From Sphingomonadales bacterium BRH_c3 (lineage in GTDB: Bacteria > Pseudomonadota > Alphaproteobacteria > Sphingomonadales > Sphingomonadaceae): a DNA stretch of 38,441 nucleotides. The first letter of the stretch is position 1. Every line of letters starts with the position of its first letter. This document shows positions 1 to 38,441 of the stretch, piece after piece. The translations under genes and the position numbers were made by a program. The DNA lies in contig LOET01000065.1 of assembly GCA_001515985.1 (NCBI GenBank), forward strand, positions 1-38,441, in the 5' to 3' direction. The notes beneath the pieces were generated by a model. The model saw only the letters and a program-made list of their open reading frames with translations. It was not told where the DNA came from and did not search any database.

Positions 1-924
<924 letters not shown>

Positions 925-928
925 GGCG

Positions 929-1006
929 ATGCTCGAGGAACTCCACCCGCAGGCGCTTCGTATCGCTGCCGTGCTGAGCCTGCTGGAGAACGCGCTTTCA
1001 GCCTAG
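929..1006 (+). CDS. possible 25-residue ORF after ligA
   Basis: ATG at 929 opens a 25-codon frame ending TAG at 1004-1006 (MLEELHPQALRIAAVLSLLE...), four bases after the ligA stop. It overlaps the tail of the convergent DUF2459 gene by four bases. The predicted peptide is mostly amphipathic helix. I recognise no family. It could be a small leader-like or decayed C-terminal fragment, or chance. No strong ribosome binding site precedes it. Confidence 0.2.
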   Translation: MLEELHPQALRIAAVLSLLENALSA

Positions 1007-1671
1007 CGCCGGGGCACCCATTTCATCACGCCGCCTGCCATCGGCGTCCACCATCCCGTCTTGATCCCTGCTGCCGCCAGCGTGTCGCTGGTCCACTGGT
1101 TGCAGGTCTTGCCCAGATGGTAGCTGCCCGGCGCATCGTAGAATATGTCGTAATCTTCATAGCCGGGATGGGTTGTGCGCTCTCCGCGTGGCAGCACCAG
1201 CTGCTCGATCTGCGCCACCAGCAGCGCATATTCCGCATGGCTGATGGTCAATTCGCGGTGATCGGGCGAGGGTGCCGGGCGGACATAATGCGCCACATGC
1301 AACAGGCCATCGCCGCCGCTTGCCGCGCTCCACACCGTGCCCAGCGAAAGATCCCACCAGCTTGGTGTGTTGAGGAACACTTCACGCTCGCCCCAACTCA
1401 CCGAGACATGGGTGTAGGGGCGGCGCGGCGTCAGCACATCATCAGCCGGGAATTCCTCGCGCCAATCCTTTTGCGGCGTGACCACCGGCATCGCGATCGC
1501 GGTGTGCACGCCATTGGTCTCTACCATGATGGTGACGCCGCGGGCGGGCTCCTGCCAATTGCCGTTGCGGGGGATGGACGAACCGATCCATGCCGAAAGC
1601 AGGAAAAGCGCGGCAAGCGCCAGCAGCATGGCCAGCGGCCAAAGCAGCAGGCGCTTGATCCAGCGCCTCAC
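1003..1671 (-). CDS. DUF2459 / TIGR02117 family membrane-anchored protein
   Basis: Conserved protein of unknown function resembling the DUF2459 (TIGR02117) family. One N-terminal membrane segment (LLLWPLAMLLALAALFLLSAWIG) is followed by a soluble domain, probably periplasmic. Family-like stretches include VETNGVHTAIAMPV, YTHVSVSWGEREVFLNTPSW and YHLGKTCNQWTSDTLAAAGI; the conserved H and C/W residues suggest a papain-like (NlpC-like) fold, which is inference. GTG at 1671 is chosen because it gives a four-base GTGA overlap with the prmA stop, as at the other junction in this run. A TTG at 1689 would add six residues. It is the last gene of the reverse-strand SDR-bla-prmA run. Confidence 0.75.
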   Translation of the reverse strand: MRRWIKRLLLWPLAMLLALAALFLLSAWIGSSIPRNGNWQEPARGVTIMVETNGVHTAIAMPVVTPQKDWREEFPADDVLTPRRPYTHVSVSWGEREVFLNTPSWWDLSLGTVWSAASGGDGLLHVAHYVRPAPSPDHRELTISHAEYALLVAQIEQLVLPRGERTTHPGYEDYDIFYDAPGSYHLGKTCNQWTSDTLAAAGIKTGWWTPMAGGVMKWVPRR

Positions 1672-2564
1672 TGCCGCTTGCGCAGCCAAAGGATCGACCA
1701 GTCACCATTGACCATGCGTTCGGCCAGGCGGAATCCTGCCGTGCGATAGGCGCAGCGCACGCGCGCTTCCTGCGTTTCGAGCAGACCAGCCAGCAGCACA
1801 TGCCCGCCCGGCACAACGGCTGCGGCAAAATCGGGAGCCAGCTCGACCAGCGGCCCGGCAAGGATATTGGCAAACAGCAGATCGTATGGCCCGCGTGCTT
1901 CGAGTAGTGGGTGCTGCATCCCATCGGCGATCACCATGGTCAGTTCGCCCGCTCGTGCGCCCAGCTTCACGCCGTTGAGATCGGCATTGTCGGTTACTAC
2001 GCCAGCGCACACCTCATCGATATCCGATGCCGTCGCCAACGCGCGCGGCCACAGATGCATGGCCGCAAAGGCCAGCAGGCCGGTGCCCGTGCCGATGTCA
2101 GCCAGATTGCGCGCCATCACGCCGCGGCGTTTCATTGCATCAAGCATGGCGAGGCAACCCGCCGTGGTTTCGTGCTGGCCGGTGCCGAAGGCCTGGCTGG
2201 CGGGAATAACGAAATTGACCGCATCCTTGGCAGGCGCATGCTCAGGCGTATGGACATGGAACCGGCCCGCGCGAATTGGCTCGACGCCCTGCTGGCTCAG
2301 GGTAAGCCAGTCTTCATCTGGCAATTGCTCGGCGGTGATTTTGGGCGCTTTATCAGCAAACAATCCAGCGATGGCACGCTTTTGCGCAGGGCCCGGCTTG
2401 TGGGGATACCATGCTTCCAGCACCCAGTCGTCAGGGCGATCTTGCGCCACTTCGCTGCCTGAGATGACCAGTTCGGGATCCCAGTCCCACACCTCGTCAT
2501 GCGCGAGCAGCGCGGCCTGGACGACCTGCTTTGGAGCAAAAGCGAAGAGCTTCCAGCTGGTCAC
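1668..2564 (-). CDS. prmA: Ribosomal protein L11 methyltransferase PrmA
   Basis: SAM-dependent methyltransferase of about 298 residues that trimethylates ribosomal protein L11. The N-terminal half is the substrate-recognition domain. The catalytic half carries the SAM motif I (LADIGTGTGLLAFAA), an acidic SAM-binding position (ASDIDEVC) and the PrmA-type NPL-loop equivalent (FANILAGPLVEL). The stretch VNFVIPASQAFGTGQHETT is typical of the family. The reading frame extends farther upstream, but that part encodes out-of-frame lactamase sequence. The GTG at 2562-2564 is the likely start: it overlaps the TGA of the upstream metallo-beta-lactamase gene (GTGA), suggesting translational coupling. Confidence 0.93.
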   Translation of the reverse strand: MTSWKLFAFAPKQVVQAALLAHDEVWDWDPELVISGSEVAQDRPDDWVLEAWYPHKPGPAQKRAIAGLFADKAPKITAEQLPDEDWLTLSQQGVEPIRAGRFHVHTPEHAPAKDAVNFVIPASQAFGTGQHETTAGCLAMLDAMKRRGVMARNLADIGTGTGLLAFAAMHLWPRALATASDIDEVCAGVVTDNADLNGVKLGARAGELTMVIADGMQHPLLEARGPYDLLFANILAGPLVELAPDFAAAVVPGGHVLLAGLLETQEARVRCAYRTAGFRLAERMVNGDWSILWLRKRQ

Positions 2565-3472
2565 TTGGCGGCCGCTTCCTTCGCGAGGCGCGCGTCGAGC
2601 CGGGCGGTGACCGAGGCGGCATAAGCCTGGCAGGCACCGGGATCGATCCATGGCGCCTCGCCCTTCAGTCGCGCGGGCATATTGCTGGCGGATGGGTGCG
2701 GCGTCAGCAGCAGGTCGCAATCGAGTGCGGCCAGCCGCGCGATGCCGCGGCGAAACATTGAAACATATTCAGGATGGTCGGTGAAGCGATACTCGTCGCT
2801 GCTGACTGCGGTAAGGCTGTCGCCAAACACTATGGTGACACATTCGGCACTGTCGCAGCTTTGCCATTGCCAACTCATCGCTCCAAGTGTGTGGCCGGGC
2901 GTAGCGACAGCTGTAATAGTGACGCCAGCCAGTGTGATTTCTTCGCTATCACGGACAGTGCGGATTTCACCAGCCACCGGAGCCATCGGGTCATGCAAGC
3001 CTGCTTGCGGATCGCGCGGGTTGTCCTTGCCGCTGCGCAGGACGGGGGCGGCGTCGGCGCTGGTATAGACCGGCGCTCCGCTCAATTGCTGCAAGCGCGC
3101 GAGGCCGCCGACATGGTCATAATGCTCATGGCTGGTGAGCAGGGCCTTCACTTCGGCGACCGAGTGGCCAAGCGCGGCGACATTGGTTTCCACGACTTGC
3201 GATCCCGCCTCGGTCCCGCTGTCGATCAGCACGATCCCCGCATCGCCGACAATCAGGATCGCAGCAATGCCGCAGGTGCCCACGTAATAGACATTGCCGT
3301 GGATCTGGTATGGCGGGGCGGGCTTGTCCCATTCGTCCCAATCGGTGCAGGTAGCGGCCCAAGCAGCGCGGTTTTGTTCCGGGGCAAGCGGTGCCGAGGC
3401 ATTTGCGTGGGCGCAGCCTGCACAAACCAGTGCGATCAACGGTGCAGCATTGGGGACTATCTTATCGAACAT
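2561..3472 (-). CDS. Subclass B3 metallo-beta-lactamase-type hydrolase
   Basis: Secreted MBL-fold enzyme of about 303 residues matching subclass B3 metallo-beta-lactamases, zinc enzymes that hydrolyse beta-lactams. With the start used here, ligands are H115-E-H117-Y-D119-H120, H194 (ATPGHTLGAMSW) and H259 (LLTPHPSASN). FGDSLTAVSSDEYRF is a B3-like stretch. The N-terminus is hydrophobic and exported (LIALVCAGCAHA); an LVCAGC string could act as a poor lipobox. ATG 3470-3472 is preferred over the one at 3484 because GGAG sits six bases upstream of it. It overlaps the SDR stop by 11 bases and the prmA start by four. No mobile element flanks it, so it looks chromosomal. Activity on antibiotics is inferred from family only. 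Confidence 0.88.
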   Translation of the reverse strand: MFDKIVPNAAPLIALVCAGCAHANASAPLAPEQNRAAWAATCTDWDEWDKPAPPYQIHGNVYYVGTCGIAAILIVGDAGIVLIDSGTEAGSQVVETNVAALGHSVAEVKALLTSHEHYDHVGGLARLQQLSGAPVYTSADAAPVLRSGKDNPRDPQAGLHDPMAPVAGEIRTVRDSEEITLAGVTITAVATPGHTLGAMSWQWQSCDSAECVTIVFGDSLTAVSSDEYRFTDHPEYVSMFRRGIARLAALDCDLLLTPHPSASNMPARLKGEAPWIDPGACQAYAASVTARLDARLAKEAAAK

Positions 3473-4172
3473 AACTTGCTCCATTGGCGTCGATCACGGC
3501 GCCGGTCATGCTTTCGGGCGCGTCGAGCGCGCAGAACTCGATGATTTTTGCGATCTCTTCAGGCGTCGCCACCCTCCCGAGCGGAATATCGCGCAACAAT
3601 TCCGGCCCGCCGCGGCTGGCAAGATAGTCGCCCGCCATGGCGGTGTCGGTAAAGCCCGGCGTTATGGCGAAGCTGACAATCCCCTCGCGCGCGTATCCAC
3701 GGGCGATTGTCTTGTGCATCGCCAGCATCCCGCCCTTGGCCGCGGCATAGTGCCAGTGCGCAGGCGAATCTCCGCGATATCCGGCGCGGCTGGCAACATG
3801 CACGATGCGGCCCGGCACTCCGCGTTCGAGCCAGTGACGGACAGCGAAGCGGCTGAGCTGTGCGGCGGCAGTGAGATTGATCCGCAAGGTTTCTTCCCAG
3901 CTATCCAGCCATTCGATGTCCGACGAATCGAGCGCTGCCGCCTTGAACAGTCCGGCGTTGTTGACGAGCACGTCGATCTTGCCGCCCGCGCGCTCGAGCG
4001 CCGATTCCCACAGCAGCTGAGGCGCAGAAGGCTGAGTAAAGTCGGCCGCTACGGTCATCGCGTCTGCGGCGCTGCTGGCATGGCCGATCACTTTTGCGCC
4101 GCGCGACTCGAGCGCGTCTCGCGCCGCCGCGCCGATTCCCCGGCTGGATCCGGTGACTAAAATGCATTTCAT
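3462..4172 (-). CDS. SDR family oxidoreductase (FabG-like)
   Basis: Short-chain dehydrogenase/reductase of 236 residues with an NAD(P)-binding Rossmann fold. The cofactor motif TGSSRGIG is at residues 7-14, NNAG near 71-74, and the catalytic set S128, Y142, K146 (VASRAGYRG...HYAAAKGG) is intact. PGFTDTAMAG is the usual post-catalytic loop. The substrate is unknown; FabG or other 3-oxoacyl reductases are the nearest look-alikes. The frame is open 63 codons upstream, but ATG 4170-4172 starts exactly at the beginning of the Rossmann fold. It is first in the reverse run and divergent from sdhC, with 118 bases between. Confidence 0.9.
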   Translation of the reverse strand: MKCILVTGSSRGIGAAARDALESRGAKVIGHASSAADAMTVAADFTQPSAPQLLWESALERAGGKIDVLVNNAGLFKAAALDSSDIEWLDSWEETLRINLTAAAQLSRFAVRHWLERGVPGRIVHVASRAGYRGDSPAHWHYAAAKGGMLAMHKTIARGYAREGIVSFAITPGFTDTAMAGDYLASRGGPELLRDIPLGRVATPEEIAKIIEFCALDAPESMTGAVIDANGASYVR

Positions 4173-4290
4173 GCACGGTTCTATCCGAAACTTTGCAAGC
4201 GGAGTCGAGCGGAACTCACTGAAACGCGGGTTGTCACACGCGCCACGCACGCTAAGTGGGGTGCCAACCGCGACAATCGGATAATTGACC

Positions 4291-4683
4291 ATGCCCAACA
4301 GACCATTATCGCCGCACCTCCTCGATGGAGCTAGGCTGCACTGGAAATGGGGGCCGCACATGCTGGTCTCGATCCTGCACCGGGCAACCGGTGACGGGAT
4401 GGCGCTGGTGGGCCTGTTCGTGCTGGTGTGGTGGCTGGGCGCGCTCGCCAGCGGACCTGAATATTACGCCGCTTTCACGGACATGATGGCTTCGCCGGTT
4501 GGCATGGTGGTGCTGGTGGGCCTTAGCTGGGCCTTCTTCACTCACATGATGAGCGGCCTCAGGCACTTCGTGCTCGATATCGGTGCGGGGTATGAGCTGG
4601 GCACCAATCGCTTCTGGTCAATTGCATCGCCAATCATCGCCATTCTGCTGACAGCGGGCTTCTGGGCCCTGCTGCTGCGCTAA
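4291..4683 (+). CDS. sdhC: Succinate dehydrogenase cytochrome b556 subunit SdhC
   Basis: Membrane anchor of complex II (130 residues), carrying haem b and part of the ubiquinone site. RPLSPHL near the N-terminus and SILHRATGDGMA (quinone-site Ser/Arg) match the family. The haem-ligand signature H-x3-GLRH (HMMSGLRHF) is present, and there are three membrane helices. ATG 4291 is chosen over TTG 4285 because family members start close to the (M)xNRPLSPHL sequence. It begins the sdhCDA operon; sdhD follows after 11 bases. Confidence 0.94.
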   Translation: MPNRPLSPHLLDGARLHWKWGPHMLVSILHRATGDGMALVGLFVLVWWLGALASGPEYYAAFTDMMASPVGMVVLVGLSWAFFTHMMSGLRHFVLDIGAGYELGTNRFWSIASPIIAILLTAGFWALLLR

Positions 4684-4694
4684 GGACATTCGCA

Positions 4695-5081
4695 ATGGGT
4701 AATGGAACATCTCTCGGTAAAGTGCGCGGGCTTGGCTCCGCGCATCAAGGCGCGCATCACTGGCTGCTGCAACGTTTTACCGCGATCGGCAATCTGGTGC
4801 TGATGATCTGGCTTGCGGGCAGCATTTTGTGGCTGCCCGATCTTGGCCATGCCACCGTCAGTGAATGGCTGGCCCAGCCGGTTTCCGCCATGGCCATGAT
4901 CCTGCTGGTGATCAGCACTTTCTGGCACGCCCGGCTTGGCCTGCAGGTGCTGATCGAGGATTATGTCCACAATGCCGGCAGCAAATTTGCCTGCATTGCC
5001 GCGCTCAACCTTGCCGTGATCGGCGGCGGGGCCTTCGCCATTTTCTCTGTTGCCAGCCTTGCCTTTGGAGGAGCCGCCTGA
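4695..5081 (+). CDS. sdhD: Succinate dehydrogenase hydrophobic membrane anchor SdhD
   Basis: Second membrane anchor of complex II (128 residues) with three predicted membrane helices. [18 protein letters not shown] is the usual entry to the first helix. The haem/quinone motif [17 protein letters not shown] is conserved and supplies the second haem histidine. AAGGA at the sdhC stop is a plausible ribosome binding site. Its TGA shares one base with the ATG of sdhA (TGATG), so the two are likely translationally coupled. Confidence 0.94.
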
Positions 5082-6901
5082 TGGCCGACACCTCAGCCTA
5101 CAAGATCATCGACCACACTTATGATGTGGTGGTCGTCGGCGCGGGCGGTTCGGGCCTGCGCGCCACCATGGGCGCAGCCGAGGCCGGGCTCAAGACCGCG
5201 AATATCACCAAGGTTTTCCCCACAAGGTCGCACACGGTCGCCGCACAGGGCGGGATTGCCGCTTCGCTGTGCAACAACACGCCGGATCACTGGCAGTGGC
5301 ACATGTTCGACACCGTCAAGGGGTCTGACTGGCTGGGCGATCAGGACGCGATCGAATATATGGTGCGCGAGGCGCCCGCAGCGGTTTACGAGCTTGAACA
5401 TGCCGGCGTGCCATTCAGCCGCAATGAGGATGGCACGATCTACCAACGCCCGTTCGGTGGGCACATGCAGAATATGGGCGAAGGGCCGCCGGTGCAGCGC
5501 ACCTGTGCTGCGGCTGACCGCACTGGCCACGCCATGCTTCATGCGCTCTATCAGCAGAGCCTCAAATATGATGCGGATTTCTTCATCGAGTATTTCGCCA
5601 TTGACCTGATCATGGCGGGCGAGGGGGCTGATCGCAGGTGTGTGGGCGTGATGGCGATGTGCCTTGACGATGGCACGATCCACCGCTTCCAGGCCAAGGC
5701 GGTCGTCCTGGCAACCGGCGGCTTCGGGCGCACCTATTTCACTTGTACCAGCGCGCATACCTGCACCGGCGATGGCGGCGGCATGGTGCTGCGCGCAGGG
5801 CTGCCGCTGCAGGACATGGAATTCGTCCAGTTTCACCCCACCGGCATCTATGGCGCGGGCGTGCTCATCACCGAGGGTGCACGCGGCGAAGGCGGCTACC
5901 TGACCAATAGCGAGGGGGAGCGTTTCATGGAACGCTATGCGCCTTCTGCGAAGGATCTTGCCAGCCGCGACGTGGTTTCACGGTCGATGGCGCTGGAAAT
6001 GCGCGAAGGGCGCGGCGTTGGCGATCATGGCGACTATATTTACCTGCATCTCGATCATATCGATCCCAAGGTGCTGGCCGAGCGCCTGCCGGGCATCACC
6101 GAAAGTGGCAAGATATTCGCCGGTGTCGACCTGACACGCGAACCTCTGCCGGTGTGCCCCACGGTTCACTACAATATGGGCGGCATTCCCACGAACTACA
6201 TGGGCGAAGTGCTCAATCCCACCGCGGATAGCGCCGATGCCACCGTGCCCGGCCTGTTTGCCGTGGGCGAGGCGGCCTGCGTTTCGGTTCATGGCGCGAA
6301 CCGCCTTGGTTCGAATTCACTAATCGATCTCGTGGTGTTTGGCCGCGCCGCGGGCCACCGGCTGAAAGAGACTGTCAAGCCGGGCACGGCGCATGCCGCG
6401 CTGCCGGCGGATTCGGCCGATCAGGCGCTGGGGCGGCTCGATCATTTCCGCCACGCCAATGGCGGATCGCCCACGGCCGAAGTGCGCATTGAAATGCAGC
6501 GGACGATGCAGGCGCATGCGGCGGTGTTCCGCACCGATGAACTGATGGCGGAAGGCAAGGTCAAGCTGGCCAAGGCCTATGAGCGGATGCAGGACATCAG
6601 GGTTACGGATCGCAGCCTGATCTGGAATTCGGACCTGATCGAGACGCTTGAGCTGGACAATCTGATCAGCCAGGCATCGGTCACGCTGCACGGCGCCCAT
6701 GCCCGCAAGGAAAGCCGCGGCGCGCACGCGCATGAGGATTTCCCGGATCGCGATGATGCCAACTGGATGAAGCACACGCTCAGCCATTTCGATGGCTGGG
6801 GCGGCAATGGTGGCAAGGTGACGCTGAGTTATCGTGACGTCCACAACTACACGCTCACTGACGATATCGAATACATCAAGCCGAAGAAGCGGGTGTATTG
6901 A
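5081..6901 (+). CDS. sdhA: Succinate dehydrogenase flavoprotein subunit SdhA
   Basis: Catalytic flavoprotein of complex II (606 residues), oxidising succinate to fumarate. The FAD-binding motif [15 protein letters not shown] is near residue 14. The covalent flavin histidine is H51 in [12 protein letters not shown]. The active-site stretches [19 protein letters not shown] and [11 protein letters not shown] are intact. The C-terminal domain is full length. GGAGGAG lies just upstream of ATG 5081; the frame's upstream extension runs through sdhD in another frame and is not real. No iron-sulphur subunit gene (sdhB) follows: a reverse-strand Rrf2 gene lies downstream instead. Confidence 0.98.
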
Positions 6902-6968
6902 GCGGCGCGGGATCGGTCTGCTTCGGGAACGATGCAGGCGATTTGACCTGATCTGACCGTTTCGCCCT

Positions 6969-7011
6969 GGCCTGATCGCAGGCCGGGCTGCGCGGCGTGA
7001 AGCGGCCCGGC
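6969..7011. terminator. hairpin between convergent sdhA and Rrf2 gene
   Basis: Two mutually exclusive stems occur in the gap between convergent genes: GGCCTG/CAGGCC (6969-6984) and GCCGGGC/GCCCGGC (6982-7011). There is no clear T-run, so an intrinsic terminator is only possible. Confidence 0.35.
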
Positions 7012-7014
7012 TGT

Positions 7015-7446
7015 TCAGGCGATAGCCAGTTTCTCCAGCAGGTTTTGGCGCCTGTTGTTGAGCAGGTCTTCAAGCGTGAAGCCGTCAAGATGCGAAAGGA
7101 ACGCATCAAGCGCGCCTGCCAGCGCCGGCTTCAGGCGGCAGGCTCCGTCGATCGAACAGTCGGCATCGCCCCCCATGCATGACACGAAACCTTCGAACCG
7201 TTCGAGCCGCCGCACAACGGCACCCAGGTTGATGTCGCGCGGATCGCGCGCCAGGCGCAGGCCGCCCCCGCGCCCGCGCGTGGTTTCGATCAACCCTTCG
7301 GCCTGAAGCGCTTGCACCACCTTGGCGAGGTGGTTGCGCGAAATCCGGTAACGATCGGCAATCTCGTCAATTGTCGCTTGTCGCTCGGTCGCGCCCAGCA
7401 TCAGCATGATGCGCAGGGCGTAGTCTGTTTTGAGGCTCAGCTGCAT
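7015..7446 (-). CDS. Rrf2 family regulator, NsrR-like
   Basis: Winged-helix repressor of 143 residues. It starts with the family N-terminus MQLSLKTDYALRIMLML and has a recognition region around ISRNHLAKVVQALQAEGLIETTRGRGGG. Three cysteines (C-x6-C-x5-C, in SCMGGDADCSIDGAC) sit where NsrR and IscR bind an Fe-S cluster that senses nitric oxide or redox state. ATG 7446 is the family start; 37 upstream codons are spurious. It is divergent from a group III truncated haemoglobin gene with 82 bases between, which supports an NsrR-like role in nitric oxide response. The cluster and effector are inferred. Confidence 0.88.
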   Translation of the reverse strand: MQLSLKTDYALRIMLMLGATERQATIDEIADRYRISRNHLAKVVQALQAEGLIETTRGRGGGLRLARDPRDINLGAVVRRLERFEGFVSCMGGDADCSIDGACRLKPALAGALDAFLSHLDGFTLEDLLNNRRQNLLEKLAIA

Positions 7447-7492
7447 AAAATGGGTATATGAAGTATTGCTTTTATCCGCAAGGCGATTAAGC

Positions 7493-7509
7493 AGGTAATT
7501 GAAATACCT
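7493..7509. promoter_or_regulatory. 17-base palindrome, putative Rrf2/NsrR operator
   Basis: AGGTAATTGAAATACCT is an inverted repeat (seven of eight half-site positions pair around a central G). It lies 20 bases before the haemoglobin ATG and 47 bases before the divergent regulator ATG, where a shared operator would be expected. The AT-rich dyad resembles Rrf2-type sites in general form; binding is inferred. Confidence 0.5.
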
Positions 7510-7528
7510 CTTTACGAGTCGATGGATC

Positions 7529-8014
7529 ATGAACACCTCCGCCACGCAAGAACGCACCCGCGATCAGGTCGCGCGCATCCGTGCAGCAAAGCGCGCCAAG
7601 GCTGTTGCCGTCGGAGTGGATGAGGCCTTCGTTTCGCAGCTCGTCGAGGGATTCTACGCGGCGGTGCGGGATGATGACCTGCTCGGCCCGATCTTCGCTC
7701 AGCGCATCGCTGACTGGCCGCAGCACCTTGATCGGATGAAGCGTTTCTGGCGCTCGATCCTGTTCAACAGCGGCGAATTCTCGGGCAATCCGATGCTCAA
7801 GCACATGGCGATTCCGGGCCTTGAAGAGCGCCACTTCGCCCGCTGGCTGGAGCTGTTCTATGCGCAGCTGCGCACGCTCGAATCCACGCCCGGTGCGGCC
7901 CCGCTTGTTGGCCGGAGCGCCCGGATGATTGCCGACAGTCTGCTTACCGGAATTGCCACTCGCCGCAGCGGGTTGGCGGGATCTCGCGCAGGAGGAAACC
8001 TTCCCCATGTTTGA
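7529..8014 (+). CDS. Group III truncated haemoglobin
   Basis: Globin of 161 residues. Family positions can be placed as Tyr B10 (Y43 in GFYAAV), His E7 (H67 in WPQHLDRMKRFW), proximal His F8 (H92 in PMLKHMAIPG) and Trp G8 (W106 in HFARWLELF), the set expected of group III (Campylobacter Ctb-like) truncated haemoglobins. These proteins bind oxygen and are linked to nitric oxide and peroxide chemistry. An N-terminal extension of about 30 charged residues precedes helix B. ATG 7529 has only a weak GGA upstream. The frame continues to an internal TTG at 7499, which would overlap the operator-like palindrome. Confidence 0.87.
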   Translation: MNTSATQERTRDQVARIRAAKRAKAVAVGVDEAFVSQLVEGFYAAVRDDDLLGPIFAQRIADWPQHLDRMKRFWRSILFNSGEFSGNPMLKHMAIPGLEERHFARWLELFYAQLRTLESTPGAAPLVGRSARMIADSLLTGIATRRSGLAGSRAGGNLPHV

Positions 8015-8456
8015 TTTCAATCTTCATCAGGCCGAACAGGTCGAACACGAAGTTCTGGCCCAGGATGTCGCGTGCAGTGAGGTCGGTGTTTCGCCTCTAC
8101 CTGAGGCCAAGCCGGGCTTTCAGTTCCCGCCGCGCGTGTGGGGTTTGATGCTGGCATCCTATGCCGTTTTCTTCGTGGCCATTTTCGCTGCCACTGGCGG
8201 AAGCGGCCACGCACGCTTCGCGATTGTCATTTCCGTGCTTTACACAGCGATGTTCTTCGGGGTTGCGCGGATCGGAGCGGGTATTGGCGGGCCGGAACGG
8301 CTTTCACCTCTGGATCGGGGGCAGCCGCTTCAGACATGGACGGGGCCGATGGATTCACGCTCGGCCTATGCACAGGTGCTGGTGGTTCCCATGGTGATCG
8401 CGCTGTTCGGAATCGGCATCGCCGCCATCATCGCCGTCATTGACTTCACGGCTTAG
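8007..8456 (+). CDS. Small membrane protein coupled to the truncated haemoglobin
   Basis: Unrecognised 149-residue protein with a soluble N-terminus of about 45 residues and three predicted membrane helices (VWGLMLASYAVFFVAIFAATG; FAIVISVLYTAMFFGVARIG; VLVVPMVIALFGIGIAAIIAVI). GGAGG at 7991-7995 precedes ATG 8007, and the start overlaps the globin stop by eight bases, so the two are probably co-translated. Position suggests a role next to the globin in nitric oxide or redox stress. No catalytic motif is visible. Its TAG overlaps the stop codon of the convergent downstream gene. Confidence 0.75.
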   Translation: MFDFNLHQAEQVEHEVLAQDVACSEVGVSPLPEAKPGFQFPPRVWGLMLASYAVFFVAIFAATGGSGHARFAIVISVLYTAMFFGVARIGAGIGGPERLSPLDRGQPLQTWTGPMDSRSAYAQVLVVPMVIALFGIGIAAIIAVIDFTA

Positions 8457-9982
8457 GGATCGACCCGCCGCACGTCCAATATCTTGACCGGCTGCGCCAG
8501 CATTTGCCCCTTGAGGAAGCCTTCGCCCTCATTCGGGGCGATTGGCTGGGCATGGATCGCATGGACCACCTCCATCCCTTCCACCACATACCCGAACACA
8601 GCAAATCCGGGCCGCAGCGCAGGATCTTCGGCATCGGGCCGGGCGTCGAGCCCGCGCTGGTCGCGGATCATGATCGAGAAGTCACCCGTCGCCGTTCCGG
8701 GTTCGAAGCGCGCCATCGACAGCGCGCCATCGGTATGGCTCAGCCCGGTTACATTGGTCGGCTCGTGCGCAATGCCCGGCAGGATGCGATCGGGATGGTT
8801 CTGCGCGCCGCATTGCAGGAATCCCGCAGGCTGCTCGCCGCCCGCAACCCGCATCGCGCGGTAGCATTGCGTGCCGTCGAAGCGGTCTTCGTCGACATAG
8901 CGCAGGAAATTGGCCGCGGTGATCGGCGCGCGCTCAGTCTCGAGCGCGACGGTAAACTCGCCCATGGTGGTTTCGATCACGACATTGACTGTCTCGAACA
9001 CCGGATCGGGCACGCCGGGCGTGGCCGCCGCCCGCGCGCTGACTTCAAATTTCATGATCAATGTGCGCTGGTTGGCCGAGAAGTTGTTGTCCGAAGCAAG
9101 ATAGAGATAGGTGCGCTGGCCATCCTCGCGCACCGCCAGTCCTTCGAAATTGTCGATGGTGAGTGGCGGCGTCCAGGTTGCGAGTGTTTCGCGCTCGCCA
9201 TCTACGCCAATCGCGACAACTGAAGCAGCATTGCCCCATTCGCGCGAATAGCTGCGGAACAGGACATAGCACACGCCATTGCTGGCGCAGTCGGCATCGG
9301 TCGGCGCGCTGGATCGTTCGTCAAGTGGGGGCGGCGCGGCAATTTCGAGAGCGGCGATTTCGGAACCTGTCTGGCGCAGGCAATTGGGCGTTTCGGTGCC
9401 AGCCCATTCGCCGCATAGGAGCCAGCCGTCCGATGCGGCGGCCAGCGTTTCCAGTCCCTTGTTCGAATCTGCCCCGACAAGCAGATCCGCCGCCGCAATG
9501 TCGGCGGGTCGGGCTGGTCCATCCAGGCCGTCATAGCGCCAGATGCGGTGATCGCGTTCGAAGCTGATGAACCATTCGCCCGATGGACCACGCGCGATAG
9601 CTTCGGCATCGGCTGCGTCCTTGCGCCGCAGCTTCTTGCCGTCCGTATCGAGCAAAGCGCCAGTGGTGATCGAGCGGATGTCGATCAGCCGGTCGCCAAG
9701 CTCATCCAGCGTCATCACCAGCCAGCGCCCGTCATCCATCACGCCATAAAGCTGGCCGCCGTGCCATTCGAGGCCCGAAATGCCGCCGATTTCCGCCTCG
9801 CCCGGTTCAAGCTCAAGGCCGCCGCGATAGGAGAGTTCACCGAGGGTTTCATTGTCCGGCTTGCCGGGATCGAGTGCGACAGGCGCCGTGAAGGGCATGA
9901 TCTCGTCATTGGCAGCGGCGCTGACGGCAAGGGAGGCCAGAACCGCTGCGATCGCGGCAGCCAGAGCGGAGTTCCATGTCAT
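8453..9982 (-). CDS. Secreted fusion: phytase-like esterase domain + cyclophilin-type PPIase
   Basis: A single 509-residue frame with two domains. After a signal peptide (MTWNSALAAAIAAVLASLAV, cleavage near SAAAND), residues about 40-320 resemble the esterase-like activity of phytase (PF13449) propeller: EIGGISGLEW, LYGVMDDGRW, DAEAIARGPSGEWFISFERDHRIW, GLETLAAASDG, IDNFEGLAV. Residues about 335-509 are a cyclophilin-type peptidyl-prolyl isomerase (VIETTMGEFTVALETERAPITAANFL, GALSMAR, GFAVFGYVVEGMEVV). The periplasmic location is inferred from the signal. It is divergent from the blaI-like gene and convergent with the small membrane protein, overlapping it by four bases (TTAG). The start is ATG 9982; 13 upstream codons were discarded as lying before the signal peptide. 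Confidence 0.88.
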   Translation of the reverse strand: MTWNSALAAAIAAVLASLAVSAAANDEIMPFTAPVALDPGKPDNETLGELSYRGGLELEPGEAEIGGISGLEWHGGQLYGVMDDGRWLVMTLDELGDRLIDIRSITTGALLDTDGKKLRRKDAADAEAIARGPSGEWFISFERDHRIWRYDGLDGPARPADIAAADLLVGADSNKGLETLAAASDGWLLCGEWAGTETPNCLRQTGSEIAALEIAAPPPLDERSSAPTDADCASNGVCYVLFRSYSREWGNAASVVAIGVDGERETLATWTPPLTIDNFEGLAVREDGQRTYLYLASDNNFSANQRTLIMKFEVSARAAATPGVPDPVFETVNVVIETTMGEFTVALETERAPITAANFLRYVDEDRFDGTQCYRAMRVAGGEQPAGFLQCGAQNHPDRILPGIAHEPTNVTGLSHTDGALSMARFEPGTATGDFSIMIRDQRGLDARPDAEDPALRPGFAVFGYVVEGMEVVHAIHAQPIAPNEGEGFLKGQMLAQPVKILDVRRVDP

Positions 9983-10051
9983 TCGTCCATCGTGATATGT
10001 CACCGGTCGAGAAGCAAGCACCTTGAACGCAAGTTTATGCAGACACGATGT

Positions 10052-10084
10052 TTACAGACGTAGTCACAACGACTACATGCGTAA
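10052..10084. promoter_or_regulatory. 33-base interrupted palindrome, putative BlaI-type operator
   Basis: GTAGTC (10060-10065) and GACTAC (10071-10076) are perfect inverted copies separated by ACAAC. Pairing continues at 10058/10078, and TTAC (10052-10055) mirrors GTAA (10081-10084) about the same centre, 10068. It sits 36 bases before the blaI-like TTG start and 70 bases before the divergent fusion gene. BlaI/MecI family repressors are known to bind dyads with TACA/TGTA- or GACTAC-like half sites upstream of their own genes; occupancy here is inferred. Confidence 0.6.
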
Positions 10085-10119
10085 TCGTAACGTGAGCGAA
10101 GCGTGCCAGGAGGATTGCA

Positions 10120-10509
10120 TTGGCGAATAGCGAAGACCGCAAGCCTGACAGGATCAGCGAAGCCGAACTTGCGGTAATGGAAGCGCTGTGGGCGAAAAGC
10201 CCGCTCACCGCAGCGGAAGTTTGCGACGAGGTTTGCACTGCGCGCGGTTGGAGCCAGGCCACGGTCAAGACCTTGCTCGGGCGGCTGGTGCAGAAACAGG
10301 CGCTTTCCGCCGCGCCTGACGGCCGCCGTTTTCTGTATTCTCCGCTCATCGCCCGCGCCGATTACATTGGCGGCGAGAGCAAACGGCTGGTCGACCGGCT
10401 GTTTGGCGGAAAGGCTGCCTCGCTGGTGGCTCATCTGGCCGAACAGGAAGCGCTCACCGAAAATGACCTGAATGAGATCGAAGCCCTGCTGAAGGAGCTC
10501 AAGCAATGA
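10120..10509 (+). CDS. BlaI/MecI/CopY family transcriptional repressor
   Basis: Winged-helix regulator of 129 residues. ISEAELAVMEALWAKSPLTAAEV and WSQATVKTLLGRLVQKQALS match the BlaI/MecI DNA-binding half. The C-terminal helix (LTENDLNEIEALLKELK) matches the dimerisation end, normally cut by the partner protease. The start is TTG at 10120, supported by a perfect AGGAGG at 10108-10113 with six-base spacing; no in-frame ATG would leave the domain complete. Its stop overlaps the M56 protease start by four bases (ATGA). The effector is unknown. Confidence 0.93.
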   Translation: MANSEDRKPDRISEAELAVMEALWAKSPLTAAEVCDEVCTARGWSQATVKTLLGRLVQKQALSAAPDGRRFLYSPLIARADYIGGESKRLVDRLFGGKAASLVAHLAEQEALTENDLNEIEALLKELKQ

Positions 10510-12047
10510 TGGATTGGCTGCTTGATACCCTTGTCTGGACTGCTGCGCTGATTGCGCTGGTCCTGCTCATCCGCCGCCCGGTGGCACGCTGGTTCGGGCC
10601 GCAGTTCGCATATGCGCTGTGGGCACTGCCGCTGCTGAGGCTGTTAATGCCCCCGTTGACCTTGCCCGCCTGGCTGGCCCCGGTTGAGCCCGCGACAACC
10701 TCAGTGCCTGCGAGCGATTCAACCGGATTTATGCTGGTCGAGTTCGCGCCTGCGCCATTCGTAGAGCCTGCCGCTCCGCAACTGCTGCCTTATTCGCTTC
10801 AGGAAATCGCGCTGGCGGCCTGGCTGACCGGGGCCGCGATATTCCTGTACCTGCGCTTCCGCTCCTATCACCGGATGCGGCAGGATCTGCTGGCCGAAGC
10901 ACGCGAGGTTGGCCGCGCGGGCAAGGTGCGCCTGGTCGAAACCCCTTTGACCGGTGCGCCCCTTGCCTTTGGCGTGATCGACAAGGTGGTGGCGATGCCC
11001 AGAGGTTTCCTTGCCGATTGGGACCGTGAAGCGCGCGATCTGGCGCTGGCACATGAGCTGGCCCATCACCAGGGGCAGGATCTGCTGATCAATATGGCTG
11101 CGCAGCCGCTGTTCGCGCTGCACTGGTTCAATCCGCTCGGCCATCTGGGTTGGCTGGCCATGCGGCGCGATCAGGAGGCGGCTTGCGACGCCCGTGTTCT
11201 CGCAGCTCGCGGTCCCGCCGAACGCGCCGCCTATGCCAAGGTTATCGCGAGTTTCGCCGCCGGCCCCAATGTGGCGCTGGCCGCCCCCATGGCCTGCCCG
11301 GTGCTGGGCGATAAATCGATCATACAACGACTAAGGAGCATAAAAATGAACAACCACTCCAATAGCCAGCGCTGGCTTGGTCGCGGCGTGCTGGCTGCGG
11401 CGCTGCTTGCGATGCCGCTTTCGGCCACCATCAGCTATGCCGAACCTGCCCCTGCGCCCGAAGTCGCGCCAATTCCCCCGCTTCCACCTGTACCGCCGGT
11501 ACCGCCTGTGCCACCGGCACCCATGGCGGTGCAGGCAGCAGCGGAGGCGCCAATCGCTCCGGATGGTCAGACAGCTGTGATTGAACGCGTGATTTCCGAG
11601 GACGTGGAAAAGGGCGCGGACGGGAAGGACGTGAAGAAAGTCCGCAAGATCCGCATGATCAGGAATGGCGAGAACATCTCCGAAGAGGAGATGCGCGAAA
11701 TCATGATCGAGGTTCGCGAAGAGCTGGCCGAGGCCGACCGCGAGTTGGCCGAAGCGATGAAGCAGCACCGCCTCGCCATGGTCACGATGCGCGATGCCGA
11801 AGGCAAGATGCCGCATGTGATCGTGTCGTGCGACAAGGACAATGCTCAGGAATGGGTCAGCAAGGAGGGCGAGGGCACCAAGGTGGTGAGGATCTGCACT
11901 GCCGATATCATGGCTAGCGCGATCAGCGGACTTGAATCGGCGCGGGCATCAGTCGCCAAAGACAAGAATATCCCTGATGATGTGCGCGAGGAAGTGCTGC
12001 GCGAGCTAGATCAGCAGATCAAGCGCTGGAACGAAAAGAACAGCTGA
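10506..12047 (+). CDS. M56 family membrane metallopeptidase (BlaR1-like, no PBP sensor)
   Basis: Membrane protease of 513 residues, partner of the BlaI-type repressor. Helices lie near residues 5-22, 34-49 and 99-116. The gluzincin motif is H183-E-L-A-H187, with a likely third ligand E224 (DQEAACDA). A further membrane helix (about 292-309) leads into a proline-rich linker (PPLPPVPPVPPVPP) and a roughly 170-residue acidic, helix-rich tail (EEEMREIMIEVREELAEADRE...). True BlaR1/MecR1 end in a penicillin-binding transpeptidase domain with SxxK; none is present here, so the signal is probably not a covalently bound beta-lactam. The family cleaves its repressor to derepress the operon (established for BlaR1/MecR1, inferred here). 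Confidence 0.88.
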   Translation: MMDWLLDTLVWTAALIALVLLIRRPVARWFGPQFAYALWALPLLRLLMPPLTLPAWLAPVEPATTSVPASDSTGFMLVEFAPAPFVEPAAPQLLPYSLQEIALAAWLTGAAIFLYLRFRSYHRMRQDLLAEAREVGRAGKVRLVETPLTGAPLAFGVIDKVVAMPRGFLADWDREARDLALAHELAHHQGQDLLINMAAQPLFALHWFNPLGHLGWLAMRRDQEAACDARVLAARGPAERAAYAKVIASFAAGPNVALAAPMACPVLGDKSIIQRLRSIKMNNHSNSQRWLGRGVLAAALLAMPLSATISYAEPAPAPEVAPIPPLPPVPPVPPVPPAPMAVQAAAEAPIAPDGQTAVIERVISEDVEKGADGKDVKKVRKIRMIRNGENISEEEMREIMIEVREELAEADRELAEAMKQHRLAMVTMRDAEGKMPHVIVSCDKDNAQEWVSKEGEGTKVVRICTADIMASAISGLESARASVAKDKNIPDDVREEVLRELDQQIKRWNEKNS

Positions 12048-12078
12048 CCTGCTGCAAAGGATCGGCCTAAAAGACAGC

Positions 12079-12111
12079 GCCGGGGCGGTCACTGTGATCG
12101 CCCCGGCTTTT
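12079..12111 (+). terminator. Rho-independent terminator after the M56 gene
   Basis: GCCGGGGCG (12079-12087) pairs with CGCCCCGGC (12099-12107) and is followed by TTTT. It lies 31 bases after the M56 stop and just before the convergent YpfJ-type gene. Confidence 0.85.
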
Positions 12112-12118
12112 CATTGCC

Positions 12119-12982
12119 CTATGCGAAATAGCGATCGCACACGGCATCGTCGGCGCTTTCCAGCCCCGCATTGAGCGCTGCCATACGCTGTGCGCTGCTG
12201 CCGTGCGTAAAGCCTTCAGGGTTGATCCGCTGGCCGGCGCTACGCTGAAGCGTGTCGTCGCCAATCGCGCTTGCCGCGCGCATACCCTCCTGCAAGTCAC
12301 CCGGCTCGATCAGCGAACGGTTTTTGCCCGCCCAAACGCCTGCATAACAATCCGCCTGCAGCTCCATCCGCACCTGTAGCTCGTTTGCGGAGGCGGGGTT
12401 CTGCTGCTGAGCGCTGCGAACCTGCTCTGCCAGTCCGGTGAGGTTCTGGATGTGGTGCCCGTATTCATGCGCAATCACATAGAGCCGGGCGAAATCGCCG
12501 GCCTCGCCGGTCATCTGCGCGAGTTGATCGTAAAATCCGGTGTCGATATAGATACCCATATCCGCCGGGCAGTAGAACGGGCCTGCTGCGGATGTGGCAC
12601 TGCCGCAACCCTGAGTGCTGACCTGGCCCCCGCGAAACAGATCGAGCACCGGTTGTTCGAACCGCATACCCACGCGGGCGAATTCCGGTTGCCAGGTTTC
12701 GTTGAGTGATTGCAGCGCGTTGCATGCTTCCACGGCATAGGGCCCCTGGTTGCAGACCTGTTCTTCGCTGAGGTTGTCCTGTTGCGCTTGCCCGGATGCG
12801 GTTTGCTGGCTGCCCTCAATCGCGGTGATCGTCTGCATCGGGTCGGCACCGAAAACGAAATAGGCGATCGCGGCCAATACCAGAGTACCGATACCAATGC
12901 CGCCGGGCCCGCCAGGAATACGCGATTTGCCATCGCTTGAGCGGACCTTGATCTTGCTGGTGTCGAACCTGCGCAGTTTCAT
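12119..12982 (-). CDS. ypfJ: Neutral zinc metallopeptidase, YpfJ family
   Basis: Protein of about 287 residues of the YpfJ (KPN_02809, PF04228) neutral zinc metallopeptidase family. A short basic N-terminus is followed by a Gly/Pro-rich segment and one membrane helix (IGTLVLAAIAYFVFGA), so the catalytic domain is probably periplasmic. The zinc motif is HEYGHH in VIAHEYGHHIQNLTGL, with a downstream ligand region ELQADCYAGVWA. FYCPADMGIYIDTGFYDQL is a typical conserved stretch. AGGAGG is nine bases before ATG 12982; nine upstream codons are not needed. The substrate is unknown. Confidence 0.93.
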   Translation of the reverse strand: MKLRRFDTSKIKVRSSDGKSRIPGGPGGIGIGTLVLAAIAYFVFGADPMQTITAIEGSQQTASGQAQQDNLSEEQVCNQGPYAVEACNALQSLNETWQPEFARVGMRFEQPVLDLFRGGQVSTQGCGSATSAAGPFYCPADMGIYIDTGFYDQLAQMTGEAGDFARLYVIAHEYGHHIQNLTGLAEQVRSAQQQNPASANELQVRMELQADCYAGVWAGKNRSLIEPGDLQEGMRAASAIGDDTLQRSAGQRINPEGFTHGSSAQRMAALNAGLESADDAVCDRYFA

Positions 12983-13055
12983 CGAATCATGCCTCCTCGC
13001 CGCCATCATTGCTGGCCAACCAGGCTATAAATACACCCAGCTCGGATGCGGGCTT

Positions 13056-13658
13056 TCAATTGCCGGGATCAGTCTCCTGTTCGTCGCCGTCTTCCTGCGC
13101 TGCTGCGAGCGCGGCATTTGCCGCGCGCGTTTGCGGATCGACCGGACGGGCGGGATAGGGGCAATCCATGGTTTCACCCATGCCTTTCAGATAACCGCGC
13201 CGCACCGCCCCAGCCATAACCGCTTCCTCAAACTCGCGCTGGTTCTTGGCTGCACCGCTCAGTTCGCGCACAATGCCGCGGAAGGGCATGAGCGAGCCGA
13301 CCGCGCTTTTCGCCAGTCGGCCGGCGCTGACCCGGCGCTGCTCGCCGGAATATTCATCGAAATCGAGGCCCAGAACGCTGTCGAGTTCTGCGATTTGGGC
13401 GGCAATCTGGCTGCAGGATTCGATTGCGTCGCGACTATAGGCATCGGCCACCGCGCGTTGCAGTACCTCGGGAATATCCTCGGTTGACAGGTTCAGGTCA
13501 TCGGCGGGCGTCGACGCTATATTGCCGACGTCGGGATCGCGTTTGCCCACCGGCCTTTCATTTTGTGACCCAGCACCGCCCACACAGGCAGCAATGGGCA
13601 GGGCGCATGCAAAGGCAAGTGCCAGGCGTGCGGGCATTGCAACTTGTCTGATCGGCAT
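13056..13658 (-). CDS. Putative lipoprotein, unknown function
   Basis: A 200-residue protein not assigned to a family. An N-terminal lipoprotein signal ends in a lipobox (ALPIAAC, Cys at residue 25), followed by a flexible Gly/Pro/Asp-rich spacer. The middle holds ILQ/VLQRAVADAYS, SCSQIAAQIAELDSVLG and a short segment GSLMPFRGIVRELSGAAKN that could touch the membrane. The C-terminus is Ala/Glu-rich (NAALAAAQEDGDEQE). GGAG eight bases upstream supports ATG 13658. It is upstream of, and in the same direction as, the YpfJ-type gene, with 73 bases between. Confidence 0.75.
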   Translation of the reverse strand: MPIRQVAMPARLALAFACALPIAACVGGAGSQNERPVGKRDPDVGNIASTPADDLNLSTEDIPEVLQRAVADAYSRDAIESCSQIAAQIAELDSVLGLDFDEYSGEQRRVSAGRLAKSAVGSLMPFRGIVRELSGAAKNQREFEEAVMAGAVRRGYLKGMGETMDCPYPARPVDPQTRAANAALAAAQEDGDEQETDPGN

Positions 13659-13815
13659 AGCTCAGTCTCCACCAACAGTCGAACCGGGTAGGGCGCAACA
13701 CGTTACAGCTTCCGGGTTCGCATCCGCAACCCCAGCGCGCAATCGCTTTGCGCTGGACAGTGATGCGTGAAGGCGAATACTGCGCCTGCCACGAATCCAG
13801 CCACAGGGTAATCAG

Positions 13816-14571
13816 ATGTTTCTTGAAGGCAAACGCGCGCTCATCACCGGCTCCACTTCAGGTATCGGGCTCGCTATTGCGCGGGCTCTGAAGGCCGAAG
13901 GTGCTGAAATCATCCTCAACGGCTTCGGTGATGAAGCCATGATCGCGGCACTGTGCGAAGAGCTGGGTGCCACGCATTCCGCCGCAAACCTGCTCGATGT
14001 GGGCGAGATCGAGGCGATGATGGCGGATGCCGGTGCGATCGATATTCTCGTCAATAATGCCGGGATGCAGCATGTTGCCCCCGTGGATGAATTTCCCGTC
14101 GACAAGTGGAATGCGATCATCGGGCTCAATCTCACCGCCGCGTTTCACACCACAAGGCTGGCCGTGCCGGGCATGAAGCAGAAGGGCTGGGGCCGCATCA
14201 TCAACACCGCCTCGGCGCATTCCAAGACAGCTTCGCCATTCAAGAGCGCCTATAACGCCTCGAAGCACGGGATCGACGGTTTCACCAAGACTATTGCGCT
14301 GGAGCTGGCGCAGACGGGGGTTACCGCCAATTGCATCAGCCCCGGCTATGTCTGGACGCCGCTGATTGAAGGGCAGATCCCTGACACGATGAAGGCGCGC
14401 GGACTCACCCGCGATCAGGTTATCAACGATGTGTTGCTCGCAAAGCAGCCGACCAAGAAATTCGTCCAGCCCGATGAAGTGGGCGCGCTTGCCGTGTTCC
14501 TCTGCCGCGAAGAAGCAGGTAATGTCACCGGTGCAAACTGGAGCATCGACGGGGGCTGGACGGCTGAATGA
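13816..14571 (+). CDS. bdhA: 3-hydroxybutyrate dehydrogenase
   Basis: NAD-dependent SDR (251 residues) interconverting (R)-3-hydroxybutyrate and acetoacetate in polyhydroxybutyrate/ketone-body use. The cofactor motif TGSTSGIG is at 11-18. The family-specific stretch NNAGMQHVAPVDEFP follows, then catalytic S133, Y146 and K150 (TASAHSK...SAYNASKHG) and the substrate-loop sequence SPGYVWTPLIEGQIPD, which together separate it from generic SDRs. The preceding 157 bases contain a 7-base stem (CCAGCGC/GCGCTGG, 13732-13756) of unknown role. The last codons overlap the M28 peptidase start by four bases (ATGA). Confidence 0.93.
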   Translation: MFLEGKRALITGSTSGIGLAIARALKAEGAEIILNGFGDEAMIAALCEELGATHSAANLLDVGEIEAMMADAGAIDILVNNAGMQHVAPVDEFPVDKWNAIIGLNLTAAFHTTRLAVPGMKQKGWGRIINTASAHSKTASPFKSAYNASKHGIDGFTKTIALELAQTGVTANCISPGYVWTPLIEGQIPDTMKARGLTRDQVINDVLLAKQPTKKFVQPDEVGALAVFLCREEAGNVTGANWSIDGGWTAE

Positions 14572-16061
14572 ACGGGCAGGGGGCAGTGGGGGTAGCAAGG
14601 CGGCTTTGCGCGCTTGCGCTTGTGCTGGTTCTATCGGCATGCGCCAGTTCGGCCGGCATCCGCGTTAAGCAGTCGGAATTTGTCGCGCTTGAAAACGCCA
14701 TGGAGCGTCATGTCGATGTGCTGGCGAGCGTGGAGTTTGCCGGCCGCAGGCCGGGAACGCCCGGCGAAACCAGGACGCTGGCATATTTGCGTGGCGAGAT
14801 GGAGCGCGCGGGCTATGTTTCCGGCACCAATGATCCGGCCAATCCCTGGAATGCGCCGGTCCGCCTTGTCAGTGTAACCGGCGGTGAAAGCCGGATCGAA
14901 ATCGTCAATGGCAAGCGCCGCATCACGCTCGATCCGGCAAGTGCAACCGGCTTTACCGATCGCCGCCGTGGCCTGGTCGAAGGCGGCGAAATGGTGTTTG
15001 TCGGCCATGAGTCAGAGAATGTCGCGCCTGATTTGGTGCGCGGGCGGGTGGTGGTGATGCTCAGCGAGCCGGGCGTTAGCCCGTCGCGCCGCGCGCAATT
15101 GCTCGAAGCTGGCCCCGCTGCAGTGATCACTGTGGTTGAGGGGGCTGAGACAGTCGAGCAAATGCGCCAGCTTCGCGCCCGCGAGCGGCTCGTCCTGGCC
15201 AGCGAAGGCGCTGACGACCTGCTGGTTTTTGTCACTGACGATGCGATGGGCGATGCGCTGGGCGGGTCGGTGTGGCAGAAGCTGCGTGATGCCGCGACCG
15301 AAGGGCATGCTGCAGGCGGCTTTGCCCCGAAGCTGCTCGACGCCCGGATCAATATCGACACGCGCTCGACCCGGCGCGAGGTCATGTCGCACAATTTCAT
15401 CGCTCGCCTGCCTGGTACTGACCCCAACGCAGGTGCGATCCTGCTGCTCGCGCATTGGGACCATTTTGGCGAATGCGGCCCGCCCGATGCCGAAGACCGG
15501 CTGTGCAATGGGGCAGTCGACAATGCCAGCGGGATTGCGCTGATGATCGAGCTGGCGCAGCGGCTGGCGAAGGGCAAGCCGTTGGCGCGCGATATCTATG
15601 TGCTGGGCACGACGGCGGAGGAATGGGGATTGCTTGGCGCGCGCGCTTTCGCCGAAGAGCCGCCAGTTCCGCTTGAGAGCTTCGTCGCCGCATTCAATTT
15701 CGACACGGTGGCGATCGCGCCGCGCGGCAGCGCGGTGGGCTATATCGGCGAGGGCATGACTCCGCTTGACCCGCTGGTGTTCGAAGCGGTCAAGAAAGCC
15801 AGGCGTGAACTGGCCCCGCGCGAACTGACCGAACCCTTCCTCCAGCGGCAGGATGGCTGGGCGCTTTTGCAACGCGATGTTCCAACGGTGCTGCTGTCCA
15901 ACGCGTTTGGTGATGAAGAGAAGATGATGGCCTTCCTGGCGACCAAATATCACCAGGCAACGGATGAGCCAGGCGCGCTCGAATTGGGCGGCGCGGTGGA
16001 TGATCTGCTGCTGCACGAATATCTGATCCGCCGCATCGCGGACCCGGCCAAATATCCCTGA
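14568..16061 (+). CDS. M28 family metallopeptidase lipoprotein
   Basis: Exported zinc exopeptidase (497 residues) of peptidase family M28. The lipoprotein signal ends LVLSAC (Cys 25). An inserted PA-like region lies between about residues 130 and 260. All five metal or catalytic positions are visible: H and D in LAHWDHFG and GAVDNASG, the EE pair in TTAEEWGLLGA, D in NFDTV, and the C-terminal H in KYHQATDEP. It probably trims N-terminal residues from peptides at the cell surface or periplasm. It is translationally coupled to bdhA by an ATGA overlap, although no metabolic link is obvious. Confidence 0.9.
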   Translation: MNGQGAVGVARRLCALALVLVLSACASSAGIRVKQSEFVALENAMERHVDVLASVEFAGRRPGTPGETRTLAYLRGEMERAGYVSGTNDPANPWNAPVRLVSVTGGESRIEIVNGKRRITLDPASATGFTDRRRGLVEGGEMVFVGHESENVAPDLVRGRVVVMLSEPGVSPSRRAQLLEAGPAAVITVVEGAETVEQMRQLRARERLVLASEGADDLLVFVTDDAMGDALGGSVWQKLRDAATEGHAAGGFAPKLLDARINIDTRSTRREVMSHNFIARLPGTDPNAGAILLLAHWDHFGECGPPDAEDRLCNGAVDNASGIALMIELAQRLAKGKPLARDIYVLGTTAEEWGLLGARAFAEEPPVPLESFVAAFNFDTVAIAPRGSAVGYIGEGMTPLDPLVFEAVKKARRELAPRELTEPFLQRQDGWALLQRDVPTVLLSNAFGDEEKMMAFLATKYHQATDEPGALELGGAVDDLLLHEYLIRRIADPAKYP

Positions 16062-16078
16062 GTGGCAAAGCCGTATAA

Positions 16079-17620
<1,542 letters not shown>

Positions 17621-17638
17621 GGCCTTGAGGGACCGTGC

Positions 17639-17710
17639 GTTCCTGCGGAAGCAGGAACCCGTTGCGACACATGGGTGCTTGTGTGCGCTGGACTCCGGCT
17701 TTCGCCGGAG
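17639..17710. repeat. REP-like double hairpin element between guaB and rsmB-type gene
   Basis: First stem TTCCTGC/GCAGGAA (17640-17657, loop GGAA); second stem CTCCGGC/GCCGGAG (17693-17710, loop TTTC). The layout, the TGGA lead into the second stem and its TTTC loop match the element at 34296-34372 upstream of dnaE. It ends 15 bases before the GTG of the next gene. Confidence 0.75.
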
Positions 17711-17725
17711 ATCGCGGGATTTACA

Positions 17726-18910
17726 GTGACCCCCGCTGCACGAGTCCAGGCGGCGATCGAGCTGCTTGATGCGATTATCGATGCCGCAAAGCGAGAAGGC
17801 GCGCCGGCCGACCGGCTGATTTCGGACTGGGCGCGCGGCAATCGCTATGCCGGATCCAAGGATCGCCGTGCCGTGCGCGAGCTGGTCTATGCTGCGATCC
17901 GCGCTTGCGGGCCGGTGCCTGAAAATGGCCGCGCGGCTGTGCTGCGATTGGCCGAGGGAGATACGGCACTTCGCGCGTGCTTCGATGGCTCCAATTATGG
18001 CCCGACTCCGATTGGCGAAAGTGATGAGCCGGCACAAGGCGGGATTGCGCCAGACTGGCTGATGGAGCGCCTTGCCGCCTCGGGCATTTCGGCAGGCGAG
18101 GCAGCAGCACTGATGGATCGCGCTCCGCTCGATATTCGCGTCAACACGCTGAAGGCGGATCGTGCCGGGCTTGATCTGCCTGAGGCAGGCGAATGGCTCG
18201 CGGCGCCGCAAGCGCTTCGTTTTGACGGCGGCACGCAGGTAGAGCAGTGGGCGCAGTATAAGGACGGCCAGATCGAGGTGCAGGATCACGGCAGCCAGAT
18301 CGTCTGCCTCGCCTGCGCTGCGAAACCGGGCGAAACCGTGATCGACCTGTGCGCCGGGGCGGGCGGAAAGACGCTGGCGCTGGCTGCGGCGATGCAGAAT
18401 CAGGGGCGCCTGCTCGCCTGTGACATCGATCGGGGCCGCCTTTCGCGCCTTGCTCCGCGCGCCGGGCGGGCCGGTGCAGGCATGATCGAGACGCTGCTGC
18501 TCGATCCAGGGCATGAGCTTGACCGCCTGGCAGAATTTCACGCGGGGGCTGATCTCGTCCTGATTGACGCGCCGTGTTCGGGCACAGGCACCTGGCGGCG
18601 CAAGCCCGAGGCGAAATGGCGGCTCACTCCAGAGCGGTTGCAACGTTTTATGGAGACGCAAGACCGGTTGCTGGAGATAGCTGCGCGGCTAGTGAGGCCG
18701 GGTGGACGGATCGGTTTCGTTACATGCTCGCTGCTCGACGCCGAAGGCAAGGATCGGATCAGCGTATTTCTGGATCGGCATAAGGATTTCAAGCCGCTCG
18801 AATTAACCATGCCGCACGGCGGCCGCCAACATGGTGAAGGCGCCCGGCTGACGCCGTATCAAGACGGCACGGATGGATTTTTTGTCGCCTTGCTGGGTTT
18901 AGCATGTTAG
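17726..18910 (+). CDS. rsmB: RsmB-type 16S rRNA (cytosine-C5) methyltransferase
   Basis: SAM-dependent RNA m5C methyltransferase of about 394 residues. A NusB-like helical N-terminus (AIELLDAIIDAAKRE... RRAVRELVYAAI) is followed by the catalytic domain: motif I VIDLCAGAGGKTLALAAAM, motif IV LIDAPCSGTGTWRRKPE (C284) and motif VI FVTCSLLDAEG (C334), the two cysteines that define the family. RsmB modifies C967 of 16S rRNA in E. coli; a paralogue with another target is possible. GTG 17726 is taken as start because the 17 upstream codons lie inside a palindromic repeat element. No canonical ribosome binding site is evident. Confidence 0.87.
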   Translation: MTPAARVQAAIELLDAIIDAAKREGAPADRLISDWARGNRYAGSKDRRAVRELVYAAIRACGPVPENGRAAVLRLAEGDTALRACFDGSNYGPTPIGESDEPAQGGIAPDWLMERLAASGISAGEAAALMDRAPLDIRVNTLKADRAGLDLPEAGEWLAAPQALRFDGGTQVEQWAQYKDGQIEVQDHGSQIVCLACAAKPGETVIDLCAGAGGKTLALAAAMQNQGRLLACDIDRGRLSRLAPRAGRAGAGMIETLLLDPGHELDRLAEFHAGADLVLIDAPCSGTGTWRRKPEAKWRLTPERLQRFMETQDRLLEIAARLVRPGGRIGFVTCSLLDAEGKDRISVFLDRHKDFKPLELTMPHGGRQHGEGARLTPYQDGTDGFFVALLGLAC

Positions 18911-18969
18911 CCAAATCGATTATGGCTGAACCTTCGGTCTTGAAGCACGCTGCCTTGAAGGAGCTGATC

Positions 18970-19464
18970 ATGCGTTTCGCGCCCGCCGCCGCTGCCTTGT
19001 CCCTTGCATTCGCGATCACCGCGAGCATGAGCCATGCCGGGGAGCGCGTGCCCGATCCGCGCGCCGCCGCCATGGTCGAACAGGGGCGGGCGGCATTGGC
19101 GCAAGGCGATGCGCAGGCGGCGATTGACGCGTTCGAGGCCGCATTGGCGCTCGATCCGGGCCATACGCCGATTTTCCTGGAGCTGGCGCAAGTCGCGCGG
19201 GCAGAGGAAATGCAGGGCAAGGCAATCCGCTATTACCGCGAAGCGCTTGCCCGCGATCCCGGCAATCTCGCCGCGCTTTCGGGCGAGGGCGAAGCTCTGG
19301 TGGAAAAGGGCGCGCTGGAGAAGGCGAAGCGCAAACTCGCCCAGCTTGAAAGCATTTGCGGCGAAAGCTGCCCCGAAGCGGTTGAGCTTGCCAGCGTGAT
19401 TTCGCGCGGCGTCCCGCAGCCACGCATGGCCGCCAGCGAAGCCGAGGGCGGCACGCCCAACTAA
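18970..19464 (+). CDS. Secreted tetratricopeptide repeat protein
   Basis: A 164-residue exported protein with a signal peptide (MRFAPAAAALSLAFAITASM, cleavage near SHAGE) and about three TPR units (AAMVEQGRAALAQGDAQAAIDAFEAAL, then PIFLELAQVARAEEMQGKAIRYYREAL, then NLAALSGEGEALVEKGALEKAKRKL). TPRs mediate protein-protein contacts; no enzymatic motif is present. AAGGAG at 18958-18963 with six-base spacing fixes ATG 18970 as the start. It lies 59 bases after the rsmB-type gene and may be co-transcribed. Confidence 0.87.
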   Translation: MRFAPAAAALSLAFAITASMSHAGERVPDPRAAAMVEQGRAALAQGDAQAAIDAFEAALALDPGHTPIFLELAQVARAEEMQGKAIRYYREALARDPGNLAALSGEGEALVEKGALEKAKRKLAQLESICGESCPEAVELASVISRGVPQPRMAASEAEGGTPN

Positions 19465-19487
19465 CCTTTCGCGTCAGTCCAGCTGCG

Positions 19488-19961
19488 TTAGATGAGCGCG
19501 GCGAATTCTCGCACCACCGCACGGTAAACGTCGCGTTTGAACGGCACGATCATATCGGGGAGCTGCTGCGGCTCGATCCATTGCCAGGTCGCGAATTCGG
19601 GCGGGTTGTGCGCTTCCAGGTCCACATCCTCGTCATTGCCCTTGAACCGGCCCAGGAACCAATGCTGTTCCTGCCCGCGATACTTGCCGCCCCACAGCTT
19701 GCCGATCAGATCTTCGGGCAGGTCATAGCGCAGCGGCTCTTTGGTCCGGGCGATAATGTCGACCAGATGTGCGCCGATCCCGGTTTCCTCCGCCAGTTCG
19801 CGCAACGCGGCCATTGCCGTATCCTCGCCTGGATCGATCCCTCCCTGCGGCATTTGCCAGGCGCCAAGGTGCTGCGAATCGATCCGCTGGCCAACAAACA
19901 CCTTCCCCTGCCGATTGGCGAGCATGAAGCCAGCACAGGGCCGGTATGGCAGCAGGCTCAT
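19488..19961 (-). CDS. rppH: RNA pyrophosphohydrolase RppH
   Basis: Nudix hydrolase of 157 residues that removes pyrophosphate from 5' ends of mRNA and so starts decay. The Nudix box runs GGIDPGEDTAMAALRELAEETGIG (split here as GGIDPGED and RELAEETG). The N-terminus LPYRPCAGFMLANRQGKVFVG and the stretches GAWQMPQGG and GKYRGQEQHWFL are typical of RppH/YgdP rather than other Nudix enzymes. It is the second gene of a two-gene reverse operon; its ATG overlaps the TGA of the upstream hydrolase (ATGA). Confidence 0.94.
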   Translation of the reverse strand: MSLLPYRPCAGFMLANRQGKVFVGQRIDSQHLGAWQMPQGGIDPGEDTAMAALRELAEETGIGAHLVDIIARTKEPLRYDLPEDLIGKLWGGKYRGQEQHWFLGRFKGNDEDVDLEAHNPPEFATWQWIEPQQLPDMIVPFKRDVYRAVVREFAALI

Positions 19962-20920
19962 TCCTGTGCCGCCAGCATCAGCTTCATTGCGGCGAATACG
20001 CGTTCGAGATCCTTTTGATAGCTGGGCACGGCCTGTCGCAGATTGGTGAAGCTGTGCGTTCCGCCTTTGACCTCGATGAACACGTGATCGACCCCTGCAT
20101 TGCTCAATGCCGCCCCATAATCGCGGCCCGAATCGCGGATCGGGTCGAGGCTGGCGGTAACCAGCACCGTTGGCGGCGCGCCTGAGTGATCGCCCAGAAT
20201 AGGCATGGCACGCGGATCGCTGCGATCGGGGGCATAGGCAGCGTCGAAATATTCGATCGATGCCTTGGTCAGGACAAATCCGTCGGCAAATTGCTCGAAA
20301 CTCGCCGAACCGAAGGCATCGCTGGCGAGCGGGAAAATCGGTACTTGCAGTAGCACTGGCACCGCAGCCGGCTTTGCACCGAGCAATTGCGACACCACGA
20401 TAGCGGCATTGCCGCCCGCGCTATCGCCAATCGGCACGATACCGGTGGCCCCGCGTCCAAGCGCCTCAGGCGAACCGGCAATCCAGCGGGCAGCGGCCTC
20501 GCAATCCTCGATCGCGGCGGGGAAGGGGTGTTCGGGCGCGCGGCGATAGTGAGTCGCCACCACCGGCAAATCCATCTGGTGTGCAATCTCGGTGCACAAA
20601 TTGTGATGTGTATCAAGATCGCCGATCACGAATCCGCCGCCGTGGAAGAAGCAGATTACCGGGCCAGGCGCGCGGTTTTCGCGGCTGTCATAAAGCCGCA
20701 GGGGAATCTCGCCCGCCGGACCAGGGCAAGAAAGGTTGCGAATCACCGCCAGCTCGCGCGGCGGCGCATCGGCCATCGCGTGCAGCGCGACATAGCTTTG
20801 CCGGGCCTCTTCCAGCGACATTTCAGCGAGTGCAGGCCCGCCAAATCCGGCAAGAGCCTCGATAAAGGCTTTCACATCAGGGCGGACAAATGGTGTTTTA
20901 GTCGGTTCTTCGGCGGCCAT
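19958..20920 (-). CDS. Alpha/beta hydrolase, hormone-sensitive lipase-like
   Basis: Esterase of 320 residues in the HSL/bacterial family IV type. The oxyanion-hole motif is HGGG (ICFFHGGGFVIGDLDTH), the nucleophile elbow GDSAGG, and the acid and base are in SLDPIRDSG and GGTHSFTNL. There is no signal peptide, so it is probably cytoplasmic; the likely substrate is a short-chain acyl ester. It is first in the operon with rppH and divergent from korA across 173 bases. A GGAG about nine bases upstream supports ATG 20920. Confidence 0.92.
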   Translation of the reverse strand: MAAEEPTKTPFVRPDVKAFIEALAGFGGPALAEMSLEEARQSYVALHAMADAPPRELAVIRNLSCPGPAGEIPLRLYDSRENRAPGPVICFFHGGGFVIGDLDTHHNLCTEIAHQMDLPVVATHYRRAPEHPFPAAIEDCEAAARWIAGSPEALGRGATGIVPIGDSAGGNAAIVVSQLLGAKPAAVPVLLQVPIFPLASDAFGSASFEQFADGFVLTKASIEYFDAAYAPDRSDPRAMPILGDHSGAPPTVLVTASLDPIRDSGRDYGAALSNAGVDHVFIEVKGGTHSFTNLRQAVPSYQKDLERVFAAMKLMLAAQE

Positions 20921-21093
20921 CCGGTGCGCTCTCCAGTTGTTCTTTTCGACAGGTTAGTGGCGTGTGCGGTGCATTTCCACTCGACATTTGTCATACGAAG
21001 AGAAAAACTTCATTGCGGGAGAAGGAACCGAGGAATAGGTGGCCTTTAGCAATGCACAAGCGCCTGCAATCGGGCGCGCGACAAGGAATGCAC

Positions 21094-22980
21094 ATGGCGA
21101 CCCAGGCCGCTCATACGCCGCCAGAAGCGGCACTTCACCAACAACCTGATGCCGTGGTGGTCCGCTTTGCGGGCGATAGCGGCGACGGGATGCAGTTGAC
21201 CGGCGGGCAATTTACGCTTTCGACCGCGCTGGCAGGCAATGATCTCGCCACTTTCCCCGATTTTCCGGCGGAGATCCGCGCGCCGCAAGGCACGCTGTTC
21301 GGCGTATCCGCATTCCAGATCAATTTCGGCAGCCGCGAGATCGACACTGCGGGCGATGCACCCGATGTGCTGGTGGCGATGAACCCGGCGGCGCTGAAAA
21401 CCAATCTTTCCGCGCTCAAGCCGGGCGGGCTGATCATTGCCGACACCGGCGAATTCACCAAGCGCAATCTCGACAAGGCGAAATACAAGGCCAACCCGCT
21501 GGAAGACGGGAGCCTGGCCAAATATGATTTGCTGGCCTTCGATATCAGCGCGCTGACGATTGAAGCGGTCAAGCCGTTTGGCTTGGGCAACAAGGATGCG
21601 CTGCGCAGCAAGAACATGTGGACGCTGGGCTTGGCGCTGTGGATGTTCGACCGTTCGCGGGAGCCTATCCACGAGTGGCTGCGGGCAAAGTTCAAGTCCA
21701 AGCCGGATATTGCAGACGCCAATATCGCCGCGCTCGACGCCGGCCATGCCTATGGCGAGACGGCTGAGCTGTCCGGCCCGCTCAAGCAGCTGCATTTGCC
21801 GCCGGTGCCAACGGAGGCCGGGCTCTACCGCACCATAACGGGGGCGGAATCGGTTTCGCTGGGCCTCGTCGCAGGGGCACAGCTGGCCGGTCTGCCGATG
21901 TTCTTCGGCGGCTATCCGATCACGCCTGCCAGCGCGATCCTGCACCATCTTGCCCGGCTCAAGGAATACAATGTCACCACCTTCCAGGCGGAAGACGAGA
22001 TCGCCGCGATCTGCGCCGCGATCGGCGCCAGCTATGCCGGCAGCCTTGGCGTAACCAGCTCATCGGGCCCCGGCATTGCGCTGAAGGGTGAGGCAATGGG
22101 CCTTGCCATCATGACCGAGCTGCCGCTGGTGATCGTCAATTCGCAGCGCGGCGGGCCGTCCACCGGCCTTCCGACCAAAACCGAGCAGAGCGATCTCTAC
22201 CAGGCCGTCTATGGCCGCAATGGCGATGCGCCGATGCCGGTGATTGCTGCGTGCAGCCCCAGCGATGCGTTCGAATGCGCGATCGAGGCCTGCCGCATAG
22301 CGACCCAGTACATGACGCCGGTGATGCTGCTGACAGATGGCTATATCGCCAATGCAGCCGAGCCATGGAAAGTGCCCGATCCGGCCAGTTTCGAGCCGTT
22401 CCCCGCCAACTTCCTGACTGAGAAAAACGGGCCTGCCAATGAGAGTGGGGATACCACGCTGCTTCCCTACAAGCGCGACAGCAAGGGCGCGCGGCCCTGG
22501 ATCAAGCCCGGCACGCCAGGCCTGATGCACCGCATCGGCGGGATCGAGAAGCAAGTCGACACCGGCCATCTCGATTATTCGCCTGACAACCACCAGGCGA
22601 TGACCGATGCGCGCCAGGCGAAGGTGCTGAACATTTCGGTGCCCGATCAGGCGGTGAGCCTGGGCGAAGCGGGTGGCAAGCTGGTAGTGGTCGGCTGGGG
22701 CAGCACCTATGGCCCGATCCATCAGGCGGTGCGCCGGGCGAGGGCCAAGGGGCTGGACGTCAGCCATATCCATGTGCGCCATATCTGGCCGCTGCCCGGC
22801 AATCTGGGCGAGCTGCTCAAGAGTTATGACAAGGTGCTGGTGCCCGAAATGAACACCGGCCAGTTCAAGACCGTGCTGCGCGACCAGTATCTGGTCGATG
22901 CACAGCCGCTCAACAAGACAAGCGGGCAACCATTCTATATCCATGAGCTAGAAGAAGCGATCGAGGAGGCTTTGGCATGA
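21094..22980 (+). CDS. korA: 2-oxoacid:ferredoxin oxidoreductase, fused gamma-alpha subunit
   Basis: Subunit (628 residues) of a CoA-dependent 2-oxoacid:ferredoxin oxidoreductase, probably acting on 2-oxoglutarate. The N-terminal gamma domain (about residues 20-200) starts VVVRFAGDSGDGMQLTGGQF; the alpha domain follows (GNKDAL..., MFFGGYPITPASAI, QAEDEIAAICAAIGASYAG, TSSSGPGIALKGEAMGLA). A gamma-alpha fusion is typical of KorA of aerobic actinobacteria and proteobacteria. AAGGA with six-base spacing supports ATG 21094 over the ATGs at 21052 and 21088. It overlaps korB by four bases (ATGA). The electron acceptor ferredoxin is not encoded nearby. Confidence 0.92.
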   Translation: MATQAAHTPPEAALHQQPDAVVVRFAGDSGDGMQLTGGQFTLSTALAGNDLATFPDFPAEIRAPQGTLFGVSAFQINFGSREIDTAGDAPDVLVAMNPAALKTNLSALKPGGLIIADTGEFTKRNLDKAKYKANPLEDGSLAKYDLLAFDISALTIEAVKPFGLGNKDALRSKNMWTLGLALWMFDRSREPIHEWLRAKFKSKPDIADANIAALDAGHAYGETAELSGPLKQLHLPPVPTEAGLYRTITGAESVSLGLVAGAQLAGLPMFFGGYPITPASAILHHLARLKEYNVTTFQAEDEIAAICAAIGASYAGSLGVTSSSGPGIALKGEAMGLAIMTELPLVIVNSQRGGPSTGLPTKTEQSDLYQAVYGRNGDAPMPVIAACSPSDAFECAIEACRIATQYMTPVMLLTDGYIANAAEPWKVPDPASFEPFPANFLTEKNGPANESGDTTLLPYKRDSKGARPWIKPGTPGLMHRIGGIEKQVDTGHLDYSPDNHQAMTDARQAKVLNISVPDQAVSLGEAGGKLVVVGWGSTYGPIHQAVRRARAKGLDVSHIHVRHIWPLPGNLGELLKSYDKVLVPEMNTGQFKTVLRDQYLVDAQPLNKTSGQPFYIHELEEAIEEALA

Positions 22981-24011
22981 ACGCTCCAACCAAGATCGAG
23001 ACCACGCTCAAGGATTGGGAAACCGATCAGGAAGTGCGCTGGTGCCCCGGCTGCGGGGACTATGCGATCCTGAAGGCGGTGCAGCGCACGCTGCCGCAAT
23101 TGGGCGCTGACCCTTCCAACACCTGCTTCATCAGCGGGATCGGCTGTTCCAGCCGCTTTCCCTATTACATGGAGACTTACGGTTTCCACACCATCCATGG
23201 GCGCGCACCTGCGGTTGCCACGGGCGTGAAGCTGGCCAATCCCGATCTCGACGTGTGGCTGGTGACGGGGGACGGCGATGGGCTGTCGATCGGCGGAAAT
23301 CACATGCTGCATGTGCTGCGCCGCAATGTGAACATGCAGATCATGCTGTTCAACAATGAGATCTACGGCCTGACCAAGGGGCAGTATTCGCCCACCAGCC
23401 GTATCGGCACGCGCAGCCCCTCGACCCCGATTGGATCGGTGGACCGGCCCGCCAATCCTTGCGCCTTTGCACTGGGTGCGGGCGCGCGCTTTGTCGGGCG
23501 CGGGTTTGACGTATCGAAGAACCTGCCTGACGTGCTCAAGGCCGCGCATGCCCACCAGGGCGCCGCTTTCATCGAGATCTTCCAGAACTGCATCGTCTAC
23601 AACAAGGATGTGTTCAACGATTTCGCCGCGCCCAAGGGGGCGGAGGATCGCCAGCTGTGGCTCGAGAACGGGCAGCCGATGCTGTTCGACGGCGGCACCA
23701 AGGGAATTGCGCTCGACAAGGACAATCTCTGCCTCAAGGTAGTGGATGTGGCAGACGGCAATTGGGAAGCGGCGGGCGTGATCGTGCACGATGTCACCAA
23801 CCGTTCGATCGCGCATATGCTGGTCGAGCTGCCCTTCGGCCCGTTCCCGATGGCGCTGGGCGTGCTCTATGACGATCCGCGCCCGACCTTCGAGATGGGC
23901 GTGGCCGGAGAACGCGAGCGTGCGACATCCGGCAAGCAGGCGAACCTTGCCAAGCTGCTTGGCTCTGGCCAGACCTGGACGGTGAGCGGGACGGCGCAGG
24001 ATCCGATCTGA
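22977..24011 (+). CDS. korB: 2-oxoacid:ferredoxin oxidoreductase, beta subunit
   Basis: Beta subunit (344 residues) carrying thiamine diphosphate and a [4Fe-4S] cluster. Cluster ligands are C23 and C26 in RWCPGCGDYAIL, C57 in SGIGCSSRFPYY, and a late cysteine in EIFQNCIVYN. The TPP-Mg motif is TGDGDGLSIGGNH...NNEIYGLTKGQYSPTS. GFHTIHGRAPAVATG is conserved in KorB/OorB. 2-oxoglutarate as substrate is inferred from overall similarity; pyruvate is less likely. Confidence 0.93.
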   Translation: MNAPTKIETTLKDWETDQEVRWCPGCGDYAILKAVQRTLPQLGADPSNTCFISGIGCSSRFPYYMETYGFHTIHGRAPAVATGVKLANPDLDVWLVTGDGDGLSIGGNHMLHVLRRNVNMQIMLFNNEIYGLTKGQYSPTSRIGTRSPSTPIGSVDRPANPCAFALGAGARFVGRGFDVSKNLPDVLKAAHAHQGAAFIEIFQNCIVYNKDVFNDFAAPKGAEDRQLWLENGQPMLFDGGTKGIALDKDNLCLKVVDVADGNWEAAGVIVHDVTNRSIAHMLVELPFGPFPMALGVLYDDPRPTFEMGVAGERERATSGKQANLAKLLGSGQTWTVSGTAQDPI

Positions 24012-24016
24012 TTTTT

Positions 24017-24475
24017 CGGTTCACACGAAGACACGAAGATGGAGCGCAAGGCCGATATCGAGGAATTGGCCAGGGAGGTTGTCGATTGTGGCTTCCATTT
24101 GCACAAGGACCTCGGGCCGGGCTTGCTTGAAAGCGCGTATGAGACGCTGATGGCAGCGGAGCTTGGTCGGCGCGGATTGGACGTCGTCCGACAGGTGCCG
24201 GTTCCACTCAAATACAAAGGCGTTGTCGTAGACAACGCATTCAAGATCGATCTGCTTGTCGATCGGCAATTGATTGTGGAACTGAAATCGATTGAGCGCC
24301 TAGCTCCGGTTCATGGCAAACAGGTTCTAACTTATCTTCGGCTGATGGGACTACCGCTGGGCCTCCTGATGAACTTTGGTCAAGGGACCTTCAAGGATGG
24401 TCTCAGACGCATCGCCAATGATTACTTTGGCCGAATCGGTTAGGCTCGACATCTTCGTGTCTTCGTGTGAAACCG
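24017..24475. mobile_element. GxxExxY cassette bounded by 24/25-base inverted repeats
   Basis: Left repeat 24017-24040 and right repeat 24451-24475 are reverse complements except for one extra T in the right copy. Each contains a tandem ACACGAAG octamer. The left copy runs into the ATG (24039) and the right copy begins seven bases after the TAG, so the repeats wrap exactly one gene. No target duplication is evident. There is no transposase; mobility is inferred from the architecture only. Confidence 0.6.
24039..24443 (+). CDS. GxxExxY protein (PD-(D/E)XK nuclease-like)
   Basis: A 134-residue member of the GxxExxY family (TIGR04256), a PD-(D/E)XK superfamily relative. The name motif appears as GLLESAYE in HLHKDLGPGLLESAYETL. 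A nuclease-like core FKIDLLVDRQLIVELKSIE supplies D...E-x-K, followed by LTYLRLMGLPLGLLMNFGQ, all family-like. Its biological role is not established. Base composition looks less GC-rich than the flanking korB. The ATG lies in the left inverted repeat and there is no good ribosome binding site, so expression may depend on read-through from korB, 27 bases upstream. Confidence 0.88.
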   Translation: MERKADIEELAREVVDCGFHLHKDLGPGLLESAYETLMAAELGRRGLDVVRQVPVPLKYKGVVVDNAFKIDLLVDRQLIVELKSIERLAPVHGKQVLTYLRLMGLPLGLLMNFGQGTFKDGLRRIANDYFGRIG

Positions 24476-24541
24476 GATCGTCCTCAAGTAGCGGTTGCGA
24501 AGCACAGCCGAAGGCTGAACCGATAGGACAAACAAAACCGC

Positions 24542-25519
24542 ATGGACAATATCACCCATAGCCTTGTCGGCGCGCTGATCGGGCAGGCCGGGCTCAAGCG
24601 CAAGACGGGACTGGCGATGCCCGCGCTCATCGTGGGCGCGAACCTGCCCGATGTCGATGCGGCGTGTTTCTTCTGGCTGGAGGGGGTGGAGCACCTCGGC
24701 TTCCGCCGCGGGATCACGCATGGCCCGCCCGCGTTGGTGCTGCTGCCCTTGGTGCTGGCGGGGCTGCTGTGGGGATATGACCACTGGCAGGCCAAACGAG
24801 GGAAACGACCTGAGGGGCGGCTGCCGGTCAATTTCAAATGGCTGTTCCTGCTGAGCTTCCTCGGCTGCCTGACCCACCCGGCGCTTGATTGGCTGAATGT
24901 CTATGGCATTCGTTTGCTCGAGCCATTCTCGAGCCAGTGGTTCTATGGCGACACGCTGTTCATCATCGATGTGTGGCTGTGGGCGCTGTTGGGCTTTGCC
25001 ACGTGGTTTTCGCTCCGGCGCGAGAAGCGAGGCGGGGAGTGGATGCGGCCTGCGCGAATCGCGATTGCAGTGGCGCTGGGGTATATAGGGTTGAACGGGG
25101 CGATAACGTCCTCGGCAGAGCACAACGCTAGAAATGAAATGTTGGGATTCGGGGTCGAACCTGAAACGATTATGGCTAGCCCGCTGCCCCTCGCTTTTTG
25201 GGAGCGAGAGTTGCTGCTCGGCGGTAACGGTTATTGGGGCGAGTTTGATGGTCAAGCGGACACCCACACGAGTATAAAAATTTTCGATCTAACCGACGAA
25301 TTTTGTGACCTTGAAAAGGCCATCGAAGGAGCAAACGAAACTAAGGAGCTTACCGCCTTCCTCTTCTGGTCGCGCGCTCCCTTTGCCGAGCGGGCACCGG
25401 ACGGCTCGGTCGTCCTCCGCGATGCCCGCTTCTACGATCCACGTGCGCGGGACCGGTTTTCGGTCGCGCTGCCGGATGTGAAGTGTGAGCCCATGGGCGA
25501 GGAACTTTCCACGCCCTAA
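24542..25519 (+). CDS. Membrane-bound metal-dependent hydrolase, YdjM/YbcI-like
   Basis: A 325-residue membrane protein resembling PF04307 (YdjM, LexA-regulated putative hydrolase). Conserved histidines and aspartates lie in MDNITHSLVGALIGQAG, GANLPDVDA, RGITHGPPALVLLPL and THPALDWLNVYGIRLLEPF. About four to five membrane helices are followed by a roughly 130-residue soluble tail (from about residue 195) that is less GC-rich and not typical of short family members. The function is unknown; metal-dependent hydrolysis is predicted only from the family. Confidence 0.82.
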   Translation: MDNITHSLVGALIGQAGLKRKTGLAMPALIVGANLPDVDAACFFWLEGVEHLGFRRGITHGPPALVLLPLVLAGLLWGYDHWQAKRGKRPEGRLPVNFKWLFLLSFLGCLTHPALDWLNVYGIRLLEPFSSQWFYGDTLFIIDVWLWALLGFATWFSLRREKRGGEWMRPARIAIAVALGYIGLNGAITSSAEHNARNEMLGFGVEPETIMASPLPLAFWERELLLGGNGYWGEFDGQADTHTSIKIFDLTDEFCDLEKAIEGANETKELTAFLFWSRAPFAERAPDGSVVLRDARFYDPRARDRFSVALPDVKCEPMGEELSTP

Positions 25520-25521
25520 TT

Positions 25522-25615
25522 CGTCATTGCGAGGAGCCGGAGGCGACGAAGCAATCCACGGAACAAACGAACGCACCATGGATTGCCGCGGCGACTGTGT
25601 CGCCTCGCAATGACG
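25522..25615. repeat. Compound palindromic intergenic repeat
   Basis: CGTCATTGCGAGG (25522-25534) is a perfect inverted copy of CCTCGCAATGACG (25603-25615), with inner arms GCAATCCA (25551-25558) and TGGATTGC (25579-25586). The outer arm, gtcattgcgagg with a nearby gcgacgaagcaatcca, is a repeat type I recognise from intergenic sites in many bacterial genomes. It fills almost all of the gap between the YdjM-like gene and the photolyase gene. Confidence 0.8.
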
Positions 25616-25642
25616 TAAGGGGGGATTGCGAGATATGAGACC

Positions 25643-27022
25643 ATGACCAACCCCCAGATCGTCTGGCTGCGGCGCGATTTGCGCATGGCGGACAATCCCG
25701 CGCTATATCACGCGGCGCAGGCTGGGCCGGTGATCGCGGTCTATGTCCTCGATGATGCGCGTGCGGGTAGCCATGCCTATGGCGGGGCCTCGCGTTGGTG
25801 GCTGCACCATTCGCTGAAAAGCCTTGGGCGCGCGTTGGCAGAGCGGGGCAGCCGCCTGATCCTGCGGCGCGGCGATGCGGTGGAGGAACTGGTCAAGCTA
25901 GCGGCGGAAGTGGGCGCGACCACCGTCCACGCCAACCGCCACTACGAACCGTGGTGGCGCAAGGCGCAGGGCGAGCTGGCGGAGCGGCTCGACCTCCAGC
26001 TCCACGACGCGAACTATCTGCTGCCGCCCGGCGCGGTGACGACGGGCTCGGGCACGACGTACAAGATCTACACCCCGTTTGCGAAGGCGGTGCTGGAGCA
26101 ACTCCCCCCGCGCGGCGAATTGCCCGAGCCGGAGACCCTGTCCGCACCCGAGCAACGTCCCGCCAGCGACGCGCTGGAGGACTGGAACCTGCTCCCGACA
26201 AGGCCCGACTGGGCCGGCGGGCTGCGCGACTTCTGGCAGGTGGGCGAGGCTGCGGCGCACGCGCGACTCGAATGGTGGGCCGATCACGTCACCGACTATG
26301 ACGAAGGCCGCAATTTCCCTTCAATAGAAAAGACCAGCCAGCTTTCCCCGCACCTGCATTTCGGCGAGATTTCGCCGGTGCAGATCTGGCATGCGCTGAA
26401 AGACCGCCGCTCCAACGGGTGGAAGACCTTCGAGAAGGAGCTGATCTGGCGCGACTATGCCCAGAACGCGATCTGCCAGTTCCCCGCCTATGCGACGCAA
26501 AGCTACCGCGAGGAGTTTGACCGGCTCCAGTGGCGCGATCACACCGGTGAGGCCGCCGCGGACCTCAAGGCCTGGCAGCAGGGCATGACCGGCTATCCTA
26601 TCGTCGATGCCGGGATGCGCCAGTTATGGCAGACCGGCTGGATGCACAACCGCGTGCGAATGATCGCGGCGAGCTTCCTCATCAAGCACCTGCTGATCGA
26701 CTGGCGCGAGGGCGAGAAGTGGTTCTGGGACACGCTGGTCGATGCCGATTACGCCAGCAACGCCGCCAACTGGCAGTGGGTGGCGGGCACGGGAGTCGAT
26801 TCCAACATGTTCGTGCGGATCATGGCCCCGCTCAGCCAGAGCGAGAAGTTCGATGCGGCGGGCTATATCCGCACCTATGTGCCCGAGCTGGGCGGGCTTG
26901 ATGAACCCTTCATCCATGACCCGCCCGACGATATGCGCGGGCGCTATCCGGCGAAGATCATCGGTCACAAGGAGGGGCGCGAACGCGCACTGGGGGCGTA
27001 CCGCAAAATGAAGAATGGCTAG
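25643..27022 (+). CDS. phrB: Deoxyribodipyrimidine photo-lyase (class I)
   Basis: Light-driven flavoenzyme (459 residues) that splits cyclobutane pyrimidine dimers. The N-terminal antenna domain opens IVWLRRDLRMADNPAL. FAD-binding and substrate features follow: LSPHLHFGEISP, ELIWRDYAQNAI, GYPIVDAGMRQLWQTGWMHNR, and SNAANWQWVAGTG near the C-terminus, which matches class I photolyases. It is preceded by a palindromic repeat, so its promoter is probably short or shared. No accessory repair gene is adjacent. Confidence 0.96.
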   Translation: MTNPQIVWLRRDLRMADNPALYHAAQAGPVIAVYVLDDARAGSHAYGGASRWWLHHSLKSLGRALAERGSRLILRRGDAVEELVKLAAEVGATTVHANRHYEPWWRKAQGELAERLDLQLHDANYLLPPGAVTTGSGTTYKIYTPFAKAVLEQLPPRGELPEPETLSAPEQRPASDALEDWNLLPTRPDWAGGLRDFWQVGEAAAHARLEWWADHVTDYDEGRNFPSIEKTSQLSPHLHFGEISPVQIWHALKDRRSNGWKTFEKELIWRDYAQNAICQFPAYATQSYREEFDRLQWRDHTGEAAADLKAWQQGMTGYPIVDAGMRQLWQTGWMHNRVRMIAASFLIKHLLIDWREGEKWFWDTLVDADYASNAANWQWVAGTGVDSNMFVRIMAPLSQSEKFDAAGYIRTYVPELGGLDEPFIHDPPDDMRGRYPAKIIGHKEGRERALGAYRKMKNG

Positions 27023-27083
27023 GCTTGCCTGCCAAGGGTTCGCCCAATAGGGTCGGGCCGAAAATGCAATAGGGGAGAGAAGA

Positions 27084-28271
27084 ATGCGGGTTTGGGTAAG
27101 CAGCGCCGCCATCGCGCTGGCACTGGCAGGGTGCACGGCAAGCTATGTGGGCGAGGCAGGGCAGGCAGCACCTGCTGCCGATGCGGTCACCCTGGTGAGC
27201 CCGCCGCCGCGAGACCCCTCTGAATTGCAGGTGCTGTTCTGGAACGACGAGCAGCGCTCCAAACGTTTCCGCGCGATGGAGGAATGGTTTCCCGGCCACG
27301 AAATTGTGCCCGCGCCAGAGCCGCGCGTTCTGCCCGATGGCCCGCCGCTTGGTCCGCAAATAACGGGCGACATCCGCGCCTTCATGCAAAGAACCGATGC
27401 TGCGGGCGTGATGGTGCTGCAGGACGGGAAGAAGCGCTTTGAGGCCTATCGCCTTGGCTTTGGCCCCAAGCAGCGCTGGACGAGTTTCTCCGTCGCCAAG
27501 AGCTTCACCTCCACATTGCTCGGGGCAGCGGTGCGGGATGGTTTTATCGCGAGCATGGACGACCCGGTGACGCGCTATATCCCCGCGCTCAAAGGCTCGG
27601 CCTATGACGGCGTGACGGTGGAGCAGCTTGCCACCATGACCTCGGGCGTGAAGTGGAACGAGGATTACGCAGATCCAAACAGCGACGTCGCGCAAATGAA
27701 CCGTTTTGTGCTCGAGTACGGGCCCGATGCGATCGTGGCGCAGATGCGCGAGCTGGAGCGCGAGGCCCCGGCTGGCGAAAAATGGGTCTACAAGACCGGC
27801 GAGACCAACCTGCTTGGAATGCTGGTTGAGAACGCCGTGGGATTGCCCATGGCCGATTACGCCAAGGCCAAGATCGTTGATCCGGCGGGGTTTGCAGGCG
27901 GCATGTTCTGGATGACCGATCCGCGTGGGGGCAACATCGGCGGCTGCTGCATATCATTGCGCCTGGCCGATTATGCCCGGATGGGGCAATTCGCGCTCGA
28001 GGGCGGCAATGGCGTGGTGCCCGAAGGATGGTTCACGAGTGCAGGAAGCGCTCTGGTAGATTTCGGCAATGGCGGTTTTGGCTATGGCTATCAGTGGTGG
28101 GCCTATCCGGGGGCGGATTATGGCGCGCAGGGGATATTTGGCCAGGCGATAACCATTCTGCCCGAAGAGCGAATGGTGCTTGCGGTCGTCAGCAATTGGC
28201 CTGTCGCCAGCAATCCGGCGTACCGCGCAGAATGGCTGGCGCTGACAAGGAAAATCGCCGCAGCCGACTAG
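27084..28271 (+). CDS. Serine hydrolase lipoprotein, beta-lactamase class C/esterase type
   Basis: Exported serine hydrolase (395 residues) of the beta-lactamase-related family (PF00144). The lipobox ALAGC puts the lipidated Cys at 17. The nucleophile motif is S136-V-A-K139 (WTSFSVAKSFTSTLLG), and Y236 in VYKTGETN is the second catalytic position, where true class C enzymes have YxN. The third motif is unclear (QGIFGQAITIL). These features favour an esterase or peptidase over an antibiotic-hydrolysing AmpC. GGGGAGAG precedes ATG 27084. Confidence 0.87.
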   Translation: MRVWVSSAAIALALAGCTASYVGEAGQAAPAADAVTLVSPPPRDPSELQVLFWNDEQRSKRFRAMEEWFPGHEIVPAPEPRVLPDGPPLGPQITGDIRAFMQRTDAAGVMVLQDGKKRFEAYRLGFGPKQRWTSFSVAKSFTSTLLGAAVRDGFIASMDDPVTRYIPALKGSAYDGVTVEQLATMTSGVKWNEDYADPNSDVAQMNRFVLEYGPDAIVAQMRELEREAPAGEKWVYKTGETNLLGMLVENAVGLPMADYAKAKIVDPAGFAGGMFWMTDPRGGNIGGCCISLRLADYARMGQFALEGGNGVVPEGWFTSAGSALVDFGNGGFGYGYQWWAYPGADYGAQGIFGQAITILPEERMVLAVVSNWPVASNPAYRAEWLALTRKIAAAD

Positions 28272-28318
28272 GTGTCAGCGGCGGCGATTGTTTTGGGCGA
28301 TAATCTGGCGGCACCTGC

Positions 28319-28666
28319 CTAGCTGGCGCTGCGGTACATGCCCGTATTCGCGTAACGTTGCATGATATTGTCATGCACGATCGGGCTCAGCAGCTCGCTA
28401 AATGCGCAGCCGACAATGCAATTGTCCCACCAGACGACCTGTGCCTGAAGCGATTCGAGCCCGGGCAGGGTCAGCCAGCAAATCTGGCCTTCGTGCATGC
28501 GGTTGATCGAAGCGGCCGAAAAGCCGGAAATCGAAAGGTCATGCACCACGCTCTGAAAGGCGCGGCCACCCGACGCGCGCAGCGTTGCGGGAATGGTGAG
28601 TTTGGTGCGGGGCGCGCAGCGATCTTCCTGCGCTGCGAGATGGTAGCGATCTTGCGTCGTTTGCAT
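28319..28666 (-). CDS. PilZ domain protein (possible c-di-GMP receptor)
   Basis: Single-domain PilZ protein of 115 residues. The c-di-GMP motifs RxxxR (EDRCAPRTKL) and D/NxSxxG (HDLSISGFSA) are both present, followed by the beta-barrel. LPGLESLQAQVVWWDN and IVGCAFSELLS are common in alphaproteobacterial PilZ proteins. Start ATG 28666 or the GTG immediately before it (28669); GAGGA is upstream of both. Two GGTTACC direct repeats sit in the 169-base leader. Confidence 0.87.
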   Translation of the reverse strand: MQTTQDRYHLAAQEDRCAPRTKLTIPATLRASGGRAFQSVVHDLSISGFSAASINRMHEGQICWLTLPGLESLQAQVVWWDNCIVGCAFSELLSPIVHDNIMQRYANTGMYRSAS

Positions 28667-28774
28667 CACGAAATTCCTCAGTCAGCGTATCTGACCTGAC
28701 CCCGGCAGAATGCAACGAACCCGCACCTTGCGGCGCATTCCTGGCGTCAGGCTTCACACACGTTGACCGATCGC

Positions 28775-28805
28775 GGTTACCAAGCCGTTTTGGGGCATGG
28801 TTACC
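28775..28805. promoter_or_regulatory. GGTTACC direct repeats upstream of the PilZ gene
   Basis: Two identical heptamers at 28775-28781 and 28799-28805, 24 bases apart (about two helical turns), lie 109-139 bases before the PilZ start. This would suit a regulator binding the same helix face; chance is also possible. No factor is known to me. Confidence 0.25.
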
Positions 28806-28835
28806 GGGCCTTTAACGCCTGGTTTTTCAGGAATT

Positions 28836-29552
28836 TCAGTGCTCTATTCGTTCGCGATGCCCGGTCGGGAAGTCGCTTTGCAGCAATGACAGCAGATGCG
28901 CCGCGACGTCTTCCGGCGGCTTGACCGTTTCGGGGTCTTCACCCGGATAGGCCTTGGCGCGCATGGCAGTTCGAGTGGCGCCTGGATCAACGATAGCGAC
29001 ACGGATTTTCGAAATCTTTTCAACTTCCTGAGCGTAACAGCTCAGAAGATTATCGAACGCTGCCTTGGTCGACCCATAAGCGCTCCAATATGCCCGGGGC
29101 GCGGCGCCAACGCTGCTGGTAAGGCCAATTATCCGCGCGGCATCTGCGCGTTTCAGCATCGGGTCGAATGCCGCCAGCAGCGCCTGGGTTGCCAGGACAT
29201 TGAGGTTGAGTGCCTGATTGAACTGCTTGGCGTCAATCTGCGTCACCGGCGTCAGGGTGGGCAGATAGGCAGCGGCAAGCACCATGATATCAAGCTTGTC
29301 CCACCGGCCGGAGATGGCAGAGACAAGGCGTCCGATCGAATCGGGTTCGGTCAGGTCAAGCGGGGCAATGGTTGATGTGCCGCCATCCTCATGGATGGCA
29401 TCCTCAACCTCTTCCAGCGCTTTGACGTCACGCCCGACCAGGACGACATGCGCGCCTTGCGCGGCCAGCCCCTTGGCCACAGCAGCGCCGATACCCTTGC
29501 TTGCGCCAGTGACAAGCGCAAGCTTGCCGTCGAAAACCTTGCTGGTTGCCAT
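28836..29552 (-). CDS. SDR family oxidoreductase downstream of purF
   Basis: Short-chain dehydrogenase of 238 residues. The cofactor motif TGASKGIG is at residues 15-22; catalytic Y159 and K163 (YWSAYGSTKAAF) and a serine pair at 146-147 (LTSSVG) are present. The usual NNAG motif is replaced by LAAAY near residue 92. PGATRTAMRAKAYPGEDPETVKPPEDVA resembles YciK-like SDRs. It begins three bases after the purF stop, so it is in the same operon, though no role in purine synthesis is known. Confidence 0.9.
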   Translation of the reverse strand: MATSKVFDGKLALVTGASKGIGAAVAKGLAAQGAHVVLVGRDVKALEEVEDAIHEDGGTSTIAPLDLTEPDSIGRLVSAISGRWDKLDIMVLAAAYLPTLTPVTQIDAKQFNQALNLNVLATQALLAAFDPMLKRADAARIIGLTSSVGAAPRAYWSAYGSTKAAFDNLLSCYAQEVEKISKIRVAIVDPGATRTAMRAKAYPGEDPETVKPPEDVAAHLLSLLQSDFPTGHRERIEH

Positions 29553-29555
29553 CGG

Positions 29556-31040
29556 TCAAGCCGCCTTGTGATCTGGGAACGAGAGCTGCGCCGCTTCACT
29601 ATCGCTTGCGGCCCGGTCGGTCAGCGAAGTGGGGTAATCACCGGTGAAGCAGGCATCACAGAACTGCGGATTCTGGTTATTGCGATGGTCTGCGCCCACC
29701 GCCCGGTAAAGCCCATCGATCGAAACGAAGGCGAGGCTGTCCGCCTTGATGAATTCACGCATTGGCTCAAGGTCCATCCGCGCCGCCAGCAATTTGCTGC
29801 GTTCGGGGGTATCGACACCATAGAAACAGCTGTGGGCAGTGGGCGGGCTGGCCACCCGGAAATGCACCTCGCTTGCGCCAGCCTCGCGCATCATCTCGAC
29901 AATCTTCATCGAGGTGGTTCCGCGCACGATCGAATCGTCAATCAGGACAATCCGCTTGCCCTGCACAAGACCGCGATTGGCGTTGTGCTTTCGCTTGACG
30001 CCTGAATGCCGTGCGCCGTCGGATGGCTGGATGAAAGTGCGCCCGACATAATGCGAGCGGATTATGCCAAGCTCGAACGGTACGCCCGATTGCTGGGCAT
30101 ATCCAATCGCTGCGGGAACTCCGCTGTCGGGCACAGGAACCACGAAATCGGCCTCTACCGGGCTTTCGATTGCAAGCTGTTTGCCGATCGCCTTGCGGGC
30201 TTCGTAGACCGTATGGCCTGCGAATATCGAATCGGGCCTGCTGAAATAAACGTGCTCGAAAATGCAGGGACGCGGACTGTGCCGCCCGAACGGATGCAGC
30301 GAGTGGATCGCGCCATCAAGATCCACCCGGATCAGCTCGCCCGCCTCAACCTCGCGCACGAACTCTGCGCCTACCACGTCAAACGCAACTGTTTCGCTGG
30401 CGAATACTACTGCATCGCCCATCCGGCCCATCACCAAGGGGCGGATGCCCAGCGGATCGCGGCACGCCATCATGCCCTCTGGCGTCATTACCACCAGCGC
30501 ATAAGCGCCCTCGACCAGTCTCAGCGCATCGATCAGGCGATCGACCATGGTCGGATAACGGCTAGTGGCGACGAGGTGGATGATCACTTCCGTGTCGGAG
30601 GTCGACTGGAAGATTGCGCCGTGCTGCACCAGTTCGCTGCGCAGTTTCTGCGCGTTGGAGATATTGCCATTGTGCGATACCGCAAAGCCGCCGCTGGCAA
30701 GATCGGCATAGAGCGGCTGAACATTGCGCAGCCCGGCACCCCCTGTTGTCGAATAACGCACATGCCCCGCCGCCATCGAGCCAGGCAATTCGGCGATCGC
30801 TCCGGGCGAGGAGAAATTCTCCGCCACATGGCCGAGGCCGCGGCGGGAATAGAATTCCTTGCCATCGAAGCTTGTGATTCCGGCCGCTTCCTGCCCGCGG
30901 TGCTGCAAAGCGTGCAGCCCCAGCGCCGTCAGCGCAGCCGCATCCGTCGCGTTGATCGCGCCAAAGACGCCGCATTCCTCACGCAGCTTGTCTCCATCTA
31001 CGTCGAGGAAAGGGTGAGTCCAATTCATCGCCCTGGTCAT
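29556..31040 (-). CDS. purF: Amidophosphoribosyltransferase PurF
   Basis: First committed enzyme of purine synthesis (494 residues): PRPP plus glutamine to phosphoribosylamine. The N-terminal nucleophile cysteine is in EECGVFGAI after a propeptide of about 23 residues. LQHRGQEAAGI marks the glutaminase half and IVLIDDSIVRGTT the PRPP loop. Four cysteines at PRPCIFEHVYFSRPDS, PTAHSCFYGVD and FCDACFTGDYP match the [4Fe-4S]-containing Bacillus-type enzymes. Start ATG 31040; ATG 31028 is an equally short-spaced alternative. It is divergent from lolC/E across 205 bases, in which I see no clear motif. Confidence 0.97.
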   Translation of the reverse strand: MTRAMNWTHPFLDVDGDKLREECGVFGAINATDAAALTALGLHALQHRGQEAAGITSFDGKEFYSRRGLGHVAENFSSPGAIAELPGSMAAGHVRYSTTGGAGLRNVQPLYADLASGGFAVSHNGNISNAQKLRSELVQHGAIFQSTSDTEVIIHLVATSRYPTMVDRLIDALRLVEGAYALVVMTPEGMMACRDPLGIRPLVMGRMGDAVVFASETVAFDVVGAEFVREVEAGELIRVDLDGAIHSLHPFGRHSPRPCIFEHVYFSRPDSIFAGHTVYEARKAIGKQLAIESPVEADFVVPVPDSGVPAAIGYAQQSGVPFELGIIRSHYVGRTFIQPSDGARHSGVKRKHNANRGLVQGKRIVLIDDSIVRGTTSMKIVEMMREAGASEVHFRVASPPTAHSCFYGVDTPERSKLLAARMDLEPMREFIKADSLAFVSIDGLYRAVGADHRNNQNPQFCDACFTGDYPTSLTDRAASDSEAAQLSFPDHKAA

Positions 31041-31245
31041 CTTAAACGCCTGCCTGCTGAAGCGTGCCCTGTCTGTGGGCGGGTCAATGGCGATGTTACG
31101 GCCCGATTACAAGCCCGATCTCCGGTGCGCAGCTTGCCCCGCCACAAGCTTTTGCTAGGGAAAGTACGGTCCCTCTCCATTGCGCGCTGCGCGCCATGCC
31201 CCTAAATCCCCCATTCATCGCTTCTGACACAATGATCGGACCATC

Positions 31246-32487
31246 GTGATCCTGTCTCCCTTTGAACGCATGATTGCCAAACGCTACCTCTTGCCGGGCA
31301 AGGGGGAGGCGTTCATCGCGCTCGTTGCCGGGATCGGTGTGGGCGTGGTGATGCTCAGCGTCGCCATGTTGCTCGTGGTGATGAGCGTGATGAACGGATT
31401 TCGCGCCGAACTGCTCGACAAGATTGTGGGTATAAACGGCCATGCAATCGTGCAGGCATACGGCGGGCGGCTCGACAATTGGGAAGAGGTGCTTTCCGAT
31501 GTGAAGTCGATGCCCGGGGTCGTCGATGCCTCTCCGCTTATCGAACAGCCGCTGCTGGTCACGTTCAACGGACGGGTCGAGGGCATATTCGTGCGCGGCC
31601 AGACCCAGAAGGACCTTGCTGGCCTGGCAGACCGCGTGCTGCTGGGCAATATGTCCGAATTGCAGCCCGATGCAGGCAATGTGGCGATTGGTTCACGCCT
31701 GGCGCAGAATATCGGGGCGCGGGTGGGCGACACGATTACCATCATCAACCCGCAAGGCAGGGCGACGCCGTTCGGCACGTCGATGCGCCAGGTCGGCTAT
31801 CAGGTTTCAGCGATCTTCGAGGTCGGTATCTACGACTACGACGCGAAATTCGTGATGATGCCGATGAGCGATGCGCAAACCCTGCTGTTGATGGGCGATT
31901 CGGTTGGCATGATCGAAGTGACTGTGGACGATCCCGACAGAGTGGGTGAAATTCTGTCTCCGGTTCAGCAAAAGCTTGCCGGGCGGGCGGTGATAGCAGA
32001 CTGGAAGACCATGAACGCAACCCTGTTCGAAGCCTTGCAAGTCGAACGAGTGGCAATGTTTTTTGCATTGAGTTTCATGGTATTGGTTGCAGCTTTTAAT
32101 ATCCTTTCTAGCCTGGTCATGCTGGTTCGCGCCAAAACACGCGATATTGCGATCATGCGCACGATGGGCGCGACGCGGCGCAGCCTGACCAAGATTTTCG
32201 TGACCACCGGCTTCACCGTTGGCGCGCTTGGCACCGTATCGGGCCTCGTGCTGGGGTTCGTTGTGCTTTATTTCCGCGAAAACATTGTGACTTTCATTGC
32301 CTGGGCGACGGGGCAGGAGATATGGAATCCCGAAGTACGGTTCCTTTCCACCTTGCCATCGCGCACCGATCCAATCGAAGTTGCCGGCATCATTGCACTG
32401 GCGCTGGTGCTGAGCTTCCTTGCTACGCTTTATCCCGCGATCAAGGCCGCCAGCACCGATCCGGTCGAGGTGTTGCGTTATGAATGA
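31246..32487 (+). CDS. lolC: Lipoprotein-releasing ABC transporter permease (LolC/LolE family)
   Basis: Inner-membrane permease (413 residues) that extracts lipoproteins for transfer to LolA. The family N-terminus [29 protein letters not shown] contains the first membrane helix. A large periplasmic domain (about 45-265) is followed by three C-terminal helices, with [28 protein letters not shown] before the last two. The start is GTG 31246; the ATG at 31232 is out of frame. Only one permease gene is present, so a homodimer is possible, as proposed for other single-permease systems. It overlaps lolD by eight bases. Confidence 0.93.
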
Positions 32488-33166
32488 AACCTCCACCCGC
32501 CCGGTAGTGCGGCTGCGCGGGCTGAAACGCAGTTTTCAGCAGGGCGATGTGACCATCGAAGTGCTGCGCGGGGTTGATCTCGATGTTATGCCGGGTGAAA
32601 TTGTCGCGCTGCTTGGCCCGTCAGGAACCGGCAAATCCACCATGCTCCAAGCGGTGGGCCTGCTTGAGGGCGGCTTCGAGGGCTCGATCGAAATCGCCGG
32701 CGAGGATGCGGGCAGCATGCCTACCGACGAACGCACGCGGGTGCGGCGCGAACGCCTGGGGTTTGTGTATCAGTTCCATCACCTGCTGCCTGATTTCAGC
32801 GCGCGCGAGAATGTCGTGATGCCGCAGATGATTGCCGGTGTGCCGCGTGCCGATGCCAATGCCCGCGCCGAGCATCTGCTTGTCGCGTTGGGCTTAGGCC
32901 ACCGGATGGATCACCGCCCGAGCCAGCTTTCAGGCGGCGAACAGCAGCGGGTGGCGGTGGCACGGGCGCTGGCCAACCGTCCAATGCTGGTGCTGGCTGA
33001 CGAACCGACCGGCAATCTTGACGAACACACATCCGAGCGGGTTCTTGCGCAATTCGTCGAGCTGGTGCGCGGCGAGGGCAGCGCGGCGTTGGTGGCGACC
33101 CACAACGAAAGGCTTGCTGCCAAGATGGACCGCGTGGTTCAGTTGCACGAAGGCGTGCTCGAATAA
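32480..33166 (+). CDS. lolD: Lipoprotein-releasing ABC transporter ATPase LolD
   Basis: ATPase subunit (228 residues) of the Lol exporter, cytoplasmic face. Walker [11 protein letters not shown]-loop [20 protein letters not shown] (LolD-typical), signature [15 protein letters not shown], Walker [11 protein letters not shown] and the switch histidine in VATHNERL are intact. ATG 32480 overlaps the permease stop; codons upstream in this frame belong to the permease coding region. Confidence 0.95.
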
Positions 33167-33263
33167 CCGCGCTTCGCAGAACGCCGTGCCCCGTTGATGG
33201 ATGCGAGTTTGACGGTCGGCTCTCCGCGTTGTTCCTGACCGGGGACATTGGGGGAGAAATGCG

Positions 33264-33800
33264 ATGATAGTCTTTCTGGGCGCACTCGCGCTGTTACAGG
33301 CCGATCCTGCCGGCGCGCCGCCAGCCCCGGCTCCTGCCCCACCAGCTTGCGACAGCGAACAGCACGCCGCTTTCGACTTCTGGGTGGGTGAGTGGGACGT
33401 ATATCCCAACCGCGACGGCGCCGCCAAAGTTGCCAACAGCAGAATCGAACGGCTCTATGCAGGCTGCGCGGTGCGCGAGAACTGGATGCCGCTGAACGGA
33501 GCGGGCGGCGGCAGTCTAAACGCCTATGAACCATCGACCGGCCAGTGGCATCAATTCTGGATCGGGTCATCGCCGGGCCGGGTCGAGTTCGTTGGCGGGC
33601 CTGCGAATGGCGCGATGGTGCTGACCGGCTATTGGCGTGACTTCGGTGGGCCGGGCAGGCATGCGCTGGTGCGGCAGACTTTCACCGCAATCGACAGCAA
33701 TACGGTTCGCCAGCATGGTGAGGCCTCGACGGATCAGGGTCTGACGTGGCAGACACGTTATGACTTCATCTACCGCCGCAAGGAAGGACCGGACCAATGA
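33264..33800 (+). CDS. Secreted protein of unknown function (DUF1579-like)
   Basis: A 178-residue exported protein with a short hydrophobic N-terminus ([18 protein letters not shown]), then a Pro/Ala linker ([10 protein letters not shown]). The core [50 protein letters not shown] resembles DUF1579-type lipocalin-like proteins; the assignment is tentative. GGGGGAG with seven-base spacing supports ATG 33264. It overlaps the glutathione peroxidase gene by four bases (ATGA), so the two are co-translated and may share an envelope- or oxidative-stress role. Confidence 0.75.
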
Positions 33801-34276
33801 CCAGCATCGCCGATTTCACCGTTACCACCAATCGCGGCGAAGAACTGAACCTGGCCGAAAAGAAGGGCAAGGTGCTGCTGGTGGTCAACACCGCCAGCAA
33901 ATGCGGCTTTACCCCGCAATATGACGGGCTGGAAAAGGTGTTCCAGAAATACAAGGATCAGGGCTTCGAGGTGCTGGGGTTCCCCTGCAACCAGTTCGGC
34001 AATCAGGAGCCCGGCGATGCCGATGAAATCCAGGAGTTCTGCAAGGTCAATTTCGGGGTGACTTTCCCGCTGATGGAGAAGATCGACGTCAATGGGCCAG
34101 ATGCATCGCCGCTTTATGGCTGGATGAAGGGCGAAGCCAAGGGCTTGCTGGGCTCGACCGCGATCAAGTGGAACTTCACCAAATTCCTGATCGATCGTGA
34201 AGGCAATGTGGTGCGGCGTTATGCGCCGACCGATACGCCCGATCGAATTGCCAAGGATATCGAGAAGCTGCTCTGA
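33797..34276 (+). CDS. Glutathione peroxidase-type thiol peroxidase
   Basis: Peroxidase of 159 residues of the GPx family, non-selenium type: peroxidatic C36 ([12 protein letters not shown]), Q70 ([12 protein letters not shown]), W125 ([10 protein letters not shown]) and a resolving-type C82 ([13 protein letters not shown]). C82 suggests thioredoxin rather than glutathione as reductant, as in many bacterial GPx homologues (inference). There is no signal peptide, so it is cytoplasmic. The start overlaps the upstream secreted-protein gene (ATGA). Confidence 0.94.
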
Positions 34277-34295
34277 TTTCGTTTGAAGGAAATTC

Positions 34296-34372
34296 GTCAT
34301 TCCCGCGCAGGCGGGAATCCAATCTTGATCCTGCGAGCGTTTGCGATGGATCCCCGCTTTCGCGGGGATGAC
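34296..34372. repeat. REP-like double hairpin element upstream of dnaE
   Basis: Hairpin one ATTCCCGC/GCGGGAAT (34299-34318, loop GCAG); hairpin two ATCCCCGC/GCGGGGAT (34350-34369, loop TTTC). The outer ends GTCATTCCCGC and GCGGGGATGAC pair with one mismatch, so the whole unit is itself an inverted repeat. Same architecture as 17639-17710. It starts 20 bases after the peroxidase gene and may act as a terminator or mRNA stabiliser. Confidence 0.8.
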
Positions 34373-34432
34373 AATCGGTTTTCTGTGGATGCGGGACTTG
34401 GCGCTTAAAGCGTATCTACGCATAGTACCCCC

Positions 34433-37400
34433 ATGGCCTTTGCTCCCTTTGTTCCGCTGCGTGTCCAGTCTTCCTATTCGATGCTCGAGGGGGCGATCGA
34501 TCCGAAGGCGATTGCCAAGCTTGCCAGGGAACGCGGCTTTCCCGCCATCGCGATTTGCGACCGCAACGGGCTTTATGGCGCGGTGGCTTTTGGCAGCGCA
34601 TGCCTGGGTGAGGGTGTGCAGCCGATCATTGGCACATTGCTTGGCGTGGCGCGGGACGAAGAAGGCCGTCAGGTCGACTTCCTGCCGCTCTACGCGCAGG
34701 ACGAAGCTGGCTATGACAACCTCTGCCACCTTGTCTCCAGGGCTCACCTCAACCGTCCGCTGGAATTCGAACCGCATGTCCAGCTTGCTGACCTTGCGGG
34801 ACACACGGCGGGGCTGATCGCGCTCACCGGTGCGGGTGAGGGCGCATTGACACGCCTGTTGGCCGAAGGGCAGCAGAGCCATGCCGCTACTCTGATTGAC
34901 CGGTTGGAAGCCCTGTTTCCGCAGCGGCTCTATATCGAGCTGGCGCGGCATGGCGATCCGGTCTGCGCTGCGGCGGAGGAAGCGCTGATTGATCTGGCTT
35001 ATGCGCGAAACCTGCCGCTGGTTGCGACCAATCCGGCGCAATATGCCGAGCCGCATTTCCACAAGGCGCACGATGCCATGCTGTGCATCGCCAATTCGAG
35101 CCATATCGATGCCGAGGATCGCCCGCATACCAATCGCGATGCCTGGGTCAAATCGGCTCCGATGATGGAGGAATTGTTCGCCGACCTGCCTGAGGCGACT
35201 GCCAATACGCTGGTCATCGCGCAGCGCTGCGCCGTTTTGCCGCCCGATCGCAAGCCGATCCTGCCCAGCCTTGCGGGCGATCTTGAAGGCGAAGCGAGAA
35301 TGCTGGCCGAGGATGCGCGCAAGGGGCTGGAGGCCCGGCTCGAGCCCTATGGCGAACTGTCTGATGCGGAGCGCAAGACCTATTTCGACCGGTTGGACTA
35401 TGAAGTCGAGATCATCGTCAACATGGGTTTCCCGGGGTATTTCCTGATCGTTGCCGACTTCATCAAATGGGCCAAGGATAACGGGATTCCGGTGGGGCCG
35501 GGGCGCGGATCGGGCGCAGGCTCGCTGGTCGCATGGGCGCTGACCATAACCGATCTCGATCCGATCCGGCTGGGGTTGCTGTTCGAGCGCTTTCTCAACC
35601 CCGAACGCGTCTCAATGCCGGATTTCGATATCGATTTCTGCGAAACGCGGCGCGGCGAAGTGATCCGTTATGTGCAGGAACGCTATGGTCATGACAGAGT
35701 CGCGCAGATCATCACCTTCGGCAAGATGAAAGCGCGTGCGGTTCTGCGCGATTGCGGGCGCATCCTGCAGATGAGCTATGGCCATGTCGACCGGCTGTGC
35801 AAGATGGTGCCCAACCACCCGACCGATCCATGGACCTTGCCGCGCGCGCTCAACGGCGCGGCCGATTTTCGCCGCGAATACGATAATGACAGTGAGGTAA
35901 AGACGCTGGTCGATCTTGCGCTGCAGCTCGAAGGGCTGCCGCGCAACAGCTCAACCCATGCTGCAGGTGTGGTGATTGGCGATCGGCCGCTGTCGCAGCT
36001 GGTACCGCTTTACCGCGATCCGCGTTCTGACATGCCGGTGACGCAGCTTGACATGAAATATGTCGAAAGCTCGGGCCTGGTGAAGTTCGATTTCCTTGGT
36101 CTCAAGACGCTGTCGGTGCTGCGCAAGGCGGTGGATCTGCTGGCCAAACGCGGGGTCGAGATCGACATTGGGGCGCTCGAATGGGATGATCCAGCGGTCT
36201 ACGGCCTGCTGCAGTCGGGCAATACCGTGGGCGTATTCCAGCTCGAATCCGAGGGTATGCGGCGCACGCTGACCGCGGTGAAGCCGACCAAGTTCGAAGA
36301 CATCATCGCGCTCGTCTCGCTCTATCGCCCCGGCCCGATGGACAACATCCCGTTGTTCGGCAAGCGCAAGTCGGGCGAAACGCCGATCGAATATCCGCAT
36401 CCGAGCCTCAAGGGTATTCTCGAAGAGACTTACGGCATTTTCGTTTATCAGGAACAGGTGATGCAGGCGGCGCAGATCCTGGCGGGCTATTCGCTGGGCG
36501 AAGCAGATCTGTTGCGCCGCGCGATGGGCAAGAAGGTGCAGGCCGAAATGGACGCGCAGCGCCAGCGCTTCATCGACGGCTGCGCCACGGTTTCGAACAT
36601 CCCGGCGGGCGAAGCAAACACGCTGTTTGACTTGATCGACAAATTCGCGGGTTATGGCTTCAACAAGTCACACGCCGCCGCCTATGCGCTGCTCGCCTAC
36701 CAGACCGCCTGGCTCAAGGCGCATTACCCCGAAGAATTCTACGCGGCTTCGATGTGTTTCGACATGCACCAGTCGGAAAAGCTCGCCGTATTTGTCGACG
36801 ATGCGCGGCGCTATCCCGGCGCGCACGGCGGTGTCGAGGTGCTGCCTCCTTGTATCAATCATTCGGAATCGCGCTTCACGGTGGAACAGACCGATCGCGG
36901 CTATGGTGTGCGCTATGCGCTGGCCGGCATCCGCAATGTCGGCGACAAGGCGATGGAAGCCGTGGTGGCCGAGCGTGAGAATGCAGGCCCGTTTACCAGC
37001 CTCAAGGACCTGTTCGAACGCATGCCCAAGGGGGCGATGAATTCGCGCCAGCTTGAAGGGCTGATCTGTGCGGGAGCGCTCGATTGCCTGGATGACAACC
37101 GTGCGAAATTGTTCGCAAATGCCGATATGCTGCTGGCGGTGGCGGATGCGGCGGAGCGCGAGCGAGCCAGCGGGCAGGCTGCATTATTCGGCGGCGAAGA
37201 TACCTCGGAAGAGAGCCTGCACCTTGTGGATACCCCGCGATGGTCGCGCATCGAGCAGATGGCGAAGGAGCGCGAAAATTTCGGCTTCTATTTCGCCGCC
37301 CATCCGGTGCAGCAATATTGGCACCTTGCCTCGGCCAATGGTGCGCGCAGCTATCAAAGCATCATGGAGGCCGGTGCGCCCTCAGGAGGGCGCGCACCTG

Positions 37401-37921
37401 CGGTTATGGCGGCGATGGTTGAAGGTTTCAGCAAAGGCCGCACCAAGCGCGGGGCAGAATTCATCCGCGGGGATTTCTCCGATGCGTCGGGCCAGTTTTC
37501 AGCGGCCTGCTTCGAAGAGAGCCTGGTGCCCCAGTTCGAGCGTTGGGCGGCCGAGGCTACCTGCCTGCTGCTGCAGGTGGAGCTGGATTCTCCCAATCCC
37601 AGCGAGCCGCCGCGCATTACCGTGCGAGGGGCCCGCCCGCTTGACGAGGTGAAGGGCGGAACGCGCATGATGCTGACGCTTGACGTGCTCAGCCGCGAGG
37701 CACTGGCCGATCTTCGGCTTGAACTGGCGCCGGGGGATGAGGGGCAGGGCGAGGCCATCGCAAGGCTGCTGATTAGCGCGGAAGAATTTGCCAGTGTCCG
37801 GCTGGGGCATCACTTTGCGCTGGATGGCGAACTGGCAGAGCGGCTCACGGCGATCGAGGGCATCGAAAACGTCCAGCTTCAGCCTGTGCGGGGCCGCGCG
37901 AACCTTCGGCTTGTTGCATGA
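34433..37921 (+). CDS. dnaE: DNA polymerase III subunit alpha
   Basis: Replicative polymerase catalytic subunit (1162 residues, the usual DnaE1 size). The N-terminal PHP domain begins PLRVQSSYSMLEGAIDP. The polymerase core contains GPGRGSGAGSLVAWAL and the catalytic aspartates D399 and D401 in MPDFDIDFCE. Later stretches include YRPGPMDNIPLFGKRK, the helix-hairpin-helix region and a C-terminal OB/tau-binding part. It is DnaE1-like rather than the shorter mutagenic ImuC/DnaE2, and no imuA/imuB genes are adjacent. It is preceded by a palindromic element; its stop overlaps the next gene (ATGA). Confidence 0.97.
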   Translation: MAFAPFVPLRVQSSYSMLEGAIDPKAIAKLARERGFPAIAICDRNGLYGAVAFGSACLGEGVQPIIGTLLGVARDEEGRQVDFLPLYAQDEAGYDNLCHLVSRAHLNRPLEFEPHVQLADLAGHTAGLIALTGAGEGALTRLLAEGQQSHAATLIDRLEALFPQRLYIELARHGDPVCAAAEEALIDLAYARNLPLVATNPAQYAEPHFHKAHDAMLCIANSSHIDAEDRPHTNRDAWVKSAPMMEELFADLPEATANTLVIAQRCAVLPPDRKPILPSLAGDLEGEARMLAEDARKGLEARLEPYGELSDAERKTYFDRLDYEVEIIVNMGFPGYFLIVADFIKWAKDNGIPVGPGRGSGAGSLVAWALTITDLDPIRLGLLFERFLNPERVSMPDFDIDFCETRRGEVIRYVQERYGHDRVAQIITFGKMKARAVLRDCGRILQMSYGHVDRLCKMVPNHPTDPWTLPRALNGAADFRREYDNDSEVKTLVDLALQLEGLPRNSSTHAAGVVIGDRPLSQLVPLYRDPRSDMPVTQLDMKYVESSGLVKFDFLGLKTLSVLRKAVDLLAKRGVEIDIGALEWDDPAVYGLLQSGNTVGVFQLESEGMRRTLTAVKPTKFEDIIALVSLYRPGPMDNIPLFGKRKSGETPIEYPHPSLKGILEETYGIFVYQEQVMQAAQILAGYSLGEADLLRRAMGKKVQAEMDAQRQRFIDGCATVSNIPAGEANTLFDLIDKFAGYGFNKSHAAAYALLAYQTAWLKAHYPEEFYAASMCFDMHQSEKLAVFVDDARRYPGAHGGVEVLPPCINHSESRFTVEQTDRGYGVRYALAGIRNVGDKAMEAVVAERENAGPFTSLKDLFERMPKGAMNSRQLEGLICAGALDCLDDNRAKLFANADMLLAVADAAERERASGQAALFGGEDTSEESLHLVDTPRWSRIEQMAKERENFGFYFAAHPVQQYWHLASANGARSYQSIMEAGAPSGGRAPAVMAAMVEGFSKGRTKRGAEFIRGDFSDASGQFSAACFEESLVPQFERWAAEATCLLLQVELDSPNPSEPPRITVRGARPLDEVKGGTRMMLTLDVLSREALADLRLELAPGDEGQGEAIARLLISAEEFASVRLGHHFALDGELAERLTAIEGIENVQLQPVRGRANLRLVA

Positions 37922-38441
37922 CAAGCGATCAGATCGCCGATCTTACCGACAGGGAGAAGGAAGCGCTGCGTCTGCTTTTGGCTGGCCACGATGCCAAGTC
38001 GAGTGCAGCTGAGCTCGATATCTCGGTCCATACGGTCAATGACCGCCTGCGCAATGCACGCCGCAAATTGGGTGTGTCGAGCAGCCGCGAGGCCGCAAGA
38101 ATTTTGGGGGATGCCGAGGGAGCGGCTCCACAATATCCTGCGCACACATCTTTCAGGATACCCATATCGGGTGCTGAGACAGACAATGCAGACCTCACCA
38201 ATCAACAGTCACGTGGACCATTTGGCCTCACGTGGTTTGCAGGAGGAATGCTTATCATGTCTGTTTTGATCGCGGCCGCCATTGTCGGTGTAGTGTACCT
38301 TGGGGATGGCGGCACCCCTACGTCGCATCCACCGGCCCAAGCCGGCAGCGAAACGGCTGCAAAAGCCAGCGCGGATGATCCCGTTGCACTTGGCCGCGCG
38401 GAAGAATTCCTGAAATATGTCGATGCCGGCGATTGGCAAGG
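37918..38441 (+). CDS. LuxR-type HTH, transmembrane, DUF4019-like protein (5' part, truncated by window end)
   Basis: The frame is open to the window end (174 codons seen). Residues 7-64 form a LuxR/GerE-type helix-turn-helix (IADLTDREKEALRLLLAG, AAELDISVHTVNDRLRNARRKLGV). A linker of about 35 residues leads to a membrane helix (about 103-128, TWFAGGMLIMSVLIAAAIVG), then a Pro/Ala-rich spacer and the opening of a DUF4019-like domain (AEEFLKYVDAGDW). A DNA-binding domain inside and a DUF4019 domain outside the membrane suggest a membrane-tethered regulator. ATG 37918 overlaps the dnaE stop (ATGA), so it is translationally coupled. Confidence 0.85.
   Translation, partial: MTSDQIADLTDREKEALRLLLAGHDAKSSAAELDISVHTVNDRLRNARRKLGVSSSREAARILGDAEGAAPQYPAHTSFRIPISGAETDNADLTNQQSRGPFGLTWFAGGMLIMSVLIAAAIVGVVYLGDGGTPTSHPPAQAGSETAAKASADDPVALGRAEEFLKYVDAGDWQ

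Follow-up and report, generated by a model that had tools for sequence, protein, structure and literature searches.

RAYTs are thought to act on REPINs, and their gene phylogeny is described as largely following that of the species, with gene and repeats co-evolving (PMC3116915). The 23S rRNA intervening sequence (IVS) of Coxiella is 428 nt long and carries an ORF for the four-helix protein S23p, a terminal inverted repeat of 28 bp, and tandem heptamers; it is cut by RNase III, and the function and origin of 23S rRNA IVS are called unclear in the same source (PMC4990558).

The window, i.e., the whole stretch of 38,441 nucleotides that was analysed (contig LOET01000065.1 of Sphingomonadales bacterium BRH_c3), contains one GxxExxY gene between inverted arms, and cassettes of this family are found in several bacterial phyla. 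The reading that we prefer, with a probability of roughly 0.45, is that of a RAYT/REPIN-like one-gene DNA cassette of ~460 bp whose PD-(D/E)XK protein would act on its own arms. Taken together, the observations point to a minimal and possibly mobile element of a kind not yet described.

The cassette resembles REP/REPIN-RAYT systems in its single gene with inverted repeats beside it, in the presence of gene-less short-spacer inverted pairs elsewhere in some genomes, in a gene phylogeny that mostly follows the species, and in the co-evolution of gene and repeats (PMC3116915). Unlike these systems, it has a predicted PD-(D/E)XK fold and not a tyrosine transposase, its arms are tandem C[AG]CNNAG units, and gene-less copies were found in one family (f43) only and not in the window's genome. 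With MITEs and other short inverted-repeat elements it shares terminal inverted repeats, small size, and presence or absence at a site among relatives, whereas it differs from them in having its own nuclease-fold gene under purifying selection, in that no target-site duplication was seen by eye between the diverged flanks, and in the orientation of the upstream gene (co-directional in 104/117 cases, a raw count without background rate). Rpn proteins (YhgA-like, transposase_31) belong to the PD-(D/E)XK superfamily. These recombination-promoting nucleases have been linked to DNA mobility (PMC5350276), which is their likeness to the present case, but they constitute a different Pfam family (PF04754 versus PF13366 of GxxExxY).

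A profile model exists for the GxxExxY family. In the literature search, which covered listings and selected passages of mostly open-access text, GxxExxY was seen in passing mentions, and neither a function nor a description of the matched-arm architecture was found. The matched-arm cassette supplies a concrete substrate hypothesis for this family, and the arms provide a DNA signature for finding copies, empty sites, and gene-less relatives.

Anatomy of the cassette and its protein

A sequence-only reading of the window had located one GxxExxY gene packed between near-perfect inverted repeats at 24017-24475, and this arrangement was confirmed. The features are the following (positions are those of the window).

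22977 to 24011, plus strand: korB-like gene (2-oxoacid:acceptor oxidoreductase beta subunit), upstream and co-directional
24017 to 24041, plus strand: left arm, CGGTTCACACGAAGACACGAAGATG, 25 nt, with the start codon within; inverted match to the right arm
24039 to 24443, plus strand: gene of the GxxExxY protein (TIGR04256 / PF13366 PDDEXK_3), 134 aa
24450 to 24475, minus strand: right arm, inverted copy of the left arm, 26 nt as reverse complement, one T extra
24542 to 25519, plus strand: gene of a YdjM-like inner membrane protein, downstream and co-directional

The cassette comprises 459 bases and one gene, and a second family-matched gene was not found within it. The arms match exactly over 22 nt (24020-24041 and 24450-24471) and over 3 nt more with one indel; the second-best inverted repeat in the 3.3-kb locus scored 13, compared to 22 for the arms. 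The left arm contains the ATG of the 134-aa ORF, and the right arm starts 7 bases after the stop codon, both as originally read; the ATG makes up the innermost three bases of its arm. The arm lengths, previously given as 24 and 25 bases, had to be corrected to 25 and 26. The tandem octamer reported for each repeat was found as well: ACACGAAG is located at 24023-24030 and 24031-24038 and recurs inverted in the right arm. Expressed as 7-mers, two CACGAAG units are positioned 8 bp apart in the left arm (24024-24030 and 24032-24038) and two, likewise 8 bp apart, on the minus strand of the right arm (24453-24459 and 24461-24467). The left arm follows the stop codon of the korB-like gene by 5 nt, 66 nt separate the right arm from the YdjM-like gene, and the three genes run in the same direction. 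The korB-like gene scored 250.9 bits, which is under the TIGR02177 cut-off of 261.9.

The window's genome (82% complete) harbors one GxxExxY copy only. Its contig C133 carries two direct solo arms (locus L003, 340-370 and 594-619), which have the same direction, lie ~250 bp apart, and are both preceded by a similar CGACCGGCTGGG stretch; the gene downstream of them starts with what is presumably a TIR-type domain. In the window, the segment 24476-24541, directly after the right arm, belongs to a dispersed repeat of 50-60 bp that contains a hairpin; at least about twenty genus genomes have separate copies of it with 82-98% identity among the matches listed. Another inverted repeat (CGTCATTGCGAGG ... 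CCTCGCAATGACG), located 3' of the ydjM-like gene at 25524-25617, resembles a palindromic repeat element.

The protein encoded by the cassette matched TIGR04256 (129.5 bits versus a cut-off of 35, E 7e-38) and PF13366 (PDDEXK_3; 130.3 bits versus a cut-off of 22, E 6e-38); these were its only matches, and none to a Y1 transposase was obtained. The AlphaFold2 model has a mean pLDDT of 92.3. Foldseek comparisons of this model yielded weak similarity to Hjc (2wj0; probability 0.96, best E 0.013, TM 0.41-0.44) and to Cas4 (4ic1; probability 0.99, E 0.018, TM 0.46 by query length). Across the named Hjc and Cas4 hits, TM-scores were 0.41-0.50, the best chain of either staying below 0.5. None of the Foldseek matches had an E below 0.001, and a search by sequence gave no convincing solved relative (one match, E 0.93). 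D71, E81, and K83, which are candidates for the catalytic residues, show no variation across 51 aligned sequences, the window's included. In the genus set, K83 is replaced by N in one of 20 sequences (L023), the flanks of which are armed nonetheless. The protein is predicted to combine a PD-(D/E)XK fold with the D...ExK residues, the combination by which the superfamily is recognised. For 9 of 12 pairs, dN/dS was 0.03-0.28, indicating that the gene is under purifying selection; the remaining three pairs had saturated dS. Membership in a defence system was considered and rejected, as only weak matches to Cas4 and RTasPDDEXK profiles were found (best E 0.0003, in four proteins).

Inverted arms of the GxxExxY family and their co-evolution

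Loci were collected from 150 relatives (15 with the gene), 80 GTDB loci, 398 genomes sampled from the phylum (65 with the gene), and further loci; three analyses each reporting 398 phylum genomes were taken as one sample. The GTDB set consists of the best 80 of 578 confirmed hits and is hence close to the query, and families are unevenly represented, f43 being large. The 197 loci with a hit contained 194 distinct ones, 185 of which were near full length and 177 of which had enough flank. As the arm score, we took the best local alignment between the left flank and the reverse complement of the right flank, and a threshold of at least 14 was applied.

Inverted arms were detected around 131 of the 177 distinct full-length GxxExxY genes, which upholds the interpretation as a minimal cassette. 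At the same threshold, positive scores were obtained for 1/3540 shuffles, 3/444 neighbouring ORFs, and 291/3540 flanks paired between different elements; comparison of the same GxxExxY flanks in direct orientation gave 26/177. Detectable arms were absent at 46 of the 177 genes. According to record titles, the armed loci belong to Pseudomonadota, Verrucomicrobiota, Planctomycetota, Cyanobacteriota, Bacteroidota, desulfobacterial lineages, and others.

The arm-to-arm length is uniform, with a median of 458.5 bp (5-95%: 435-542; 112 elements). This uniformity, the purifying selection on the gene, and the recurrence in several phyla all argue against a remnant of an ordinary insertion sequence that has lost its transposase. 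Such a remnant would have terminal inverted repeats and could be present in some relatives and absent from others, as is the case here; the explanation was already disfavoured and is regarded as very improbable.

Forward-sense units were recovered in 112 of the 131 armed elements by a regular expression (form C[AG]CNN[AC][GCT]), whereas the other 19 have variant or opposite units. Two or three units were present in 185 of 224 arms, and their spacing was 8 in 199 gaps and 9 in 86, with overlapping matches at a spacing of 2 in 30. The position table of the units is conditioned on this expression, which fixes part of the motif; plain counts, which are independent of it, revealed CGCAGAG, CACGAAG, CGCGAAG, CGCAAAG, and CGCGGAG as the commonest arm 7-mers. 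These data show that the arms mostly consist of 2-3 tandem units of the form C[AG]CNNAG, repeated every 8-9 bp. The arm boundary is sharp: ~5 nt beyond the outermost unit common to both arms, the match has dropped to near control level (87 elements; elements with gapped arms were dropped from this test and from the unit test described below). In 44 of 112 elements, the reading frame extends into the right arm, which then encodes the tail of the protein. Of 124 elements examined, 117 allowed an upstream gene to be called, and this gene was co-directional in 104; the left arm starts at a median of 4 nt past its stop codon. On the other side, a median of 13 nt separates the right arm from the next co-directional ORF (85 cases). 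Both neighbours in these orientation counts are the longest ORFs reported by a simple script.

A single repeat sequence shared by all copies had been expected at the outset; instead, the version differs from element to element, and the two arms of any one element match. When each arm was compared with all candidates, its own partner ranked best of 131 in 56 cases and among the top five in 107. The own arm-arm score was 21.2-23.2 in each protein-identity bin from 30 to 95%, whereas the score of swapped arms fell from 21.9 to 8.4 as protein identity dropped from 85-95% to 30-45%. The single pair with >95% protein identity scored 19.0 with own and swapped arms alike.

The same was seen when partners were exchanged among the elements of one site. 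Own arm identity was 0.911 versus 0.750 after permutation at the korB|ydjM site (8 elements), 0.858 versus 0.558 at the SDH|CANSDC site (13 elements), 0.941 versus 0.709 at the SDR site (19 elements), and 0.862 versus 0.656 at an f43 site (13 elements), and in each of these groups 0 of 2000 permutations reached the own value. For a second SDH|CANSDC clade (5 elements), the values were 0.850 and 0.788, with 60/2000 permutations. The same-site groups were listed by hand. Sub-threshold elements (L007 and seven at the f43 site) and L067 are not among them, an omission that works toward higher own identity, and L134 and L019, both with strong arms, are likewise outside the groups. SDH|CANSDC is taken by us to denote a saccharopine-dehydrogenase|carboxynorspermidine-decarboxylase junction, this name and that of the SDR site being assumed from protein sequences. 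The two arms of an element are thereby shown to match even at orthologous sites with changed arm sequence.

Individual units were also compared in 83 elements. Identity was 0.838 for units at paired positions, a figure biased upward because the alignment picks the unit register, versus 0.705 at unpaired positions (p 2e-6) and 0.448 between different elements. This result bears on an operator model, according to which the units would be binding sites of the GxxExxY protein for autoregulation; the arms would change together by tracking the specificity of the protein, and a hairpin would not be needed. The recurrence of unit types (the five 7-mers listed above head the counts), the higher similarity of units within an element (0.69-0.71) than between elements (0.45), and the overlap of the left arm with the start codon in the window are in agreement with such a model. 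Yet it does not anticipate that paired-position units are more alike than unpaired ones, and a mirrored operator 3' of the gene, at times within the reading frame, would be unusual; we consider autoregulatory sites an unlikely explanation.

Alternatively, template switching or gene conversion between the inverted repeats might passively keep the arms alike without any function. Symmetric mismatches and the homogenisation of units within elements would be expected in this case. However, similar units recur across phyla, arms are rare at neighbouring ORFs (3/444), and a spacing of ~400 bp is long for template switching, so that passive homogenisation is judged improbable.

Four-helix-bundle genes, 23S rRNA IVS, and the RNA stem

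Four-helix-bundle (TIGR02436) genes of the phylum were used as a comparison set (L373-L387, L392, L393, and L406-L443), and arms with a score of at least 14 were found in 33 of 54. These arms, too, are matching inverted tandem 7-8-mers, the units being unlike those of GxxExxY; L408, with the unit GTAGGCA, shows a perfect match of 48 nt. The controls for this set were shuffles (1/1080) and cross pairs (47/1080), the neighbouring-ORF control being confined to the GxxExxY set, and direct orientation gave 5/54. Arm mismatches comprised 15 of the G·U type and 29 of the A·C type.

TIGR02436 and S23p are presumably one family. The 23S rRNA IVS with an S23p ORF resemble the GxxExxY cassette in their length (~430-460 bp), in the tandem heptamers next to their one small ORF, and in their terminal inverted repeat (Coxiella IVS, PMC4990558). 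In contrast to them, the GxxExxY cassette is not in rRNA, encodes another protein family, and displays no sign of RNA-level arm selection. Insertion into a ribosomal RNA gene was rejected for the loci studied here: none of seven rRNA landmark motifs occurred in any fetched GxxExxY locus, no Rfam match was obtained anywhere in the window, and the cassette sits between the korB-like gene and ydjM.

The parallel with the IVS raises an RNA-level alternative, in which the arms would pair in read-through mRNA to form an RNase III substrate, and the cassette would be cut out or its start codon hidden, as for the 23S rRNA IVS. The upstream gene is mostly co-directional (the raw count given above), the start codon lies inside the arm in the window, and a strong RNA stem is predicted; the Coxiella IVS (428 nt with an ORF, 28-bp inverted repeat, heptamers) is cut by RNase III (PMC4990558). 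In both the RNA and the DNA fold of 24012-24480 (z -6.6 and -6.8), the arms pair into a stem whose loop contains the gene, so that the fold proposed in the sequence-only reading is predicted to form, but the types of mismatches lend no support to an RNA stem. In the 94 elements over the arm threshold, G·U-type and A·C-type mismatches were balanced (77 versus 92, p 0.28); this absence of a G·U preference gives no sign of selection on a sense-strand RNA stem and is as expected for arms maintained at the DNA level. The four-helix arms have no G·U excess either (15 versus 29). Moreover, the right arm often begins within the reading frame (44/112), and the rRNA landmark motifs were found in none of the loci. 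An RNA-level element therefore appears rather doubtful.

As a tentative proposal, which we hold to be possible, both sets of genes could belong to an unnamed broad class of bacterial elements with a small gene between tandem 7-9-mer inverted arms that co-evolve as DNA. This class would include at least two unrelated families (GxxExxY PD-(D/E)XK and four-helix S23p/bAvd-like), and the 23S rRNA IVS would be those of its members that had inserted into rRNA. Both arms might be built by one common mechanism, either by adding the same unit to both 3' ends in a telomere-like manner or by arm-to-arm copying via a hairpin intermediate. The parallel offers a way into the questions of where IVS come from and how they move.

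Filled and empty sites, movement, and gene-less hairpins

The korB-ydjM region was matched in part by 108 of 114 genus genomes. Eight korB|ydjM junctions were compared. Those of the window, L028, and L041 contain a GxxExxY gene, each flanked by its own pair of arms; the other five, including that of the close relative L029, span 32-217 bp and have no such gene or arms. The prior reading had been set against the case that repeats are absent at other GxxExxY loci and that all close relatives are filled; the actual finding is armed genes at 131 of 177 loci and close relatives lacking the gene at this place. Strains without exactly 24017-24475 had also been predicted. Empty sites do exist in relatives, but the surrounding intergenic bases differ as well, the distance from the korB end to ydjM being 47 bp in L029 and 531 bp in the window.

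At the SDH|CANSDC junction, the empty state consists of an overlapping stop and start codon, TGATG (L197-L199, L201, L202, and L204), and in filled sites the cassette is located immediately 3' of the stop codon. Across species of the genus, this junction (L205-L228) contains many different inserted genes or none, some of the genes being unrelated and armless; since it is a general insertion place, it constitutes, taken alone, weak evidence for specificity. At the filled and empty korB|ydjM and SDH|CANSDC junctions, no target-site duplication was seen by eye, the flanks being too diverged to exclude one.

In a protein tree of 75 elements, 14 site-label changes were counted, compared to a mean of 43.6 after shuffling. 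The tree follows the site closely, which indicates that the cassette is mostly inherited in place and that movement is rare. Supported branches force at least two site-label changes each for SDH|CANSDC and korB|ydjM; these may represent moves between sites, moves away, or a second arrival at the same junction. Overall, inheritance in place seems to be the rule for the cassette, with frequent absence and an occasional change of place, movement being rarer than had been expected at the outset. Transport as phage or plasmid cargo was rejected, as the gene was found in 0 of 50,697 phage records, 7 of 72,556 plasmid records, and, by peptide patterns, three IMG/VR loci.

The matched arms, their symmetric mismatches and sharp ends, the conserved nuclease-fold gene, and the filled and empty sites fit a protein acting on paired arms in DNA. 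According to this preferred reading, the GxxExxY protein would be a nuclease recognising its own paired arms, via units read in sequence and/or via an arm hairpin or four-way junction in single-stranded or extruded DNA. Infrequent excision, loss, and re-insertion could follow from cutting at the arms, as could, in some genomes, the spread of gene-less arm pairs. Such a system would resemble RAYTs with REPINs, a PD-(D/E)XK (Hjc/Cas4-like) enzyme replacing the Y1 (HUH) transposase. Judging from its operon position right behind stop codons, the cassette probably lacks its own promoter and would need read-through transcription. Against this reading stand the rarity of movement, the 46/177 genes without detectable arms, the 26/177 that reach 14 in direct orientation, and the arms of L023 despite its K83N exchange.

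Family f43 contains gene-less hairpins whose arms are of the same kind and enclose a spacer of ~15-110 bp. One strict pattern detected them in 11 of 74 f43 genomes, its reversed-pattern control giving 0. The gene is present in 45 of these 74 genomes, namely in 9/11 with a hairpin and 36/63 without, and the association within f43 is not significant (p 0.18). A second pattern applied to the 398 genomes identified hairpins in five, i.e., in 4/65 with the gene and 1/333 without (p 0.003), an association confounded by kinship because all five belong to f43; in the window's own genome, this pattern found none. Hairpins had already been observed when the two patterns were drawn up. In genome G263, the hairpins L357 and L359 have the same spacer, which L353 and L355 also contain, but no flanks in common either mutually or with those two (null 0-2/200; 36 pairs tested). 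L353, L355, and L358 themselves were rejected as dispersed copies, since they share both flanks and spacer as parts of larger duplications. In L245 (1380-2200), arm units lie inside an apparent tandemly repeated coding sequence with a period of ~165 bp.
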